Below are positions 1-64,000 of a stretch of 64,000 nucleotides of DNA, in pieces. Below the pieces are notes generated by a model that was not told the origin of the DNA, made no database searches, and saw only the letters and a list, made by a program, of their open reading frames with translations. The stretch lies in assembly GCF_000313615.1 (NCBI RefSeq), contig NZ_AMZQ01000001.1:337825-401824 (forward strand). Reading direction: 5' to 3'. Every line of letters begins with the position of its first letter. Within the stretch, counting starts at the first letter, position 1. The position numbers and the translations under genes were made by a program. Origin of the DNA: Campylobacter showae CSUNSWCD (GTDB taxonomy: Bacteria > Campylobacterota > Campylobacteria > Campylobacterales > Campylobacteraceae).

Positions 1-2
1 GA

Positions 3-74
3 GGAGCCGTTAGAAAGACCGATAACAACGAGCTTTGGCTGCAAGTCGGATATAAATTTAACCTTCTAAACTAG
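3..74 (+). CDS. C-terminal end of a truncated, beta-barrel-like protein
   Basis: Frame 3 is open from the window edge to a TAG at 72-74. It encodes 23 residues ending in ELWLQVGYKFNLLN. The alternating hydrophobic and aromatic pattern resembles the last strand of an outer-membrane beta-barrel or autotransporter, although the final residue is Asn rather than the usual Phe. A strong hairpin with a T-run follows 10 bases after the stop, which supports a real gene end. The family cannot be named from so little sequence. Confidence 0.45.
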   Translation, partial: GAVRKTDNNELWLQVGYKFNLLN

Positions 75-84
75 CTACTTTAAT

Positions 85-127
85 GCGGACGCAAATTTGA
101 CGCGTCCGCTGCTTCTTTTTTGTTTTT
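85..127 (+). terminator. Rho-independent terminator
   Basis: A perfect 8-bp stem (GCGGACGC at 85-92, GCGTCCGC at 102-109) with a 9-base loop is followed by a T-rich run at 111-127. It ends the truncated gene at the window edge. The rest of the gap to 410 is AT-rich with many AAATTT hexamers; I see nothing else in it. Confidence 0.85.
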
Positions 128-410
128 CTTGCGTTTTATGCGCAAATTTGACCTAGTAAAACCTGCATAAATTTGATCTTTTTGGGTAAATTTGTACCTA
201 AATTTAAAAGATAAAAATCAAGAACAGTTAAATTTGATAAAACGAGATTTGAAAAAATAGCGTGGATTTAAAGGCTGAAATTTGTCCGTAGCGATCTAAA
301 TTTACTTTCGCGCTTTGTATGGATCTGCTGGAAATAAAAGCAAATTTAAGCTTGCAAGAGCAAATCGTTCGCCCGTGCAAGCTATAATAAAGGCCTATCT
401 TTCGTAAAAT

Positions 411-1151
411 TTACCCGAGTACGCCGCTGCCGATCTCTTTACGTTCGCCGTCCTCTATCATCACGGCTTTGCGGTCGATATCGACGGTTTTATCGGTGTT
501 GATGATAAATTTGAGCTCGTACGAGCGCGAGTTTATCTGCTTTGGCATATCTCCGAAAAATATCGGTTTTGGCGGGCGTTGCGAATCAAACGCGGCCCAT
601 TGAAACTGGCTTATGAAGATGCTAAATAAAAAGGCATTGCCGTTTAGCTTGTTTTTGTTTGCGAGCTCGTTCGCTATCGCGTCGTTATCGCAGTTTACGG
701 GCGCGCTAAAGCTACTTTTCTTTGCTTTCTCTTCGTCGTATTTACAAAATTTATTCGCCAGTGCCAGCATCTCCTCTTTGTTTGCGTCGCTGCTGCCTTC
801 GGTTTTTAGTTCGTTGCAGTTGTTTATTATCCGCTCTAGCGTCTTTTCTAGACTTTTTTGCGCGTCGTCTTTGGCTTTTTGCACGGCCTCTTCGTAGCGA
901 GCGTTTTGTTTGTCAAATTCCGCCTTAAGCACGTCGCTACTAACCTCGCAAGTTACCTTGACTAGTTTTAGATTGTTTCCACTAACATCTTCCCATTTTA
1001 CCTTTTGGCAGCCCTTGTACCCGTCTACGGCGGCGCCTATCGTCATTGATTTTTTTATCGGTAGCGTGTAGTTTTAGACGATATCGATGTTGTTATCGCC
1101 GCATCCTGTTAGCGCTAAAACGGCAGCTATGAGAGAAAATTTTATTTTTAT
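411..1151 (-). pseudogene. Decayed lipoprotein gene with ATA start and internal stop
   Basis: The longest open part (ATG at 1046 to stop at 411) encodes 211 residues with a charged coiled-coil-like middle. Reading upstream in the same frame restores a lipoprotein signal with lipobox: IKIKFSLIAAVLALTGC. The expected start codon, 8 bases after GGAG, is ATA (1149-1151) instead of ATG, and the frame is cut by TAA at 1074-1076. From memory, Campylobacter lipoproteins of this type carry a Lys before the following NYTLPIKKSMTIG-like stretch, so AAA to TAA is likely. The ATG at 1046 has no visible ribosome-binding site and would give a protein without its export signal. I infer a pseudogene; translation of the truncated form cannot be excluded. 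Confidence 0.65.
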
Positions 1152-1267
1152 TCGTTCTCCTGAAATTTAAAAGTCTAAATCTAGCTTAATGTTAAGACGC
1201 ATTTAAAGTGATGGGCGACCGAATTTGGCGAATTTGCCTGCCTAAATTTGACTAGTAAAGCGGCAGA

Positions 1268-1781
1268 TCACAAGCTAGTTTTTAGACATCCTTTGTGTTT
1301 TCTTATCTTTTTATCGCCCAGTCGTAGTGTGATGAGGCGCTGCTGGTGATGTAGGAGGCGAGATTTAGGTCGCCCGTGAAATCAAAATGCCCACGAGCAA
1401 AGAGCTCCTCATCGCTAAAATATGCCGTAAGCTGCATCACTTTTTCGTGTGTTTGCGCTAGCAAAGCTTTTGCCTCGCAAAGCGGCGTATCTTGGTGGTT
1501 TCGTCAAATTTGCACATTCATCTGCGAGTATGTTTTCCGGTTGTACGGTTGCGGCAAAAACGAAGCCCGCTCACCGCTTAGGTTCTTTTGGATAAAATTT
1601 ATCAAAAGCAAATGCCACTCGTAAAGGTGCGCGAGCGCGTCTCGTACGCATTTGTCCCTATCCTAGAAGTCAAATTTGGCCTCTTGCTCTGCCTCATTCA
1701 TGCTTTCAATTAGCGATAAAAGCTTTTAAAATCTGTCTCTGAGGCGCTTAGTAAGTCTATTTTATTCGTCGGTCGCGGTAT
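1268..1781 (-). pseudogene. DfsB/ClbS-family (DUF1706, four-helix bundle) pseudogene
   Basis: Joining frames on the minus strand recovers a near full-length ClbS/DfsB-family protein: an N-terminus MPRPTNKIDLLSASE (if ATA is read as the start), then RDALAHLYEWHLLLINF, FLPQPYNRKTYSQMNV, KALLAQTHEKVMQL and the C-terminal ASSHYDWAIK...IRKHKG. Five lesions are visible: ATA in place of ATG at 1779-1781 after an AAGGA ribosome-binding site; a frameshift near 1725-1735; TAG at 1663-1665; TGA at 1504-1506 where the family has Trp; and loss of one A near 1306-1312. ClbS protects against colibactin, and other members are uncharacterised DinB-like bundles. The gene is certainly broken; the family call rests on the conserved motifs. 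Confidence 0.8.
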
Positions 1782-2379
1782 TTTTATCCTTGGCTAAATT
1801 TGAGCAATTTTTACAGCATGCTTTTAAATTTGCACTTTAAAGATACGGGTATTGCCAAAAAACAAAGGGTAAAATTTAATTTATATTTATATTTTAAAAA
1901 TTAAAAATAAAATTTAAATATAGCTCGCAAATTTGATTAAATTTTTAATTTATGAGCTATATGGTTTTGAATTTTAATCAATTTTATACCTATGATAATT
2001 TAGCCTAAAATTAGCGTTTTTAAAAGGCTAAATTTAAAAATAGACCACTGTTTTTCTACTTGATATATAGCTTTATATTTACAATGAAAAAATGTTACGA
2101 TTTTACACGTTAAATTTATATTTTAAAAAAAGTTTCTGGGATATTATGGGTTTTGCTATCAAAAAGCATATCAGATTTAGTAAATATAAAGTTTTATATT
2201 TATTCGTACTTTTAAGCTTTACCCCTAAAATAGGCGAAATAAAGATAATTTTGGTCTTAATTTGAATGCCAAATATTGCTAAAGAACTAATTGTTTTTAA
2301 TCAACTTAAATTTAGGTTGTAATGGTTAATATCCGCCTGATTTTTAAGAACTATCTTAAAAAATAAACGAGGAGATAAA
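1782..2379. promoter_or_regulatory. Long AT-rich upstream region of the nap operon
   Basis: No gene is visible in this ~600-base stretch. It holds the motif TTTATATTT at 1880-1888, 1886-1894, 2072-2080, 2115-2123 and 2193-2201. At 2182-2201 the inverted copy AAATATAAA and TTTATATTT make a perfect 9-bp dyad with a 2-base spacer. A ribosome-binding site GAGGAG lies 5 bases before the napA ATG. At 1837-1861 there is a solitary half of the terminal repeat found at 18.4, 23.4 and 25.0 kb. The length and repeated motif suggest multiple regulator sites, but base composition alone makes such motifs likely. Confidence 0.4.
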
Positions 2380-5166
2380 ATGGATCGACGAGATTTTATA
2401 AAAAGCGCCGCCGCTTCAGCCGCGTGCGCGAGTGCGGGCATAGCACTGCCTAGTTCTATGGCAGCTGCGCAAAACACAGCTGAAAAGGGCTGGCGCTGGG
2501 ATAAAGCGGCATGTAGGTTCTGCGGAACGGGCTGCGGCGTAATGATCGCAACCAAAGAGGGCAAAATCGTAGCCGTCAAGGGCGACCCTGAAGCACCAGT
2601 AAACCGCGGCCTAAACTGCATCAAAGGCTACTTTAACGCCAAAATCATGTACGGCGCAGACCGCATCACTCAGCCGCTTTTACGCGTAAACGAAAAGGGC
2701 GAATTTGACAAAAAGGGCAAATTTAAGCCTATTAGCTGGGAAAAAGCCTTTGATATCATGGCGGAAAAATATAAAGAGACCATGAAGAAAAACGGCGTAC
2801 ACTCAGCATGCGTTTTTGGCTCGGGTCAATACACTATTTTAGAGGGTTATGCAGCCGTCAAACTATGGAAAGCGGGTATTAGAAGCAACTCTATTGACCC
2901 GAATGCTCGCCACTGTATGGCGTCCGCGGTCGCCGGATTTATGCAGACTTTCGGTATCGACGAGCCTGCGGGATGCTACGACGATATCGAGCTAACGGAC
3001 ACTATCATAACCTGGGGTGCTAATATGGCGGAGATGCACCCGATACTTTGGGCGCGCGTCAGCGATAAGAAGCTAAGCGATCCTGAGCGCGTAAAAGTTA
3101 TAAACTTAAGTACATATTCCACTAGAACGTCAAATATTGCTGATACGGAGATTATCTTTGCTCCGTCAAGCGACGTAGCTATCTGGAACTATATCGCTCA
3201 CGAGATCGTTTATAATCATCCTGAAGCTATCGACTGGGACTACGTAAATAGCCACTGCGTTTTCACTACGGGACCGGTAGATATCGGTTACGGACTTAGA
3301 AATAATCCAAATCATCCTAACTACAATGCCGAAAAAGACGTCATCGAGACCGAACTTAAAAAGACTTTAAGCAAAAACGAGGGCACGACTCTTGGATACC
3401 TAGGCTACAAAGCCGGCGATGTGATGGAAAATAAAAATACGGCTACTGCGGGTAAACACTGGCAAATAACTTTCGAGGAATTTAAAGAAGCGCTTAAGCC
3501 TTATACGCTTGATTTCTGCGCACCTCTAATCAAAGGCGATCCAAACGAGGATTTGGAAGAATTTAAGAAAAAGCTAAAACAACTCGCCGACCTATATATA
3601 GAAAAAGGCAGAAAAGTAGTTAGCTTTTGGACGATGGGCTTTAACCAGCATCAGCGCGGCACGTGGGTAAATGAGCAAGCATATATGGTGCATATGCTTC
3701 TTGGTAAGCAAGCGAAACCTGGCGACGGAGCGTTCTCTCTAACTGGACAACCAAGCGCATGCGGTACGGCTCGCGAGGTCGGCACGTTTTGTAATCGCTT
3801 GCCAGCTGATATGGTCGTGGATAATCCAGAACACCGCGAGATAAGTGAGAAAATTTGGAAACTGCCAAAAGACACGATAAATCCAAAACCGGCAGCTCAC
3901 TATGTCAAAATGATGCGCGAGATGGAAGATGGAAAGATGAAATGGGCGTGGGTGCAGGTAAATAACCCGTGGCAAAATACCGCAAACGCAAACCACTGGA
4001 TAAAAGCCGCTCGCGAGATGGATAACTTTATCATCGTCTCAGACCCGTATCCGGGCATCTCGGCTAAGGTTGCCGATCTAATCTTGCCTACTGCGATGAT
4101 TTACGAAAAATGGGGCGCGTACGGTAATGCCGAGCGCCGAACGCAGCACTGGCGTCAGCAAGTCCTTCCGGTAGGCGAAGCGATGAGCGACACGTGGCAA
4201 ATGCTGGAATTTGCTAAACGCTTTAAACTAAAAGAGGTTTGGGGCAAACAAAAAGTGGACGATAAGCTAACGCTTCCAAGCGTGCTAGACGAGGCAAAAG
4301 CCATGGGTTATAGCGAAGAAGATACGCTATTTGACGTGCTTTTCGCAAACGAAGAGGCTAAGAGCTATCCTGCAAAAGACGCGATAATGGAAGATTTCGA
4401 TAACTCTGAAGTTTTCGGCGACAGCAGAAAAGTAGTCGGCTCAGACGGCAAGGTATTTGAGGGCTACGGATTTTTCGTTCAAAAATATCTTTGGGAAGAC
4501 TACCGCAAATTTGGCTCTGGCCATGGACACGATCTAGCCGACTTTGATACTTATCACAAAGTGCGCGGTCTAAGATGGCCTGTAGTAGACGGCAAAGAAA
4601 CTCAGTGGAGATTTAACTCCAAATACGATCCGTACGCGAAGAAATTTGCCGAAGACGGCAAGCAGTTTGCATTCTACGGTAACAAAAAAGGCAAGCTTCC
4701 AAAAGGCGATCTAGCAAAAGTAACTAGCGGCGACGAGAAATTTTCTATCGCTAATAGAGCTAAAATTTTCTTCCGCCCTTATATGGATCCGTGCGAGATG
4801 CCTGATACTACGTATCCTTTCTGGCTATGCACGGGCCGCGTCTTGGAGCACTGGCACACCGGCACTATGACTATGCGTGTTCCTGAGCTTTACCGTGCGG
4901 TTCCAGAGGCTCTTTGCTATATGAGTGAGCACGACGCGACTAAGCTAAATTTACAGCATAACGACGTAGTTTGGGTCGAATCTCGCCGCGGTAAGGTAAA
5001 AGCAAGAATCGATCTGCGCGGACGAAATAAACCGCCGATGGGTCTAGTTTACGTGCCGTTTTTTGATGAAAACGTGTATATCAACAAAGTCTGCCTAGAT
5101 GCGACTTGCCCGATCTCAAAAGAGACCGACTATAAAAAATGCGCGGTTAAAATTTACAAGGCTTAA
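2380..5166 (+). CDS. napA: Periplasmic nitrate reductase catalytic subunit NapA
   Basis: This 928-residue Mo-bis-MGD enzyme reduces nitrate to nitrite in the periplasm. The N-terminus carries a twin-arginine signal (RRDFIK) and an Ala-rich stretch cleaved near residue 30. The [4Fe-4S] cluster is bound by Cys45, Cys48, Cys52 and Cys80 in CRFCGTGCG...NCIKG. The molybdenum ligand is Cys179 in NARHCMASA. The C-terminal molybdopterin-dinucleotide domain contains the typical [13 protein letters not shown]. Length matches epsilonproteobacterial NapA. It is the first gene of an operon in which each following gene is 2 bases away or overlaps by 4. GAGGAG precedes the ATG. Expression is probably set by the long AT-rich leader. 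Confidence 0.98.
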
Positions 5167-5168
5167 TA

Positions 5169-5933
5169 ATGCAAAATAGAAGAGAGGCTTTAAAATTTGG
5201 GTTAAAGGCGATTAGTTTGGTTCTCGCGGGCGGCTTTGCCTGGAGTACGCAAACGACAGCTAAAGCCCAAACTCTACTCATCAGGCCGCCAGGTGCTTTG
5301 AAGGAGAAAAATTTCCTTAGCGAGTGCATACGCTGCGGGCTTTGCGTAGAAGCCTGTCCTTGGGATACGCTTAAGCTCGCGGATCTAGACGACGGATTGC
5401 CTTACGGCACTCCGTTTTTTACCCCGCGAAATATCCCTTGCTATATGTGTACGGATATCCCGTGCACGGTCGCCTGTCCGACCGGAGCGCTAGATACGAA
5501 GCTAGTGAGCGAGGATAATGGAAAGCTAAATATAAACAAAGCGCAAATGGGTATCGCGGTGCTGGATCCAAATTTCTGCATCGCTTACGAGGGACTTCGC
5601 TGTGACGCTTGCTACCGCGCCTGTCCTTTGATAGATAAAGCGTTAAGGCTTGAATATGTCCGCAACGAACGCACACAAAAGCACGCGTTTTTTAAACCGG
5701 TCGTGGACGCCGACTACTGCACGGGCTGCGGCATGTGCGAGCAAGTTTGCGTGACGCCAAAGGCCTCTATCTTCGTGCTTCCGCGCGAGATCGGACTGGG
5801 CTCTAGCAACGAACAGTACGTAAAAGGCTGGGTTGAGGGCGCGGATAAAAAGCTAAAAGATGCTGAACCAAAAGAGTTTAAAACCGACGAGAAAAAGCTA
5901 AACGACTATCTAAATAGCGGAGATTTGCTATGA
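5169..5933 (+). CDS. napG: Ferredoxin-type quinol dehydrogenase subunit NapG
   Basis: NapG is a 254-residue periplasmic iron-sulfur protein that, with membrane NapH, passes electrons from menaquinol to NapB/NapA; this replaces NapC, which is absent here. The N-terminus is a Tat-like signal (NRREALKFGLK plus a hydrophobic stretch). Four [4Fe-4S] motifs follow: CIRCGLCVEACP, CYMCTDIPCTVACP, CDACYRACP and CTGCGMCEQVC. The start lies 2 bases after the napA stop, and the stop overlaps napH in an ATGA junction, indicating translational coupling. Confidence 0.96.
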   Translation: MQNRREALKFGLKAISLVLAGGFAWSTQTTAKAQTLLIRPPGALKEKNFLSECIRCGLCVEACPWDTLKLADLDDGLPYGTPFFTPRNIPCYMCTDIPCTVACPTGALDTKLVSEDNGKLNINKAQMGIAVLDPNFCIAYEGLRCDACYRACPLIDKALRLEYVRNERTQKHAFFKPVVDADYCTGCGMCEQVCVTPKASIFVLPREIGLGSSNEQYVKGWVEGADKKLKDAEPKEFKTDEKKLNDYLNSGDLL

Positions 5934-6730
5934 AATATTTGATTTTAAGAAGGATAAGTCAAATTTTGATCCTAGGGTTATTTTTTGCGAGCAACTACTA
6001 CGGAATTAAAATTTTACAAGGCAATCTCAGCTCGTCTTTGCTTTTCGGAGTCGTTCCTCTTAGCGATCCGTTTGCCGTTTTGCAGTTATATTTAGCTAGT
6101 TTTAGTATCGCTTCGGGTGCGCTTGTGGGAGCTGCTATCGTGTTTGCTTTTTACGCGATCGTCGCTCCGCGCGCCTTTTGCAGCTGGGTTTGCCCGGTAA
6201 ATATCATCACCGAAACCGCTCGCTGGGTCAGAGTAAAGCTTGGCTACGATAAAGATAAAAAATTCGTAAATTTCACGCGAAGTGCGAGATATTACGTTTT
6301 GGGATTTACGCTTTTTATCTCGTTAGTCACTTCGGCTCCGGCGTTTGAGGGCGTTAGCTTTATCGGCATTATTCAGCGCGGCGTCATATACGGCGGTACG
6401 CTGTGGCTGTTTGTGGCGTTTGGGGTGTTTGCGATAGACGCGTTTATCGGCGATAGATTAGTCTGCTCAAAGCTTTGCCCGCTGGGCGCTTTTTATGCCA
6501 TAGCTGGCAAATTTGCCCTTATCAGAGTAAAACACGATGCGGCTAGCTGTACTAACTGCATGAAGTGTAAGCTAATCTGCCCGGAAAACCAAGTGCTTGG
6601 CATCATCGGCAAGCAAAGCGGGTTTATAACCTCAAGCGAGTGCATCAGCTGCGGACGCTGTATAGACGTCTGCGATGACGACGCGCTCAAATTTAACATT
6701 AGAAATTTACTAAAGGAGAAAAATCAATGA
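5930..6730 (+). CDS. napH: Membrane quinol dehydrogenase subunit NapH
   Basis: NapH (266 residues) is the inner-membrane partner of NapG in menaquinol oxidation for nitrate reduction. It has about four transmembrane segments, the two membrane-proximal motifs CSWVCP and CSKLCP that are essential in the NapH family, and a C-terminal pair of [4Fe-4S] motifs CTNCMKCKLICP and CISCGRCIDVC facing the cytoplasm. It overlaps napG and napB by 4 bases on each side (ATGA). Confidence 0.96.
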   Translation: MKYLILRRISQILILGLFFASNYYGIKILQGNLSSSLLFGVVPLSDPFAVLQLYLASFSIASGALVGAAIVFAFYAIVAPRAFCSWVCPVNIITETARWVRVKLGYDKDKKFVNFTRSARYYVLGFTLFISLVTSAPAFEGVSFIGIIQRGVIYGGTLWLFVAFGVFAIDAFIGDRLVCSKLCPLGAFYAIAGKFALIRVKHDAASCTNCMKCKLICPENQVLGIIGKQSGFITSSECISCGRCIDVCDDDALKFNIRNLLKEKNQ

Positions 6731-7326
6731 AAGCGAGAATTTTGGCGGGACTGGCGTGTGCCGTCCTCGTATTTTCGGGATACGTCGAAGCTAAAGAAGA
6801 ACAAAAATCATCTAGCTCCGTACAAACTCAAAAAGTAGAGCAAAAAAATAAATCAAAATCATCCGATAGCAAAGAAGCAAAGGATCTAAATATCTTGCGT
6901 TCGGCTAACGACGTTATGGACGAAGAGGAGGTAAAGCTAGCCGATATCAACTGGACGAAACCTGCCGCAGGCGAAGCGCAAAGATATGAGCGCTCTTTTG
7001 AAAACGCACCGCCGATGATACCTCATGATTTAGAGGGTTTGGTACCGATAACTGCGGATAATAATATGTGCGTTACATGTCATATGCCCGAAGTCGCAAA
7101 AGACGTCGGCGCGACTCCGATCCCTAAATCGCACCTTTATAGCATAAGGAACAAAAAAGACCTTGAGGGCAAGCTTAGCGACGACCGCTTTAACTGCACT
7201 ACGTGCCACGTACCGCAGGCTAACGTAGAGACTAAGTTTAAAAATAACTTTAAGCCGGAGTACCGCGATGCTAACTCATCTCAGCATTCCAATCTATTAG
7301 ACGTACTAAACGAAGGCGTTAGGTGA
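6727..7326 (+). CDS. napB: Dihaem cytochrome c subunit NapB
   Basis: NapB is the small electron-transfer subunit of periplasmic nitrate reductase. It has an N-terminal signal peptide, a Lys/Ser/Glu-rich linker (about residues 23-55), and two CxxCH haem sites: CVTCH near residue 115 and CTTCH near residue 157. His100 in PPMIPHDLE and the His near 136 fit the axial-ligand positions in NapB. At 199 residues it is longer than many NapB proteins because of the charged linker. Haem attachment would depend on the CcsBA protein encoded at 39.7-42.8 kb. Confidence 0.95.
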   Translation: MKARILAGLACAVLVFSGYVEAKEEQKSSSSVQTQKVEQKNKSKSSDSKEAKDLNILRSANDVMDEEEVKLADINWTKPAAGEAQRYERSFENAPPMIPHDLEGLVPITADNNMCVTCHMPEVAKDVGATPIPKSHLYSIRNKKDLEGKLSDDRFNCTTCHVPQANVETKFKNNFKPEYRDANSSQHSNLLDVLNEGVR

Positions 7327-7793
7327 GCGTATCCAGACGCGAACTATTTACTAAATTTTTGGGCGGCAAAACCGCTCAAAAATTTATCGCTCCGCCTTAT
7401 TTTTGCGGCGAATTTAATTGTGTGGATTGCGAAGCGCCTTGCGTTAGCGCTTGCGACAGAGAGCTTTTGAATTTTGAAAACGAGAGAGTAAATTTTAAAT
7501 TTAAGTCCTTGGGGTGCAACTTTTGTAAAGAGTGTGCGCTCGCTTGCGAAGAGGCGGGACGAGAGGTTTTAAATTTAAAATTCGCGACTAAAATCGAAGC
7601 TAAAATTTTTATCGACGTGCATAGTTGTCTTGCATGGAACGGCACGATTTGCTGTAGTTGCCAGGACGTTTGCAAATTTAGAGCGATCGATTTTTTAGGC
7701 GTTTTTCGTCCGAGTATAAATCAAAAATGCGTCGGCTGCGCGCAGTGTATGGAAGTTTGCTTCGCAAATAGTATCAAAATGGAGGCGTTATGA
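7323..7793 (+). CDS. napF: Cytoplasmic iron-sulfur protein NapF
   Basis: The 156-residue product begins with MSVSRRELFTKFLGG, a conserved NapF start, and carries several Cys-rich iron-sulfur motifs ending in CVGCAQCMEVCF. NapF is a cytoplasmic accessory protein thought to act in NapA maturation or electron transfer. The start is GTG, overlapping the napB stop as GTGA; no nearer ATG keeps the conserved N-terminus. It overlaps napL by 4 bases. Some Cys motifs are less regular than in E. coli NapF (for example CNFCKECALACEE), so the number of clusters is uncertain. Confidence 0.93.
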   Translation: MSVSRRELFTKFLGGKTAQKFIAPPYFCGEFNCVDCEAPCVSACDRELLNFENERVNFKFKSLGCNFCKECALACEEAGREVLNLKFATKIEAKIFIDVHSCLAWNGTICCSCQDVCKFRAIDFLGVFRPSINQKCVGCAQCMEVCFANSIKMEAL

Positions 7794-8761
7794 GAAAATT
7801 TATTTTATTTTTTACGGCGATTTTTTGCTTAAATTTGACCGTAAATTTGACGGCGGCACCGCTTGAGATATCACAACCTGATAAGGTCATAAAAGCCGGC
7901 GCAAACGTGATAAGCTCAAATTTGATAGATGAAATTTTATATCTGGGCACGGACGGTAGCGAGCTTGATATCTACGACATAAAGGCAGATAAATTTTTGG
8001 AACCGATCAAATTTCGCACGGTCAAAACGCACTTTAGCGACGAAGAGCCAGCAAAAATTTTTAGCATCGACCGGCTGGGCGACATGCTTTTGGTTTTAAC
8101 TGAGATGGATTACAACGAGCGCTATTTGTATGTTTTTAAAAAAGAAAACGATAGCTGGAACGAGGTTAGCAATATGCACCTAGCCAACAAATCCGCTAAA
8201 AAAGCCTTTTTCATAGATGAAAAAACGGCGGTAGTATCGGACTTTGGCAATGAAATTTACTATATCGACCTAGAGAGTAAGAAAGCGGTCTTTAAACATA
8301 AATTTTCCATCGCGCTTTATGTGGATTTTGAGATCAACAAAACCCGCGACAAAATCGCTATCGGAGCCGAAAGCGGCGTAATTTATGTCTATAATCTAAA
8401 AACTCGCCAAACCGAGCAGACTCTAAATTTCTTTAAAGACAACATGTATGACATCGACTATAAAAATGACGTCGTAGCCGTTGGTAGCATCGACAAACAA
8501 GCGGGTGTTTTTAACGGCTCGATGAGTTATTTTAAGGCCGATTTTATTGTTTATGCGACGGGGCTTAGCGATGACGCCAAAACGCTAGCGTATATGAACG
8601 GCGAAGAGAGCGATATCCTGGTCTACGACATCGCAAGCAAAACAAAACTCGCGACCATAAAAACCGGACAGCAAATTTTAAATGAAATTTACCTCTCCGA
8701 TAACGGTAGGCTAATCAGCGTCGCGTACGAAAAAGAGGTTAAATTTTGGAGCGTAAAATGA
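7790..8761 (+). CDS. napL: Periplasmic WD40-like accessory protein NapL
   Basis: The 323-residue protein has a cleavable signal peptide (ends near LTAAP) and a beta-propeller-like chain of repeats, with stretches such as IYDIKADKF, VYNLKTRQTE and VYDIASKTK. Position between napF and napD is the standard epsilonproteobacterial location of napL. Its role is unresolved; knock-outs in related species lower nitrate reductase activity modestly, so an assembly or electron-transfer accessory role is usually assumed. It overlaps napF and napD by 4 bases each. Confidence 0.9.
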   Translation: MRKFILFFTAIFCLNLTVNLTAAPLEISQPDKVIKAGANVISSNLIDEILYLGTDGSELDIYDIKADKFLEPIKFRTVKTHFSDEEPAKIFSIDRLGDMLLVLTEMDYNERYLYVFKKENDSWNEVSNMHLANKSAKKAFFIDEKTAVVSDFGNEIYYIDLESKKAVFKHKFSIALYVDFEINKTRDKIAIGAESGVIYVYNLKTRQTEQTLNFFKDNMYDIDYKNDVVAVGSIDKQAGVFNGSMSYFKADFIVYATGLSDDAKTLAYMNGEESDILVYDIASKTKLATIKTGQQILNEIYLSDNGRLISVAYEKEVKFWSVK

Positions 8762-9105
8762 ATATATCAAGTGCGATAGTATATACCAAAGACGGAAACG
8801 AAGCTGCCGAAGTAGCTAAAAGAATCGATCAAGTAAAAGGCTGTGAGGTCATCGCCGCGCAAGATGGCAAGATTGTAGTCGTGATGAGCGCGGAAAATTT
8901 AGACGGCGAGATAGAGCTCTTTAAGGCGCTAGAAGGCGTCGAGGGCGTCGCAGGAGCCGCGATGATATACAGCTATCAAGAGGATTTGCAACAAGATATC
9001 GAAAGCATCAAAAAAAGCGGCAAGATAAGCGAAATTTTACTTGACGAAAATATCGACGCTAAGGATATCGTATATAACGGCCACGTCGGCGATAGGGTAA
9101 AATAA
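8758..9105 (+). CDS. napD: NapA signal-peptide chaperone NapD
   Basis: NapD is a small ferredoxin-fold protein that binds the NapA Tat signal and coordinates cofactor insertion with export. The ATG at 8758 is chosen over an in-frame TTG at 8746 because it overlaps the napL stop as ATGA, like every other junction in this operon, and gives the family-typical MNISSAIVYT start. The product is 115 residues. It is the last nap gene; a new -10 element follows before the next gene. Confidence 0.93.
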   Translation: MNISSAIVYTKDGNEAAEVAKRIDQVKGCEVIAAQDGKIVVVMSAENLDGEIELFKALEGVEGVAGAAMIYSYQEDLQQDIESIKKSGKISEILLDENIDAKDIVYNGHVGDRVK

Positions 9106-9142
9106 TTTTTTACCCGTTAACTTTATCCTAAATTTGACGATA

Positions 9143-9148
9143 TATAAT
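9143..9148 (+). promoter_or_regulatory. -10 element before the DUF5610-like gene
   Basis: TATAAT lies 26 bases before the ATG at 9175 and just after the nap operon, so the following gene probably has its own sigma-70 promoter. The -35 region is AT-rich without a clear hexamer, as is usual in Campylobacter. Confidence 0.5.
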
Positions 9149-9174
9149 ATAGAATAAAATCTAAAGGATAAAAA

Positions 9175-9810
9175 ATGCAAAGCATGAACGGCTTACCCCA
9201 AAATCTATACATCCCGCAACCTCGCTACGACGTACAGAACGTCCAAAACTCGGCAAGCGTAGATCAAAACGAAAATATCAAAAGAATGCAAGAAGCCTAT
9301 GCAAATATCGACGTAAAGCAGCTAACAAATAGCTATTTGTCGCATTTTCAGGCTAGGGCTGATTCAAATGCGAGCTCAAATTTCTTGTCTCAAGTTTCGG
9401 CCTTTAACGGCTCTGCAAAATTTAGCGACATTTTCGGCGCTCAAAACAAAAGTATAAATTCTCTAAACGATATCTTGTCCGGCGTCGATTTTAAATCTAT
9501 CGGCTACGAGGGCAAACCTATAACACAACTAAGCCAAAGCGAAGCCAGCGATCTAGTGAGCGAGAATGGATTTTTCGGTATCACAAATACTGCGGATAGG
9601 ATTTCAAATTTTATCATTAGCGCCGCAGGAGACGACTTGCAAAAGCTAGAAGCTGGAAAAGAAGGCATGCTAAGGGGCTTTAAAGAGGCTGAGAAAATTT
9701 GGGGCAGCGAGTTGCCTGAAATTTCGCAAAAGACGATAGAAAAAGCAACGCAAGCCGTAGATAAAAGAATAGCCGAACTTGGCGGGAATGTCCTTAGTGT
9801 TCAGGCTTAA
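9175..9810 (+). CDS. DUF5610-like protein of unknown function
   Basis: The 211-residue protein has no signal peptide or membrane segment. Its C-terminal half (EAGKEGMLRGFKEAEKIWG, then LPEISQKTIEKA and IAELGGNVLSV) resembles a conserved Campylobacter/Helicobacter family that I associate with DUF5610 and that is sometimes annotated 'hydrogenase-4 component G', a label I do not support. The N-terminal half is Asn/Ser/Gln-rich and probably disordered. AAAGGATAAAAA precedes the ATG. It overlaps the next gene, so the two are likely cotranscribed. Function unknown. Confidence 0.7.
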   Translation: MQSMNGLPQNLYIPQPRYDVQNVQNSASVDQNENIKRMQEAYANIDVKQLTNSYLSHFQARADSNASSNFLSQVSAFNGSAKFSDIFGAQNKSINSLNDILSGVDFKSIGYEGKPITQLSQSEASDLVSENGFFGITNTADRISNFIISAAGDDLQKLEAGKEGMLRGFKEAEKIWGSELPEISQKTIEKATQAVDKRIAELGGNVLSVQA

Positions 9811-10264
9811 GTTTTTAAATTTAGCCACCGTTTTGCTGGTTTTTAGTGGTTGCGCTTTTTTTGAGCAAAAATCGCCACCAAAAGTCGTCCAAAAACCAGT
9901 CGTCCAAAAACCTGCGCCGGTTAAAGGTTCTTTACGCGGCGTGATATCAAGCGTAACCTACGACGGCGGCAAATACTGCTATGATATAAAATCAATCGAC
10001 GTATCAAACGGCAAGCTACCTAGCGGCAAGTACTGTGCGGATAAATTTTACTTTTCCGGCGGAGATACCGTCTATGCAAGCGTTTCGGGCGGACTCATCA
10101 CTGAAATGCTGCTCATAAAAAGCGGAACGCACTACGTTACGCATAAAGTAAATAAAACGCCGAAATTTAAAAGTACAAGTCCTGCAAAAAGCCCACAACA
10201 GCAAGAAAGTAATAAAAAAATTCTAATCGAAGTTCCAAAAAGTGAAAATATCAGCTTTGATTAG
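9788..10264 (+). CDS. Small outer-envelope lipoprotein
   Basis: The ATG at 9788 gives a clean lipoprotein signal (LATVLLVFSGC, lipobox Cys at residue 22), followed by a Pro/Lys/Val linker with repeated VVQKP units and a small domain containing two Cys (KYCYD and KYCAD). An in-frame TTG nine bases upstream adds only three residues. The gene starts inside the end of the preceding frame. The family is not recognised; an envelope location is the only supported inference. Confidence 0.75.
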   Translation: MSLVFRLKFLNLATVLLVFSGCAFFEQKSPPKVVQKPVVQKPAPVKGSLRGVISSVTYDGGKYCYDIKSIDVSNGKLPSGKYCADKFYFSGGDTVYASVSGGLITEMLLIKSGTHYVTHKVNKTPKFKSTSPAKSPQQQESNKKILIEVPKSENISFD

Positions 10265-10327
10265 CCGTTGATTTACCGAAATATTTTATAATTCTCACAA
10301 GCAATCAAAGTTAGAACTCCTTTTAAG

Positions 10328-10358
10328 AAGGGGATGTGCGTCCCCTTTTTTATCTTTT
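10328..10358 (+). terminator. Rho-independent terminator
   Basis: A 7-bp stem AAGGGGA (10328-10334) and TCCCCTT (10341-10347) with a 6-base loop runs into a T-rich tract. It ends the lipoprotein transcript. The remaining gap to the porin gene is AT-rich promoter sequence. Confidence 0.85.
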
Positions 10359-10524
10359 TATTTCGCAAAAATCCTTGAAATTAAGCTTTCATATTTAAGC
10401 TTTGTTGGTAGTATTCTTATTTTAATAATATTAAGTATCAAAAACAGCCTTATAACAGCTTGATATATTCGTGTTTTATGATTATTTATGTTAAATTTTT
10501 GCATTAAGCTTACCACGACCGATT

Positions 10525-10536
10525 TTGTGCTAGAAT
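10525..10536 (+). promoter_or_regulatory. Extended -10 promoter of the first porin
   Basis: TTGTGCTAGAAT contains the extended -10 (TGnTAGAAT) common in Campylobacter, 32 bases before the porin ATG. The same TGCTA-type extended -10 appears before the second porin and the cytochrome gene. Confidence 0.6.
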
Positions 10537-10567
10537 TACGCTAATCAACTTTTATAAAGGAGAACTT

Positions 10568-11755
10568 ATGAAACTCGCTAAAATTTCTTTAGCTGCTTTG
10601 GTTGCGCTAGGCGCTTTCTCTACTTTAAATGCTACTCCGCTTGAAGAAGCTATTAAAGATGTAGATTTTTCTGGATTTGCAAGATATAGATATACTCACA
10701 ATAAAGCCCACTGGAATGGTATGCCAGGCGCATTCAACAAAAATAATGCAAATCATAACTTCAGATTTGTAGGTACTTTTAAGGCTGCTCTTGACGACAA
10801 TTTCTTTGGTGTTTTGGGTCTAAGATACGCAGCAAGTGACGGCTCTGGATTTAATGGCGATACCACCAATACTACAAGCTCATTTGGTGTAAGAGAATTT
10901 TATCTTGGCTACAACATAAACAATACTACAATAACAGCTGGTAAGCAATTTGTTAAAACATATTTTGACGATGATTTGGTAGGAACTGGCTTAAGAGTAC
11001 AAAACACTGATATATCAGGTCTTACTTTGGTTGGTGTTGCTTTTGACGCACTTGAAACCGATAGCATTGACTATGACGGTCGACTACTATCAGGCTTAGC
11101 AGGATCAAAAAGCCTTAACTACTATGGCGTGGGTGCAATGGGAAGCTATGATCCTGTAAACTTTAAAGCTTGGTGGGCATATCTTGAGGATACCGCAAAT
11201 TTATTTGCAGCTGATGCGGCTTTGAAATTTGACCTAGATGCAGTAAAACTAGGCTTACAAGCACAATATGTTCACAATGAGTCGGACGACAATAACTTTG
11301 GCGATGCAAATTTCTTTGCAGCTAAAGGTGATGTAGGATTTGCCGGAGTCGGTTTAAATGCTGGTTATATCTACTATAAGGCCAAAGACGATAAAAAATC
11401 TTTCGTAACTGTTGAAGATAACGGCAAATTAATCAATCCGGGCAAATTACTTAACTCTGTAATGAACGGTAGCGCTCAATACTACAACAATATCAAAGAC
11501 AAAAACGACTATTGGTTTGTCGGAGCGTCATATAAATTTAACGAGTTTGGCTTGTATGCTAACTATATAGACGGTAAGGGCTATAGCTATAGATACAATA
11601 AGAGAGTTGATAGAGACGAGTGGAACGTCGGCGGTAGCTATGCTTACAGCAAAAAGCTTAATTTCTCTACATTCTATGCAGCGGCTAAAGAAAAAGACGG
11701 AGACAGTAAAAATAAACACGATCGTATAAGATTTGAGGCTAAATACAGCTTCTAA
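10568..11755 (+). CDS. Major outer-membrane porin, MOMP family (copy 1)
   Basis: The 395-residue protein has a signal peptide (MKLAKISLAALVALGAFS...LNA), a conserved mature start TPLEEAIKDVDFSGFARYRY and a C-terminal strand ending in aromatic Phe (RFEAKYSF), all typical of the Campylobacter MOMP/OprD-like porin family. It would form trimeric channels for small solutes. The second porin at 12581 shares the signal peptide nearly word for word and the same overall length. An AAGGAG ribosome-binding site and extended -10 precede it, and a very strong terminator follows, so it is probably monocistronic and highly expressed. Confidence 0.95.
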   Translation: MKLAKISLAALVALGAFSTLNATPLEEAIKDVDFSGFARYRYTHNKAHWNGMPGAFNKNNANHNFRFVGTFKAALDDNFFGVLGLRYAASDGSGFNGDTTNTTSSFGVREFYLGYNINNTTITAGKQFVKTYFDDDLVGTGLRVQNTDISGLTLVGVAFDALETDSIDYDGRLLSGLAGSKSLNYYGVGAMGSYDPVNFKAWWAYLEDTANLFAADAALKFDLDAVKLGLQAQYVHNESDDNNFGDANFFAAKGDVGFAGVGLNAGYIYYKAKDDKKSFVTVEDNGKLINPGKLLNSVMNGSAQYYNNIKDKNDYWFVGASYKFNEFGLYANYIDGKGYSYRYNKRVDRDEWNVGGSYAYSKKLNFSTFYAAAKEKDGDSKNKHDRIRFEAKYSF

Positions 11756-11770
11756 TCAAAAAAGCTTGTT

Positions 11771-11782
11771 TTATGCTATAAT
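11771..11782 (+). promoter_or_regulatory. Extended -10 overlapping the porin terminator
   Basis: TTATGCTATAAT carries a consensus -10 (11777-11782) with an upstream TG. It lies 55 bases before the cytochrome ATG at 11837, and its last bases are the first bases of the porin terminator stem. Transcription of the cytochrome gene may therefore begin within or just before the hairpin. Confidence 0.5.
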
Positions 11783-11815
11783 CCCAAGCAAAATTTCCCT
11801 TGCTTGGGATTTTTA
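11780..11815 (+). terminator. Terminator of porin copy 1
   Basis: A perfect 12-bp stem AATCCCAAGCAA (11780-11791) and TTGCTTGGGATT (11800-11811) is followed by TTTTAAATTT. Confidence 0.9.
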
Positions 11816-11836
11816 AATTTATCAAAAAGGTTTTTC

Positions 11837-12400
11837 ATGAAATTTATGCATTTTTCGCTTTTAGCATGTCTTTTGACTTTTTCTTTAAATGCTGCAGACG
11901 AGCCGAGTTATATATTCGAGGCAAAGGGTGAATTTGCAAAAGAGCTAAAAAGTTTGGTAGAAAAATATTCTAAAGACGAAAATATAAGTATAAATGTCTA
12001 TGAAAAAGCTCCTGAGACTGATAGTGGCGGCAAGTTTTTAAATATCGGCGTAGATAGCAAAAGAAGATATAGTGTAGAAAAAGGTCGCGAACTGTATGCT
12101 AAAAATTGCGCTTCTTGTCACGGCGAAGATGGAAACAAAAGAGCTTATGGCACATCCAAAAAGTTAACTGAAGTAAGTGCAGAGGAGATAGAGGCTGCTT
12201 TTTCCGGCTATTTAAATGATTCTGATTATGGTGGAAATATGAGAAATCTAATGAAAACAGTTGCCGCCAAAACAAAATATAGCGACCTAGGAGCGATTAT
12301 TGCCTTTTTAAAGGGTAAGGATGCTTTGCAATACAAAGGAAGCGAACAAGAAAACTCTGATGTCTCCACTACTCCTACACAAGGAAGTTACCTAAAATAA
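11837..12400 (+). CDS. Periplasmic monohaem class I cytochrome c
   Basis: The ATG at 11837 follows AAAAAGG by 6 bases and gives a proper signal peptide (MKFMHFSLLACLLTFSLNA); an upstream in-frame TTG at 11804 lies inside the porin terminator and is rejected. The 187-residue protein has one haem site CASCH at about residues 91-95 and Met residues after GG (GGNMRNLM) that could be the sixth ligand. The region before the haem (about 25-85) resembles no family I recognise. It could shuttle electrons to a periplasmic reductase or oxidase. Its place between two porins is unusual. Confidence 0.85.
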   Translation: MKFMHFSLLACLLTFSLNAADEPSYIFEAKGEFAKELKSLVEKYSKDENISINVYEKAPETDSGGKFLNIGVDSKRRYSVEKGRELYAKNCASCHGEDGNKRAYGTSKKLTEVSAEEIEAAFSGYLNDSDYGGNMRNLMKTVAAKTKYSDLGAIIAFLKGKDALQYKGSEQENSDVSTTPTQGSYLK

Positions 12401-12534
12401 CCAAATTTGCCGAGTTGTCTCGCTCGGCATCTTAAAAAATCACTACAAATTTTAATCCTACTAATATATTTTGGTAAACACTCGGTAATATCTCTAAAAA
12501 ATATAAAAATTTTTAAGCTTGTTAAAGGTTATTT

Positions 12535-12545
12535 TATGCTAATAT
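12535..12545 (+). promoter_or_regulatory. Extended -10 promoter of the second porin
   Basis: TTATGCTAATAT contains TGnTAATAT with the -10 hexamer at 12540-12545, 35 bases before the porin ATG. It closely matches the elements before porin copy 1 and the cytochrome gene. Confidence 0.55.
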
Positions 12546-12580
12546 TCCAAAATATTTGATTTTATTTGAGGAGAATACAA

Positions 12581-13771
12581 ATGAAGATTGCTAAAATTTC
12601 ATTGGCAGCTTTGGTTGCACTAGGTGCTTTTTCAACCGTAGCGAGTGCTACACCTCTTGAGGAAGCTATTAAAAACGTAGACCTTTCAGGATATGCTAGA
12701 TATAGATATAACAACGTAGCAGTCAAAAATGCTAATGGCGTGAAAGATAATACTATTGCACATCATCAGTTTAAGTCAGAATTTTCTTTTAAAGCCGCGC
12801 TTGATGATAATTTCTTTGGTGTTTTAACGCTTAGATATAATTCCAACGACAGCTCAGCTTATAATGCGGATGGACGCAGTGATACGACTGATACGACAAG
12901 TCCATTTAACGTAAAAGAATTTTATCTTGGATATAACGTAGGTAACACTACAATAACTGCAGGTAAACAAACCATAGGTTCATTCTTTACCGATGATGCT
13001 GTAGGTACTGGCGTTAGGGTTGAAAACAGAGATATCACAGGCTTGACTCTAACTGCATTTGCATTTGATGCACTAGAGAATAACGGCGAGAGCGATGGTG
13101 CTATTTATAATAACGTTCCTGGTATATTCAATAACAACCTTTATGCGGTAGCAGCTATCGGCTCTTACGATCCAGTAAGCTTCCAGCTATGGTATGCGTC
13201 TTTGATTGACTCTGTTAACCTTATCATAGGCGACGTAAACTTTAGCCTTAACATCACTGATGATGTGAATATTGGCGCCCAAGTTCAATATGCACACGCT
13301 GATATAGATAATAATGTTGGCGTAAACTACAAAGATACAGATTTTTATGCAACAGAGTTAGGTACTAAAGTTTTTGGTGCTGACGTAGCTGCTGGTTATA
13401 TCGGATATAAAGTTCATGACAAAGAAAAAGGTTTTGTAAGCCTAGAGGATCAAGGTTCATTTATAGATGTGGGTGAGATAAAATCTGCTCTTGACTATAC
13501 TGCTCTTGAAGGTAAAGCTAACTTCTGGTTCTTGAAAGCAGGATACACTTTTGCTGATAAATTTAGAGTCGGTGGCGATTATTCTAATGGTAAAGTTAAA
13601 CTTGCTTCAGGCGATAAAGAGAAATATCAAGAGTATGTAGCAAGACTAACTTATGACTATAGTGCTAAACTTCAGTTCTCAAGCTTCTATGCGTATGAGA
13701 TTAACAAGCACCAAGATGACTCAAAAGATAAAACTAAACAGCTAAGATTCCAAGCTAAATACACATTCTGA
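12581..13771 (+). CDS. Major outer-membrane porin, MOMP family (copy 2)
   Basis: The ATG at 12581 follows GAGGAG, and the product (396 residues) begins MKIAKISLAALVALGAFS, almost identical to porin copy 1; an upstream in-frame TTG is part of the ribosome-binding site and is rejected. The mature start TPLEEAIKNVDLSGYARYRY and the last strand LRFQAKYTF are MOMP hallmarks. Conserved blocks shared with copy 1 include KAALDDNFFGVL, EFYLGYN and NTTITAGKQ, while predicted external loops differ. This looks like a tandem duplication with loop divergence, with a cytochrome gene between the copies. Confidence 0.95.
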   Translation: MKIAKISLAALVALGAFSTVASATPLEEAIKNVDLSGYARYRYNNVAVKNANGVKDNTIAHHQFKSEFSFKAALDDNFFGVLTLRYNSNDSSAYNADGRSDTTDTTSPFNVKEFYLGYNVGNTTITAGKQTIGSFFTDDAVGTGVRVENRDITGLTLTAFAFDALENNGESDGAIYNNVPGIFNNNLYAVAAIGSYDPVSFQLWYASLIDSVNLIIGDVNFSLNITDDVNIGAQVQYAHADIDNNVGVNYKDTDFYATELGTKVFGADVAAGYIGYKVHDKEKGFVSLEDQGSFIDVGEIKSALDYTALEGKANFWFLKAGYTFADKFRVGGDYSNGKVKLASGDKEKYQEYVARLTYDYSAKLQFSSFYAYEINKHQDDSKDKTKQLRFQAKYTF

Positions 13772-13777
13772 TTTTAA

Positions 13778-13812
13778 ATATCTCGGGTTTATCCCGAGAT
13801 ATCTCCTTTCTA
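13778..13812 (+). terminator. Terminator of porin copy 2
   Basis: A perfect 10-bp stem ATATCTCGGG (13778-13787) and CCCGAGATAT (13793-13802) is followed by CTCCTTTCT, a weak T-run. Confidence 0.75.
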
Positions 13813-13905
13813 TAGGTCTTTATGTTATACTTTTCAAAAAATAAGGCACAAATCCTTACTTGACTTTTAAAGTTATCTAAAAAGTATTTGATAAAATTTG
13901 CAATT

Positions 13906-14430
13906 CTAAACACCCAAATAAAACATCCAAATCACTACATTATATGATAAACTAATTTTAGGCTCAACATAAGGAGGATTCTCTCTTGTCATCTTTGGTA
14001 AAATAAGATAGAAAGTTTTTGTATTTTTACTGTTATTGAGCCCAAATTCACGCTCTTTTAATGAAGCAAAAACTCTCTTTCTCTTAGACTTCCTGTAGTA
14101 ACTACGGTGTTGCTACGCTTTAGAGAAGATTCTTTTAAATTTAGACAATCCTAACATAATCCCAAAAATTTTCTCGACCTTTTATGTGGTTTTACTGTTG
14201 GCTTCTTGCAAAATAGCAAACTAGTTCATTCTTTGAATATTTTACTCTACAACGAGTCTTTGCTCGCTAGTCAACCTAACCATCATAGGCGTTTCCAACG
14301 GTCTCAATAAATTATAGTATCGGTATTAGTCCATTTGTAGAGTAGTTTTTAATTATTTGGGTATAGATCTTGCCGTCATGCTTTCGCATTCCAAATACAT
14401 GTGTTTTATTTGCTACTACCTTTCTTGCTT
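13906..14430 (-). mobile_element. Eroded IS1595-family transposase
   Basis: Minus-strand translation across several frames gives pieces in the order expected for an ISXO2/IS1595-type transposase: VFGMRKHDGKIYTQI with NYSTNGLIPIL (14300-14420), then AYDG, RVKYSKNELV, NHIKGRENFW (the family's HINGxExFW catalytic-Glu region), LSKFKRIFSK and SLKEREFGLNN. The frame is broken by several stops and at least three frameshifts, and the N-terminal third is missing or unrecognisable. I could not define terminal inverted repeats. The last open piece (NPPYVEPKISL to a TAG at 13906) may run past the element's end. Long dead. Confidence 0.75.
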
Positions 14431-14466
14431 TTAAAAATCTCTATCTTGTCGCTAAAATTACTTATT

Positions 14467-14699
14467 TTAGCTTCACTACGCTCGTTACTCTTTAAGAGCT
14501 CGCACTTTTTTGATACTAAAATTCTGATGTTTTTAGTTGTTTTGTTGATTCTTTTTTCTAAGATTTTAGTAAATTCTGCTATTTTAGTATATTCTATACT
14601 AAATGAAAAATATTATAAAATTCTCTAAATTTCGTCTCTGAAATTCTGAAACGAACTATATGCTTATTTTTTAACTTCACTTGGCTCGTTACTTTTTAA
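14467..14699. repeat. Pair of ~29-bp direct repeats in a gene-poor gap
   Basis: The 29-base segments at 14467-14495 and 14671-14699 agree at 25 positions; both contain CTTCACT and GCTCGTTACT. They lie in AT-rich sequence between the transposase relic and dps. The minus strand between them is open for about 60 codons (peptide pieces EFTKILEKRINKTTK, KSNERSEAKISNF) but has no clear start or ribosome-binding site. Nothing else is recognisable between 14430 and 14865. Confidence 0.5.
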
Positions 14700-14849
14700 A
14701 AATCTAGTTCTCATTGCAACTCAATACTATTTATGTTTGTATTAAGCTCCGTTGAGCTTAAGTTAATTTTTTGGAGTATTAAGTTTCTGCTTGTTTTGAA
14801 AATGTTAAAGACAACTAAGTTGATATTTTGTAGAAATTAAAATTTGAAA

Positions 14850-14879
14850 GAAAAAGAATAGAAAAGGGGCTTACGCCCC
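14850..14879 (-). terminator. Terminator of dps
   Basis: On the minus strand a 5-bp GC stem GGGGC/GCCCC (14866-14870 and 14875-14879) is followed by TTTTCTATTCTTTTTC. It lies directly after the dps stop. Confidence 0.8.
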
Positions 14880-14887
14880 AAAAATTA

Positions 14888-15325
14888 TTAAGCCAAAGTA
14901 GCTTTTAGCATCCAAATAGCTTTTTCATATTTTGCGATTTTGTCTTGCGCCATAGCTACGGTTGTGCTGTCTTTTGCCTCCTCGGCCACTTCTTCGAGCT
15001 TTTTAAATTCGCCCAACAGGTGTTCATACTCGGCCAAAACGCCTTTTAAAACCTCTGTTGGAGTGTAGCTATCTTTATTGTCAGTTTTTGGATGCGCTAG
15101 TTTGTTTAGCTCTTCCATCTTTGTTATAGCTCTACCACCTAGCTGTATAGCACGCTCAGCGACGTCATCGAATATCTCTGCCATATCCTCATAAGCTTTC
15201 TCGGTGTACTCGTGTACGCTAAAGAACTGAATACCTTTTACATACCAGTGGTAGTCGTGAAATTTAACGAATAACGCATGAGCGTCGGCCTGGATTTGAT
15301 TTAATTGAGTAACAACTTTTGACAT
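14888..15325 (-). CDS. dps: Dps-type ferritin-like DNA-protection protein
   Basis: The 145-residue protein has the Dps ferroxidase signature at the dimer interface: FVKFHDYHWYVKG followed by FFSVHEYTEKAYEDMAEIFDDVAERA. Dps dodecamers oxidise Fe(II) with peroxide and store iron, protecting DNA from oxidative damage. The ATG follows AAAGGAG. The gene stands alone, with its own terminator and an AT-rich dyad upstream at 15393-15408 that could be a Fur- or PerR-type operator. Confidence 0.95.
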   Translation of the reverse strand: MSKVVTQLNQIQADAHALFVKFHDYHWYVKGIQFFSVHEYTEKAYEDMAEIFDDVAERAIQLGGRAITKMEELNKLAHPKTDNKDSYTPTEVLKGVLAEYEHLLGEFKKLEEVAEEAKDSTTVAMAQDKIAKYEKAIWMLKATLA

Positions 15326-16009
15326 TTTGTCTCCTTTGATTTGATTTATGGTGAAATTATAGCATATAAAACTTAAAGAAAAATAATTTGCAAATAATAA
15401 AAATTATTGTTTGTGAAGACTTTTTGAGAATTTAGAATATATTACTTTGTCAAGTGTTGATAAAGATTGCTACGGGGTATAAAATTTTTTTGGATCGACT
15501 AGTGGCACGTTCTTTAGTGGGTTTTTAAATTTCACTAAATATGCCAAAAATACCCAAAAAGAAAGTTTTGGTAAAGTTTAGAAATTTATGTTGCAAATTA
15601 TAGGATGATATATGGTGGAAGCTGTTAAATTCGTCTATAAACGCGTTTGCCAAATAATATTTATGATCAAACCAGCGGTATCAAAAAGTAAAATCTAGCA
15701 AATTTGCCGATAAATTTTACTGGTACGATTTTAGTAAAGGCTAAAGATTGCGCAATGTCGCACCAAATTTACGCCTCAAGTTATCAACGCTACTAAAATG
15801 AAAAAAGTCGCGTCACAAAGAAGTAGCTTGTTGTATATTTGCCAACATTCGACAAATGCGCATTAAATTTCCGCCTTAAATATACCAAAAACAAAGCCAC
15901 GACAAATTTAAACTCAAATTTACCGACGATACCGCAAATTTGAGCCGTCAACTCAAAAAATTACTAGACTAACGGGGCTTTGTTTGTATACATCTTCGCA
16001 AAGCAAAAT
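15326..16009. other. Gene-free region between dps and pgi
   Basis: The first 100 bases hold the dps promoter region, including the 16-bp dyad AATAATAAAAATTATT at 15393-15408, about 70 bases before the dps start. The remainder is rich in AAATTT and lacks a convincing gene. On the minus strand about 15480-15660 is open for some 50 codons and reads protein-like (FDHKYYLANAFIDEF, FTKTFFLGIFGIF), possibly a gene remnant, but I cannot assign it. Confidence 0.4.
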
Positions 16010-16027
16010 CAGCGTAAATTTACGCTG
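16002..16027 (-). terminator. Likely terminator of galU-pgi
   Basis: The perfect 18-bp palindrome CAGCGTAAATTTACGCTG (16010-16027) lies 6 bases after the pgi stop on the minus strand and is followed by ATTTTGCTTT. Confidence 0.6.
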
Positions 16028-16033
16028 CAGCCT

Positions 16034-17263
16034 TTACTTGCCCGCCGTTAGCATCGTCTTTAGTATGCGTTTGCCGACCTCGACGCCCGGCTGATCGTAG
16101 GTGTTTATGCCTAGCATTATGCCTGTAGCGGACGTGAGAAGTTCGAAATAATAAATCAAAAATCCCGCGCTCGCCTCGTCTAGTCGCTCAAGCTCGATAA
16201 CGTCTACACTGATGCCTTCTTGCACGAGCGCATGCATGGTGGCGCCACACTGGGCGTTGATTAGTTCGCCTAAATTTAGCCCGTTTACGAAATCACAGCC
16301 CTCAAGGCCGTTTAGGCTAATGCTCGGTATCGCAGTGTTTACGTCTGCGGCGGTTACCTTGATGAAGCTTACCGTTTTGTCCTTCACACCGTCCATGATG
16401 AGCTGCAAAAAGCTGTGTTGATCACGCGAGCCGATGAGTCCGACGGGCGTGAGGCCGTAGCGCTTGTAGCCCTTTTTCTTGCCCAGACTCTCCGCCCACA
16501 GCTGCACGTACCAGTCGTTAAACTCCAAAAATCTATCGCCGTAGCTAAATATCACGTTGATTTTGGCGTTTTTGTGCGTCGCGTAGTGATAGGCTTTTTG
16601 CAGTAGCGTATCGTCGCCGTCTTCTAAAAAGCGCCTTTTGCACGCCCTGGCGCCCTCGAGCAATGCCGCTGCATCGTATCCGCATAGCATCAGCGGTACG
16701 AGCCCGATCGCGCTAAGCACGCTAAATCTGCCGCCGACGTTTTTGGGGATATTAAAAAATTTGACGCCGTTTTGCTTGGCGTAGGCTTCTAGCGGTGAGG
16801 CTGGATCGGTGATGACGATGAAATTTGCGCTCAAATTTGAGGGCTTAAAGCGCTCCAAGATGCATTTAAATAGCGTGATCGTCTCGATCGTGGTGCCTGA
16901 TTTTGACGAGATGATAAAAAGCGTTTCGTCAAATTTGATGCTCTCGCAAACGCTCTCAAAGCTAAAGGCGTCCACGTTATCAAGAAAATAGAGCTCTCGC
17001 TCGCGGCTCCTTTTAGCGCCTGATAGCATCGTTTTTAGCGCCTTGACGCCCAGGCTGCTGCCGCCGATGCCTACCAGTACGACGCTTTTTATGTGCGCGA
17101 GCGTCGCCTCATACTCGGCTATTTCGCTTAGTAAATTTGCGCCGATTTCCGGTAGGTGATAGTAGCCGATCTCGCCGCCTTTTAGCTCGTCGTTCATGCG
17201 CTTGGCGTAGGAGCTGATCGCGCTTAGCGGCGTTTTTTCAAAAAATAGCTCATTTTTTAGCAT
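16034..17263 (-). CDS. pgi: Glucose-6-phosphate isomerase
   Basis: Pgi interconverts glucose 6-phosphate and fructose 6-phosphate. The 409-residue protein has the sugar-isomerase folds expected: VVLVGIGGSSLGVKAL, FIISSKSGTTIETI, a GGRFSVLSAIGLVP signature block and the C-terminal motif with GVEVGKRIL. It is shorter than the ~550-residue E. coli enzyme but matches the compact epsilonproteobacterial form. In Campylobacter, which usually lacks phosphofructokinase, the enzyme serves gluconeogenesis and supply of sugar for surface glycans. It overlaps galU by 14 bases, so the two form an operon for UDP-glucose supply. Confidence 0.96.
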   Translation of the reverse strand: MLKNELFFEKTPLSAISSYAKRMNDELKGGEIGYYHLPEIGANLLSEIAEYEATLAHIKSVVLVGIGGSSLGVKALKTMLSGAKRSRERELYFLDNVDAFSFESVCESIKFDETLFIISSKSGTTIETITLFKCILERFKPSNLSANFIVITDPASPLEAYAKQNGVKFFNIPKNVGGRFSVLSAIGLVPLMLCGYDAAALLEGARACKRRFLEDGDDTLLQKAYHYATHKNAKINVIFSYGDRFLEFNDWYVQLWAESLGKKKGYKRYGLTPVGLIGSRDQHSFLQLIMDGVKDKTVSFIKVTAADVNTAIPSISLNGLEGCDFVNGLNLGELINAQCGATMHALVQEGISVDVIELERLDEASAGFLIYYFELLTSATGIMLGINTYDQPGVEVGKRILKTMLTAGK

Positions 17264-18083
17264 TTTTGCCTAGCTCGTAGAAGAAATTAGTCGCCTGCAC
17301 GAAGCCCTCGACGCTGCCGCAGTCAAAGCGCTTACCCTTAAATTTATACGCTAGCACCATGCCGTCTTTGGCTTGTTCTTTTAGCGCGTCGGTGATTTGC
17401 ACTTCGCCGTTTTTGCCGGGCTTGGTGCGCTCTAGGATCGTGAAGATGTCAGGCGTGAGGATATAGCGACCGATGACAGCGAGGTTGCTCGGAGCTTCTT
17501 TAGGGTCTGGTTTTTCGACCATGTCGCTAACCATGAGCAGATCGTCCTCGATCGCGCGGCCCGTGACGATGCCGTAGTTTTTGCTCTGTTCGATCGGCAC
17601 TTCCATCACTGCGACGATGCTGCAGCGGTACTTCTCGTAGATTTTTACCATTTGAGATAGCACGCCTTCGCCCTCTTCGTTGATACATAGGTCATCAGCT
17701 AACACCACGCCAAAGGGCTCGTCGCGTACGAGGACTTTGCCCGTGTGGATAGCGTTACCTAGGCCTCTCATGCTCTCTTGGCGCGTGAATGAAAACGTGC
17801 AGCGCGCCATTAGCTCTCTGATCTCGGTTAGCAGGTGCTCTTTGTTTGTGCCTGAGATCTGATGCTCTAGCTCGTAGCTGATATCAAAATAATCCTCCAG
17901 TGCGCGTTTGCCGCGGCCTGTGATGAAGGCCATGTTTTTCATGCCGGCCTCCAGCGCTTCGTCCACGCCGTAGTGAATGAGCGGCTTGGTCAGGATCGGC
18001 AACATCTCTTTTGGTAGCGATTTAGTCGCAGGCAAAAATCTCGTGCCGTAGCCCGCAGCCGGAAATAAACAAGTCTGTATCAT
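17250..18083 (-). CDS. galU: UTP-glucose-1-phosphate uridylyltransferase
   Basis: GalU makes UDP-glucose from UTP and glucose 1-phosphate. The 277-residue protein has the nucleotidyltransferase start FPAAGYGTRFLPATKSLPKEML, with the conserved G-x-G-T-R and Lys, then VLADDLC and VEKPDPKEAPSNLAVIGRY, all characteristic. The ATG follows AAGGAAGATT. It is the first gene of the galU-pgi pair, consistent with supply of activated sugar for lipooligosaccharide and other glycans. Confidence 0.97.
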   Translation of the reverse strand: MIQTCLFPAAGYGTRFLPATKSLPKEMLPILTKPLIHYGVDEALEAGMKNMAFITGRGKRALEDYFDISYELEHQISGTNKEHLLTEIRELMARCTFSFTRQESMRGLGNAIHTGKVLVRDEPFGVVLADDLCINEEGEGVLSQMVKIYEKYRCSIVAVMEVPIEQSKNYGIVTGRAIEDDLLMVSDMVEKPDPKEAPSNLAVIGRYILTPDIFTILERTKPGKNGEVQITDALKEQAKDGMVLAYKFKGKRFDCGSVEGFVQATNFFYELGKNAKK

Positions 18084-18173
18084 AATCTTCCTTTTGATTT
18101 TTTAGGAGATTATAGCGAGTTTTGGCTAATTTGGAGTATTAAGGCAGAAATTTGCAGCTTGTCTTGATAGCTT

Positions 18174-18459
18174 TTTTTACTCGCCGAGACCCGCACCTTG
18201 AAAGCGGTAAATTTAATTAAATTAAATTTGATCTTTCTTGTTAAGGGGAGGGTTTAAATCACGCTCTATTTTGAAGTTGCTGGGCAAAACTGAAGCAAAA
18301 GAGCTCCATTGCCCCTTAACAAATTCCCCAGGCCCTACGACGTGAGAGGTTGCTGAACTACGTGCAGATTTATTTGGCGCTATCGCGCCGTAAATTTTGA
18401 AATTAGCGACATCTCAAATTTAGCACTTTCAAGATACGGGTCTGGGTGAGTAAAATTTA
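18174..18459. repeat. TIR-bounded intergenic element, copy 1 (inverted)
   Basis: The left end (about 18175-18214, TTTTACTCGCCGAGACCCG...) and the right end (18416-18459) are imperfect inverted repeats agreeing at about 34 of 40 positions. No open frame of note lies inside. The interior, read on the minus strand, matches copy 3: blocks GCTCTTTTGCTTC, CTCACGTCGTAGGG-like and GCGATAGCGC. It also contains an inner inverted pair GTTAAGGGG (18240-18248) and CCCCTTAAC (18312-18320). It sits between galU and the flavodoxin gene. MITE-like or REPIN-like are the nearest known concepts; I do not recognise it as a named element. Confidence 0.75.
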
Positions 18460-18519
18460 AAATAAAGATAAAAATAGGACGCAAATTTACAAATTTAAAA
18501 TGCGCCAAATTTAACTAGC

Positions 18520-18548
18520 AAATTTGACCGCCAAGCGGTGGCAAATTT
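18520..18548 (-). terminator. Hairpin at the end of the haem-degradation operon
   Basis: AAATTTGACCGC (18520-18531) can pair with GCGGTGGCAAATTT (18535-18548) with one bulge. The hairpin overlaps the flavodoxin stop codon on the minus strand. The T-run is short, so termination is plausible but not certain. Confidence 0.5.
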
Positions 18549-19056
18549 ATATCCCTTTAAACGCTGCTTTTGCGTTTTCTAGGTCGTTTGCGTCGGGGTG
18601 GGTTGCAGCTCTTGCCCATCTGGCTTCGCGCTCAGGAGTTACGGCATAGCGCGGGTCGTTAGGAGCAGCTTCGCCCATTTTGCGTAGCTGCTCGATGACT
18701 TTTGGATCGATCGCGCCTTGACAGTAAAACTCGCGTAAAATTTCATTTTCGCCCTCGCGTAGCACGACTTTTGCCTTTTCTAGGCAGTTCATCGCGTGCT
18801 CGTGCTCGGGATCCATGCCTAGCGTCATAAATACACCCACTTTTTTGCCCTTTATCTCGCGCAAAAAGTGTTTAAATTTAGGCTCTGCGTCGCCCTTATC
18901 GACGTAAAATCCAAGCGCGATAAAGTCGTAGTCGTCCAAATTTAGGTGCAGATCCTCGCTAAATTTGACCGCTTCGCAGCCAAGCTCGTTTGCGATAGCA
19001 AGACCGACTTTCTTGGTATTTCCAGTCGCGCTCGTGTAGATAACTATTTTTTTCAT
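18547..19056 (-). CDS. Flavodoxin-family protein (HmuF/BilS-like)
   Basis: The 169-residue protein starts with the FMN phosphate-binding loop YTSATGNTKKVG, followed by FIALGFYVDKGDAEPKFKHF and GVFMTLGMDPE, as in the short flavodoxins that pair with anaerobic haem or bilin enzymes. The C-terminal HPDANDLENAKAAF is typical of that subgroup. It overlaps the upstream radical SAM gene in an ATGA junction, so the two proteins are made together. I infer that it delivers electrons to that enzyme. A general flavodoxin role is the alternative. Confidence 0.85.
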   Translation of the reverse strand: MKKIVIYTSATGNTKKVGLAIANELGCEAVKFSEDLHLNLDDYDFIALGFYVDKGDAEPKFKHFLREIKGKKVGVFMTLGMDPEHEHAMNCLEKAKVVLREGENEILREFYCQGAIDPKVIEQLRKMGEAAPNDPRYAVTPEREARWARAATHPDANDLENAKAAFKGI

Positions 19057-20276
19057 TCAAAGTCCTTTTGTGAGATATTTGCTACTTCGGTGCCGATCGA
19101 CATACCCCAAAATATGCCGCCCATCGTGTAGTTTAAAAAGCCGTTTTCTATGTGCATATAGCCTTTGCTTTCGCATTTTTTGAAAAACTCCATTAGCGCA
19201 CTAAAGGTCTCATCGCTAACTAGGCTTTTTACCTGCGCGAGGTTGATTTTTGGGTACATAAAGAGGTTTTTTAGCCGCGCTTCGGCACGCTGTTTGTCGT
19301 CTACTTTATTTATCATACGCATTTTTTCTTTTGCGTTATAGATGTCGTAGTAGCCTAGCTTTCCGCCAGAGCCTCTTCCAAGGGGCAGGATATCGGCGCC
19401 CTCGTGGCTTAGGCGTATGTACTGATAGCGGTCGCGGCCGATGCGGTTAAATTTAGTATGCTCTAGCACCTCGTAGTTGCCCGTACCTAGCAGCTTTTCT
19501 ACAAACGCATTATGCAGCTCGCGCTCGTAATTTACGTCGTAATAATCCTGCGACACGGTCTTTGCGAGCTGCGATTTTTCAAAAAGCTGAAGCGAATAAA
19601 AGCTCGTGCTATCGATGTTTAGCTCATCGACTAGGCGCGCATCCTCTAGCACCTCGTCTATCGTTTGCTCGGGGTAGTTAAATATAATATCCGTGCAAAC
19701 CATGCCGCTAAAATTTTGCTTGATCATTTTTAGGTGCTCTATCGCGCCTTTTTTGTCGTGGACGCGGTTTAGCAGCTTGCGGCCTTTGTCCGAAAAGGTC
19801 TGCACGCCGATGCTAAAGCGGTTTACGCCTAGGCTTTCTAACAGGCGCACTTTGCTTAAATTTAGATTGTGTAGCGTGGTTTCTAGGCTAAATTCGCAGT
19901 CGTCCGAGATATTAAAATTTGAGCGCAGAGCCGTGATGATCGGTTCTAGGTGTTTTTCTTTTAGTATCGTAGGAGTTCCGCCGCCAAAATAGACGCTGCG
20001 GATATTTTTAGCTTGTAGATACGGGAATTTACCGTATTTCCTGGTCTCGCCCAGTAGATACTGCGTGTAGCTATCTAGCTCGTCTTCTAGCTTCGTGCGG
20101 TTCATTGAGCAAAACGAGCAGATATTGTCACAAAAAGGCACGTGGATATAGATCACGCCGTCCTTTTGCGCGGGCAGCTCCTCGGTTAAAAATTTCTCCA
20201 CCTCGGCGTTAGTCGCCATCTTTATTTTTTTGGGACGCGTAGGTCCGGCGTGCCCTTTTTGCCTGGTTTCAAACAT
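19053..20276 (-). CDS. HutW/ChuW/HmuW-like radical SAM enzyme for anaerobic haem degradation
   Basis: The 407-residue protein has the radical SAM cluster motif CDNICSFC (Cx3Cx2C), the YFGGGTPT motif and FSIGVQTFSDKGRKLLNR of the HemN superfamily. Unlike HemN, its neighbours are a flavodoxin and a DUF2470 protein, the arrangement expected for the HutW/ChuW/HmuW group, which opens haem and frees iron without oxygen. The N-terminus (TRQKGHAGPTRPKKI) fits that group better than coproporphyrinogen dehydrogenase. It lies 12 bases after the DUF2470 gene. Canonical HemN cannot be ruled out by eye. Confidence 0.78.
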   Translation of the reverse strand: MFETRQKGHAGPTRPKKIKMATNAEVEKFLTEELPAQKDGVIYIHVPFCDNICSFCSMNRTKLEDELDSYTQYLLGETRKYGKFPYLQAKNIRSVYFGGGTPTILKEKHLEPIITALRSNFNISDDCEFSLETTLHNLNLSKVRLLESLGVNRFSIGVQTFSDKGRKLLNRVHDKKGAIEHLKMIKQNFSGMVCTDIIFNYPEQTIDEVLEDARLVDELNIDSTSFYSLQLFEKSQLAKTVSQDYYDVNYERELHNAFVEKLLGTGNYEVLEHTKFNRIGRDRYQYIRLSHEGADILPLGRGSGGKLGYYDIYNAKEKMRMINKVDDKQRAEARLKNLFMYPKINLAQVKSLVSDETFSALMEFFKKCESKGYMHIENGFLNYTMGGIFWGMSIGTEVANISQKDFE

Positions 20277-20288
20277 TTCGCGCCGCCG

Positions 20289-20558
20289 CTAATTTTCCAT
20301 ACTATTTACTATATTTATGACTTCGTCACGTAGGCTCTCGACCGTTAGCTCGGCCTTTTTCTCAAACGGCACGAAGACTTCGCCCTCGTCGCAGGCGATG
20401 TGCATGCCGTCCTCGGTGATATCGGTCATTTTGACGTTTTGCGGGTTCGTAAAGCCGCCAAATTTTGCGCACATATCCTCTGTAAGGCCGATGAAGTTAT
20501 CGTTCATCATTCCTAGCGCCATCTCTTTGGCTTCTCTTGCTTCCTCGCTTAGCTGCAT
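20289..20558 (-). CDS. Stand-alone DUF2470 (HugZ C-terminal-like) protein
   Basis: The 89-residue protein matches the pattern of DUF2470, the C-terminal domain of HugZ/HutZ haem oxygenases: an N-terminal helix with EMALGMMND, then VKMTDITEDGMHIACDEGEVFVPF and a closing helix LRDEVINIVNS. Here it lacks the split-barrel oxygenase domain. AAGGAG precedes the ATG. It is the second gene of a four-gene minus-strand operon with the ABC exporter, the radical SAM enzyme and the flavodoxin. Binding or hand-over of haem is the likely role, inferred from context. Confidence 0.75.
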   Translation of the reverse strand: MQLSEEAREAKEMALGMMNDNFIGLTEDMCAKFGGFTNPQNVKMTDITEDGMHIACDEGEVFVPFEKKAELTVESLRDEVINIVNSMEN

Positions 20559-20612
20559 TATGTCTCCTTGTTTAAAATGATATCCGTTATTTTAACCATT
20601 TTTAGCTGAATT

Positions 20613-22202
20613 TTAGCCCTTAACGAGCGCGATCTGCCCGTTTCGTATCTCGTAAATTTTATCCGCCGCGTCAAAATACGCATCGTCGTGACTGATCGCA
20701 AAAACAGTGTAGCCTTGCGCCTTTAGCTCAGGCAAAAACTCCGTGTAAAAATGCCGCCTAAACTCGGGGTCTTGATCGGCCGCCCACTCGTCAAGGATCA
20801 AAAATTTGCGTTTTTCAAGCAGCGCCGCGACCATAGCGAGACGTTTTTTCTGGCCTTGGGAGAGATTTAGCGTGCTGAAATTTCCCTCTTTGACGCTTAC
20901 TTTATTTTCTATCGACATCTTTTTTAGTAGCTCATCTATCAGCGCCCCATCGTCGCTCATAACCTCGTCAAAGAGATAAAAGTCGCTAAACACCGCGCTG
21001 ATCGTGTTTGCGTAGCTTTTTAAATTTGACTCGGTGATCCTGACGTCATCTGCGAACATCTCGCCGCTTTTTGGCGCCAGAAGCCCGGCTAGGATCATAA
21101 ATAGCGTGCTTTTGCCGCTACCGTTTTTGCCGATCAAAAACACCGTCTCGCCGCGTCTGATCTCTAAATTTATATCCTTTAGCGCAAATTCGCTCCCCTC
21201 GTCGTAGGCGAAATTTATATCTTTTAGGCGCAGTTTTTGCCAAATTTGCGGAGCCGTCTCGCCTAGCTCAAATTCAGGCTCAAAGGGCGCTAGGTCAAGC
21301 TTTTTTAGCCGCTCGTAGGCGATGCGCGCGCGAAATACGCTAGGCACGGAGTAAAGCAGCATCATAAGAGGCGCTCGTAAAAAAAGTATCGCCAAGGCCA
21401 CCGTGATCGCGTCTTGCAGGCTCGCAGCGTCGTAGGCTAGGCAAAAATATATCTCGATGCCCACGGCGCCCAGCATCACGGTGTTTAGCCAGTTGCTCAT
21501 AAAGGATTGATGGATCTCGGCTTTTACGATATTTTCGCGCAGGCTTTTTGCGTTTGGGATAAAGCGGTCCCAAAAAAGCCGCTTCGCGCGGGCTAAATTT
21601 AAGCTAAGCTCCCTATGTCCCTCGATGCAGGTCTGATAGTCGCGGTATAGCGCGTCCTCGCCGTTACGGCATTGTTCGTAGTATTTGTGGATATTTTTGA
21701 TGAAGTATCGGCAAATCCATGTCGCCGCGCTCATCCAAAGCACCAAAAACACGAAAATCTCGGCCGAGATATAAAGCACGTAAGCGCCCGTCGCGCCGAT
21801 GATAAGCACGCCTTGGATGATGCTTGGCACCTGCATAAAGCCGTCGGTTAGGCTGCGCACGTCGCTTGAGAGCGAGGCGATCAAATTTGACTTGCCCGCG
21901 GCTACGATTTTTTGATTTGCGGTATCTAGGATCCTTTTTATCGTTTTGGCTCGCAGCTCGTAGACAAAGTCGTTGCCAATCACGCTAAGAGCGATGCGCG
22001 AGAGCACCGAAAAGCCCAGAAATAAAATCAAGAGCGCGAAAAATGCGAGCAAAATTTGAGCGTCTTGTTCTTTTAAATTTAAGAGGTATTTGTTGATAAA
22101 GGCTAGGATGAGGATACCCGAACCGCTAAAAACGGCGCTAGATACGATCATGGTGATGATTTGCCAAAGCGTTTTTTTTGAGATTTTTTTAAACATTTTC
22201 AT
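20613..22202 (-). CDS. SyrD/YojI-type ABC exporter
   Basis: The 529-residue protein fuses a six-helix exporter domain (about residues 10-300) with an ATPase domain. Walker A is IGKNGSGKST, the signature is LNLSQGQKKR, and Walker B is KFLILDEWAADQDPEFRR; the DEWAADQDP form is typical of the cyclic-peptide exporter group (SyrD, PvdE, YojI). It is the first gene of the operon that continues into DUF2470, the HmuW-like enzyme and the flavodoxin. Relatives export siderophore precursors or peptides; here export of a haem-derived tetrapyrrole is an attractive but unproven idea. Confidence 0.88.
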   Translation of the reverse strand: MKMFKKISKKTLWQIITMIVSSAVFSGSGILILAFINKYLLNLKEQDAQILLAFFALLILFLGFSVLSRIALSVIGNDFVYELRAKTIKRILDTANQKIVAAGKSNLIASLSSDVRSLTDGFMQVPSIIQGVLIIGATGAYVLYISAEIFVFLVLWMSAATWICRYFIKNIHKYYEQCRNGEDALYRDYQTCIEGHRELSLNLARAKRLFWDRFIPNAKSLRENIVKAEIHQSFMSNWLNTVMLGAVGIEIYFCLAYDAASLQDAITVALAILFLRAPLMMLLYSVPSVFRARIAYERLKKLDLAPFEPEFELGETAPQIWQKLRLKDINFAYDEGSEFALKDINLEIRRGETVFLIGKNGSGKSTLFMILAGLLAPKSGEMFADDVRITESNLKSYANTISAVFSDFYLFDEVMSDDGALIDELLKKMSIENKVSVKEGNFSTLNLSQGQKKRLAMVAALLEKRKFLILDEWAADQDPEFRRHFYTEFLPELKAQGYTVFAISHDDAYFDAADKIYEIRNGQIALVKG

Positions 22203-22292
22203 TCTTTTTGAGAGCTTATTTCATTTTAGCCGCCATTTTATAAGAATATTTTTAAAATTTCGCTAAAATCGGGCTTTATTTAAAGGAGAAAA

Positions 22293-22913
22293 TTGCAAAC
22301 GGTTTTGCGGGTCGTATCGACCAAAACTGAAGCCAAAAAATCGACGTTTTTATGCTTTTTGTGCCCGATTTGCGAGTTTAAAGCCCTTCACGAGCGGCTA
22401 AAGGCGGAGCATCCAAAGGCCGCGCACGTCGTGTGGGCGCTGCGCGAGCGAAACGGCTACGGCCAGATAGTGGAAAATCAAAGCGACGACGGAGAGCCGA
22501 AGGGTACTAGCGGGCAACCCTCGCTAAATGCGCTTAGAGGCGCCCAGCTCGTAAACGCGAGCGCGCTAATAGTTCGGTATTTCGGCGGGATAAAGCTAGG
22601 CACGGGCGGACTCGTGCGAGCTTATGGCGCAGCGGTAAATGCGGCGATAGAGGAGGCTGAGGGCTGCGGGGCGCTAGTTAAATTTGAGATAAAATCGCTT
22701 TGCGTGTTTTTTACGCTATACGCGCTTGGTTCGCGATTTGAGCACTATTTTGAAAAGAGAAATTTGAGCTTTGAGCGAGAATTTAACGAGGAGGGCGCGA
22801 TCTGGCGAGTGGAGTTTAACAGCGCCGAATTTGAGGAATTTCAGGCATTTGCGAGCGGGTTTGAGCAGGAGGGGTTTAAATTTTACGCCTTGCCGTTAGC
22901 TGCGAAAGGGTAG
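22293..22913 (+). CDS. YigZ/IMPACT-family protein
   Basis: The 206-residue protein has the UPF0029 signature: AHVVWALR, then QSDDGEPKGTSGQPSLNAL and IVRYFGGIKLGTGGLVRAYG. YigZ/IMPACT proteins have a ribosomal S5-like fold; their bacterial role is not settled. The start is TTG at 22293, preceded by AAAGGAG, and no ATG fits. It is divergent from the ABC exporter operon and is followed by a repeat element rather than an obvious terminator. Confidence 0.92.
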   Translation: MQTVLRVVSTKTEAKKSTFLCFLCPICEFKALHERLKAEHPKAAHVVWALRERNGYGQIVENQSDDGEPKGTSGQPSLNALRGAQLVNASALIVRYFGGIKLGTGGLVRAYGAAVNAAIEEAEGCGALVKFEIKSLCVFFTLYALGSRFEHYFEKRNLSFEREFNEEGAIWRVEFNSAEFEEFQAFASGFEQEGFKFYALPLAAKG

Positions 22914-22977
22914 GTTAGGAGGCGAAATTCACGTTGGGTTTATACTGGACGGTTATAATTTCGCTGATTTTGGCTAA

Positions 22978-23402
22978 GGCTCGTCTCGCGAGCGCTTTTG
23001 AGAGAGATTTTTGCTTCGCTTTGCTCGCAACTGCAAGCAGAAGAAAATTTTAAGTCTGTGGCAGACTACTTGTTTAAAATTTCTACACAACTCTCAAAAT
23101 CATCTCACGATACTTCGCCTTATCGTTTTATGTTCAAATTTGAAGTCAAATATTTTACTCGCCGAGACTCGCACCGCGAAAATGCTAAACTAAAAAAACG
23201 TGCAGCGCGGCAGCGCGGTCGCACCCCTTGAACGTGCAGTGGGGTTGGTGGGGGTTTGGGGGCGGAAGGGGCGACGCTTCGTAAGTAGAAACCCCTTCCG
23301 CCTCCCAAGAAAAAAGAAAAACTAAAAATTTTCAGAGAATATTAAATTTGATAAAACCAAATTTAGCGTTTTCGCGGTGCGGCTTTCGGTGTGTAAAATT
23401 TA
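22978..23402. repeat. TIR-bounded intergenic element, copy 2 with upstream module
   Basis: The core runs from the left repeat at 23153-23189 to the right repeat at 23359-23402. The interior (G-rich, 23190-23350) differs from copies 1 and 3 but contains a perfect 11-bp stem GGCGGAAGGGG (23261-23271) and CCCCTTCCGCC (23292-23302). Upstream, 22978-23152 shares sequence with 24595-24763: GGCTCGTCT, GAGCGCTTTT, AAAATCATCTCA, CCTTATCGTTTTA and TCAAATTTGAAGTCAAAT. Within this copy both ends carry CACCGCGAAAA where the other copies have an A-x-CTTGAAA form. Confidence 0.75.
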
Positions 23403-23473
23403 AAACCGTCAAATTTGAAGTCAAATTTGCCTGAATCAAATTTAGTCTAAAATTTAAGCCATAAGGAGCGAAA

Positions 23474-24592
23474 ATGCTTGGCAAAACGTTAAAAACAGCA
23501 GGAATAGTCGGCGCTTTAGCGCTATTTTTAGGTATATTTTTAAATTTACAAGGAGAACAGATGAATCATGAGAATGAGACGAAGGAGCCTGTGGCCGCGA
23601 ATAAAACGATCGTGCTGGCGGGTGGGTGCTTTTGGGGTACGGAGGCCTATCTAAAGCAGCTTCCTGGCGTGGTGAGTACCTACACCGCCTACGCAAACTC
23701 AAAGGTGCCAAACCCTAGCTACGAACAGGTCTGCACGGGCGATACGAACGCCGCCGAAGCCGTCTGGGTCGAATACGACGAGTACGTGATCGACCTGCCG
23801 CATTTGCTCAAATTTTACTTTAACACCATAGATCCGACCAGCCTAAACAAGCAAGGCGGCGACCGCGGCACGCAGTACCGTACGGGCATTTACTACACCG
23901 ATGCGGCGGATGAGCCGGCGATCAGAGCCTTTATCTCCCAGCAACAAAAAAACTACAAAGCGCCCATCGTAACCGAGGTCGCGCCGCTAGAAAATATCTA
24001 CAAAGCCGAAGAGTATCATCAGGACTATCTGGACAAAAACCCGCACGGCTACTGCCACGTGACCTTTGAGAGTCTGCCTAAAAAGGGCGAAATTTTAAGC
24101 GACAAAAAGCGCGATATGAAGCAAAATCTGCAAAACTACAAAAACAAAGACGACGCGGCGCTAAAAAATGAGCTCAGCGCCATCTCATACGAGGTCGTAA
24201 AGCACGCAGCGACCGAGCGTCCGCACAGCAGCGAGCTAAACGCCGAGGAGCGCATCGGCATCTACGTCGATATCACCAACGGTCAGCCGCTTTTTAGCTC
24301 GTATGATAAATTTGACGCTGGCTGCGGGTGGCCGAGCTTTACGAAGCCGATAGATGCTAGCCTGATCGCCGAAAAGTCCGATCTATCGCACGGCATGGTA
24401 CGCACCGAGGTCAAAACCGCGATGTCGGACTCGCACCTGGGGCATGTATTTGACGACGGTCCGCGCGACAAAGGAGGGCTAAGATACTGCATAAACGGCG
24501 CTGCGCTGAGATTTGTGCCAAAGGAGGAAATGGAGAAGGAGGGGTATGGGTATTTGATACCGTATCTCGACGCGCAGTATTCTAAAAAATAA
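23474..24592 (+). CDS. msrAB: Fused methionine sulfoxide reductase MsrA-MsrB
   Basis: The 372-residue protein repairs both stereoisomers of methionine sulfoxide. A single N-terminal hydrophobic segment (about residues 9-25) probably anchors or exports it. The MsrA domain (about 38-205) has the catalytic AGGCFWGTE. The MsrB domain (about 225-365) has GCGWPSF and the catalytic Cys in LRYCINGAALRF. The zinc-binding CxxC pairs of many MsrB proteins are absent, as in PilB-type MsrB domains. With nap and psr exporting redox work to the periplasm, an envelope repair role is plausible. Confidence 0.95.
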   Translation: MLGKTLKTAGIVGALALFLGIFLNLQGEQMNHENETKEPVAANKTIVLAGGCFWGTEAYLKQLPGVVSTYTAYANSKVPNPSYEQVCTGDTNAAEAVWVEYDEYVIDLPHLLKFYFNTIDPTSLNKQGGDRGTQYRTGIYYTDAADEPAIRAFISQQQKNYKAPIVTEVAPLENIYKAEEYHQDYLDKNPHGYCHVTFESLPKKGEILSDKKRDMKQNLQNYKNKDDAALKNELSAISYEVVKHAATERPHSSELNAEERIGIYVDITNGQPLFSSYDKFDAGCGWPSFTKPIDASLIAEKSDLSHGMVRTEVKTAMSDSHLGHVFDDGPRDKGGLRYCINGAALRFVPKEEMEKEGYGYLIPYLDAQYSKK

Positions 24593-24594
24593 CG

Positions 24595-25046
24595 GCTCGT
24601 CTTTTGAGCGCTTTTTGTGGATTTTGTTAAAATTTGACTCGATAGGCTACATGCCTTATCTTCGTCAAATTTTAACTTCAAAACCCCAAAAATCATCTCA
24701 AAATACTTCACCTTATCGTTTTACGCTCAAATTTGAAGTCAAATTTGCAAATTTAACTTCAAATTTTACTCACCGAGACCCATATCTTGAAAATGTAAAT
24801 TTAAAACACGCGACGCGATAGCGTCAAATTTAACCTGCACGCAGTGCAGCAACTTCTCATGTCGTAGGGGGAGGGGGCTCTTTTGCTTCGGCGTTGCCTT
24901 GCCTTGTGCTTGCACTCTCTTTGAGAGCTGCTAGCAGAGCGTAATTCAAGCCCTCACCCCTTTTGTATAAAGTAAATTCGCAACGCTAAATTTAACCAAA
25001 CCAAATTTAGCATTTTCAAGATGCAGGTCTGCGCGAGTAAAATTTA
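24595..25046. repeat. TIR-bounded intergenic element, copy 3 with upstream module
   Basis: The core spans 24764 (TTTTACTCACCGAGACCC...) to 25046, with inverted ends at 24764-24802 and 25003-25046. The interior matches copy 1 in opposite orientation (GCGATAGCG, GCAACTTCTCATGTCGTAGG, GCTCTTTTGCTTC, AGAGCGTAATT). The upstream module at 24595-24763 matches that of copy 2. AAATTT occurs fourteen times between 24601 and 25140. It lies between the convergent msrAB and ABC-F genes. Confidence 0.75.
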
Positions 25047-25079
25047 ACTCCAAGCGGCAAAACCGAGTTAAATTTACCG

Positions 25080-25111
25080 CATAAATTCGGCGGGCGTCAA
25101 ATTTGCCCGCC
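25080..25111 (-). terminator. Likely terminator of the ABC-F gene
   Basis: On the minus strand a perfect 7-bp stem GGCGGGC/GCCCGCC (25105-25111 and 25089-25095) with a 9-base loop is followed by GAATTTAT, a weak T-run. Confidence 0.5.
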
Positions 25112-25134
25112 AAATCAAAAGCCAAAATCAAAAT

Positions 25135-26724
25135 TTAAGCCGTCGCTCCCTCGTTCATCGCGGCGTATTCTTCAAAAGTTCCCTTAAAATCGACGACCTC
25201 GCCGTTTCCTTTGAGGTGGATGATGCGGTTAGCAAAGGCGTCGATGAGCTCTCTGTCGTGGCTCACGCAGATGACGTTGCCGACGAATTTATACAGCGCC
25301 TCGCCAAGAGCGATGATGGCCTCGAGGTCGAGGTGGTTGTTTGGCTCGTCTAGCACGAGCAGGTTGCCGCGCTCTAGCATCAGGCGGCTTAGCATCAGGC
25401 GGTGTTTCTCGCCTCCGCTTAGGCTGCCGACCGATTTTTCCTGCTCGGCGCCGCTAAACAGCATCCTGCCTAGGCACTTGCGGATCTCGTCTAGGTCCTT
25501 GTTGTTTTCGTCTTGCAGCCACTCGTAGAGCTTTAGCTCGCCGGTGATTTTATTCGTCGTATCCTGCGCAAAATAGCTAGGCTCTATCGTCGCGCCCACG
25601 TGCACGTCGCCGCTATCTGTAGCCACCTCGCCGATGATGATTTTAGCCAGCGTGCTTTTGCCTACGCCGTTTGCGCCGATGATAGCGACTTTGTCGTTTT
25701 TTTCGAGCTTGAAGCTAAAATTTTCAAACAAAACCTTGTCGTATTTTTTGCTAATGCCGCGCACCTCTAGGATCTCGTTGCCGATGTCGCGCTTGGTGCG
25801 GAAAAGTATGCTGGGATCGCGTCTGCTTGATACCTTGATCTCCTCGATGTCGAGTTTGTTTAGCTGCTTTTGGCGGCTCGTGGCTTGGCGGGCCTTGCTC
25901 GCGTTTGCCGAGAATCGCGCGATAAATTTCTCCAGCTCCTCTTTTTCTTTTAGCTTTTTGTCGCGTTCCATCTCGTGCTGTTTGGCAACCAGCGTCGAGG
26001 CGATGTACCAGTCGTCGTAGTTGCCCGAAAACTGCCTGATTTTCTTAAAATCCACATCTAGGATGTGCGTGCAAACCGCGTTTAAGAAGTGGCGGTCGTG
26101 GCTGATTAGCACCATCGTGCCTTCGTGGCGGTTTAGCTCGTTTTCTAGCCACTTTATACTATCGATATCAAGGTTGTTGGTGGGCTCGTCGAGGAAAAGA
26201 ATGTCCGGCTTTGGAAATAGCACTTGAGCGAGCAGGACTTTAAATTTATCCGAGTTTTCGACCTCGCTCATCGGCTTTTCAAAGTCGCTAAAGCCAAGCG
26301 AGCTTAGGATTTTTTCTATACGCACTTCGTACTCGTAGCTAGGATCCTCCTCGGCGCTTATCATCTCAAGCTGTGCCAGGCGGTCGTTTATAGCGTCAGT
26401 AAACTCTTCGCTCATGTAGAGCTGTTCTTTTTCTTTTACTGCGTCGTAGAGGCGTTTGTTGCCGTATAGCACGGCGTCCTTGACGCTAAAGTTTTCAAAC
26501 GCGAACTGATCTTGACCCAGCACGCCTACTTTTAGTCCGTTTTCGATGACGATCTCGCCGCTGTTTGCCTCGATCTCGCCTGAGAGGATTTTTAAAAACG
26601 TCGATTTTCCAGCGCCGTTTGCGCCGATGAGTCCGTAGCGGTTGCCGCGAGCGAGTTTTAGATTTACATCCTCAAATAGCAACTGCGCGTTAAATCTCAT
26701 TAATAAATTTTTGACTTCAAGCAT
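25135..26724 (-). CDS. ABC-F family ribosome-associated ATPase (YbiT-like)
   Basis: The 529-residue protein has two ATPase domains and no membrane segment. Walker A motifs are GANGAGKST and GANGVGKST, and Walker B motifs FLDEPTNNLD and VLDEPNNHLD. The interdomain linker (about 235-310) is highly charged, as in ABC-F translation factors. The first domain's signature is SDKFKVLLAQ rather than LSGGQ, which is normal for the YbiT branch; the second is SLSGGEKHRL. ABC-F proteins bind the ribosomal E site and relieve stalling; some give antibiotic protection, which nothing here indicates. Confidence 0.93.
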   Translation of the reverse strand: MLEVKNLLMRFNAQLLFEDVNLKLARGNRYGLIGANGAGKSTFLKILSGEIEANSGEIVIENGLKVGVLGQDQFAFENFSVKDAVLYGNKRLYDAVKEKEQLYMSEEFTDAINDRLAQLEMISAEEDPSYEYEVRIEKILSSLGFSDFEKPMSEVENSDKFKVLLAQVLFPKPDILFLDEPTNNLDIDSIKWLENELNRHEGTMVLISHDRHFLNAVCTHILDVDFKKIRQFSGNYDDWYIASTLVAKQHEMERDKKLKEKEELEKFIARFSANASKARQATSRQKQLNKLDIEEIKVSSRRDPSILFRTKRDIGNEILEVRGISKKYDKVLFENFSFKLEKNDKVAIIGANGVGKSTLAKIIIGEVATDSGDVHVGATIEPSYFAQDTTNKITGELKLYEWLQDENNKDLDEIRKCLGRMLFSGAEQEKSVGSLSGGEKHRLMLSRLMLERGNLLVLDEPNNHLDLEAIIALGEALYKFVGNVICVSHDRELIDAFANRIIHLKGNGEVVDFKGTFEEYAAMNEGATA

Positions 26725-26955
26725 ATTTACCCTTAAATTTTACTTTTAAAATTCTAGATTGTGCCAAAAAATCGTTTAAAATTAGTATAAACTTCGGCAA
26801 AACGGAGTAATGCGCCGCTTGTGTCGACGATAAGGCGAAGTTCGGGTTTGGTAAATTTAGCTTTTTGCCGACAAAACCGCGCTTCTTTTAACTCAAAGTC
26901 TAAAATTTCGCTAAAATCCTACATAAAATCCACGCAATCAAAGGCTGAAACAAAA

Positions 26956-27807
26956 ATGCGCATCGCAAAAACCCGCGCCAAAAATATCCTCTCGCGCTCC
27001 AAAATCGGAAGCGGAGGCTACGCGATCAATCCGTACGTAGGCTGCCCTCACGGCTGCATCTACTGCTACGCCGAGTTTATGCGCGGCGTCACCGGGCACG
27101 AGGAGGCGTGGGGCGAGTTTTTGGACGTGAAGGAATTTGATACGGCGAGCTTAGTTAAATTTGCCGCCTCGCACGGCGGCGAGCGCGTATTTATGAGCTC
27201 GGTCACCGACTGCTATAATCCGTACGAGGCGCAGTTTGGAGCTACGCGAAAAGTCCTTGAAACGCTGGCGGGCTCGGATGCGAATCTGCAAATTTTAACT
27301 AAATCAAGCCTCGTGACGCGCGACATAGACCTGCTGCAAACCACGCCAAACGTCCGCGTAGGCGTGAGTTTGAGTGTGGTAGACGAAAACCTGCGCCGCA
27401 TGCTCGAGCCTCGCGCAAGTCCCGTCGCTACAAGGATCGCAGCGATAAAAAAGCTACGCGCCGCGGGAGTAAAAACTTATATCTTCGTCGCGCCGATTTT
27501 CCCGCAGATCACGCCGGTTTTTGACATCATATCCCGCTACGGCGACGCAGCGGATGAAATTTGGTTCGATAGGCTAAATCTCTATCCAAATTTTAGGGAT
27601 AAAATTTTAGCTTTCATCGGGCGAAATTTCCCCGCGCTTTTGCCGCTTTATAAGCAAATTTATCTATTTGGAGATGATGGCTATTTTGAGCGGCTAGCGG
27701 GCGAGATCAGGCTTGCGGCGCAGGAGAAATTTGGAAGCGAGAGCGGCGAGAGGGTTAGGATATTTTTTGAGCGGAGAAAATCCGGCGCAGGTAAATTTGA
27801 AAGGTAA
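26956..27807 (+). CDS. SplB-like radical SAM protein
   Basis: The ATG at 26956 gives a 283-residue protein starting MRIAKTRAKNILSRSK, the usual start of this family; the upstream in-frame GTG at 26821 adds 45 unconserved residues. The motif GCPHGCIYCYAEFM binds the radical SAM cluster, followed by VFMSSVTDCYNPYEA and ILTKSSLVTRDIDLL, typical of the Rv2578c/SplB-like group. True spore photoproduct lyase is not expected outside spore formers, so the reaction is unknown. It ends 2 bases before the hydrolase gene, suggesting cotranscription. Confidence 0.85.
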   Translation: MRIAKTRAKNILSRSKIGSGGYAINPYVGCPHGCIYCYAEFMRGVTGHEEAWGEFLDVKEFDTASLVKFAASHGGERVFMSSVTDCYNPYEAQFGATRKVLETLAGSDANLQILTKSSLVTRDIDLLQTTPNVRVGVSLSVVDENLRRMLEPRASPVATRIAAIKKLRAAGVKTYIFVAPIFPQITPVFDIISRYGDAADEIWFDRLNLYPNFRDKILAFIGRNFPALLPLYKQIYLFGDDGYFERLAGEIRLAAQEKFGSESGERVRIFFERRKSGAGKFER

Positions 27808-27809
27808 AA

Positions 27810-28649
27810 ATGAACGTAATTTTACGGCTTTGCATCGCGCTTTGCGTGTTATATGTCGCGGTTTTAGCGCTGCTTTATTTTTTTCAAGAGCGGCTGATAT
27901 TTTTCCCGAGCAAGCTTGAGCCAAACCATGAGTTTAGCTTTGACCAGCCATTTGAGGAGATAAGACTAGACGCAAACGGCACGTGGATAAGCGGGCTAAA
28001 ATTTTTAGCGCAGAGTAGAGACGGCGGGCAAATTTATAGCGACGCGAACGGTAAACGTAAGGCAAAAAACGGTGCGGTGATATTTTTCCATGGCAATGCG
28101 GGCAATCTGCAAGGCTGGGGCAAGTACGCGCAGCATTTTACGGATTTGGGCTATGATTTTTACCTGTTTGACTACCGAGGCTACGGCAAGAGCGGCGGCA
28201 AGATAAGCTCGCAGGAGCAGCTTTATGCGGATGCGGACTTGATGATGGAGCCGGTTTTGCGGGAGTATTATGCGGGCGAGATTGCTGTGATCGGCTACTC
28301 GGTGGGTAGCGGGCTAGCGGCTCGCACGGCGCAAAAATACGGCGCCAAGCGGCTAGTTTTGATCGCGCCTTATTTTAGCCTAGAGGATTTGGCGCGCGAG
28401 AAAATGCCCTTTGTACCGAAGTTTTTAATCAAATATAAAATCCCTACGTTTGAGTTCGTCGGCGATTTTGGCGGGCCGGTGACGATATTTCACGGCGAGC
28501 ATGACGAGCTAATCGGCGTGGATAACTCGCGCAGGCTGCTTAAATTTCTAAAGCTCGGAGATAAAATTTACGAACTAAACGCCGGGCACAACGATATCCT
28601 AGCCCTAGGCGAGCTTTGGGGAAAATTAGGAGAGAAGCTGTGTGAGTAG
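27810..28649 (+). CDS. Membrane-anchored alpha/beta hydrolase
   Basis: The 279-residue protein has one N-terminal transmembrane helix (about residues 4-22) and an alpha/beta-hydrolase domain of the ABHD13/BEM46 type: oxyanion motif FFHGNAGNLQGW, FDYRGYGKSGG, nucleophile Ser in VIGYSVGSG, the acid in HGEHDELIG and the catalytic His in LNAGHNDIL. The substrate is unknown. It follows the radical SAM gene by 2 bases. Confidence 0.9.
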   Translation: MNVILRLCIALCVLYVAVLALLYFFQERLIFFPSKLEPNHEFSFDQPFEEIRLDANGTWISGLKFLAQSRDGGQIYSDANGKRKAKNGAVIFFHGNAGNLQGWGKYAQHFTDLGYDFYLFDYRGYGKSGGKISSQEQLYADADLMMEPVLREYYAGEIAVIGYSVGSGLAARTAQKYGAKRLVLIAPYFSLEDLAREKMPFVPKFLIKYKIPTFEFVGDFGGPVTIFHGEHDELIGVDNSRRLLKFLKLGDKIYELNAGHNDILALGELWGKLGEKLCE

Positions 28650-28904
28650 GGCGGGCTGCTGCGGTAAATTTGACTCTGACGGCTTGTTTAAATTTAACAA
28701 AAAGAGGCTAAAGTTGCCGTTTTCTCCACTGTTTGCTTACTTATAATCACAAATTTGATTACCTTGCGAGCGTGAAATTTTGACGCAGAGTAATAAATCC
28801 GAATTATGCGGCTTAAAATACAAATTTAATGCAAATCTTGATAATTAATATTCATCAAAGCAAAAAAGAATGCTACGCGCCTTATTTTTTAGAAAGGTGG
28901 AATC

Positions 28905-29452
28905 ACGAGTTTACAAACCAAAGAGCGCTTCGGTTTAGCCGCACTAATCGGCCTAATCGCAGGCGAGTTTTTGGCTTTTGTTAAATGGGGCGGGGAATTT
29001 CCGTTGCCGTCGCGCAATCCTAAAGATATGTTTGACGCCGCTTGCGGTCCGGAAAGTCTTATTAGGGCGGCGGATCAAACCAAATTGCTCGTGTAATTTT
29101 CTAAACCCGCCGTGTGTATTTTTACGCGATTATTTGGGTATTACCGACCCGTATGCCGCGATTTACGAGTTTGCAGGGCATGCTTTTAACTACGTGAATT
29201 TTACGCATATTTTGTTTTAGATCGTTTTTTGCAGTAGCTTACTGCGTTGTTTCGGAGAGATTTCCGAAAATCACGCTTTGGCAAGGCGTTGCCGCCAGTA
29301 TTTTAGCCAATATCGCCGTTTACGTTATTACTTTGCCTATTCTTGGACTTACGCCGCCTCTTTGGACGCTGCTTTGGTACGAGCACGTTTCCGAGTTTGT
29401 CGGACACGCGCCATGGTTTTGGTCTATCGAGCTTATGAGGCGAGATTTGTGA
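28905..29452 (+). pseudogene. YagU/DUF1440-family membrane protein pseudogene
   Basis: Joined frames recover a YagU-family protein: [17 protein letters not shown] with [13 protein letters not shown], then [37 protein letters not shown] and the C-terminal [19 protein letters not shown] ending IELMRRDL. The first codon in frame after AAAGGTGG is ACG (28905-28907), where ATG is expected. A frameshift falls near 29085-29105 and another, with an in-frame TAG, near 29215-29225. E. coli YagU contributes to acid tolerance. This copy cannot make the full protein. Confidence 0.85.
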
Positions 29453-29614
29453 AACAGGATCACAAAAGAAAAAAGATCCAAGCGACTATCGTAACGCATA
29501 GTCTGCAAATTTTAAATCCTCCAACGCTTCTAAACTCACAGCCAAAAGGCTTATAAACTTCAAATTTATCTAGCTCTTTACATATAAATTCAAGCTACCT
29601 TCAAATTTAAACGT

Positions 29615-30067
29615 TTAGCGCTCCTCGCTAAGCTCTAAATTTTCCAAACGCAGCGGCTTTTCGCCCTCAAAGATCACCCCAATACCAAATGGCTCGCAAA
29701 TATCTAGCGCACCCTCGGCAAATCTCATCAACCACTGCTTATCACGCGCATAAAAGGTGCATTGCGGCGAGCTAAATGGCAGCTCGCAAACTGGTACGTC
29801 AAGCAATTTAAGCTCATCATCACTCAAACAATGTTCTCGCCTAAGCTCATCTTTTAAAAAGACAAGCGCCTCTTTTATGTATTGGTCGATATCCTTGGCA
29901 ATTCGCTCTACTAATAAAATAGCCTCATCGTCCACGCCAGTCTCGTCTTTACAGACGAGGCAAAATGGCACTTCTGTAAAGCTCTCGCTTTTTAGCTCCA
30001 GCTGCGCATACCAAATAAAACCATCATCTACCGCGACTTTTTCAAGTTCGCCAAATTTTAAAGTCAT
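29615..30067 (-). CDS. Hypothetical acidic protein
   Basis: The 150-residue product has no signal peptide or membrane helix and is acidic. Visible features are two Cys in PFCLVCKDE, a central helix DIDQYIKEALVFLKDEL and a C-terminal FGIGVIFEGEKP. I do not recognise the family. The gene stands alone on the minus strand, downstream of another hypothetical gene. The length and lack of a better frame support a real gene. Confidence 0.65.
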   Translation of the reverse strand: MTLKFGELEKVAVDDGFIWYAQLELKSESFTEVPFCLVCKDETGVDDEAILLVERIAKDIDQYIKEALVFLKDELRREHCLSDDELKLLDVPVCELPFSSPQCTFYARDKQWLMRFAEGALDICEPFGIGVIFEGEKPLRLENLELSEER

Positions 30068-30195
30068 TTTTTATTCTCATTTTGTATTTTGTGATCTTGC
30101 TAGCCTCTTATGCAAAAGGCGAAATTTTAAGTAGATTTATCGTAGGCAAAAGGGCTCAAGCATCCAACACATGCGAGTTAGAGCCAAATACCGCC

Positions 30196-30233
30196 TTTAA
30201 ATTTGCTGTCTTAGGCGCAAAACCTAAAACAGC
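30196..30233 (-). terminator. Hairpin after the secreted hypothetical gene
   Basis: On the minus strand GCTGTTTTAGG (30233-30223) pairs with CCTAAGACAGC (30215-30205) with one mismatch, followed by AAATTTAAAGG. It is a weak candidate terminator for the gene ending at 30254. Confidence 0.4.
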
Positions 30234-30253
30234 AACTAAATTTAGCCCGCCAC

Positions 30254-30943
30254 TTAAAAGCAAAATTTCTCATCAGTGCCATTTTGCTTGCGCATAGCTT
30301 TAAAGTTAGCAAGATTGTCTTTGTCTAAAAAGTAATCTTTCTCTTTTTTATTGCGACTTTCTAGCTTTTCTATACCTTTTGCAAGGGCTGCTTTTCTATC
30401 TTCGTGAGGTGAGTTAAATTCTGGAGAAAACATCGCTTCATAGGCATTTTTCTTAGTCCATTCAAGCGCTTTATCAGAGATCTCTTGTTGTTTTTTGATA
30501 TCGCAAAATGCATAAGGATTGACCACGTCGCCAACAAGCTTCATAAATGCTCCTATCGCAGCCACCATGTCAGTAAATTTCTCGCCCTCCATGTCTATGA
30601 CGCCTCTTAGCAATATCGCACGGTTTTTTGCCACGTAAAACCAAAATACCGCATCATCGCGAAGTCCGAGGTCATAAGCGCGAGCCGAGAGAACAAAAAG
30701 AGTTATCGGAGAGACCATTTGCGGAGCGTCCTGCACGATCTTTTTTGCCTTTTTGAAGTCCTCTACTTTGCCACTTTTTAGCAAGTCGTCGATCTTATCG
30801 TCAACCTTCACAAACTCAGCCTTGCCAGCATTTGCTGAGTAGTATGGTGTCACGTAGATATCGACACTTCTTACCTTGCCGTCGTTTGCTGCTGCGCTTC
30901 CTATACCAAGGCAAAGTGCCGCTAAAAATCCCAAAATTTTCAT
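30254..30943 (-). CDS. Secreted hypothetical protein
   Basis: The 229-residue protein has a signal peptide (MKILGFLAALCLGIGSAAA) and a helical mature part without membrane segments. Notable stretches are VSPITLFVLSARAYDLGLRDDAVFWFYVAKNR, which is TPR-like in pattern, and a Cys in YAFCDIKKQ with another at the C-terminus (KFCF). I cannot assign a family. The ATG follows AAGGAGC. A stem-loop separates it from the upstream UPF0210 gene. Confidence 0.7.
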   Translation of the reverse strand: MKILGFLAALCLGIGSAAANDGKVRSVDIYVTPYYSANAGKAEFVKVDDKIDDLLKSGKVEDFKKAKKIVQDAPQMVSPITLFVLSARAYDLGLRDDAVFWFYVAKNRAILLRGVIDMEGEKFTDMVAAIGAFMKLVGDVVNPYAFCDIKKQQEISDKALEWTKKNAYEAMFSPEFNSPHEDRKAALAKGIEKLESRNKKEKDYFLDKDNLANFKAMRKQNGTDEKFCF

Positions 30944-31011
30944 ATAAGCTCCTTAATGTGTAAAATTTGGTGTTATTTTAGCTAAAAGCAGTTGAAAAGT
31001 TGGGGTAAATT

Positions 31012-31044
31012 TAAGAGAAAGTCCGCAAATTTAAAGCGGACTTT
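31012..31044 (-). terminator. Terminator of the ACT-UPF0210 transcript
   Basis: A perfect 9-bp stem AAAGTCCGC/GCGGACTTT (31036-31044 and 31018-31026) with a 9-base loop is followed on the minus strand by TCTCTTAAATTT, just after the stop at 31048. Confidence 0.7.
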
Positions 31045-31047
31045 GAA

Positions 31048-32385
31048 TTAATTTTTAAAACTATGTATAGGCGCTGGAATTTGGCCGCCACGAGCGATGA
31101 AGTCTGCGCTTGAAGCCTTGTTTATCTTCATCACAGGCGCTCTTCCTAAAAGGCCGCCAAACTCGATCATATCGCCCTCTTTACCTAAAGGTATGATACG
31201 AACGGCAGTTGTTTTTTGATTTATAACGCCGATAGCCGCCTCATCAGCGATCATCGCAGCTATACTCTGGCTTGGCGTATCCGCAGGTATGGCGATCATA
31301 TCAAGCCCCACCGAGCATATCGCTGTCATCGCTTCAAGTTTTTCTAAATTTAGTGATCCTGCGCGCACCGCAGCTATCATGCCCTCATCTTCTGAAACCG
31401 GGATAAATGCACCACTTAGGCCGCCAACTTGGTTGCACGCCATGACGCCGCCTTTTTTGACCGCATCATTAAGCAGAGCAAGCGCAGCAGTCGTGCCGTG
31501 CGTACCAACAGCCTCTAGCCCCATCTCCTCAAGCACACGAGCCACCGAGTCGCCCACGGCTGGCGTTGGAGCAAGAGAGAGATCGACGATACCAAATTTA
31601 ACCCCAAGTCGCTCACTAGCCATTTGACCGACTAGCTGACCGATACGAGTGATCTTAAATGCCGTCTTTTTCACAGTCTCAGCCACCACGTCAAAGCTCT
31701 CGCCACGCACCTTTTCAAGCGCTCTTTTTACGACGCCTGGGCCTGAAACGCCGACGTTTATCACCACATCAGCCTCGCCCACGCCATGAAATGCTCCTGC
31801 CATGAAAGGGTTGTCCTCGACTGCGTTTGCGAAAACCACGAGCTTCGCACAGCCCATCTCTGATGCTGCTGCCGTCTCTTTTATGATGCGCCCCATGTCA
31901 CGCACTGCGCTCATATTTATGCCTGTTTTTGTTGAGCCGACATTGACGCTTGAGCAAACTTTTGCAGTTTGAGCGAGTGCTTGCGGGATAGAATTTATCA
32001 AAATTTCATCGCCTTTTTGATAGCCCTTTTGAACTAAAGCCGAAAAACCACCTATAAAATCAATACCAACTTCAATAGCCGCCCTATCAAGCGTTTTTGC
32101 GATCATCACGTAGTCTTTTGCGTCCGTTGCAGCGCCGATTATCGAGATAGGTGTCACGCTCACTCTTTTATTGACGATTGGTATGCCTAGTTCAGCGGAA
32201 ATTTCGTTACCTACACGAACTAGGTCTTTGGCTTTAGTGGTGATTTTCGCGTAAATTTTGTCGCAGGCTTTGTTGATGTCAGAGTCGATACAGTCAAGCA
32301 AACTAATGCCCATCGTGATCGTTCTGATGTCAAAATTTTGCTCCTCGATCATCGAGATCGTTTCAGTTACGTTTTTGATATCCAT
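31048..32385 (-). CDS. PFL-family protein UPF0210 (DUF711)
   Basis: The 445-residue protein matches the UPF0210 family: start with [19 protein letters not shown], then [43 protein letters not shown]-like [13 protein letters not shown] and [15 protein letters not shown]. The fold is related to pyruvate formate-lyase, but no Gly-radical motif is needed or seen; function is unknown. It begins 10 bases after the ACT-domain gene, the classical UPF0237-UPF0210 pairing. Confidence 0.93.
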
Positions 32386-32394
32386 CTTTTGTCC

Positions 32395-32661
32395 TTAAAT
32401 TTTGTGCATAGCATCAAAAATGGCTGAGCTTTGGATGTTTATCTTTACTTTTAGGCTCTCTCCAAGCTTGTTTAGCTCTTCTCTAAGCACCGTAAAGTCC
32501 TTATTTTCATCGCTAGAAACCACCGCCATCATCGTGAAAAAGTCGCTCAAAATAGTCTGTGAGATGTCATCTATGTTTAGCCCTAGCTCGCTAAGTTTTG
32601 CTGAGACGCCAGCAACGATACCAACTCTATCTTTTCCCACTACAGTTACGATCGCTTTCAT
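32395..32661 (-). CDS. ACT-domain protein UPF0237
   Basis: The 88-residue protein is a single ACT-type domain starting MKAIVTVVGKDRVGIVAGV and containing LNIDDISQTILSDFFTMM, the UPF0237 signature. ACT domains sense small ligands, usually amino acids. Its constant link with UPF0210 suggests ligand control of that protein. AGGAG precedes the ATG. Confidence 0.93.
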   Translation of the reverse strand: MKAIVTVVGKDRVGIVAGVSAKLSELGLNIDDISQTILSDFFTMMAVVSSDENKDFTVLREELNKLGESLKVKINIQSSAIFDAMHKI

Positions 32662-32693
32662 CTTTTCTCCTGTTAAATTTTCTTTTAAAAGCT

Positions 32694-32731
32694 AAATTTG
32701 CACGTTTTTTAAATTTCAAACGTGCAAATTT
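32694..32731 (-). terminator. Terminator of thiC-mrp
   Basis: A perfect 13-bp stem AAATTTGCACGTT (32694-32706) and AACGTGCAAATTT (32719-32731) with a 12-base loop lies between the mrp stop and the ACT gene. On the minus strand it is followed by AGCTTTTAAAAG. Confidence 0.7.
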
Positions 32732-32757
32732 ATAGGTCAAATCCCCTATTTTAGAGA

Positions 32758-33858
32758 TTACTTCGAGCAAGCACTCTTGCCGTCATTTACTGGCTGGATC
32801 GCTGAGTTATCAGCCCCACCGCCGTTATTTATATTTTCTATTATCTCCCAAAGCCTTGCAGCTGCGCTCTCATAGCGTTTTGCAGTGACTGAGTTTGGCT
32901 CGTAAAAGCTCACTGGCTTGCCGCTATCACCACCCACACGAACCGCTGGCTCGATAGGAATTTCGGCTAAAATTTGAGTGTTATAAGCCTTTGCTACCTC
33001 TTCAGTCGTGCCTTTGCCAAAGATATCATACTCTTTGCCGTTATCTGGGCAGATAAAGCCACTCATGTTCTCTATGACACCAGCGATTGGGATGTGAAGC
33101 TTCTCAAACATATCTAGCGCACGTTTGCTATCATCAAGGGCTACAACTTGAGGTGTTGTGACGCAGACACCTGCCGTTACTGGCACACTTTGAGCTAGAG
33201 TTAGCTGCGCATCGCCCGTTCCCGGAGGCATGTCGAGGAACAAGACATCAAGCTCGCTCCAAAGCACATCTCTTAGCAGCTGCTCGATCGCTTTCATGAT
33301 CATCGAGCCACGCCAGATAAGGCTCATGCCCTCTTCCATCAAGACGCCCATACTCATCATCTCCACGCCGTGGCTAAGTATCGGCTTTAGCTTGTTGCCA
33401 ACGACTTGTGGCTGGGTATTTACCTCACCTAGCATTCTTGGGATATTTGGTCCGTAGATATCAGCGTCTAAAATTCCCACTTTTTTGCCAAGTTTTGCCA
33501 TTGAGATGGCTAAATTTAGAGTTGTGGTTGATTTGCCAACGCCGCCTTTACCAGAGCTTACCATTACGAAATTTTTAACTTGAGGTGCTATATTTTTGCC
33601 ACTTTGGCTGTTACTTTTCTCCTCAGGCATCTTTGGCTGGATCAAATTTAGCACGTACTCGTTTGAGCCCATGACACGTTTGATGTCCGCTTTTAGCTCA
33701 TTTGCCACATCAGGGCTTGAGCTAACGATCTCGACCTCGATTAAAATTTTATCGCCAATCTCAACATTTTTTACAAACCCAAAACTAACTATATCCTTTT
33801 CAAAGCCCGGATATATGACACCTTTTAGTCTATTTAAGACCTCTTCTTTATTTAACAT
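32758..33858 (-). CDS. mrp: Mrp/ApbC-type iron-sulfur carrier ATPase
   Basis: The 366-residue protein carries an N-terminal DUF59-like domain (about 1-85) and a deviant Walker [12 protein letters not shown] followed by [14 protein letters not shown] and [14 protein letters not shown], as in Mrp/NBP35 scaffold proteins that deliver [4Fe-4S] clusters. The CxxC motif normally near the C-terminus is not evident; only FICPDNG and a final CSK are present. It overlaps thiC by 7 bases, fitting with ThiC's need for a cluster. Confidence 0.94.
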
Positions 33859-35183
33859 TTTTCTCCTTTTTCTAGATCTTTTGAAATTTTATATGCACAA
33901 AATTTTGGTCCGCACATCGAACAAAAATGAGCGCTCTTAAACGCATCTTCTGGCAAGCTCTCATCGTGAAGTTCTCTTGCTTTTTTTGGATCAAAGCTAA
34001 GCTCAAACTGCTTGTTCCAGTCAAATGCGTATCTCGCATCGCTCATCGCATGGTCTTTTTCGATAGCTCCAGCTTTGCCAAGCGCGACGTCTGCGGCATG
34101 AGCTGCTATCTTGTGAGCTACGATGCCCTCTCTTACGTCATTTTCATTTGGTAGTCCTAGGTGCTCTTTTTGCGTCACATAACAAAGCATGCTAGCACCG
34201 TGATATGCTGCCATCGTACCACCTATCGCTGAAGTGATATGATCATACCCCGCGCCGATATCACTAACAAGCGGCCCAAGCACATAAAATGGGGCGTCAT
34301 GGCAGAGCTCTTGTTCGATTTTCATATTATACTCAATTTGATTTAATGGCACATGGCCAGGGCCCTCTATCATCACCTGCACATCTTTCTGCCACGCACG
34401 AAGTGTTAGCTCTCCAAGCACCTTTAGCTCGCTAAGTTGTGCCTCGTCTGTTGCGTCGTAAAGACATCCTGGGCGAAGTCCGTCGCCAAGCGAGAGCGAG
34501 ACGTCGTGAGCGGCGCAAATTTCTAAAATTTGATCAAAAATTTCATAAAATGGATTTTGCCTATTTAGCTTTGACATGTAGCTTGCACTTAGGCTGCCGC
34601 CCCTGCTTACTATGCCCATTTTACGCTTTTTAACAAGCGGCAAAAACTCACGTAAAAAGCCAGCGTGTATCGTAAAGTAACTCACCCCTTGCTTTGCTTG
34701 CTTCTCTAGCACGCTCAAAATTAGCTCATTTGTGATATTTGTAACCTCTTTTGCCTCTTTTAAAATTTCATACATCGGCACCGTGCCAACTGGCACGCTT
34801 GAATGCTCTATGATTGCACTTCTAATAGCATCCAAATCGCCGCCCGTGCTTAGATCCATGACCGTGTCAGCGCCGTATTTTAGGCAAATTTGCAGCTTTT
34901 CAAGCTCGGCGTCTATATCGCTGCTTAGGCTTGAGTTGCCGATATTTGCGTTGATTTTGGTTTTGGCCTCCCTGCCGATCGCCATCGGGAGCAAATTTTC
35001 GTGATGGATATTGGCTGGGATTATCATCTTGCCTGCGGCGACCTCGCTCCTAACGAGCTCGGGATCTAACATTTCAACCTGCGCTACGTAGTTCATCTCG
35101 GGCGTTATGACGCCTTTTTTAGCGTAGTACATCTGCGTCGGAGTTTTGTCGGCGGAGTCAAATTTGACCCGAAATTCTTTCAT
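33852..35183 (-). CDS. thiC: Phosphomethylpyrimidine synthase ThiC
   Basis: ThiC is a radical SAM enzyme that turns aminoimidazole ribotide into the thiamine pyrimidine. The ATG at 35183 follows GGAGAAAAAC; an upstream in-frame start would add 30 unconserved residues. The 443-residue protein has [59 protein letters not shown] and the C-terminal cluster motif CSMCGPKFC. The ~100-base gap to the divergent ispDF gene shows no THI-box riboswitch, so thiamine control is not evident here. Confidence 0.96.
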
Positions 35184-35247
35184 GTTTTTCTCCTTAAAAA
35201 TTTTGGTTCTAATCTTACTCAAAAAAGATAAAAACAAGCTTTTGGGA

Positions 35248-35255
35248 TGTATAAT
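35248..35255 (+). promoter_or_regulatory. Extended -10 before ispDF
   Basis: TGTATAAT at 35248-35255 lies 28 bases before the TTG start of ispDF, in the short gap shared with divergent thiC. Confidence 0.55.
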
Positions 35256-35283
35256 ATCGTAACACTTCGCCAAAGGAGAAATT

Positions 35284-36414
35284 TTGCTAGACGTTACGCT
35301 GGTAATGCTCGGAGCCGGAAGCTCCAGCCGTTTTGAAATGCCCGTTAAAAAGCAGTGGCTGCGCGTCGGAGGCGATCCGCTATGGCTCTTTGCGGCTAAA
35401 AATTTAAGCTCGCACTATGCTTTTAAAGAGATAATCATCGCCTCAAACGAGGAAAAATATATGAGCAAATTTGCCCCAACGTATCGCTTCATAAAAGGCG
35501 GCGCGACGCGTCAAGAGAGCCTAAAAAACGCGCTTAAACTCGTTCAAAGCGAATACGTTTTGGTTAGCGACATCGCTCGTCCGATGATTAGCGCCGAGCT
35601 TTTCTCGCGCATCATAGGCGGCATCCAAAACGCCGACTGCGTCATACCTGCGCTAAAAGTGCCAGATACCGTTTATCTGGGCTCCCAGGCCGTCGATAGA
35701 GAGCAAATCAAACTCATCCAGACTCCGCAGCTCTCGCGCACGGCAATGCTAAAAAGTGCGCTTGAATCGGGTCAAATTTACACCGACGATAGCTCGGCGA
35801 TAGCGGCTGCGGGCGGTAAAATTTGGTACGTGCAGGGCGATGAAAACGCTAGAAAAATCACATTTAAAGACGATCTTTCTAAAATTTGCGGGCTTGGCGC
35901 GCCGTTAAGCGAAATTTACGTGGGCAACGGCTTTGACGTGCATGCCTTTGAAGAAGAGAAAAAAGAGGGAAGTTTCGTAACAATCGGTGGCGAGAAAATC
36001 CCTTTTGAACGGAATTTAAAGGCCCACTCCGACGGCGACGTAGCTATCCACGCGCTCATCGACGCGATACTGGGAGCAGCCGGGCTGGGTGATATAGGCG
36101 AGCATTTCCCAGATACCGACGATAAATTTAAGGGCGCTGACTCTGCTATGTTACTAAAAGAAGCATATAGGCTCGTTCAAAGCGTTGGATTTGAGCTTAT
36201 TAATGCCGATATTACCGTTATTGCCGAGCGACCAAAGCTTAGTAAATTTAAATCCGCGATGGAAATAAACATCGCAAATGCACTAAATTTAACCCCGAGC
36301 CGCATAAACGTAAAGGCCACTACGACCGAGAGGCTGGGCTTTACGGGGCGAGGCGAGGGTATAGCCGCTACGGCGTCGGCGAGTCTAAAAATTTACGACT
36401 GGACGCAAAAATAA
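35284..36414 (+). CDS. ispDF: Bifunctional IspD-IspF enzyme
   Basis: The 376-residue fusion carries two steps of the MEP isoprenoid pathway. The IspD part (about 1-210) has LGAGSSSRF and KKQWLRVGG for CTP transfer to methylerythritol phosphate. The IspF part (about 215-376) begins [10 protein letters not shown] and has [18 protein letters not shown], which binds the metal, and [14 protein letters not shown]. Start is TTG after AAAGGAG; no ATG is nearby. The fusion is normal for Campylobacter. The regulator gene follows after 18 bases. Confidence 0.97.
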
Positions 36415-36432
36415 AACGACGAAAGTAAAAAA

Positions 36433-37359
36433 ATGAGAGTTTTGATAATAGAAAACGAAATCTACCTAGCCCAAAGCATCGCCTCGAAGCTAGAAAATCT
36501 AGGCTATGAGTGCGAGATCGCAAGGAGCGCGGCGGAGGTGATGAAAAGCGAGCCTGAGCAGAGGGCAAAGGAGGGCGGCAAGGACGTGCACTTTGACGTG
36601 GTCCTGCTCTCTAGCGCATTTGCGGGCGACGAGACGCTAAAAATCATACAAAAATTTAAAGACTCCGTCGTCATCCTGCTCATCACCTATATCAGCAACG
36701 ACACCGTCTCGATCCCGATACAAGCGGGTGCAAGCGACTACATACAAAAGCCGTTTATGATCGAGGAGTTGGTGCGAAAGATCAAGCATTTCGAGGAATT
36801 TAGGCGGCTGCAAACATTTATAAAGACCTATCAGGACTACTTAAACTATCATTTTAAGGCGGTTTCGGCGCTAAATTTCGACTTTAAGCGCATAAAGCTG
36901 CCGCTTCTCATCAAATGCAATAAAATGATAAACGCCGATAACTTCGTTTTTGAGTACGCAAAGGCGCTAAATTTGAGCTTTAAGTACGTGCCGCTTGAGC
37001 CTGGTATCGACGTAGAGGCAATAGCCGCGGCAAATCCGCGCACGCTTTTGTATTTTTCAAATTTTCAAATTTTACGCCAAGAGACCAAAAATCAAATCGT
37101 CTCTCTCGCGGCCAAACGCAAGCTCATCGCAAGCTCGACCAATCTGAACGAAGAGACGCCGATGGAGACGCTAAACATCACAAGCGATGAGAAAAATTTC
37201 CAAATCGACGAAATTTTGACGATCGACGACTACATCAAGCACATCATCGTAAACTATCAGGACAAATACCCCGACACCGAGCTTAGCAAAAAGCTAGGGA
37301 TCTCGCGCAAATCGCTTTGGGAAAAGAGGAAAAAATATGACGTCGTCAAGAAAAAATAA
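36433..37359 (+). CDS. CemR/Cj1608-like atypical response regulator
   Basis: The 308-residue protein has a receiver-like domain (1-120) whose acidic pocket is altered: IIENEIYL instead of the usual paired acidic residues, and VVLLSSAF with Ser in place of the phosphorylated Asp. The Lys-type end (DYIQKPFM) is kept. The C-terminal helix-turn-helix (LSKKLGISRKSLWEKRKKY) would bind DNA. Order mrp-ispDF-regulator-ATP-sulfurylase-like-pgpA matches C. jejuni Cj1606c-Cj1610, so this is the Cj1608 orthologue, reported as an energy-metabolism regulator (CemR) that also touches oriC. No partner kinase is adjacent. Confidence 0.88.
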   Translation: MRVLIIENEIYLAQSIASKLENLGYECEIARSAAEVMKSEPEQRAKEGGKDVHFDVVLLSSAFAGDETLKIIQKFKDSVVILLITYISNDTVSIPIQAGASDYIQKPFMIEELVRKIKHFEEFRRLQTFIKTYQDYLNYHFKAVSALNFDFKRIKLPLLIKCNKMINADNFVFEYAKALNLSFKYVPLEPGIDVEAIAAANPRTLLYFSNFQILRQETKNQIVSLAAKRKLIASSTNLNEETPMETLNITSDEKNFQIDEILTIDDYIKHIIVNYQDKYPDTELSKKLGISRKSLWEKRKKYDVVKKK

Positions 37360-38521
37360 CGCCGTTTGGATAAACGACGAGGCCTTCGGCGCGCTTGATC
37401 TCATAGAAAATCAAATTTTTAGCAAATTTAACCGTCTGATGAACGAAAAAGAGGCGAACGAGATCTATGAGACGGGCTTTTTGGCCGGCGAGCCGATGCC
37501 ATATACTTTTGTCTTTGCGCCACACGGCAAGCGCAATCAAGAAACGATAAAAAACGCCTCAAAGGGCGATCATATCGAGCTTATCAACGGCGGCAAGGTC
37601 GTAGGGTATATTGAGGTCGGCGAGGTTTTTAAATTTAACGCCGAGAAAAGCTCGCAAGATATCTTTCGCGCTAACGAAGCCGCGCCCGCACAGCAAAGCC
37701 AAAGCGGCGAACTAGCCGTAAGTGGCGAGATAAAAATCTACGACGATAAGCTAGCCGAGGTAAGAAAACTCATCGAAGAGGTCAAAAGGGAGCAAAACGT
37801 CCGAAAAATCTCGGCGATCATGCTAACTGCGGAACCCTTTAACCGCGCGCACGAGCGCCTGATCAGGATGACGATAGATAGCTCCGATCTGGTGTTGCTA
37901 TTTTTACTAAAAAGCCACGGCGCGGACGAGATGATGAGCTTTTCGCTCAAAAAAAGCGTACTGGAATACTTCATCCAAAACTACGTCCCCAAAAACCGCC
38001 TGATCATCGTGCCTTTTGAGAACTCAAATCTCTTTAGCTCGCACCTAAACCCGACGCTAGAGTGCATCGCGGCGCATAGGTTGGGCGCGCATAAGCTAAT
38101 AGTAGGGCAAAATCACGCCGGTATCGGGATGTTTTACGATCACAACGTCGCTCACACGGTGCTGGAGCGCTATAAAAACGATCTAAATTTAGATATCGTC
38201 GTGCTGCCCGAGCTCGTCTACTGCGACGAGTGCAAGACGCTAGTTAGCACCAAGACCTGCCCGCACGGCCAGCATCATCACATCAAATATCACGCCCAGA
38301 CGCTAAAAACCTTGCTGCTAGCGGGCATCTTGCCTCCTGCGATCCTCATGCGGCGCGATATCTCGGCGATGATACTGAGCGAGCTTTTCCCGAACCGATT
38401 TGAAAATATCCAAAAGCTTTGCGACGATCTTTTTCCTAGCAATGGACTGCTCGAAAAGCAGACGGAGAGGGAGTTTTACGAAAATTTGATGAAGCTTTAT
38501 CAGACGACGTCGCTGACTTAA
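37337..38521 (+). CDS. ATP-sulfurylase-like protein (Cj1609 orthologue)
   Basis: The 394-residue protein aligns with sulfate adenylyltransferase: AIMLTAEPFNRAHERLIR corresponds to the QxRNPxHxxH region, GQNHAGIGMFYD to GRDHAGVG, and CDECKTLVSTKTCPHG to the Zn-like Cys motif. The first motif has lost one of the two catalytic His (HERL instead of HxxH), so catalysis is doubtful. It overlaps the regulator gene by 23 bases. Sulfate activation or a moonlighting role are both possible; I favour a diverged function. Confidence 0.8.
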   Translation: MTSSRKNNAVWINDEAFGALDLIENQIFSKFNRLMNEKEANEIYETGFLAGEPMPYTFVFAPHGKRNQETIKNASKGDHIELINGGKVVGYIEVGEVFKFNAEKSSQDIFRANEAAPAQQSQSGELAVSGEIKIYDDKLAEVRKLIEEVKREQNVRKISAIMLTAEPFNRAHERLIRMTIDSSDLVLLFLLKSHGADEMMSFSLKKSVLEYFIQNYVPKNRLIIVPFENSNLFSSHLNPTLECIAAHRLGAHKLIVGQNHAGIGMFYDHNVAHTVLERYKNDLNLDIVVLPELVYCDECKTLVSTKTCPHGQHHHIKYHAQTLKTLLLAGILPPAILMRRDISAMILSELFPNRFENIQKLCDDLFPSNGLLEKQTEREFYENLMKLYQTTSLT

Positions 38522-38593
38522 ATTTGCTAAAATCGCACTAAAAATTGGCGAACAAAAACGCCATAATATTTAAATTTGATTTCAAGGAAAAAT

Positions 38594-39091
38594 ATGCAAA
38601 GGTTATTTTTAACTTTTTTCGGCGCCGGCCTAAGCCCCAAAGCTCCCGGCACGGTGGGATCGCTGGCTGGCGCGGTCGCGGCGTACGGATTTTTGATGTT
38701 TTTGCCCGCTTCCACGCTATTTTTGGTTTCGATTTGTCTTTTTTTGTATAGCATCAATATCATCGACGACTATGAGGCTAAAACCGGCGTGCACGATCAC
38801 GGCAGTATCGTGATAGACGAGGTTGCTGGCGTTTGGTTGGCGATTTCTATCAGCGGCGCTACGGCGATGCAGTTTGCGCTCTCGGTTCTGTTTTTTAGGG
38901 CATTTGATATCATAAAGCCCTCCGTGATCGGCCGCATCGACAAAAACGTAAAAGGCGGGCTAGGCGTGATGGGCGATGATATGGTTGCGGGACTTTTTGC
39001 AGGTCTTCTTAGCGCTATTTGTTATGAGGCTGTTGCAAAAATCGGACTTGACTACGAGTGGATTAAATTTGAGTTGCCGTTTGTAAAGTAG
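38594..39091 (+). CDS. pgpA: Phosphatidylglycerophosphatase A
   Basis: PgpA dephosphorylates phosphatidylglycerol phosphate. The ATG at 38594 follows AAGGAAAAAT and gives 165 residues; an upstream in-frame TTG adds six. The family signatures are FGAGLSPKAPGTVGSLAG and IVIDEVAGVWLA, then FRAFDIIKPSVIGRID and MGDDMVAGLFAG. Three or four membrane segments are visible. Confidence 0.95.
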   Translation: MQRLFLTFFGAGLSPKAPGTVGSLAGAVAAYGFLMFLPASTLFLVSICLFLYSINIIDDYEAKTGVHDHGSIVIDEVAGVWLAISISGATAMQFALSVLFFRAFDIIKPSVIGRIDKNVKGGLGVMGDDMVAGLFAGLLSAICYEAVAKIGLDYEWIKFELPFVK

Positions 39092-39257
39092 TTTTATCTG
39101 GCGATTTTTGGATGATTGTTTTAAGGTAAAATCTAAATTGCTTGACATTAATTCTTGTAGTTTTTGTGAGCTTTATTGGCGACAGATTTTTGATTATCTA
39201 AATTTCAAATTCATGTGTAGTGATAGATGATAAATGAAAAAAGAGGTTGTTAAGTTT

Positions 39258-39689
39258 TTATTTTTTTGCTTTCGCCGTACCTTTTTGTTCGTAAACATCT
39301 ATCTCTCTTGCGTATTCAGGATTTTTCTTTTTTAGGTCGTTAGTCATAAAAGCTATTAGTTTGGCGTCGGCATTTTTATGTGAAGCTATAGCTAGAATAA
39401 AATTTAAATACTCTTTTGCATCCTCGGGCGCTACGCCGTCTTTCTTGGGCGGTAACCTAAAATTTGAAGAAAATGTCCTCAAAATAGAAAATAACTTATT
39501 TTTGCTAGTGCCTGGATCGTTTGCTACGGCGAGCAAATCATCTAGTGTAATACCTCGATTGGCAGCTTCTTTTGCCGCATTATTGGCCGCGATTTTGTCG
39601 CTACCTAGCTTAACCGCCATAAAAACAAGGGAAGCGACGAGCATCAAAAGAATTGTCGCCAGAATTATTACTATAGTAGTTTGATTCAT
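39258..39689 (-). CDS. Small membrane protein linked to CcsBA (Cj1012c-like)
   Basis: The 143-residue protein has one N-terminal transmembrane helix (about residues 5-27) followed by a soluble helical domain with TLDDLLAVANDPGTSKNKLFSILRTF. It overlaps the ccsBA stop by a base, so the two are cotranslated. The same neighbour is found beside the C. jejuni cytochrome c synthase gene. Function unknown; a helper in cytochrome c assembly is inferred from position only. Confidence 0.75.
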   Translation of the reverse strand: MNQTTIVIILATILLMLVASLVFMAVKLGSDKIAANNAAKEAANRGITLDDLLAVANDPGTSKNKLFSILRTFSSNFRLPPKKDGVAPEDAKEYLNFILAIASHKNADAKLIAFMTNDLKKKNPEYAREIDVYEQKGTAKAKK

Positions 39690-42600
39690 TATAGTTTTAT
39701 TGTTTTATCTGGTTTTCTAAAATATGCCAAAACGGCGATCAAAACCATCAAAAGCGCGCCTATCCATACGAAAGTAGGCACCGGTATCGGCTCACCCGCA
39801 GCGTACGAGTGCATGCCGCTTAGGTAGAAGTTTACGCCAAAATAGGTCATTATGATTGACCAATAAGCAAACATCGAAGTCACGGCAAATGCGTACTGGC
39901 TGTTTAGTTTAGGGATAAATCTGATGTGCAAAACCGCTGCGTAAACGAGAATAGAAACCAGCGCCCACGTCTCTTTGCTATCCCAGCCCCAGTAGCGACC
40001 CCAACTCTCGTTCGCCCAAACGCCGCCTAGGAAGTTGCCCATCGTAAGCAGGCTAAGACCTAGTATCATCGCCATCTCGTTTATGCGCGTGGCTTCTAGG
40101 ATATTTCGCGAAATTTCCTTATGCTCTTTGCCGCCTTGTATGACAAAAAGCACGAGCGTAAACATACCCAGCAGCGAGCAAAGTCCTAAAAATCCGTAGC
40201 TAGCCGTGATAACCGATACGTGGATCGTTAGCCAGTAGCTCTGAAGTACGGGCACTAGAGTGGTGATCTGTGGATCCATCCAGCTGAGGTGCGCGACAAA
40301 TAGCGTAACTCCTGCTAAAATTGAGGTTAGCGCCATTGCTATCGGGCTTTGACGAGAGAATACGAGACCTGATAAGCTAAGCGCCCAAGCAATGTAGACC
40401 ATTGACTCGTAGGCATTGCTCCATGGGGCGTGCTCGGCGATATACCAGCGTATGCCGATGCCGAAAGTATGCAGTAAAAACGCTAAAATATTTACGCCGT
40501 AAACGATGCTGAATAGCCATTTGATATTTAATTTAGGCCTTGCCATTTTAGCAAACACGAAACATAAAAGCCCAAGTCCAGTCAAGAGATATATCGGCGT
40601 TAGCGACTCGAAAATTTTATATTCGTTAAAAAACAGCTCCATCTCGATGCGTTTTTCGCCAGGCATGACTGCTTTGCCGTGTTCTTGTTGATAGGTTTTT
40701 ATCTCGGCTAGAGCCTGATTTGCTCGGCGCCAGTTGTTGTTTTCGGTAGCTTCGGCAACGCTAGTAAAATAGCCTCTTAGCATCCTGCCGATCGGCTCAC
40801 TTTCGTTTTTAGGAAGATACATCATAGCTGAAGCCGGCGCGTACCACGTATTATTCGGGTCGTCTATTCTTGGAAACATCGTAAAGACTTCGCCGACAAA
40901 TACCATATAAAGTATATTTAGACGCTCGTCTACTTTTTGTAAGTCTTTATCGAACGTACCGCGTTCGCCAGGTGTTTTGCGGTTTGCTGCTTCAGCAAAT
41001 TTGGCTAGTTTGTAGATGCTTTTGCCGTCTTTTTCATTTGTAAAAAAGTCGTTAAAGCTTGCGTATTTGGCCTTTTCGTCTATACCGATTAGTTTTTTTA
41101 GTTCTTTATTTCCGACGTAGATTATCGGCACGTTGCGCCAATACGGAGCATTTACCATAATCGAAAGTATGGCTTGGTTTGCGTTTAGGCCGTCTAATGT
41201 ATCGCCGCGATGGATTTTGTTTAAAATTTCTCTAGCAACGGTATCAAAAGGCTTCATCCTGCCATCGGCGCTTTGGATGATTAGCGTAGAGAGTTCTTTT
41301 GCATGGTTTGCGTCGATATTTCTAGCGTTATCGGCCGCGTATGTTTTGCTTGGGGCAAATGCCGCAAAACATGCTATTAGGGCAAAGCTCGCGACTTTTT
41401 TAACGGCGTCTTCGTTTATCATTTTAGCTAGTTTTCTAAAGCGTGAGCGAGGATTTACGACATTGAAAAATAGCCCCAGTCCTAGCAAAAAGTAGCCGAT
41501 GTAGGTCGGAATTTTACCCGGATCGCGGTTTACCGATAGTACGGTGCCTAGCTCGTCCTGGTCGTAACTGCTTTGAAAAAATCTATATCCGTCGTGATCT
41601 AGTACGTGGTTCATGTAAATTTTATACGGGTAGTTTCCGGTCCTAGAGTCCTCGACGATGACGTCGCTAGAGTAGCTCATCGGCGAATTTGATCCCGGAT
41701 AGCGCTTAAGCTCGAAGTCCTCAAGTTTTAATGAAAATGGAAGCTCGACCATCTTTGAACCCCAGTAAACGTTGAAAAGTACGCCGTCAATCTTAGCTTT
41801 AGCCGGTATGTAGCTGTTTTCGTAGAGCATGAGCTGCTGCGTCTGGCCGTCAAACGTCAAATTTGCCACCAATGCGTCGTATTCGCCGTTTTTGCTCACG
41901 ACTCGCTTGGCAGCTTTGGTTAGCAATGATTTAGGTACGAAATTTACGTCTGTGACCGTATAGAGCTGCATCGGTAAAAACTCGGTCGCTTTGTCTTTTT
42001 CGTACTCGCCTTTTTCGTTTGTTGCCATCGTAAAGTAGCCGATGTTTTGGTTAGAAGTTAGATAAAATTTGCCCTCTTTTAGCTCGATTTTGACGAAATT
42101 TTCAAGTAGCGGCTGCGCGTCGAATGCAAAGCTAACGCCACCCACCTCGCGAGTTTCGCCAGCTTGCAGGCTTATTTCTTCTTTTGAGTCTGGGCTTGAG
42201 ACCGCAAGCCTAACCAGCGGCTCGCCTTTTTCCGCTTCGTAGTACTCTGTTTCGGCCTTTTTATAGTATCCTTCAAAGGTTAAATTTGCTTTTTTGCCCG
42301 CGATTTCAAGAGGTAAGTTAAAATCGTTTGAACCGACGGAAGTGATTTGTTTTGGGATCGAGTTTGAGTAAATTTGACCATCTTTTTCTGCGGCGATTTC
42401 TATCCTGGATACGGATCCAAATACCGCATTTGAGGTTTCGTTTTCTCTGATGTGGATATTGCCCTCAAAGCCAAGATATCGCGTCATCGCTGCGCCAAGA
42501 AGCATAAACAAAAAGCTAACGTGAAATATCAAAACGGGTAGTTTTTCTTTTCTTAAAAGGTTGTATCTAAAAATATTGTAAGCTAAATTTATGCCTAAAA

Positions 42601-42766
42601 GCACCTGTACCAAAGCAAACCAACTCGCTCCATAAACCGCCGCCCACGCGCTTTTTGTGTCGTAGTAGCTTTCTATTAACGTCGCTGCGCCGCTACCGAT
42701 AGCAAATATAACAAGTAGCACGACGGCCGACGTCATACTGAAAAATAGGGATTTTAACTCGCTCAA
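39689..42766 (-). CDS. ccsBA: Fused cytochrome c synthase CcsBA (ResB-ResC)
   Basis: The 1025-residue integral membrane protein joins ResB/CcsB and CcsA. CcsB begins with helices and a large periplasmic loop (about 100-420), and a signal-like hydrophobic segment near residue 460 starts the second part. The tryptophan-rich haem-handling motif WGRYWGWDSKETW lies near residue 920, with periplasmic His residues such as HTFGIGIRWYIAEHAPWSN. It exports haem and attaches it to CxxCH sites of NapB and the monohaem cytochrome in this window. Fusion is the rule in epsilonproteobacteria. Confidence 0.95.
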   Translation of the reverse strand: MSELKSLFFSMTSAVVLLVIFAIGSGAATLIESYYDTKSAWAAVYGASWFALVQVLLGINLAYNIFRYNLLRKEKLPVLIFHVSFLFMLLGAAMTRYLGFEGNIHIRENETSNAVFGSVSRIEIAAEKDGQIYSNSIPKQITSVGSNDFNLPLEIAGKKANLTFEGYYKKAETEYYEAEKGEPLVRLAVSSPDSKEEISLQAGETREVGGVSFAFDAQPLLENFVKIELKEGKFYLTSNQNIGYFTMATNEKGEYEKDKATEFLPMQLYTVTDVNFVPKSLLTKAAKRVVSKNGEYDALVANLTFDGQTQQLMLYENSYIPAKAKIDGVLFNVYWGSKMVELPFSLKLEDFELKRYPGSNSPMSYSSDVIVEDSRTGNYPYKIYMNHVLDHDGYRFFQSSYDQDELGTVLSVNRDPGKIPTYIGYFLLGLGLFFNVVNPRSRFRKLAKMINEDAVKKVASFALIACFAAFAPSKTYAADNARNIDANHAKELSTLIIQSADGRMKPFDTVAREILNKIHRGDTLDGLNANQAILSIMVNAPYWRNVPIIYVGNKELKKLIGIDEKAKYASFNDFFTNEKDGKSIYKLAKFAEAANRKTPGERGTFDKDLQKVDERLNILYMVFVGEVFTMFPRIDDPNNTWYAPASAMMYLPKNESEPIGRMLRGYFTSVAEATENNNWRRANQALAEIKTYQQEHGKAVMPGEKRIEMELFFNEYKIFESLTPIYLLTGLGLLCFVFAKMARPKLNIKWLFSIVYGVNILAFLLHTFGIGIRWYIAEHAPWSNAYESMVYIAWALSLSGLVFSRQSPIAMALTSILAGVTLFVAHLSWMDPQITTLVPVLQSYWLTIHVSVITASYGFLGLCSLLGMFTLVLFVIQGGKEHKEISRNILEATRINEMAMILGLSLLTMGNFLGGVWANESWGRYWGWDSKETWALVSILVYAAVLHIRFIPKLNSQYAFAVTSMFAYWSIIMTYFGVNFYLSGMHSYAAGEPIPVPTFVWIGALLMVLIAVLAYFRKPDKTIKL

Positions 42767-42851
42767 AACATATCCTTGAACATAAATTTAGTAAATCAAA
42801 ATGCACATTATAGTAATTTTTTTTAAATAAACTTACTTTTTAGTTATTATT

Positions 42852-43415
42852 TTATGATAATTTTTCGTCTTTAAGTTTAAATAAATTTAATATAAACTCA
42901 AATTCGCTAAAACCGTCCGCACCCAAAAAGTGTCCGCCTTTTTCAAATATATCGGGCGCGACGCCTAAATTTTGCGCTACCTTTAGGCTAAGTTCGCAAG
43001 GCACGATATAGTCGTCTTTTGCGGCTATTACTTTTATTAAATTCGCCGCTGATTTTATCTTTTCGTAGGCGATTTGCGGCTTGCAAAACTCATCCAAAAT
43101 CGCAAATTCCTTAATCGGCTCGTCAAATGGCGAGACGAGAACTAGACCGCCGAATTTGGGCAAATTTGCAAAACCGCTAAGAAAATTTAGGCTAGTTATC
43201 GTGCCCAGGCTGTGAGCGATGATAAATGAATTTTCGTCTAAATTTACGTTTTGCTTCATCATCTCTAGCCACTCGGTTAGCTTTGGCGTTTGCGGGGTTG
43301 GCATCTTTAAAATTTCCACCTCGGCAATGCCGCGCATCTTTTCTTTAAACCAAGAAAACCAGTGGCTTTGCGGCGAAGCGTCGTAGCCGTGAATGATATA
43401 AATTTGCTTTTTCAT
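42852..43415 (-). CDS. RBBP9/YdeN-type alpha/beta hydrolase
   Basis: The 187-residue protein has the compact serine-hydrolase pattern of the RBBP9 family: IYIIHGYDASPQSHWF at the start, the nucleophile in FIIAHSLGTITSL, the acid in AAKDDYIVP and the His in FEKGGHFLGADGF. Substrate unknown. The gene stands alone, divergent from psrABC. Confidence 0.9.
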   Translation of the reverse strand: MKKQIYIIHGYDASPQSHWFSWFKEKMRGIAEVEILKMPTPQTPKLTEWLEMMKQNVNLDENSFIIAHSLGTITSLNFLSGFANLPKFGGLVLVSPFDEPIKEFAILDEFCKPQIAYEKIKSAANLIKVIAAKDDYIVPCELSLKVAQNLGVAPDIFEKGGHFLGADGFSEFEFILNLFKLKDEKLS

Positions 43416-43617
43416 TAAATTTGCCTTTTTGAAAAAATACGCGAATTATATACAAATAAAATTAAAATAATTTTTGACGTAAAGCGCAAGAATACTTTTT
43501 AAGTTATAAATTTAAGTAAACGGCGGAACAAATATCATCAACCGTTAAAATTTGATATTTGTAAATTTGGCAAATTTGAAGTTAATTTTAAGCTTTTCCC
43601 CTAAAAAACGAAATAGT

Positions 43618-43662
43618 CGTTATCAATTAAAATTTATATTGATACGAAAAATTTACGTATCA
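43618..43662. promoter_or_regulatory. Nested dyads upstream of psrA, candidate operator
   Basis: TATCAAT (43621-43627) and ATTGATA (43638-43644) form a perfect 7-bp dyad with a 10-base spacer. The right arm runs into GATACG (43641-43646), which forms a second perfect dyad with CGTATC (43656-43661). The shared unit is CGTATCA or CGTTATCA. It lies 54-98 bases before the psrA start. The OmpR-type regulator encoded downstream is a candidate binder. The rest of the 43416-43715 gap is AT-rich and empty. Confidence 0.5.
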
Positions 43663-43715
43663 TTTACGTTGATTATTTAAGATTTCGGTAAATTTATTTT
43701 AAAAAGGGAGAAAAA

Positions 43716-46004
43716 ATGGATACTTCGAGGCGAAATTTCTTAAAAGCATCTACCGCCACGGGCTTGCTTGCGATGACGTATGCGCCCGGTACTTTAGGCG
43801 CAGTCGGCGCCAAAGCGCTAGAAGGCGGCGATAAGACCGTTTATAGTTTTTGCGAGATGTGCTCTTCTCGCTGTCCTATCGAGGCCAAGGTCGTGGACGG
43901 CAAAAACGTCTTCATCCAAGGCAACGGCAAAGTAAGCGGCACGGCGACTTCCGTGTGTGCAAGGGGTGGCAGCGGGCACAATCAGCTCTACGATCCGCAG
44001 CGCATCGTAAAACCGCTCATCAGAGTAGGCGAGCGCGGCGAAAATAAATGGCGCGAGGCGGGCTGGGACGAGGCGCTTGACCTAGTCGCTAAAAAAATGC
44101 TAGAAATCAAGGAAAAGTACGGTCCCGAGAGCTTTGTATTTACGGCAAAATCAAGCCAAACGCACAAGCTAATGACGACATTTGCCAGCGCGTATGGTTC
44201 ACCAAACTGCTTCTCGCACTTCTCCTGTTGCCCTATCACCTATCAGATGGTTTGCGAGCATATGTACGGCGATGCGAAGCTAAAAAGAGACTTCGGCAAC
44301 GCAAAATACGTCGTAAATTTCGGGCACAATCTCTTTGAAGGCATCGTCATCGCCGACGCTAAAAAGCTAGCTAAAATGGCCGCGAAAGAAGATACCAAGC
44401 TGCTGGTTTTAGATCCGCGCTTTAGCGTCGTGGCCTCAAAAGCCGACGAGTGGCTACCGGTAAAACCAGGTACCGATCTGGCCTTCGTTTTGGCGCTCAT
44501 TCATACTTGGATAAAAAACGGCACTTACGATAAAGAATTTATAGAGAAATTTACGATCGGATTTGATAAAGTCGTAGAGGCGACTAAAGATACCACTCCG
44601 CAGTGGCAAGAAAAAATCACGGGCATCCCCGCTAAAACCGTCGAGCGCATCGCGGGCGAAATCTGGAAAGCCGCACCTAAAGTCATCATCGACTTCGGTC
44701 ACAACACCACTACGACTAGAGCCGAATACATCCGCACCAGAGCCATAATGACGGCAAACGCGATGATGGGCAACTGGGAGAAAAAAGGCGGAATCTTCGG
44801 CGGTAAAAAGGCTAAATTTTATAACAAACTAATCGGCGAAGAGCTAATCCCTGAGATTACGAACCCGGACGCCGCGATAAAAGTACCTAAAGTACCTAGA
44901 ATAGACGGCGCTGGCGAGGACGGACGAAACAAATTCGTCAGCAGAAGCCACGGCGTCTTGATGGAGATCCCGCAAGCCATACTAAGCGAGAAGCCTTATC
45001 CCGTAAAAGGCTGGTTTAGCATAAGGTTTAATCACCCGATCAACGTCGCGGGCACGGAAACTACGATAGAGAGCCTAAAAAAGCTTGATTTTATCGTGTG
45101 CTCGGATATCTATATGATCGATTTTGCGATATGGGCGGACGTGATACTGCCCGAGAGTACTTACCTTGAGCGCGACGAAGGCATCGAGGATAAGTCGAGT
45201 CAAAAACCTGCCTATATGATAAGAAACAAAGTCGTAGATCCTATCGGCGACACCAAAAACGGCTACGATATCTTTAGAGAGCTAGCTCGCAGGATGAAGA
45301 TAGACGAGCAGTACTCGGCAAACACGATGGACGAGTGGAGAATCAAACAAGTAAAAGGCAACGCCGAGCTGTTGGCGGAGCTAGTTAAAAAAGGCTACGT
45401 CACGTGGAAGGTGCCGGGGATTTTGTTTAGAGAAAAAGATAGCGTAAAAGAATTTACGAAAAAATTCCCTTACGCGCAGCAGTTCGTGGGCGACGACGGG
45501 CTGATGGAGTCGCAGGTCAAATTTAAAACCGATAGCGGCAAGATCGAGCTCTTTAGCGAAAAGGTCGAAAAGCAGTTTCCGGGATACGGCTGCTTAAACG
45601 CCGAGGGCATGGACGTATTTTTCGGCGAGGAGCTTTGCCTAATGAGCGGCAAAACGCCGATACACACCAACGGCCACACGCAAAACGTCGAATTTTTAAA
45701 CGACTTGATGAGTAGCGCGCCCGTTTGGATACATCCCAATACCGCGAAAAAATACGGACTAAAAGACGGTGATAAGATAATTCTTCAAAGCAAAACCGCG
45801 AAGGAAAAGGCAAACGTGATGCTTACCGAGGGCATCAGAGAAGACACGCTTTTCGTCTATCACGGCTTTGGGCACGTGAGCGCGGGACTAAAACGCACGA
45901 ACGGCGTAGGAACGAATCAAAGCAAGCTGCTAGATCCTACCGTGATCGGTCCCGTCGCCTCCACGATGGTGCGAAACGTCGGCGTCAAGATAATAAAAGC
46001 GTAA
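43716..46004 (+). CDS. psrA: Polysulfide/thiosulfate reductase molybdopterin subunit
   Basis: The 762-residue protein has a Tat signal (SRRNFLKASTATGLLAM), an iron-sulfur motif CEMCSSRCPIEA with the fourth Cys in CARGGSG, and the Mo-bis-MGD fold. The Mo-ligand region is FSHFSCCPITYQ. The C-terminal domain begins near MSGKTPIHTNGHTQN. Length and domain order fit PsrA/PhsA, which reduce polysulfide or thiosulfate in the periplasm; sequence alone cannot separate the two, and related tetrathionate or arsenate enzymes are larger. The AAAAGGGAG ribosome-binding site is strong. psrB follows after 10 bases. Confidence 0.93.
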   Translation: MDTSRRNFLKASTATGLLAMTYAPGTLGAVGAKALEGGDKTVYSFCEMCSSRCPIEAKVVDGKNVFIQGNGKVSGTATSVCARGGSGHNQLYDPQRIVKPLIRVGERGENKWREAGWDEALDLVAKKMLEIKEKYGPESFVFTAKSSQTHKLMTTFASAYGSPNCFSHFSCCPITYQMVCEHMYGDAKLKRDFGNAKYVVNFGHNLFEGIVIADAKKLAKMAAKEDTKLLVLDPRFSVVASKADEWLPVKPGTDLAFVLALIHTWIKNGTYDKEFIEKFTIGFDKVVEATKDTTPQWQEKITGIPAKTVERIAGEIWKAAPKVIIDFGHNTTTTRAEYIRTRAIMTANAMMGNWEKKGGIFGGKKAKFYNKLIGEELIPEITNPDAAIKVPKVPRIDGAGEDGRNKFVSRSHGVLMEIPQAILSEKPYPVKGWFSIRFNHPINVAGTETTIESLKKLDFIVCSDIYMIDFAIWADVILPESTYLERDEGIEDKSSQKPAYMIRNKVVDPIGDTKNGYDIFRELARRMKIDEQYSANTMDEWRIKQVKGNAELLAELVKKGYVTWKVPGILFREKDSVKEFTKKFPYAQQFVGDDGLMESQVKFKTDSGKIELFSEKVEKQFPGYGCLNAEGMDVFFGEELCLMSGKTPIHTNGHTQNVEFLNDLMSSAPVWIHPNTAKKYGLKDGDKIILQSKTAKEKANVMLTEGIREDTLFVYHGFGHVSAGLKRTNGVGTNQSKLLDPTVIGPVASTMVRNVGVKIIKA

Positions 46005-46014
46005 AGGAAAAAAG

Positions 46015-46584
46015 ATGAAAAAAGCGTATAGAATGATACATGACGAAAACCTCTGCATAGGCTGCCAAGCGTGCTCGGTGGCTTGCAGGAGCGAAAACGA
46101 AGTGCCTAGAGGCGTTTTTAGACTTCAAGTCCATTCGCAGATAAAGGGCAAATTTCCAAATTTAAAAACCGACTTTAGCAGACACAGTTGCGTGATGTGC
46201 GAGGACGCTCCGTGCGTGACCGTTTGCCCTACGGGAGCTAGCTTTCAGACGGCGGAGGGCATAGTGCTGCTAGATCACTCTACTTGCGTATCTTGCAAAT
46301 ACTGCATCCTAGCCTGTCCTTACGACGCTCGCTACGTCGAACCAAAAACCGGCGAGATAGGCAAATGTACGTTTTGCTTTGAAACTAGAGTAAGCATTGG
46401 CGAGCAGCCTGCGTGCGTGACCGTTTGTCCGACCGATGCTTTGGCATTCGGCGATATAAACGATCCAAACAGCGAAGTTAGTAAAATTTTAAATACCAAA
46501 TCTCACTACTATCCTAAAGCCGAGCTTAAAACCAAACCCAAGCTTGCTATGATAGCTAACCGCAAAGGAGGAAGCCATGAATAA
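46015..46584 (+). CDS. psrB: Polysulfide reductase iron-sulfur subunit
   Basis: PsrB (189 residues) moves electrons between the membrane and catalytic subunits. Four [4Fe-4S] motifs are visible: CIGCQACSVACR, CVMCEDAPCVTVCP, CVSCKYCILACP and CTFCFETR...CVTVCP. It has no signal peptide and would be exported with PsrA. The last 8 bases overlap psrC. Confidence 0.95.
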   Translation: MKKAYRMIHDENLCIGCQACSVACRSENEVPRGVFRLQVHSQIKGKFPNLKTDFSRHSCVMCEDAPCVTVCPTGASFQTAEGIVLLDHSTCVSCKYCILACPYDARYVEPKTGEIGKCTFCFETRVSIGEQPACVTVCPTDALAFGDINDPNSEVSKILNTKSHYYPKAELKTKPKLAMIANRKGGSHE

Positions 46585-47548
46585 TATGTGGGGAAGCGTA
46601 GCGCAATATAATGAAATTTACTGGCCGTGGCCGATAGCGGTTTATCTATTTTTGGCGGGCTTGTCCGCAGGCGCGATGATGGTTGCATTGCTGATTAAGT
46701 GGAACTACCACAAAAAACAAGACGGCAGCATCTGGGACGCGATGGTAAAGGCAGGCGCTCTAGTAGCTCCTATAACGATTACCGTGGGCCTTGCGCTTTT
46801 GGTGCTTGACCTTGGCAAACCGCTTAGCTTTTACTGGATTTTGATTAAGTATAACTTTGGTTCGGTTATGTCTATCGGCGTTGCATTATTGCTGCTTTAT
46901 ACGCCGCTGGCTTACCTTTTTGCGGTGATTATTTTCGAAGAAGAGATAGAAAAGTATAAAATTCTAGCGATTTTACGTCCTATTTCTAGGCTGATTCGTT
47001 CTTTTGCGCCGCTTTCAAAGATAGTCGAGATGGCGCTTTTCGGCCTTGCGATCGGCGTGGGTATATATACGGGCTTTTTGCTTAGTGCGATTACGAAGCT
47101 TCCGCTTTGGAACACGCCGATTCTGCCGATCTTGTTCCTAACCTCAGGCTTTAGCTCAGGCGTAGCGACGAACATCTTGGTTGGCCTTTTGTGCTTCAAA
47201 CACCTTCTTAACGAAGACAATGTGAAGTACCTTTTGGTTATGGACTTGCGCGCCGTACTTTTTGAGATACCGCTTATCGCGATACTATTTTTGGGACTAT
47301 ATTTCGAGGGCGGAGCTAGCGCGGTTGCCGCAAAACAAGCTCTAAGCACTGGACAATACGCGTTAATCTTTTGGATAGGCGTTGTTGGCATCGGACTTTT
47401 AACGCCTATCACCATAGCGCTAACGGCTCTTAAAAATCACGCTTATAGAGTGGGCTACATCATAGCAAACTCTCTTGTAGTTATCTGCGGCGTCGTGATG
47501 CTAAGATACTATATAGTTTATGCCGGTCAAGTTTTCACGGGTGCGTGA
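46577..47548 (+). CDS. psrC: NrfD-family membrane subunit
   Basis: PsrC (323 residues) is the quinol-oxidising membrane anchor, with eight to nine transmembrane helices and the NrfD-family start IYWPWPIAVYLFLAGLSAGA. It would pass electrons from menaquinol to PsrB. AGGAGGAAGCC precedes the ATG, which lies inside the end of psrB. A strong terminator follows. Confidence 0.94.
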   Translation: MNNMWGSVAQYNEIYWPWPIAVYLFLAGLSAGAMMVALLIKWNYHKKQDGSIWDAMVKAGALVAPITITVGLALLVLDLGKPLSFYWILIKYNFGSVMSIGVALLLLYTPLAYLFAVIIFEEEIEKYKILAILRPISRLIRSFAPLSKIVEMALFGLAIGVGIYTGFLLSAITKLPLWNTPILPILFLTSGFSSGVATNILVGLLCFKHLLNEDNVKYLLVMDLRAVLFEIPLIAILFLGLYFEGGASAVAAKQALSTGQYALIFWIGVVGIGLLTPITIALTALKNHAYRVGYIIANSLVVICGVVMLRYYIVYAGQVFTGA

Positions 47549-47573
47549 AATTTAGGTTAAATTTGACCATATT

Positions 47574-47606
47574 AGGCTCGGCCAACTCGCCGAGCCTTTT
47601 TAAATT
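47574..47606 (+). terminator. Terminator of psrABC
   Basis: A perfect 9-bp stem AGGCTCGGC (47574-47582) and GCCGAGCCT (47589-47597) with a 6-base loop is followed by TTTTAAATT. Confidence 0.9.
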
Positions 47607-47673
47607 CAGACGATCCAAAATCATTTTTAGCTATCATCTACCTTAAAATATTGCGATAAAATTCGGAGAATTT

Positions 47674-48342
47674 ATGAAAATTTTACTGCTTGAAGACGAC
47701 TTCGTATATCGTGAGAGCGTTAGCGAATACCTAGAAAGTCTTGGCTACGAGGTGGATGAGGCTGCCGATGGCAAGGTCGCCTGCGATAAGATAGCGGCGG
47801 GCTTTTATCACTTGCTGATCCTTGACATCAAGGTCCCGCATATCAGCGGACACGAGGTGATAAAATACGCCAAAGATATCGGCTGTGAAACGCCCATAAT
47901 GATAATGACCTCGCTAGTGGATATAGACGATATGGCGGTCGGATACGAGCTGGGCTGTAACGAGTATCTAAAAAAGCCCTTTGAGCTAGCCGAGCTAAAA
48001 TTTAGAGTAAACGAGCTAATGCGAAAATATCACGGCAGAGACGATAAAAACTTGATCGCTATCGACGAAAACTTTAGCCTCGATACCGCTAAAAAGCGGC
48101 TCAAATTTAAAGGCGAAGCGGTTGAGCTAAGTACGAGAGAATTTGCGATCATCGAGTGCTTGCTATTTCATAAAAACAGCTTCGTAGGCATCGAGCGACT
48201 ACGCGCCGAGGTGTGGAACGACAAGGAAATCGACCCAGCCGATGTGCGCATGCACATACTAAAAATCCGTCAAAAAACGACTCCGGAGTTTATAAAATCA
48301 GCGCGCGGACTAGGCTATAAGATAGATGTTTCAAAATCTTAA
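47674..48342 (+). CDS. OmpR-family response regulator
   Basis: The 222-residue protein has a complete receiver: acidic pair in LLLEDDFVY, phospho-Asp in LLILDIKVP, Thr/Ser in IMTSLVD and Lys in EYLKKPF. The C-terminal winged helix ends RQKTTPEFIKSARGLGYKI. It lies downstream of psrABC with its own leader and overlaps the kinase gene by 17 bases. Control of psr is the obvious hypothesis. Confidence 0.93.
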   Translation: MKILLLEDDFVYRESVSEYLESLGYEVDEAADGKVACDKIAAGFYHLLILDIKVPHISGHEVIKYAKDIGCETPIMIMTSLVDIDDMAVGYELGCNEYLKKPFELAELKFRVNELMRKYHGRDDKNLIAIDENFSLDTAKKRLKFKGEAVELSTREFAIIECLLFHKNSFVGIERLRAEVWNDKEIDPADVRMHILKIRQKTTPEFIKSARGLGYKIDVSKS

Positions 48343-49450
48343 AATCCCTATTTTAGCCACGTTTATTATCATGGCTTTGTTTATATTTCAAAGCTATGAG
48401 ATTATAAATTTAAGCTCCAAAGACGAATACTCAAAAAATATGTTCGAGCTACTCGAGTACGAGGGTAAAATCCGCAAAGCGCTCGATAAAAACGAGACTT
48501 TGCCTATCTCGCTCACATATAGATACGGCGTTTTTGATCTCAAAGAAAAGCAAGTCGTCTCAAATTTAGACGCGCGCCCGAGCAATTTAAAATTTATCAC
48601 CCGCCAAGAAAACGGCCATCTTTTTTACAAGACCTATTTTAGCGCGGACGGCGAGTTTTATTATCTCGTGCTAGCCAAAAAGCAAAACGCGGCTAGGATT
48701 TTATTCGTCACGGCTCTAACTCTAGCATTTGCGCTCGTGGTCGTATTTTTCGCGCTTTATCTGTCGTTTGTTAGCGGGATAAAGCCGTATAAAGACGCTA
48801 AAAAATATATGAATAACTTTTTTAACGACGCGATGCACGAGCTAAAAACGCCGCTGGGCATCATCGGCATAAACCTTGAGATGCTGGGCCTTGATAACAA
48901 ATACGTCACCCGCATGCGCTCGGCCCTAAAGCAGATGCAAGTTACCTACGAGGACACCGAGTACTACATCAAGCGCGGATACATTTTATTTCCGCCCGAG
49001 ATTTTAAATTTGAGCGAATTTAGCCTCGAGCGAGCGCGGTATATGCGAGGTATCGCGATGGCGAAAAATATCAAAATTTACGACTTCGTCGAGCCTGATT
49101 TGCAAATTTTTATGAGCAAGATAGAGGCGGGCAGACTGATCGATAACAACCTAAGCAACGCCGTAAAATACAGCCGCGAAGGAGGAATAATAAATTTACG
49201 CCTTTTTGAAAAAAGCGGCAAAATCGTGCTCGTAGTCGAGGACGAGGGCGAAGGCATAAAAGACACGAGTAAAATTTGGAAACGCTACGTTAGAGACGAG
49301 GGCGTGCAGGGCGGCTTTGGACTAGGGCTAAATATCGTGCAAAGTATCTGCGTGAAAAACGGCGTAGAGTACGGCGTTAAAAGCGAACTGGGCAAAGGCA
49401 GCGTCTTTACCTACAAATTTTCGCCATACTCAAAAAGCCTGCTTGACTAG
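48326..49450 (+). CDS. Sensor histidine kinase
   Basis: The 374-residue kinase has two transmembrane helices (about 7-25 and 128-150) around a small periplasmic domain of about 100 residues. The H-box is AMHELKTPLGIIG, the N-box DNNLSNAVKYSREGG, and the G-boxes VEDEGEGIKD and GFGLGLNIVQ. The sensing domain is not recognised. It pairs with the overlapping OmpR regulator. Its stop overlaps that of the convergent Cache-domain gene by 4 bases. Confidence 0.93.
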   Translation: MFQNLKIPILATFIIMALFIFQSYEIINLSSKDEYSKNMFELLEYEGKIRKALDKNETLPISLTYRYGVFDLKEKQVVSNLDARPSNLKFITRQENGHLFYKTYFSADGEFYYLVLAKKQNAARILFVTALTLAFALVVVFFALYLSFVSGIKPYKDAKKYMNNFFNDAMHELKTPLGIIGINLEMLGLDNKYVTRMRSALKQMQVTYEDTEYYIKRGYILFPPEILNLSEFSLERARYMRGIAMAKNIKIYDFVEPDLQIFMSKIEAGRLIDNNLSNAVKYSREGGIINLRLFEKSGKIVLVVEDEGEGIKDTSKIWKRYVRDEGVQGGFGLGLNIVQSICVKNGVEYGVKSELGKGSVFTYKFSPYSKSLLD

Positions 49451-50298
49451 TCAAACCAAACGCCGAGTTTTGCTAAATTTCGCTCTTTTGAGTCGGAGTT
49501 AAAATAAATCACGAAATACCCCACTCGCTCGCCCTTTGCGTCGTTCATAGGCTGGACGGTAAAGGCATGCGAATCCGTCTGATAAAATCCGCCGCTTTTA
49601 AATTTTATATCCTTTAGCATCGGCAAGACGTTTAAATTTGCATAGCTCTTATTTACGAAATGAAAGCCTTCGATGATACCCTCGTCGCTGCTGTTTTGAT
49701 ACGGCGAGTGGGCGCTAGCGTCGAGTAGTACGAAAAGGCCTAGCCCTTGCTGTGCGAAAAAGTCACTCAAATGCTTAAAATCAAGCAGCACTTCGATACT
49801 GCCCAGCATCTTTTTATCCTCAAATATCGGCGCGACGGATCTGATAAAAACACCCGCGCGACCGACCTCGATGCCTGCGGCTACGCCGTTTTTAGCCTCG
49901 GCTAGTAGGTGGCGAAAGTTCGTTAGATCGTCGTTATATAGCGGTATCCAGCTCCTAGCAAAGCTCCTCATCTCAGGTGTATGGATGTGAAATTTGGCAT
50001 TTTCGTAAATCGGCACCTTGCTTAGCGTTTTGGTAAATTTGCCAAGCGTCTCTAAGCACATCTGACGATTATTTTGGCTCATACATTTTTTCACGTGCTC
50101 GTTTTGCGCTAGCAGCGTCGCAACGGTCATCGCGGAGAGTTTTTCCTCTTCTATGTTTTTATTTAAAATTTGCGTTTGAAAGTCGAGAAATTTTTTGATA
50201 TTTTCCGTCTGCGTCTGCTCGTCCCAGCGCGCCTTATAGACCGCTAAAACACCTGCTACTACAAGAAACGCGAGCGTTAGAAGTATTTTTTTATTCAC
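49447..50298 (-). CDS. Stand-alone Cache-type sensor domain protein
   Basis: The 283-residue protein has one N-terminal transmembrane helix (about 5-22), a long helix (25-60) and a double-Cache-like extracytoplasmic domain: ARSWIPLYNDDLTNFR, then GIEVGRAGVFIRSVAPIFEDKKMLGSIEV and a membrane-distal half ending VGYFVIYFNS. This is the sensor half of a chemoreceptor or kinase, but no second helix, HAMP, kinase or methyl-accepting part follows. It is tail-to-tail with the kinase gene and overlaps the HIT gene by 8 bases. It may act as a binding protein for a partner sensor. Confidence 0.8.
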   Translation of the reverse strand: MNKKILLTLAFLVVAGVLAVYKARWDEQTQTENIKKFLDFQTQILNKNIEEEKLSAMTVATLLAQNEHVKKCMSQNNRQMCLETLGKFTKTLSKVPIYENAKFHIHTPEMRSFARSWIPLYNDDLTNFRHLLAEAKNGVAAGIEVGRAGVFIRSVAPIFEDKKMLGSIEVLLDFKHLSDFFAQQGLGLFVLLDASAHSPYQNSSDEGIIEGFHFVNKSYANLNVLPMLKDIKFKSGGFYQTDSHAFTVQPMNDAKGERVGYFVIYFNSDSKERNLAKLGVWFD

Positions 50299-50662
50299 GC
50301 TCTTTGCCTAGCTCGAGCGCTAAAATTTGAGAAAATTCGGCAAAATCGGGCAAATTTAGCTCGCCTTCGCGTTGCTTTTTGCCCCACATAGACTCGGGGA
50401 AAAAGCTATCACTCTCAAATCTCGCCATCACGTGAAAATGCACGCGCGGCACGTAGTTTGCAAAGCTTGCGATGTTTATTTTCGTGGGATTATAAAATTT
50501 TCTCATTACTTTTTCGGTTGTTAAAACCGCTTCAAATACCCTTTTTTGCGTTGCTTCGTCGCAGTCGGTGAGCTCCCTAAACGGCGTTTTGGTAAAAATT
50601 TTTACCCACGGTACCTCGCTCGTTTCACGCTCGACGAAAATCAGCTCGTCTTCAAAAATCAT
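50291..50662 (-). CDS. HIT-family nucleotide-binding protein
   Basis: The ATG at 50662 follows AAGGAG and gives 123 residues; an upstream TTG overlaps the ribosome-binding site. The HIT region reads NYVPRVHFHVMARF, which keeps two His of the HxHxH motif while the first is Arg. WGKKQREG follows. HIT proteins hydrolyse nucleotide conjugates; the altered motif leaves activity open. It is cotranscribed with the Cache-domain gene. Confidence 0.85.
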   Translation of the reverse strand: MIFEDELIFVERETSEVPWVKIFTKTPFRELTDCDEATQKRVFEAVLTTEKVMRKFYNPTKINIASFANYVPRVHFHVMARFESDSFFPESMWGKKQREGELNLPDFAEFSQILALELGKERE

Positions 50663-50792
50663 TTTAAGCTCCTTTTTGATAGCGATTTTAGCCAAATTTG
50701 AATTTTAATCTTTTTAAATTTATACTTCAGGCATTTTGGCTTCGGCGTTTTACGGCGGTCAATTTATAAAATTTGAAAGGAAATTTGAGCTT

Positions 50793-51629
50793 ATGAGACG
50801 TTTGATTTCGCTCATATTTTTTGCGGCGCTGTCTTTTGGCGGCGAGCTGGCCGATCTTAGCAACGAGTGCAAGAAGGGAAACGACGAGATTTGCAAAAGA
50901 CTCTCGCTCGCGATTAAAAACTTAGAGCTTGCCTGCGATGAAGGCGGCGAGAAAAACGCGATGTATTGCGCGGGGCTGGGATATTTTTACGAGTTTGATA
51001 AGGTGTTTACAAAAGCCGTACGATACTACGACAAAGCTTGCGGGCTGGGCGCGGACAAAGCCTGTGTGTATCTGGGGCTACTTTACCAAAGCGGGCAGGG
51101 CACGGTGCAAGATCACAAAAAGGCAAACGAGCTTTTTGCTAAAGCTTGCGAAAAAGGCGTAGGCGAGGGGTGCGCGAGCCTGGCGTACAGCTACGTCAAG
51201 GGGCTTGGCGTCTATCCCGACGGCAAAAAAACGAACGAACTGTTTGCCAAAGCCTGCGAGCTAGGCGAGGAAACGGCGTGCTATAATCTCGCTCTAAGCT
51301 ACGCGCTAGGCGACGGCGTAGAAAAGGACGCCGCAAGGGCGGCGCAGATATTTGCGGCCTCGTGCGAGCGCGGACACGTGGACTCTTGCGCCGATCTTGG
51401 GGTTTGCTATTTTAAGGGCGAGGGTGTAGAAAAAGACTACGAAAGAGCCGTTGTGCTCTTTACTAACGCTTGTTCGGGCGCGAGTGCGCTAGCCTGCTCA
51501 AATTTGGGCTTTGCCTACGAAAAAGGCATGGGCGCAGAAAAGAATAAAAACGCGGCCAAAGAACTTTACGATCGGGGTTGTAAGCTCGGAGAATTTAGCG
51601 CGTGCCAGTATCTAAAAAATTTGCGTTGA
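50793..51629 (+). CDS. Secreted Sel1-repeat (Hcp-like) protein
   Basis: The ATG at 50793 gives a signal peptide (MRRLISLIFFAALSFGGEL); an upstream in-frame start adds 19 residues that spoil it. The 278-residue product has about seven Sel1-like repeats of ~36 residues, each with a Cys pair, as in ACELGEETACYNLALSYALGDGVEKD and CGLGADKACVYLGLLYQSG. This is the pattern of Helicobacter cysteine-rich proteins (Hcp), whose repeats are locked by disulfides in the periplasm. Function unknown; some Hcps bind penicillin-like ligands. Confidence 0.92.
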   Translation: MRRLISLIFFAALSFGGELADLSNECKKGNDEICKRLSLAIKNLELACDEGGEKNAMYCAGLGYFYEFDKVFTKAVRYYDKACGLGADKACVYLGLLYQSGQGTVQDHKKANELFAKACEKGVGEGCASLAYSYVKGLGVYPDGKKTNELFAKACELGEETACYNLALSYALGDGVEKDAARAAQIFAASCERGHVDSCADLGVCYFKGEGVEKDYERAVVLFTNACSGASALACSNLGFAYEKGMGAEKNKNAAKELYDRGCKLGEFSACQYLKNLR

Positions 51630-51633
51630 GATG

Positions 51634-51765
51634 AGTGGGGAAATAAGCCCTGCTACTGTAAATTTAAAAAACAGCTATTGTGGCGGGTTAGAGCCATACG
51701 TGCTAGGATCTTGCTAAATGTTGCCTTGAGCGGACAGAAACGGGCTGAGTAGTCCGTCGCAACCA
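51634..51765 (+). promoter_or_regulatory. Possible cobalamin-riboswitch relic
   Basis: The plus strand contains GGGGAAATAAGCCC with CTGCTACTGTAA, close to the cobalamin riboswitch core (GGGAA...CCCGCNACUGUAA), and 50 bases on GCTAGGATCTTGC, close to its B12 box (GCCAGGAGACCTGC). A nested hairpin follows: GTTGC/GCAAC enclosing GCGGAC/GTCCGT, and the loop GGGCT can pair with the upstream AGCCC. The usual paired arm between GGGAA and the core is short. No plus-strand gene follows for over 7 kb, so if correct this is an orphan or relic. Confidence 0.3.
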
Positions 51766-51786
51766 ATATCAAAAGCAAAATTTAGC

Positions 51787-51838
51787 GCCAAAAATAAAAG
51801 GGTGCGGGCGCGCAAATCCAAAATAAATTTGACGCCCG
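51787..51838 (-). terminator. Terminator of the minus-strand gene at 51848
   Basis: On the minus strand CGGGCG-TCAAATT (51838-51826) pairs with ATTTGCG-CGCCCG (51817-51805) with small mismatches and is followed by CACCCTTTTATTTTTGG. Confidence 0.65.
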
Positions 51839-51847
51839 TAGCTAAAT

Positions 51848-52906
51848 TTACCGCTTAAAGTCGTGGATTTGTATATTCGCGCTATATTTTTTGCAAAGCT
51901 CGTTTACTTTGTCTTTCAGCTTTTCCTCGTCATAGCAGATGAGATCGATGTATGCGCGCCTTTGCCCCGTTGCACCGCCGATTATCTCTAGAAACGAGCT
52001 GCAGCCCTCTAGCTCCTCGTCCTCGATCTTGTTTCGCAGATCAAAGCCCGCCTGCACGTCGCCGCCGTTATCGATGCTAAGAAAGCAAAATTTGATGCCA
52101 AGCTCGAAAGCTTCATTGTAGATGTCGCGCTCGCCGTTTAGGTACTGATTTACGATGGCCGTTAGGCAGGTGGTGCCTACGATCACGTCCTCGCGCACCT
52201 CGCTTCCGCGCGGCTCCATCTCATAGCTGAAAAAATTCTTTAGCGGTTCGCACGCGGCTTTTTCGCCGAATTTCTCATCGATCAGATCGGCAAATTCGCT
52301 TAGCGGCACGCCGTTTTCTTCGGGCTCGGCTAGCACCTCAAGCTCGCCTAGCGTATTTATGATCGCCGTTTCGCCGATCATATTGTCAAGCAGGATAAAG
52401 CTAAGGTTATAAGCCTTACCCTCGTCCTGCGCGAGCAGAGCCGCTAGGTTTTCGTTGTAAATTTTGATATCCACGTCGGTTTCGTTAAACTGTGCGTAGA
52501 TCATCGACTCCTCGGCGTTTACGCGCGTATCGTACATCTCGATCCCGCCGATACCTCGCGGCGCACGCGGCTTTCCGAGCGTGCAGAGCATTCTGCCCTC
52601 GAGCTGCCTAGGCATAGCGTTTTTGATGAAGCTTAGCCAAAATAGGCGGTGTCTCATGCCTTCGGGAGTTAGCACCAAATCGAGCTTATCACCCGCGAGC
52701 CCCGTCATAAAGTATGGCTCTGCAAGGCAGATACGAAGCTTCTCATCGGTCTTTTGCATCGCCTTTTCAAACTCTTTTGCCGCTAGATCAGCCTTGATCT
52801 CATCTATCACGCCGCTAAATTCCGCCCAAAATTTATCCACCCTGTCGGCAAAAGTGCTTGGAATTTGCGCTTTTTCAGCCTTTTTACCAAAACCAAATAA
52901 CCCCAT
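51848..52906 (-). CDS. Hypothetical cytoplasmic protein
   Basis: The 352-residue protein is soluble and acidic. The first ~100 residues (starting MGLFGFGKKAEK) look like a stand-alone helical domain with WLSFIKNAMP; the rest has alternating strands and helices, with ESMIYAQFNETDVDIKIY and FLEIIGGATGQRRAYIDLICY near the end. I do not recognise it. AAGGAG precedes the ATG. It follows the CbrC-like gene after 50 bases and may share its transcript. Confidence 0.7.
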   Translation of the reverse strand: MGLFGFGKKAEKAQIPSTFADRVDKFWAEFSGVIDEIKADLAAKEFEKAMQKTDEKLRICLAEPYFMTGLAGDKLDLVLTPEGMRHRLFWLSFIKNAMPRQLEGRMLCTLGKPRAPRGIGGIEMYDTRVNAEESMIYAQFNETDVDIKIYNENLAALLAQDEGKAYNLSFILLDNMIGETAIINTLGELEVLAEPEENGVPLSEFADLIDEKFGEKAACEPLKNFFSYEMEPRGSEVREDVIVGTTCLTAIVNQYLNGERDIYNEAFELGIKFCFLSIDNGGDVQAGFDLRNKIEDEELEGCSSFLEIIGGATGQRRAYIDLICYDEEKLKDKVNELCKKYSANIQIHDFKR

Positions 52907-52956
52907 ATTTTCTCCTTAAATCAAAATTTACTCGCATTATAGCTGATTAATTTGCC

Positions 52957-54093
52957 TCACGTGCACTGAAAGCAACCACCCAAAACCTCGCATTTATCGC
53001 AAATTTGCACGTATATGACCCCCTCGCCCTGTATCATCTCGCCAAATGGGATCTGTGCTAGATGCTTCATCGTCCTGCCGCAACTAGGGCAGGTTAGATA
53101 CTCGGCGTCCTGTACCCACTGCGGATAGCCGCCCACGGTCGTATCAAGCTCGCTAAAGCAGCTGTAAAACGGGGAAACTTCGCCGCCTAGCTTAAATTTC
53201 ATACCGCACAGCCGCGCAAAATCCTCCTGCGAAAAGTAGCTTTCGTCAAATCCTTCGCCATCATGGCTTAGCTCTATCTCGCCGTCTGGGCCGCGTTTGC
53301 AAAAATATCTGACCGAGCCGACGCAGGTCGGGCAGCAGCGAAAGATCGCGTCGTGCTTTAAATTTAAAAACGCAAGCTGCGGCTCAGTGGCCTTTAGGCG
53401 CAGCATATCAAGCATCTCACAGCCGCAAAACTCGCACTTTTGGCCTGTAGACTCGCCGATTTGCACGGGCTCATCCGCGTTTTGGTTTGGGTTTAAATTT
53501 GTGTCTTGGCTCGCGCGCTTGCCATCTTTTACGCGCACTGCGGTGAGGCATTTGTCAAAAACGAGAGATTTTCGCTCGCCCGTCTCATCAAACGCCCATC
53601 CGCCGATTTTTGCGTAAAACTCGGTGCCCACATGGAGCTTTTTACGCCACGGCCTCGGGTTTTTATACAGCTCGTAAAAAAGCTCCGCCGTCTGCTCGTC
53701 GCCCTGCCACGCAAGCGCGCAAAGTAGGTGATTTAGCACATTTTTGGAGTTATCCTCTAGCGAGTTTAGCTTTGCTACGAGTGCGTCTTTTACGTCGTCC
53801 GGCGCGCTGAAGTAGAGCTCTGGCGGATAATAGATTTCCTTTGCCGCCGCGGCTCTAGCGATCCTTGGATCGTGGATGCCCAGCAGGCTAAAAATCGCCC
53901 AAAAATCATTGCAAATCTCATCCCATTTTTCGATCTCGTCTATGCGGTCCGCTATTTTTAGGATCATCGCTTCTACTTCGTCCGCGCTTAGGTTTAAAAT
54001 TTCATCCCGCCTCTGCCTTTGGCTGCACGAGTGGCAGATGCCGTCGAAGTAGATCGTGTTTTCGCCGCATTTTGGGCATAGATGAGCGCTCAT
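52957..54093 (-). CDS. Zinc-ribbon CbrC-like hypothetical protein
   Basis: The ATG at 54093 follows AAAGGAGCAATT and gives 378 residues; an upstream start adds ten. The start LCPKCGENTIYFDGICHSC is a zinc ribbon. More Cys pairs follow: CEFCGCEML, CCPTC, CPSCGRTM and CDKCEVLGGCFQC, suggesting two or three further zinc sites. The central CPTCVGSVRYFCKRG and the GGYPQWVQDAEYLTCP block resemble the CbrC/UPF0167 and DUF1963 groups. No function can be assigned. Confidence 0.7.
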   Translation of the reverse strand: MSAHLCPKCGENTIYFDGICHSCSQRQRRDEILNLSADEVEAMILKIADRIDEIEKWDEICNDFWAIFSLLGIHDPRIARAAAAKEIYYPPELYFSAPDDVKDALVAKLNSLEDNSKNVLNHLLCALAWQGDEQTAELFYELYKNPRPWRKKLHVGTEFYAKIGGWAFDETGERKSLVFDKCLTAVRVKDGKRASQDTNLNPNQNADEPVQIGESTGQKCEFCGCEMLDMLRLKATEPQLAFLNLKHDAIFRCCPTCVGSVRYFCKRGPDGEIELSHDGEGFDESYFSQEDFARLCGMKFKLGGEVSPFYSCFSELDTTVGGYPQWVQDAEYLTCPSCGRTMKHLAQIPFGEMIQGEGVIYVQICDKCEVLGGCFQCT

Positions 54094-54194
54094 AATTGCT
54101 CCTTTGGTTTTAAAGTTCGTCAAATTTTATCAAATTTTGCAGCATTTGGCGAGCGAGCACGGTTTTAAATTTGACGCCGTTTGATGGCGCAAAT

Positions 54195-54617
54195 TTATCT
54201 ATATCCGTAAAATTTTAGTCCGCTTTCGTCTATTTCGTAGTCAAATTTACCCGCCTTCGTAACGGCCTCTAGTACCGCTTCAAGCGGATTTGGGATAAAA
54301 TTTGAGGCAAGCTTTTCGGTTCTGTTCATACGCGTTTGCTCGTAAAATTTAGGCACGAAAACCCAGTGCAAGTCTTTAAACAAAATAGCTCCGTTGGCGC
54401 AGTCAAAATACCCGTCCTGTAAGCACCCAAAACCGCAGATGAGCGTGATTTCCTCGCCGCTTGATAGCAGTTTTATGTGTAAGCCCTTGCAGTCAGAGTT
54501 CTCTAAAATTTCGCAAAGCTTAAGCCATTTTGCGTCGTTCATCAGCGACGTGAGGCGGAGTGCTTTTTTATCTAGCCTCTTTTGATAAATTTCGTATTTT
54601 TCGTTTAAATTTTGCAT
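54195..54617 (-). CDS. Hypothetical protein, DUF6678-like
   Basis: The 140-residue protein begins with a charged helix and LTSLMNDAKWLKLCEIL, similar to the MNDTKWREL motif I associate with DUF6678, then ILFKDLHWVFVPKF and a C-terminal FDYEIDESGLKFYGYR. No signal or membrane segment. The family call is tentative. It stands alone between the CbrC-like gene and glmS. Confidence 0.55.
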   Translation of the reverse strand: MQNLNEKYEIYQKRLDKKALRLTSLMNDAKWLKLCEILENSDCKGLHIKLLSSGEEITLICGFGCLQDGYFDCANGAILFKDLHWVFVPKFYEQTRMNRTEKLASNFIPNPLEAVLEAVTKAGKFDYEIDESGLKFYGYR

Positions 54618-54663
54618 GATGCTCCTGGGCGCCGATAAATTTGCATTTAAATTTAGAATAAAA

Positions 54664-54703
54664 TTTGAGAGAAATTTAGGCGGGCAACCTCTCGCCTAAA
54701 TTT
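54664..54703 (-). terminator. Terminator downstream of glmS
   Basis: A perfect 11-bp stem AAATTTAGGCG (54672-54682) and CGCCTAAATTT (54693-54703) with a 10-base loop lies about 60 bases beyond the glmS stop and is followed on the minus strand by CTCTCAAATTTTAT. A second inverted pair GCGAAATTT...AAATTTCGC spans about 54719-54752. Confidence 0.6.
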
Positions 54704-54763
54704 GCAGATCAGGATTAAAAGCGAAATTTAGCGTCGTCGCCCGTCAAATTTCGCCTACTAAAT

Positions 54764-56599
54764 TTACTCTACCGTCACGCTTTTAGCGAGGTTTCGCGGC
54801 ATATCCACGTCGTTGCCTAGCCTCACGGCGATCTCTAACGCAAAAAGCTGCAAGATAATCATCATCTCGAAAAACTCGCTCATCGGGTGAGCTTGCTTGC
54901 TCGTTTTGATAAAATCATCGCTAAGCTCGAACTCCTCGGGGCTAATCGCAAGTATATATGCATCGCGGGCGGCGAGCTCCTCTACGTTGCTCTTGGTTTT
55001 GTCGTAGAGTATGGTTTTTGGCATTAGCGCGATCGTAAAGAGCCTCTCATCGGCAAGCGCGATAGGGCCGTGCTTCATCTCGCCCGCAGGATAGCCCTCG
55101 GCGTGCAGATAGGAGATCTCTTTGAGCTTTAGTGCGCCTTCGAGTGCTAGCGGGTAGAATATATCTCGCCCGATAAAAAAGAAGCCGTGGCCGTGCAAAT
55201 AGTGCTTGGCTAGGCGGCGGATGCGCTCTTGCGGCTCTTTGCTGATGTTTAAAATTTGCGGAACGTGCAGGAGTGCTGCGATCTCGCTTTTTAGTTCGTC
55301 TTTGCTTATTGATGCCTTAGCCTGCGCGATTTGCAGCGCTAGCATCCACAGCGTCACGACCTGCGTGGCGAAGGCTTTGGTGCTGGCTACGCCCTTTTCG
55401 ATGCCGGCGCGAGTTAGCAGCGTGTCGTCCGCTAGGCGCACGATCGAGGAGTTATCGACGTTGCAGATAGCTAGCGTCTTTAGCCCCGCTTGCTTGGCGA
55501 TTTTTAGTGCCTCTAGGGTGTCGGCCGTCTCGCCGCTTTGCGAGATGACGATAAAAAGAGCGTTTTTGTTTAGTTTTGGGCGCCTGTAGCGAAATTCGCT
55601 CGCGATCTCGACCTTGGCTCTAGCGTCTGCTAGCCTCTCAAAAAGATAGCTAGACGTAAGAGCTGCGTGATAGCTCGTGCCGCATGCGCAGATCACGATA
55701 TCATCGATATTTCGTAGATACTCGTCGGTTAAATTTTCAAGACCTACCGCATCCTCTTTGACGCGTCCCATCAGAGTTTCTGAGACGACCGCGCTTTGTT
55801 CGTAAATTTCTTTTTCCATAAAAAAGCGGTAGCCTTCTTTTTGCGCGTAGCTTTTATCCGCAGGCAGCGCGGCAAAGCTAGGGCTTATTTTTTTTGCGTC
55901 TTTAAAAACCGCGATCTCGTCTAGACTTACAAATCCGTAGCTTTTGTCGTCAAGGTAGCATACCTCTTTGGCTAGGCCGATCAGCGGGGCGTCTGATGAG
56001 GCGAAAAATACCTCTTTGCCCTCGCTTTTGCCGATAGCTAGCGGCGCGGCGTCCTTGGCGAAGAAAATTTTGCCAGGAGCCGTTTTGGTGATAAGCAGCG
56101 TCGCGTAAGCACCGTGTAGGCGCGCTACCGTAGCCTCGTATGCTTTAAACGGCTCGCCGATAGTTTTTAAATTTTCCTCAAAAAGATGCACGATAACCTC
56201 GGTGTCGGTTTGGCTAAGGAAGCTAACGCCCTTTGCTTCAAGCTCCTCTTTTAGCTCTTTGTAGTTTTCGATGATGCCGTTATGAACGACGAAAGAGTGC
56301 TCGCCTAGGTGCGGGTGAGCGTTGATCTCGGTAGGTTTGCCGTGCGTAGCCCAGCGAGTGTGTCCGATCGCGACGCCCTCGCCGCTAGAGCTAAAGCCCT
56401 CTGATTTTTTGGCTAAATTTTCAAGCTTGCCGATGGCTTTAAAAAAGGCGATTTCTTGCGTGCATTTGTCGCAACCGCCCTCTAGACTCATCACCGCCAT
56501 GCCTGCGCTATCGTAGCCGCGGTACTCAAGCTCTTTTAATCCGTTTAAAATAAACTCCCTTTTTTCTCTATTGCCGACGTAACCGACGATTCCGCACAT
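54764..56599 (-). CDS. glmS: Glucosamine-6-phosphate synthase
   Basis: GlmS makes glucosamine 6-phosphate from fructose 6-phosphate and glutamine, the first step to cell-wall amino sugars. The 611-residue protein has the catalytic Cys2 (MCGIVGYVG), the glutaminase motifs GHTRWATHG and FVVHNGIIENY, and two SIS domains with CGTSYHAAL, SQSGETADT and LHAEGYPAGEMKHGPIAL. The C-terminus DMPRNLAKSVTVE is typical. It starts 2 bases after the GlnD-like gene ends. Confidence 0.98.
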   Translation of the reverse strand: MCGIVGYVGNREKREFILNGLKELEYRGYDSAGMAVMSLEGGCDKCTQEIAFFKAIGKLENLAKKSEGFSSSGEGVAIGHTRWATHGKPTEINAHPHLGEHSFVVHNGIIENYKELKEELEAKGVSFLSQTDTEVIVHLFEENLKTIGEPFKAYEATVARLHGAYATLLITKTAPGKIFFAKDAAPLAIGKSEGKEVFFASSDAPLIGLAKEVCYLDDKSYGFVSLDEIAVFKDAKKISPSFAALPADKSYAQKEGYRFFMEKEIYEQSAVVSETLMGRVKEDAVGLENLTDEYLRNIDDIVICACGTSYHAALTSSYLFERLADARAKVEIASEFRYRRPKLNKNALFIVISQSGETADTLEALKIAKQAGLKTLAICNVDNSSIVRLADDTLLTRAGIEKGVASTKAFATQVVTLWMLALQIAQAKASISKDELKSEIAALLHVPQILNISKEPQERIRRLAKHYLHGHGFFFIGRDIFYPLALEGALKLKEISYLHAEGYPAGEMKHGPIALADERLFTIALMPKTILYDKTKSNVEELAARDAYILAISPEEFELSDDFIKTSKQAHPMSEFFEMMIILQLFALEIAVRLGNDVDMPRNLAKSVTVE

Positions 56600-56601
56600 G
56601 T

Positions 56602-59058
56602 TTACTCGCTTTCTAATAATTTTAAAATTTCGCCCAAATCCACGCCCTCGCGCTTTTCGATAAGCAGCAAATTTCGCGTCCTATTTTTTACGGTTTGGAT
56701 TCTGGCGTTGGCTATTTTTACATCAAATTCCTTAAAAACTCCCAATACGTAAGCCATCAGTCCGCGCTGATCTTTCGCGTTTATGCCCAGCTTTGCGTAC
56801 TCTTGCGAGTGGTTTGGGTCAAAATTTAGCTCGCCTTTTAGTATTGTCGGGCGATTTATCTGCGCTGAGGCACCACTTTTTAGCGAGATTTCGATGAGGT
56901 TTTTTAAAGTTTCTAGCTCGCTTGATTTTACGTTTTTGTTAAACTCTAGTTTGACGTAAAATTTACCGTCAAATAGCTCGAAAATCTCCATAAAACCAAG
57001 ATCCAGATGCGCCAGAGCCGAGAGCAAAACGGCTAAATTTGGATAGTTTTGCGCGTAAATTTCGATGCTTAGGCTTTGGTGATTTTGTACTTGCACGCTT
57101 AGTTTATCGGCGTTTTGTGCGGCCCAGGCGATGCCGATGATATCTGCTGGTTGGTATTTGGCAAAGAGCAAATTTGACCTGATAGCGAAAATTTTTTCTC
57201 TCAAATTTTCGTTTAAAGCCGCAAATTTAGCGTTTCTCCTGATACTAAGCTCCTTTTTTACGCGCCTTGAAGCTTCATCAAGCAGATTTTCATCCTCGAA
57301 GCTTTGCAAACAAATGCCGTAAAGCTCGCGCAAAAGTCGCGCCAGATAGGGCGTATAGAGCTTTTCGTCGGTTGCATTTATCACGCAATAAGCGACGATG
57401 TAGGAGAGCTTTAGGGTTTGCGGGTCGCCTAGTTTTGAGATAAAGCTAAAAATCGTGCGCTGATCGTAGATGTCCTCGCGGTTTGCCACGTCGTTCATCA
57501 GCGTGTGGTAGCGCACGAGCGTAACGCCGATATTTACGGCCTTTGCGCTCAAATTTAGCTTTGCGGCGTAGGCGCGGAAAATATTTGAGCCCACGACCGA
57601 GTGATCGCCGCCTAGCCCCTTGCCCGCGTCATGTAGCAGCAAAGCTAGCTTTAGCAGTGTTCGTCCCTCGATACAAAGCTCGTCGTAGAGTGATTTTACG
57701 AATTTATCTTTGATATTTTCGGCAAATTTGACGCTTAGCACGCAGTGCTCGCCGACGCTAAATTTATGGTAGCCGTCAAATTCGGCTAAATTTACGGCGT
57801 GTTCGAGCGGCTTAACCAAAACGGGCAAAATCTCCGCATCCAAAAGCGCTTTGATAATGCAATGAGCGTGGTTTCGCATCAAAATTTTTCTAAAAAGCAC
57901 CAGCGAATCCTCGGCGTCTTCTTTGCTGATTTGCGCGCGTTTTAGGTAAAAGATCGTCCCAACGTCAAATTTATACTCCGCATCGCCAAGAGCCAAAAGC
58001 TGCTTTAGTACGGCGTTTAGCGGCCTAGCGCGGACGTGGAGTGGGACATAAATGGTATTTTCAAATCTATAAAATCCGTTTTTTAGTCGTGCGGCTCGTA
58101 GTTCGCTAAATTTAGCCCCGCTTGTAAATTTGCTCCTGTAAAAGCTAGAAACCAGATAGCGCGAAAAAACGGCGACTGAATGCATGCAGGAAAAGAGCTT
58201 TTGCGAGATGACGCTGCTGTTTTCTTGCGTTTTTTTAGACTTGGTTTGCATGAGCGCTGTGATCTCGTTTAGCTTTGCGGGGGCGAAAACGTCCGAGCCT
58301 AGAGTCAAATTTTGCGCCGATTTTACGCAGAGGATAAAATCAGTCGCCAAATTTAGTGCACTAAGCTCCTTTTCGTCGATAAATTTTAGAGCCTGCGAGC
58401 GCATGCTAATCTCGTTTTCAAAGCCGTTTAGAGCGCAGTTTAAGTAGTATATGTCGTTCGTACCGCCCAGGTCGTTTTTAAGATCGGGTTCTTGCTTTAT
58501 GTTTGGGATCTCGTTAAAGGCGCCTAGATTTTTGGCATAAAATTTGAGATTTTCTTGCGCGTTAAACTCGCGAGTTTTATAAATCTGTGAGCGTGCGGCC
58601 TTATAGAGCGTACGCGAGCCGCAGATGTAGCGGATACGGCTAAACGCAGCCTTTGCTTTGTGGTCGTTTTTGTGCGCTTCGTAAATTTCGTCCAGCTCGC
58701 AAATTTTAATATTTAGCTTTAAATTTGAGCCCTCCAGCGCGGCGACTAGCTTTTTTAGGATAAATTTGACGTTAAAGCCCGCGTTTTCTTTAAAGACGAT
58801 TAAAATTTCTAAAACCGAGCTAGTAGAGATGAGATTGTCGGCGTATTTTTCGGTAGCGATGACGCAAAACGGGATAAAATCGACGTCCGGGTTAAAATCC
58901 GCAAAAATCTCGTCCAAAACCCGCGTGCACAGAGCTTTTATCAGCTCGTCGCTTTGCTTTGCGATGAAATTTGCAAAACCCTTGCCCTGAAGCTTTTTTA
59001 GCTGCGAGGCCAAATTTGCGCCGCCCAAAACGCCGCTTAAATTTCCTTTTAAAGCCAC
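56602..59058 (-). CDS. GlnD-like HD-ACT protein with degenerate nucleotidyltransferase
   Basis: The 818-residue protein has the GlnD layout: N-terminal nucleotidyltransferase-like region, a middle domain with KNDLGGTNDIYYLNCAL (GlnD: KxGxGGLRDIxx), an HD phosphohydrolase near residues 440-560 (LLLHDAGKGLGGDHS) and a C-terminal ACT domain (about 745-818). The nucleotidyltransferase should carry GGxGRxE...SDxD; here the matching stretch is FCVIATEKYADNLIST, without those residues. Uridylylation is therefore unlikely, while the HD part looks intact. It is directly upstream of glmS. Confidence 0.85.
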   Translation of the reverse strand: MALKGNLSGVLGGANLASQLKKLQGKGFANFIAKQSDELIKALCTRVLDEIFADFNPDVDFIPFCVIATEKYADNLISTSSVLEILIVFKENAGFNVKFILKKLVAALEGSNLKLNIKICELDEIYEAHKNDHKAKAAFSRIRYICGSRTLYKAARSQIYKTREFNAQENLKFYAKNLGAFNEIPNIKQEPDLKNDLGGTNDIYYLNCALNGFENEISMRSQALKFIDEKELSALNLATDFILCVKSAQNLTLGSDVFAPAKLNEITALMQTKSKKTQENSSVISQKLFSCMHSVAVFSRYLVSSFYRSKFTSGAKFSELRAARLKNGFYRFENTIYVPLHVRARPLNAVLKQLLALGDAEYKFDVGTIFYLKRAQISKEDAEDSLVLFRKILMRNHAHCIIKALLDAEILPVLVKPLEHAVNLAEFDGYHKFSVGEHCVLSVKFAENIKDKFVKSLYDELCIEGRTLLKLALLLHDAGKGLGGDHSVVGSNIFRAYAAKLNLSAKAVNIGVTLVRYHTLMNDVANREDIYDQRTIFSFISKLGDPQTLKLSYIVAYCVINATDEKLYTPYLARLLRELYGICLQSFEDENLLDEASRRVKKELSIRRNAKFAALNENLREKIFAIRSNLLFAKYQPADIIGIAWAAQNADKLSVQVQNHQSLSIEIYAQNYPNLAVLLSALAHLDLGFMEIFELFDGKFYVKLEFNKNVKSSELETLKNLIEISLKSGASAQINRPTILKGELNFDPNHSQEYAKLGINAKDQRGLMAYVLGVFKEFDVKIANARIQTVKNRTRNLLLIEKREGVDLGEILKLLESE

Positions 59059-59134
59059 TTTTTTACCGCCGTCTTTTTGTGTAAATTTTTATCCGATGAT
59101 ACTAAAATTTTGCAAAAACAAAGCTTTTTTAACA

Positions 59135-59140
59135 TATAAT
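59135..59140 (+). promoter_or_regulatory. -10 element before mqnE
   Basis: TATAAT at 59135-59140, 31 bases before the TTG start of mqnE, in the short gap shared with the divergent GlnD-like gene. Confidence 0.5.
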
Positions 59141-59171
59141 CGCCGTTTAATATCTATTTTCGGAATAAAAT

Positions 59172-60242
59172 TTGACAAATTTAATAGAAAAGCTCCAAAG
59201 CGGCGAACGTCTGGACGCGGACGAATGCGCCGGCTTATACGACCTAGACCTTTTTACGCTGGGTAAATTCGCAAATGCCAAACGGCGAAAACTGCACGGC
59301 AAAAAGGTATTTTTTAACGTAAATCGGCATATAAATCCGACCAACATTTGCGCGGACGTGTGTAAATTTTGCGCATTTTCGGCAAACCGCAAAAATCCAA
59401 ACCCATATACGATGAGTCACGAGGAAATACTAAAAATCGTCGAAAAAAGCGTCGCCGGCGGCGCAAAAGAGATACATATCGTCTCGGCGCACAACCCTGA
59501 GACGTCGTGGCAGTGGTATTTGGAAATTTTTAAAAAAATCAAGGAAAAATACCCGCAAATCCACGTCAAGGCTCTAACTGCGGCGGAGGTAGATTTCCTC
59601 TCGCGAAAACACGGCCTTAGCTACGAAGAAGTCGTGGAAAAGATGCTCGAATACGGCGTGGACTCAATGCCTGGCGGCGGAGCGGAGATCTTTGACGAAG
59701 AGGTTAGGCGTAAAATTTGCAAAGGCAAGGTGAGCTCGGAAAACTGGCTCAAAATCCACCGCCTTTGGCACGAAAAAGGCAAGCAAAGCAACGCTACGAT
59801 GCTGTTTGGCCACGTAGAAAGCAGGCAAAACCGCATCGATCATATGCTGCGGATTCGCGATTTGCAGGATAAGACGGGCGGATTTAACGCCTTTATCCCG
59901 CTGGTTTATCAGCGCGACAACAACTATCTAAAAGTGGAAAACTATCCCGGCTCGGCCGAAATTTTAAAGACCTTTGCTATCTCGCGTCTGGTGCTCGATA
60001 ATGTCGCGCACATCAAGGCATACTGGGCGACCTCGACTATAAATTTGGCTATGGTTGCACAGGAATTTGGCGCTGACGATCTAGACGGCACGATAGAAAA
60101 AGAGAGCATCCAAAGCGCGGCCGGAGCGAAATCGGCAAGCGGTATGAGTCTTAGAAATTTTACCGATCTCATTCAGACGTCGGGATTTGTACCGGTCGAG
60201 CGAGATAGCTTGTATAACGAGCTAAAAATTTACGATAACTAA
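59172..60242 (+). CDS. mqnE: Aminofutalosine synthase MqnE
   Basis: MqnE is the radical SAM enzyme of the futalosine route to menaquinone, the electron carrier for Nap and Psr. The 356-residue protein has the cluster motif CADVCKFC (Cx3Cx2C), NVNRHINPTNIC, HIVSAHNPETSWQWYL, SMPGGGAEIF and the C-terminal GTIEKESIQSAAGA. The start is TTG at 59172 and gives the conserved N-terminus; no ATG is available close by. The permease gene follows after 10 bases. Confidence 0.95.
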   Translation: MTNLIEKLQSGERLDADECAGLYDLDLFTLGKFANAKRRKLHGKKVFFNVNRHINPTNICADVCKFCAFSANRKNPNPYTMSHEEILKIVEKSVAGGAKEIHIVSAHNPETSWQWYLEIFKKIKEKYPQIHVKALTAAEVDFLSRKHGLSYEEVVEKMLEYGVDSMPGGGAEIFDEEVRRKICKGKVSSENWLKIHRLWHEKGKQSNATMLFGHVESRQNRIDHMLRIRDLQDKTGGFNAFIPLVYQRDNNYLKVENYPGSAEILKTFAISRLVLDNVAHIKAYWATSTINLAMVAQEFGADDLDGTIEKESIQSAAGAKSASGMSLRNFTDLIQTSGFVPVERDSLYNELKIYDN

Positions 60243-60252
60243 GGAGGCGGAA

Positions 60253-61545
60253 TTGGATTTTTTTAAACTCAAGCAAAATGGCACTAGCGTAAAGACCGAG
60301 TTTAGCGCGGGACTCACGACCTTTTTAACGATGATGTACATCGTGCCCGTAAACGCGATAATCATGAGCAAAACGGGCATGCCGATGGATGCGCTCATTA
60401 CGGCTACGGCGCTTATAACAGTAATCGCTACCGTGCTAAACGGCCTGTGGGCGAACACGCCTGTAGCCATGAGCGTGGGAATGGGATTAAACGCGTATTT
60501 TACCTTTGGCCTCGTGCTTGGTATGCAGATACCATGGCAGACGGCTCTGGGCGTGGTTTTCATCTCGGGTATAATTTTCGTCGTGCTATCTTTTACGAAT
60601 TTTAGAATCTGGGTCTTAAAGTCCATCCCCGATGATGTCAGACGCTCGATAAGCGCGGGCATTGGCGCCTTTATCGCCTTTGTCGGACTTCAGCAAATGG
60701 GCGTAGTCGTAAATAACGACGCGGTGCTGGTCGGACTTGGAAATTTAAAAGATCCAAACGTTATTTTGGGCTTTGTGGGACTATTTTTCGTTATACTTTT
60801 TTGGGCATGGAAGGTCAAAGGCGCCTTTATCATCGCGGTTTTAACTACATCGGTGATCGCTTGGATTTTCGGTATCGCGCCGTATCCGAAAGAATTTATC
60901 TCGCTACCGGCTTCGATATCGCCTATATTTTTAGAGCTTGACATCATGGGCGCGTTATCTTTTGCGTTGCTTCCGGTGATCGTTACATTTTTTGTGACCG
61001 ACCTTTTCGATTCTATCGGCACGCTAGCTGGCGTGGGAAACAGAGCGGGGATCTTTGACGAGAGCAATCAAAAAGGCGTCGAAAAACTAGAAAAAACTCT
61101 CGAAGCCGACGCGGTAGCCACGATGGTTGGTTCGCTAGTAGGCGTTAGTACGACGACGTCATTTGCCGAGAGCGCTAGCGGCGTAGAAGAGGGCGGCAAG
61201 ACTGGGCTAACGGCTGTATTTTGTGGGCTATTTTTCGTGCTTACGATTTTTATGTTGCCGCTTTTTAAAGCGATACCTTCAAACGCGATATATCCTATAC
61301 TCGTGATGGTCGGCGTGCTGATGTTTAGTGAGCTTGGAAATATAAATTTTAAAGATCCGGCTATCGCTATTTCGACGTTTTTGATAGTTATTTTGATGCC
61401 GCTTACGTACTCGATCACGACTGGACTTTCGTTTGGATTTATGGCGTATTTGCTGGTTCGTATCATGAGGCGCGAGTGGGAATACGTAAATATAGGCGTC
61501 ATCGTGCTTGCGCTCATTAGTTTTATAGTATTTTTAGTGCATTAA
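60253..61545 (+). CDS. NCS2-family purine permease
   Basis: The 430-residue membrane protein has 12 or more helices and the signatures of the AzgA/PbuO group: FLTMMYIVPVNAIIMSKTGMP, then GMGLNAYFTFGLVLG and STTTSFAESASGVEEGGKTG. It would import adenine, guanine or hypoxanthine with protons. The TTG start follows AAGGAGGCGGAA. It is 9 bases from the phosphoribosyltransferase gene, forming a purine salvage pair. Confidence 0.93.
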   Translation: MDFFKLKQNGTSVKTEFSAGLTTFLTMMYIVPVNAIIMSKTGMPMDALITATALITVIATVLNGLWANTPVAMSVGMGLNAYFTFGLVLGMQIPWQTALGVVFISGIIFVVLSFTNFRIWVLKSIPDDVRRSISAGIGAFIAFVGLQQMGVVVNNDAVLVGLGNLKDPNVILGFVGLFFVILFWAWKVKGAFIIAVLTTSVIAWIFGIAPYPKEFISLPASISPIFLELDIMGALSFALLPVIVTFFVTDLFDSIGTLAGVGNRAGIFDESNQKGVEKLEKTLEADAVATMVGSLVGVSTTTSFAESASGVEEGGKTGLTAVFCGLFFVLTIFMLPLFKAIPSNAIYPILVMVGVLMFSELGNINFKDPAIAISTFLIVILMPLTYSITTGLSFGFMAYLLVRIMRREWEYVNIGVIVLALISFIVFLVH

Positions 61546-61554
61546 GGAGAAAGT

Positions 61555-61995
61555 ATGCTGAAGTATCCGTTTGAGGAATTTCATAAAGACGTAAAAATAA
61601 TGGCGCGGGATATCAAAGCAAATTTCGAGCCAGAGGTGATTTTGGCAATCGCTCGCGGCGGGCTTACTTTGGGGCATTTTTTAGCGAGCTTGCTAAATAA
61701 TCGCAATCTTTTTACGCTAAACTCAATCCACTACGAAGAGACGCAAAAGCTCGATACCATCGATATCTTTAATGTCCCGGATTTGTCTAAATTTAATAAA
61801 ATTTTGATAGTGGACGACATGATCGACACAGGGGAGAGTATGGTAGCTATCAAGCAAGAGCTTTTAAAGCGCTTTCCGCATATCGAGCTAAAGATCGCGA
61901 CTATCTTTTATAAACGAAAAGCTCTTTTGTTGCCTGATTTTACGGTAAGAGAGGCGCACGAGTGGATAGAGTTTTTCTGGGAAGAGCAAATTTAA
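61555..61995 (+). CDS. Purine phosphoribosyltransferase
   Basis: The 146-residue type I phosphoribosyltransferase has the PRPP-binding loop ILIVDDMIDTGESM and an upstream ILAIARGGLTLGHFL. With the purine permease immediately upstream, a xanthine, guanine or hypoxanthine substrate is likely. AAGGAG precedes the ATG. Confidence 0.92.
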   Translation: MLKYPFEEFHKDVKIMARDIKANFEPEVILAIARGGLTLGHFLASLLNNRNLFTLNSIHYEETQKLDTIDIFNVPDLSKFNKILIVDDMIDTGESMVAIKQELLKRFPHIELKIATIFYKRKALLLPDFTVREAHEWIEFFWEEQI

Positions 61996-62010
61996 GCCCT
62001 AAATTTAGCC

Positions 62011-63210
62011 ATGTTGCGTTCGGAAACGTTTTTACTTTTTATCATTTGCCTTATAGATTTTTGCTTTTTGTCGTATGCGATTAGCACGCTTAGCATTAGC
62101 TACTACGAGGCAGATGCGTTTTATAACTCGCCTAAAATTTCAGCCGTTTTGGCTAGAGCTTCGGTTGGGATTTTTGGGCAAAACGACTATGCCTTGCGCC
62201 TTCCTTTTGTTATTTGCCACATTTTTAGCGTCGCGCTGCTTTATAAGGTATCAAAGCAAATTTTAAAACGCAAATTTGACCGAGTAGTAAGCGCGGTCGT
62301 GTTTATACTGCTTCCTGCGACGATGGCGTCGGCAATCTTGGTAAATGACGCCGGCATCATAATCGCGCTTTCGCTTTTAAGTATTTATCTCTATCAACTA
62401 CGCAAAATGCTCGCTTTTTACGCGCTTTTGTGCGTATTGCCTTTTATTAGCGGCGCGTTTTTAGTTTATTTTTCGGCCATTTTTATATTTGCCGTCTATA
62501 GGCGCGACGCTAAGATGGCGTGGGTTGCGGCGCTGCTTTTTGCGCTTTGCTTTTACTTTTACGGATTTGACTCGGGCGGCAAACCAAGAGGCCATCTGCT
62601 TGATACCGTGAGTATTTTCGCCGCCGCGTTTTCGCCTTTTGTTTTCGTCTATTTTGTCTATGCGATGTATAGAATTTGGATAAAAGAGGCTAAAAATTTA
62701 CTCTGGTTCGTCTGTATAACGGCATTTTTATTTTGCTTGTTTTTGTCGATCAGGCAACGTCTGGAGCTCGAAAACTACCTGCCTTTTTGCGTTATTTCGG
62801 TGCCGATTTTGGTTCGGGTATTTTTTAGCTCGTACCGTGTAAGACTGCCGATGTTTAGACGCGGGTATAAAATTTTAGCTTCTTTTGCGGCGGCTTCTTT
62901 GCTTGTGGGATTTTTGTTTGTACTTTTTAACGAAACGCTTTACGGCGTACTAAAAGATCCGACCAAACATTTTGTTTATAGATATCACGTAGCAAAAGAA
63001 CTTGCAAAAGAATTAAAAAATAAAGGTATAGAGAACATTGTTGTTGAAGATAATAAATTGGCCTTAAGACTTAAATTTTACGGCATAGATACGCAGCCGG
63101 ACGCAAATTTGCGATTAGCAATTTTGGACCAAAAAGATAATTATGGTAATATAGCGGTCTATAAATTCGGCGTAAAAATCGCAAATTTTAAAATTATAAA
63201 AGATGATTAG
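62011..63210 (+). CDS. ArnT/PMT-like membrane glycosyltransferase-type protein
   Basis: The 399-residue protein has about nine transmembrane helices and a C-terminal soluble part (about 325-399). The first periplasmic loop YYEADAFYNSPKISAVLARAS followed by FGQNDYALRLPFV fits GT-C enzymes (ArnT/PMT family), where an acidic residue in this loop is catalytic. The natural substrate is unknown. It follows the phosphoribosyltransferase by 15 bases and precedes the pseudopilin by 12, and such a neighbour could glycosylate an envelope product. Confidence 0.75.
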   Translation: MLRSETFLLFIICLIDFCFLSYAISTLSISYYEADAFYNSPKISAVLARASVGIFGQNDYALRLPFVICHIFSVALLYKVSKQILKRKFDRVVSAVVFILLPATMASAILVNDAGIIIALSLLSIYLYQLRKMLAFYALLCVLPFISGAFLVYFSAIFIFAVYRRDAKMAWVAALLFALCFYFYGFDSGGKPRGHLLDTVSIFAAAFSPFVFVYFVYAMYRIWIKEAKNLLWFVCITAFLFCLFLSIRQRLELENYLPFCVISVPILVRVFFSSYRVRLPMFRRGYKILASFAAASLLVGFLFVLFNETLYGVLKDPTKHFVYRYHVAKELAKELKNKGIENIVVEDNKLALRLKFYGIDTQPDANLRLAILDQKDNYGNIAVYKFGVKIANFKIIKDD

Positions 63211-63222
63211 GGGATAAATTTA

Positions 63223-63900
63223 ATGAAAAAAGCTTTTACTATGCTAGAGCTTGTCGTTGTGATCGTGGTAATAGGAATAATAGCTGCCGCTGCGCTACCG
63301 AGAATAAACGATGATCATATCGCCGAGGCTGCCGATCAAGTGATGTCGCATATCCGCTATACTCAGCACCTAGCGATGCAGGATAGTAAATTTGACCCTA
63401 CTGATGCTAGGTGGTTTAGAAAGAGGTGGAGTATAACTTTTACTAGGGCTTCATTTTGCGAGGGTGCAAACGAATGGAGGTATAGTGTATATCATGACGA
63501 TGGAGATGCGACAGATAATTTAAATTCGGCAAACGAAGTTGCAAGAGACCCATTGGATCCGAATAAATTTATGAGTTCAGGATGGGCCGGCATTTCGAAA
63601 GCCAATTGCGCAAACGCTAGCAGTAAATATAATTTGGCAAGAAAATTTGGTATAACCAATGTAGAGCTACGTGGGGTATGCAGGGATGGTAATTTGCAAA
63701 CTATCTCTTTTGACGAGTTTGGAAGACCCATGAGAAGCGTAAGTACTCCTGGTGGCGGTGGTGCAGCTAGAGGTTATGATAGATTGGTTTACAATGGACA
63801 AAACTGTCAAATAGTTTTGAGTACGGCCAAAAGACAAGCCACTATAACTATAGCGCCTGAAACCGGTTTTTTGCAGGTTACTTTTGCTGACCGTTCTTAA
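63223..63900 (+). CDS. Type II/IV pseudopilin (CtsG-like)
   Basis: The 225-residue protein begins KKAFTMLELVVVIVVIGIIAAAALP: a prepilin peptidase site before Phe, Glu at position 5 of the mature chain and a hydrophobic helix, the class III start of pseudopilins. The globular part has four Cys that could form disulfides. In C. jejuni similar pseudopilins (CtsG and others) are needed for DNA uptake, so a competence role is inferred. AGGGG precedes the ATG. A short hairpin (AATTGT/ACAATT) follows the stop. Confidence 0.88.
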   Translation: MKKAFTMLELVVVIVVIGIIAAAALPRINDDHIAEAADQVMSHIRYTQHLAMQDSKFDPTDARWFRKRWSITFTRASFCEGANEWRYSVYHDDGDATDNLNSANEVARDPLDPNKFMSSGWAGISKANCANASSKYNLARKFGITNVELRGVCRDGNLQTISFDEFGRPMRSVSTPGGGGAARGYDRLVYNGQNCQIVLSTAKRQATITIAPETGFLQVTFADRS

Positions 63901-63954
63901 TTGTAAAATTTTTTCACAATTATCTTTTTCCTTCAGCTTCTTTTAAGCATCTTC

Positions 63955-63964
63955 CTTGTATAAT
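63955..63964 (+). promoter_or_regulatory. Possible -10 near the window end
   Basis: CTTGTATAAT includes an extended TGTATAAT -10. The gene it might serve lies outside the window. Confidence 0.35.
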
Positions 63965-64000
63965 TCCAGCTCACGAATTGAGAAACCACCTTTAACTTTC

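Follow-up and report, generated by a model that had tools for sequence, protein, structure and literature searches.

The palindromic elements of Rickettsia are mobile palindromes that insert in both protein and RNA genes, while REPINs and BIMEs are mosaics of palindromic intergenic repeats. The enterobacterial ERIC/RU elements are palindromic intergenic repeats of ∼127 bp that can affect transcripts when located at the 3′ end of a gene (PMC10969869, in the part available to us). The Correia elements (NEMIS, CREE) of Neisseria are short, non-coding intergenic elements with terminal inverted repeats (TIRs) that are foldable once transcribed, and cutting of their transcripts by RNase III has been reported (available parts of PMC10969869 and PMC2649163). 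In Campylobacter, intervening sequences (IVSs) are found in helices 25 and 45 of 23S rRNA and are removed from the transcript, leaving the 23S rRNA fragmented, according to the accessible part of PMC2801512. The function and origin of IVSs are described as unclear in the accessible part of PMC4990558, where ‘remnants of a transposition event’ is given as one hypothesis. In the literature that we found, IVSs occur in rRNA genes only. Our search, which took in open-licence sources and little of the subscription journals, returned no report of dispersed relatives of IVS hairpins or of the TIR ends described below, and Campylobacter goes unmentioned in the portions of PMC10969869 and PMC3733652 available to us.

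The window analysed here is a stretch of 64,000 nucleotides (G000:C1:337825-401824) from the genome of Campylobacter showae CSUNSWCD (G000; 2.12 Mb, 23 contigs). It contains elements bounded by TIRs (B) and a hairpin of ∼119 bp (A). Our main result is that A is homologous to the IVSs of 23S rRNA, is placed at the edges of genes and is exchanged between sites as a discrete, whole hairpin; it also carries compensatory changes. The three B copies of the window probably belong to a mosaic built from two or more kinds of non-coding repeat, A and B among them.

A preliminary description had placed three copies of an element with ∼40-bp imperfect TIRs between genes within 7 kb. Their ends were located here by a 30-bp end profile, with the same sequences reversed as controls, giving copy 1 at 18175..18455 (+ strand; 281 bp, between galU-like and flavodoxin-like genes), copy 2 at 23153..23398 (+; 246 bp, with a G-rich interior, for which orthologues were also compared) and copy 3 at 24764..25042 (+; 279 bp). 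The copies are real: TTTTACTCGCCGAGACCCGCA ends with up to three mismatches occur five times in the window versus none in each of 100 dinucleotide shuffles, the end profile pairs them, and the arms of the three copies are 0.85, 0.80 and 0.75 identical over 40 nt. All three fold better than shuffled sequences (z −6.8, −8.6 and −6.0, respectively) and, as had been described, their interiors are free of genes, the ORF list containing no ORF of at least 80 aa inside any of them. The relationships proposed among the interiors also hold. Copy 3 is homologous to copy 1 in the opposite orientation (a minus-strand match of 73% at query 160-285), and the distinct interior of copy 2 is common instead to one further locus (L093) and to the orthologous site in two related genomes, G021 and G023. 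The boundaries given in the preliminary description left outside the more informative part of the locus, the hairpin A common to 23S IVSs.

Hairpin A, which was absent from that description, lies directly to the left of B copies 2 and 3, with AT-rich linkers between A and B at 23120..23152 and 24713..24763. The hairpin at 24594..24712 (+; 119 bp) follows the msrAB stop codon, which ends 1 nt before it, and folds with a z of −6.6. It is one of the nine intergenic copies, all from G000, on which the covariance model R1 was built, and scores 133.9 bits against it (E 2.4e-31). The hairpin at 22978..23119 (+; 142 bp; R1 50 bits, E 3.3e-10) has a small additional hairpin within its left arm (about 23010-23043), is 64 nt from the preceding stop codon by the longest-ORF call, and folds marginally better than shuffles (z −1.6, with 14 of 200 as good). 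A possible remnant of the base of A (AGCTTGTCTTGATAGC; 18156..18171, +) near copy 1 was picked out by eye in comparison with the same site in G021 and C. showae CC57C, and is uncertain. Neither the window nor 17 further A loci gave an Rfam match at the gathering threshold, and a known RNA family was rejected. Scans for sigma-70 promoters and terminators over 17900-25300 gave counts at the level of shuffles (8 versus 8.5 and 15 versus 11.9, respectively).

Members of A fold as ∼119-nt hairpins in which the internal loops are constant and the stems vary. Among the nine copies of the model, both sides are changed in 22 of 44 pairs, with 56 cells doubly changed versus 3 changed on one side, and none of 500 shuffles reached the observed value for four of the five covariation measures, a test that is favoured by the structure having been drawn from the same nine sequences. 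The fifth measure, further pair types, was not above shuffles (29 versus 29.7; 364 of 500). G-U pairs were counted in the best 52 of 59 and the best 72 of 95 alignment rows and fill 57 of 2,138 cells (0.176 of the non-Watson-Crick cells) in one alignment and 25 of 3,149 (0.063) in the other. Since the higher value is close to that of random change and only the lower is clearly low, the argument that A changes as a DNA palindrome is only partly supported. With 150 of 2,206 candidates scored, R1 gave at least 51 matches in G000 at E≤1e-3. Among the best-scoring copies, matches were found in 63 of 153 genomes of the family, in four genera; the hairpins taken from relatives are the best-scoring matches, and better-scoring copies are over-represented in the sample.

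Three equally scoring R1 matches in each of G003, G024 and G005 pointed to 23S rRNA. Matches to R1 inside Rfam LSU matches, at helices 25 or 45 as numbered by position, place A within 23S inserts of G003, G024, G019, G076 and G005 (both IVS sites), weakly in G011 (E 3.1e-8), and also in G083, G124 and G132, that is, in nine genomes of three genera. R1 gives no match in 23S loci of four genomes that lack an IVS, nor in the insert of G020. The insertion takes the place of a short loop: 9 nt separate the two 23S flanks in G000, as in many other genomes, versus 213 nt in G003. The similarity is also evident by direct comparison, as the IVS of G003 matches an intergenic copy of G000 in blastn at 79.8% over 119 nt (E 3e-17), and that of G019 matches another G000 copy at 79.5% over 176 nt (E 9e-28), a match that includes an extra nested hairpin. 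The 23S of G000 is itself IVS-free at helix 45 (C20:42210-42523), and the window copies of A are not in an rRNA gene. On sequence and structural similarity, A and the hairpin core of the Campylobacteraceae 23S IVSs are members of one family, and A occupies the same two sites as the Campylobacter IVSs described in the available text of PMC2801512. The 23S inserts are larger than A, to which they add an outer stem and side hairpins, and in contrast to the IVSs of the literature the A family is dispersed at gene edges. The helix-45 insert of G020 (L245) is 122 nt long and forms a different hairpin, a second and unrelated type of IVS in the genus, and in the 16S-23S spacer region of G005 a weak R1 match (L240 293-410; E 0.017) lies in an insert ahead of 23S.

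The placement of A was determined in loci of G000, G005, G021 and G023 (518,090 bases, selected for the presence of A or B), in which a script, rather than a gene finder, took the longest ORFs of at least 80 aa as genes. R1 gave 154 matches in these loci (59 + 95), of which 131 were retained; the 23 left out comprised duplicates on the antisense strand together with weak and incomplete matches, including L269 102-216 (E 2.5e-5) and a partial match in L261 (E 3.1e-6). Among the ends for which a neighbouring gene was called, 111 of 129 left (GGCTTGTC) ends of A versus 9 of 125 right ends lie no more than 25 nt from a gene. The median distance from the GGCTTGTC end is 7 nt to a stop codon (n=88) and 18 nt to a start codon (n=41), the latter just upstream of the ribosome-binding site. 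A therefore turns the same end to the gene edge on the downstream and the upstream side alike, and its orientation tracks the gene edge and not transcription, relative to which both orientations occur. In loci of other genera, a set that includes ORF-overlapping matches, the GGCTTGTC end is within 25 nt of a gene in 11 of 21 cases and the other end in none of 24. At three loci (L132 1501, L143 1501 and L312 1730) the called reading frame extends 12–14 nt into the left arm, and the stop or start context of the gene may therefore come from A.

Comparison of species shows that the sites of A are partly shared and their contents swapped. Flank matching gave 87 same-site pairs between species at 43 sites in the four species, and the identity of A at the same site is two-peaked, with 58 pairs at 0.55–0.81 and 29 at ≥0.90 while the flanks are ∼92% identical in both classes. 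A match of ≥0.90 at another site exists for 34 of the 58 swapped pairs and is lacking for 24, and the best match of the conserved pairs is at the same site in 27 of 29. Twelve sites are conserved throughout, 24 are exchanged in every comparison and 7 are mixed. In the msrAB region, G000, G021 and G023 have A and B in the same positions, with differing A subtypes; in G005 both are present after msrB and absent after yigZ, and in G003 and G024 the yigZ-msrA gap is only 11–19 bp. At the site of copy 1, the right B end is common to G000, G021 and CC57C, with three different interiors. The corresponding gap is 114 nt in G003 and 124 nt in G024 and is free of B, and in G023 (L330) another gene, with Sel1-like repeats by eye, stands in the place of B. 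The contigs of CC57C mostly match the window at 92–95% over the compared stretches, with one stretch at 80–85%. Thus, both the hairpin and B are present in some species and lacking in others at the same gene pairs, and the orthologous sites of related species do not all carry the same copies. G005 also has an extra hairpin between a gene and the orthologous hairpin, the latter being 94% identical to that of G000.

The preliminary description had likened the elements to MITEs, and B is indeed a short, non-coding, multi-copy family bounded by TIRs, dispersed in close species, with some orthologous sites empty. In G000, 21 stretches scanned with the end profile yielded 39 ends (12 inward-facing pairs and 15 singles; 2 in the reversed control), and the four-genome loci yielded 123, with 42 pairs of 115–591 bp and 1 end in the reversed control. 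DNA searches with copy 1 gave matches in 12 of 41 genomes, all of the same genus and most numerous in G005 (41), G021 (31) and G023 (41), and in none of 16 genomes of other genera, so that further copies exist in G000 and close species. Four matches of the end pattern in Aeromonas came from one conserved, G+C-rich, coding-looking stretch without A and were taken as chance. No target-site duplication above chance was detected, matching flanks being in no excess around the 42 B pairs, whose AAATTT-rich flanks could hide a short one, or around the 131 A hairpins. As to an autonomous relative with the same ends, no pair spanning a transposase was seen among the matches listed for the end-pattern search of the four genomes, and a wide B pair (L336) has no obvious transposase ORF by eye. 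The MITE-like reading is accordingly supported in part. The arms of B are no more alike within a copy (0.714) than between copies (0.729; 1,924 of 2,000 permutations as high), and a co-evolving stem is not supported. By this measure each end of B seems to be recognised on its own, as are transposon ends bound by protein. As part of the mosaic, B is probably a TIR element that is not autonomous and whose interior is modular and rich in hairpins.

We propose that A and B would spread as DNA palindromes via trans-acting machinery. A is the neighbour of roughly one in two B ends and is found on its own as well. The insertion targets would be positions that are transcribed but untranslated, where a transcribed A would form a double-stranded stem, a putative substrate of RNase III whose cutting could allow insertions in rRNA and at the ends of mRNAs to be tolerated. 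Tentatively, the rRNA IVSs of the Campylobacteraceae may be, rather than peculiarities of rRNA, one niche of genome-wide mobile DNA hairpins that are inserted at untranslated transcript edges and swapped whole by machinery not yet described. As palindromic, intergenic, high-copy repeats that are often next to gene ends, A and B recall REPINs or hairpins of the IS200/IS605 type, which are moved by a Y1 HUH transposase. However, PF01797 (Y1_Tnp, which includes the RAYTs) was found in none of 48 genomes of the genus, while the same search was positive in 5 of 14 control genomes; this origin is extremely improbable, and the REPIN reading of the preliminary description is not supported. Spread through RNA, with a hairpin of rRNA or mRNA copied into DNA by a reverse transcriptase, would suit the contexts of A, within rRNA, after stop codons and before ribosome-binding sites, all of which are presumably transcribed and untranslated. 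It is nevertheless very unlikely, as PF00078 (RVT_1) is present in 12 of the 48 genomes yet in none of the copy-rich genomes G000, G005, G021, G023 and G075, and as A is oriented with transcription at some sites and against it at others. Neither RAYT transposition nor RVT_1 explains the copy-rich genomes; the proposed machinery would be distinct from a Y1 transposase and, in those genomes, from RVT_1 as well.

A and B may instead be static and vertically inherited, the differences between species arising by RecA-type gene conversion between copies and with no transposition. Campylobacter is naturally competent, the 43 common sites include the 12 conserved throughout, and swapped hairpins often match best elsewhere (34 of 58 at ≥0.90), all of which would fit, and some of the exchange may be due to gene conversion. 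As a full account it is unlikely, since the gene side shares only the ∼8–9 bp of the hairpin base, which is little for homologous exchange, and since it is at odds with the tandem extra hairpin in G005, the sites empty in some species and the occurrence of the A family within 23S rRNA. Alternatively, B alone could be the ordinary MITE of some insertion sequence and A an unrelated regulatory hairpin of 3′-UTRs or 5′-UTRs. The arms of B lack the co-variation seen in A, as for ends recognised by protein, and only 60 of 131 A hairpins have a B end within 130 nt. Against this, 60 of 123 B ends in these loci, which were selected for A or B, have A on their outer side and in a constant orientation, the orientation of A is set by the gene edge and not by transcription, and A occurs in rRNA; this reading is accordingly somewhat unlikely.

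The mosaic of A and B that we favour differs from each of the known systems. Compared by description only, A resembles ERIC/RU in size, palindromy and intergenic place, but is sharply placed at the gene edge and has IVS relatives. B can likewise be likened by description to the Correia elements, unlike which it has no detected target-site duplication, interiors made of exchanged modules, and a companion hairpin. REPINs and BIMEs share the mosaic, palindromic, intergenic character of A and B, but no Y1 transposase or RAYT was found in the genomes of the genus that were searched, and the unit of A is 119 bp and not 20–40 bp. Unlike the Rickettsia elements, A avoids proteins and is inserted at gene edges and in rRNA loops. 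A dispersed family of the same genus that carries the IVS hairpin, with copies that change place, provides a concrete and testable source population for the origin of IVSs, and A adds a repeat family that is placed by gene boundaries to within a few nucleotides.

The B elements form a single layer of a mosaic of nested hairpins, which probably fragments the draft assemblies of these oral campylobacters. Several contigs of G000 (C16, C19, C22, C5, C7 and C17; loci L096, L101, L133, L142, L136 and L139) end in or near B ends or A, and it is probably these repeats that break the assembly. A 31-nt mini-hairpin forms a third nested layer, being identical at six places in G000 (L087 2424, L088 14097, L089 3001, L094 3517, L099 2724 and L261 1409), five of which lie in copies of A, all at one point of the right arm. 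An extreme mosaic was seen in G005 (L337; G005:C1:206000-208500), where two A-type stems and several B ends are nested within ∼1.2 kb.
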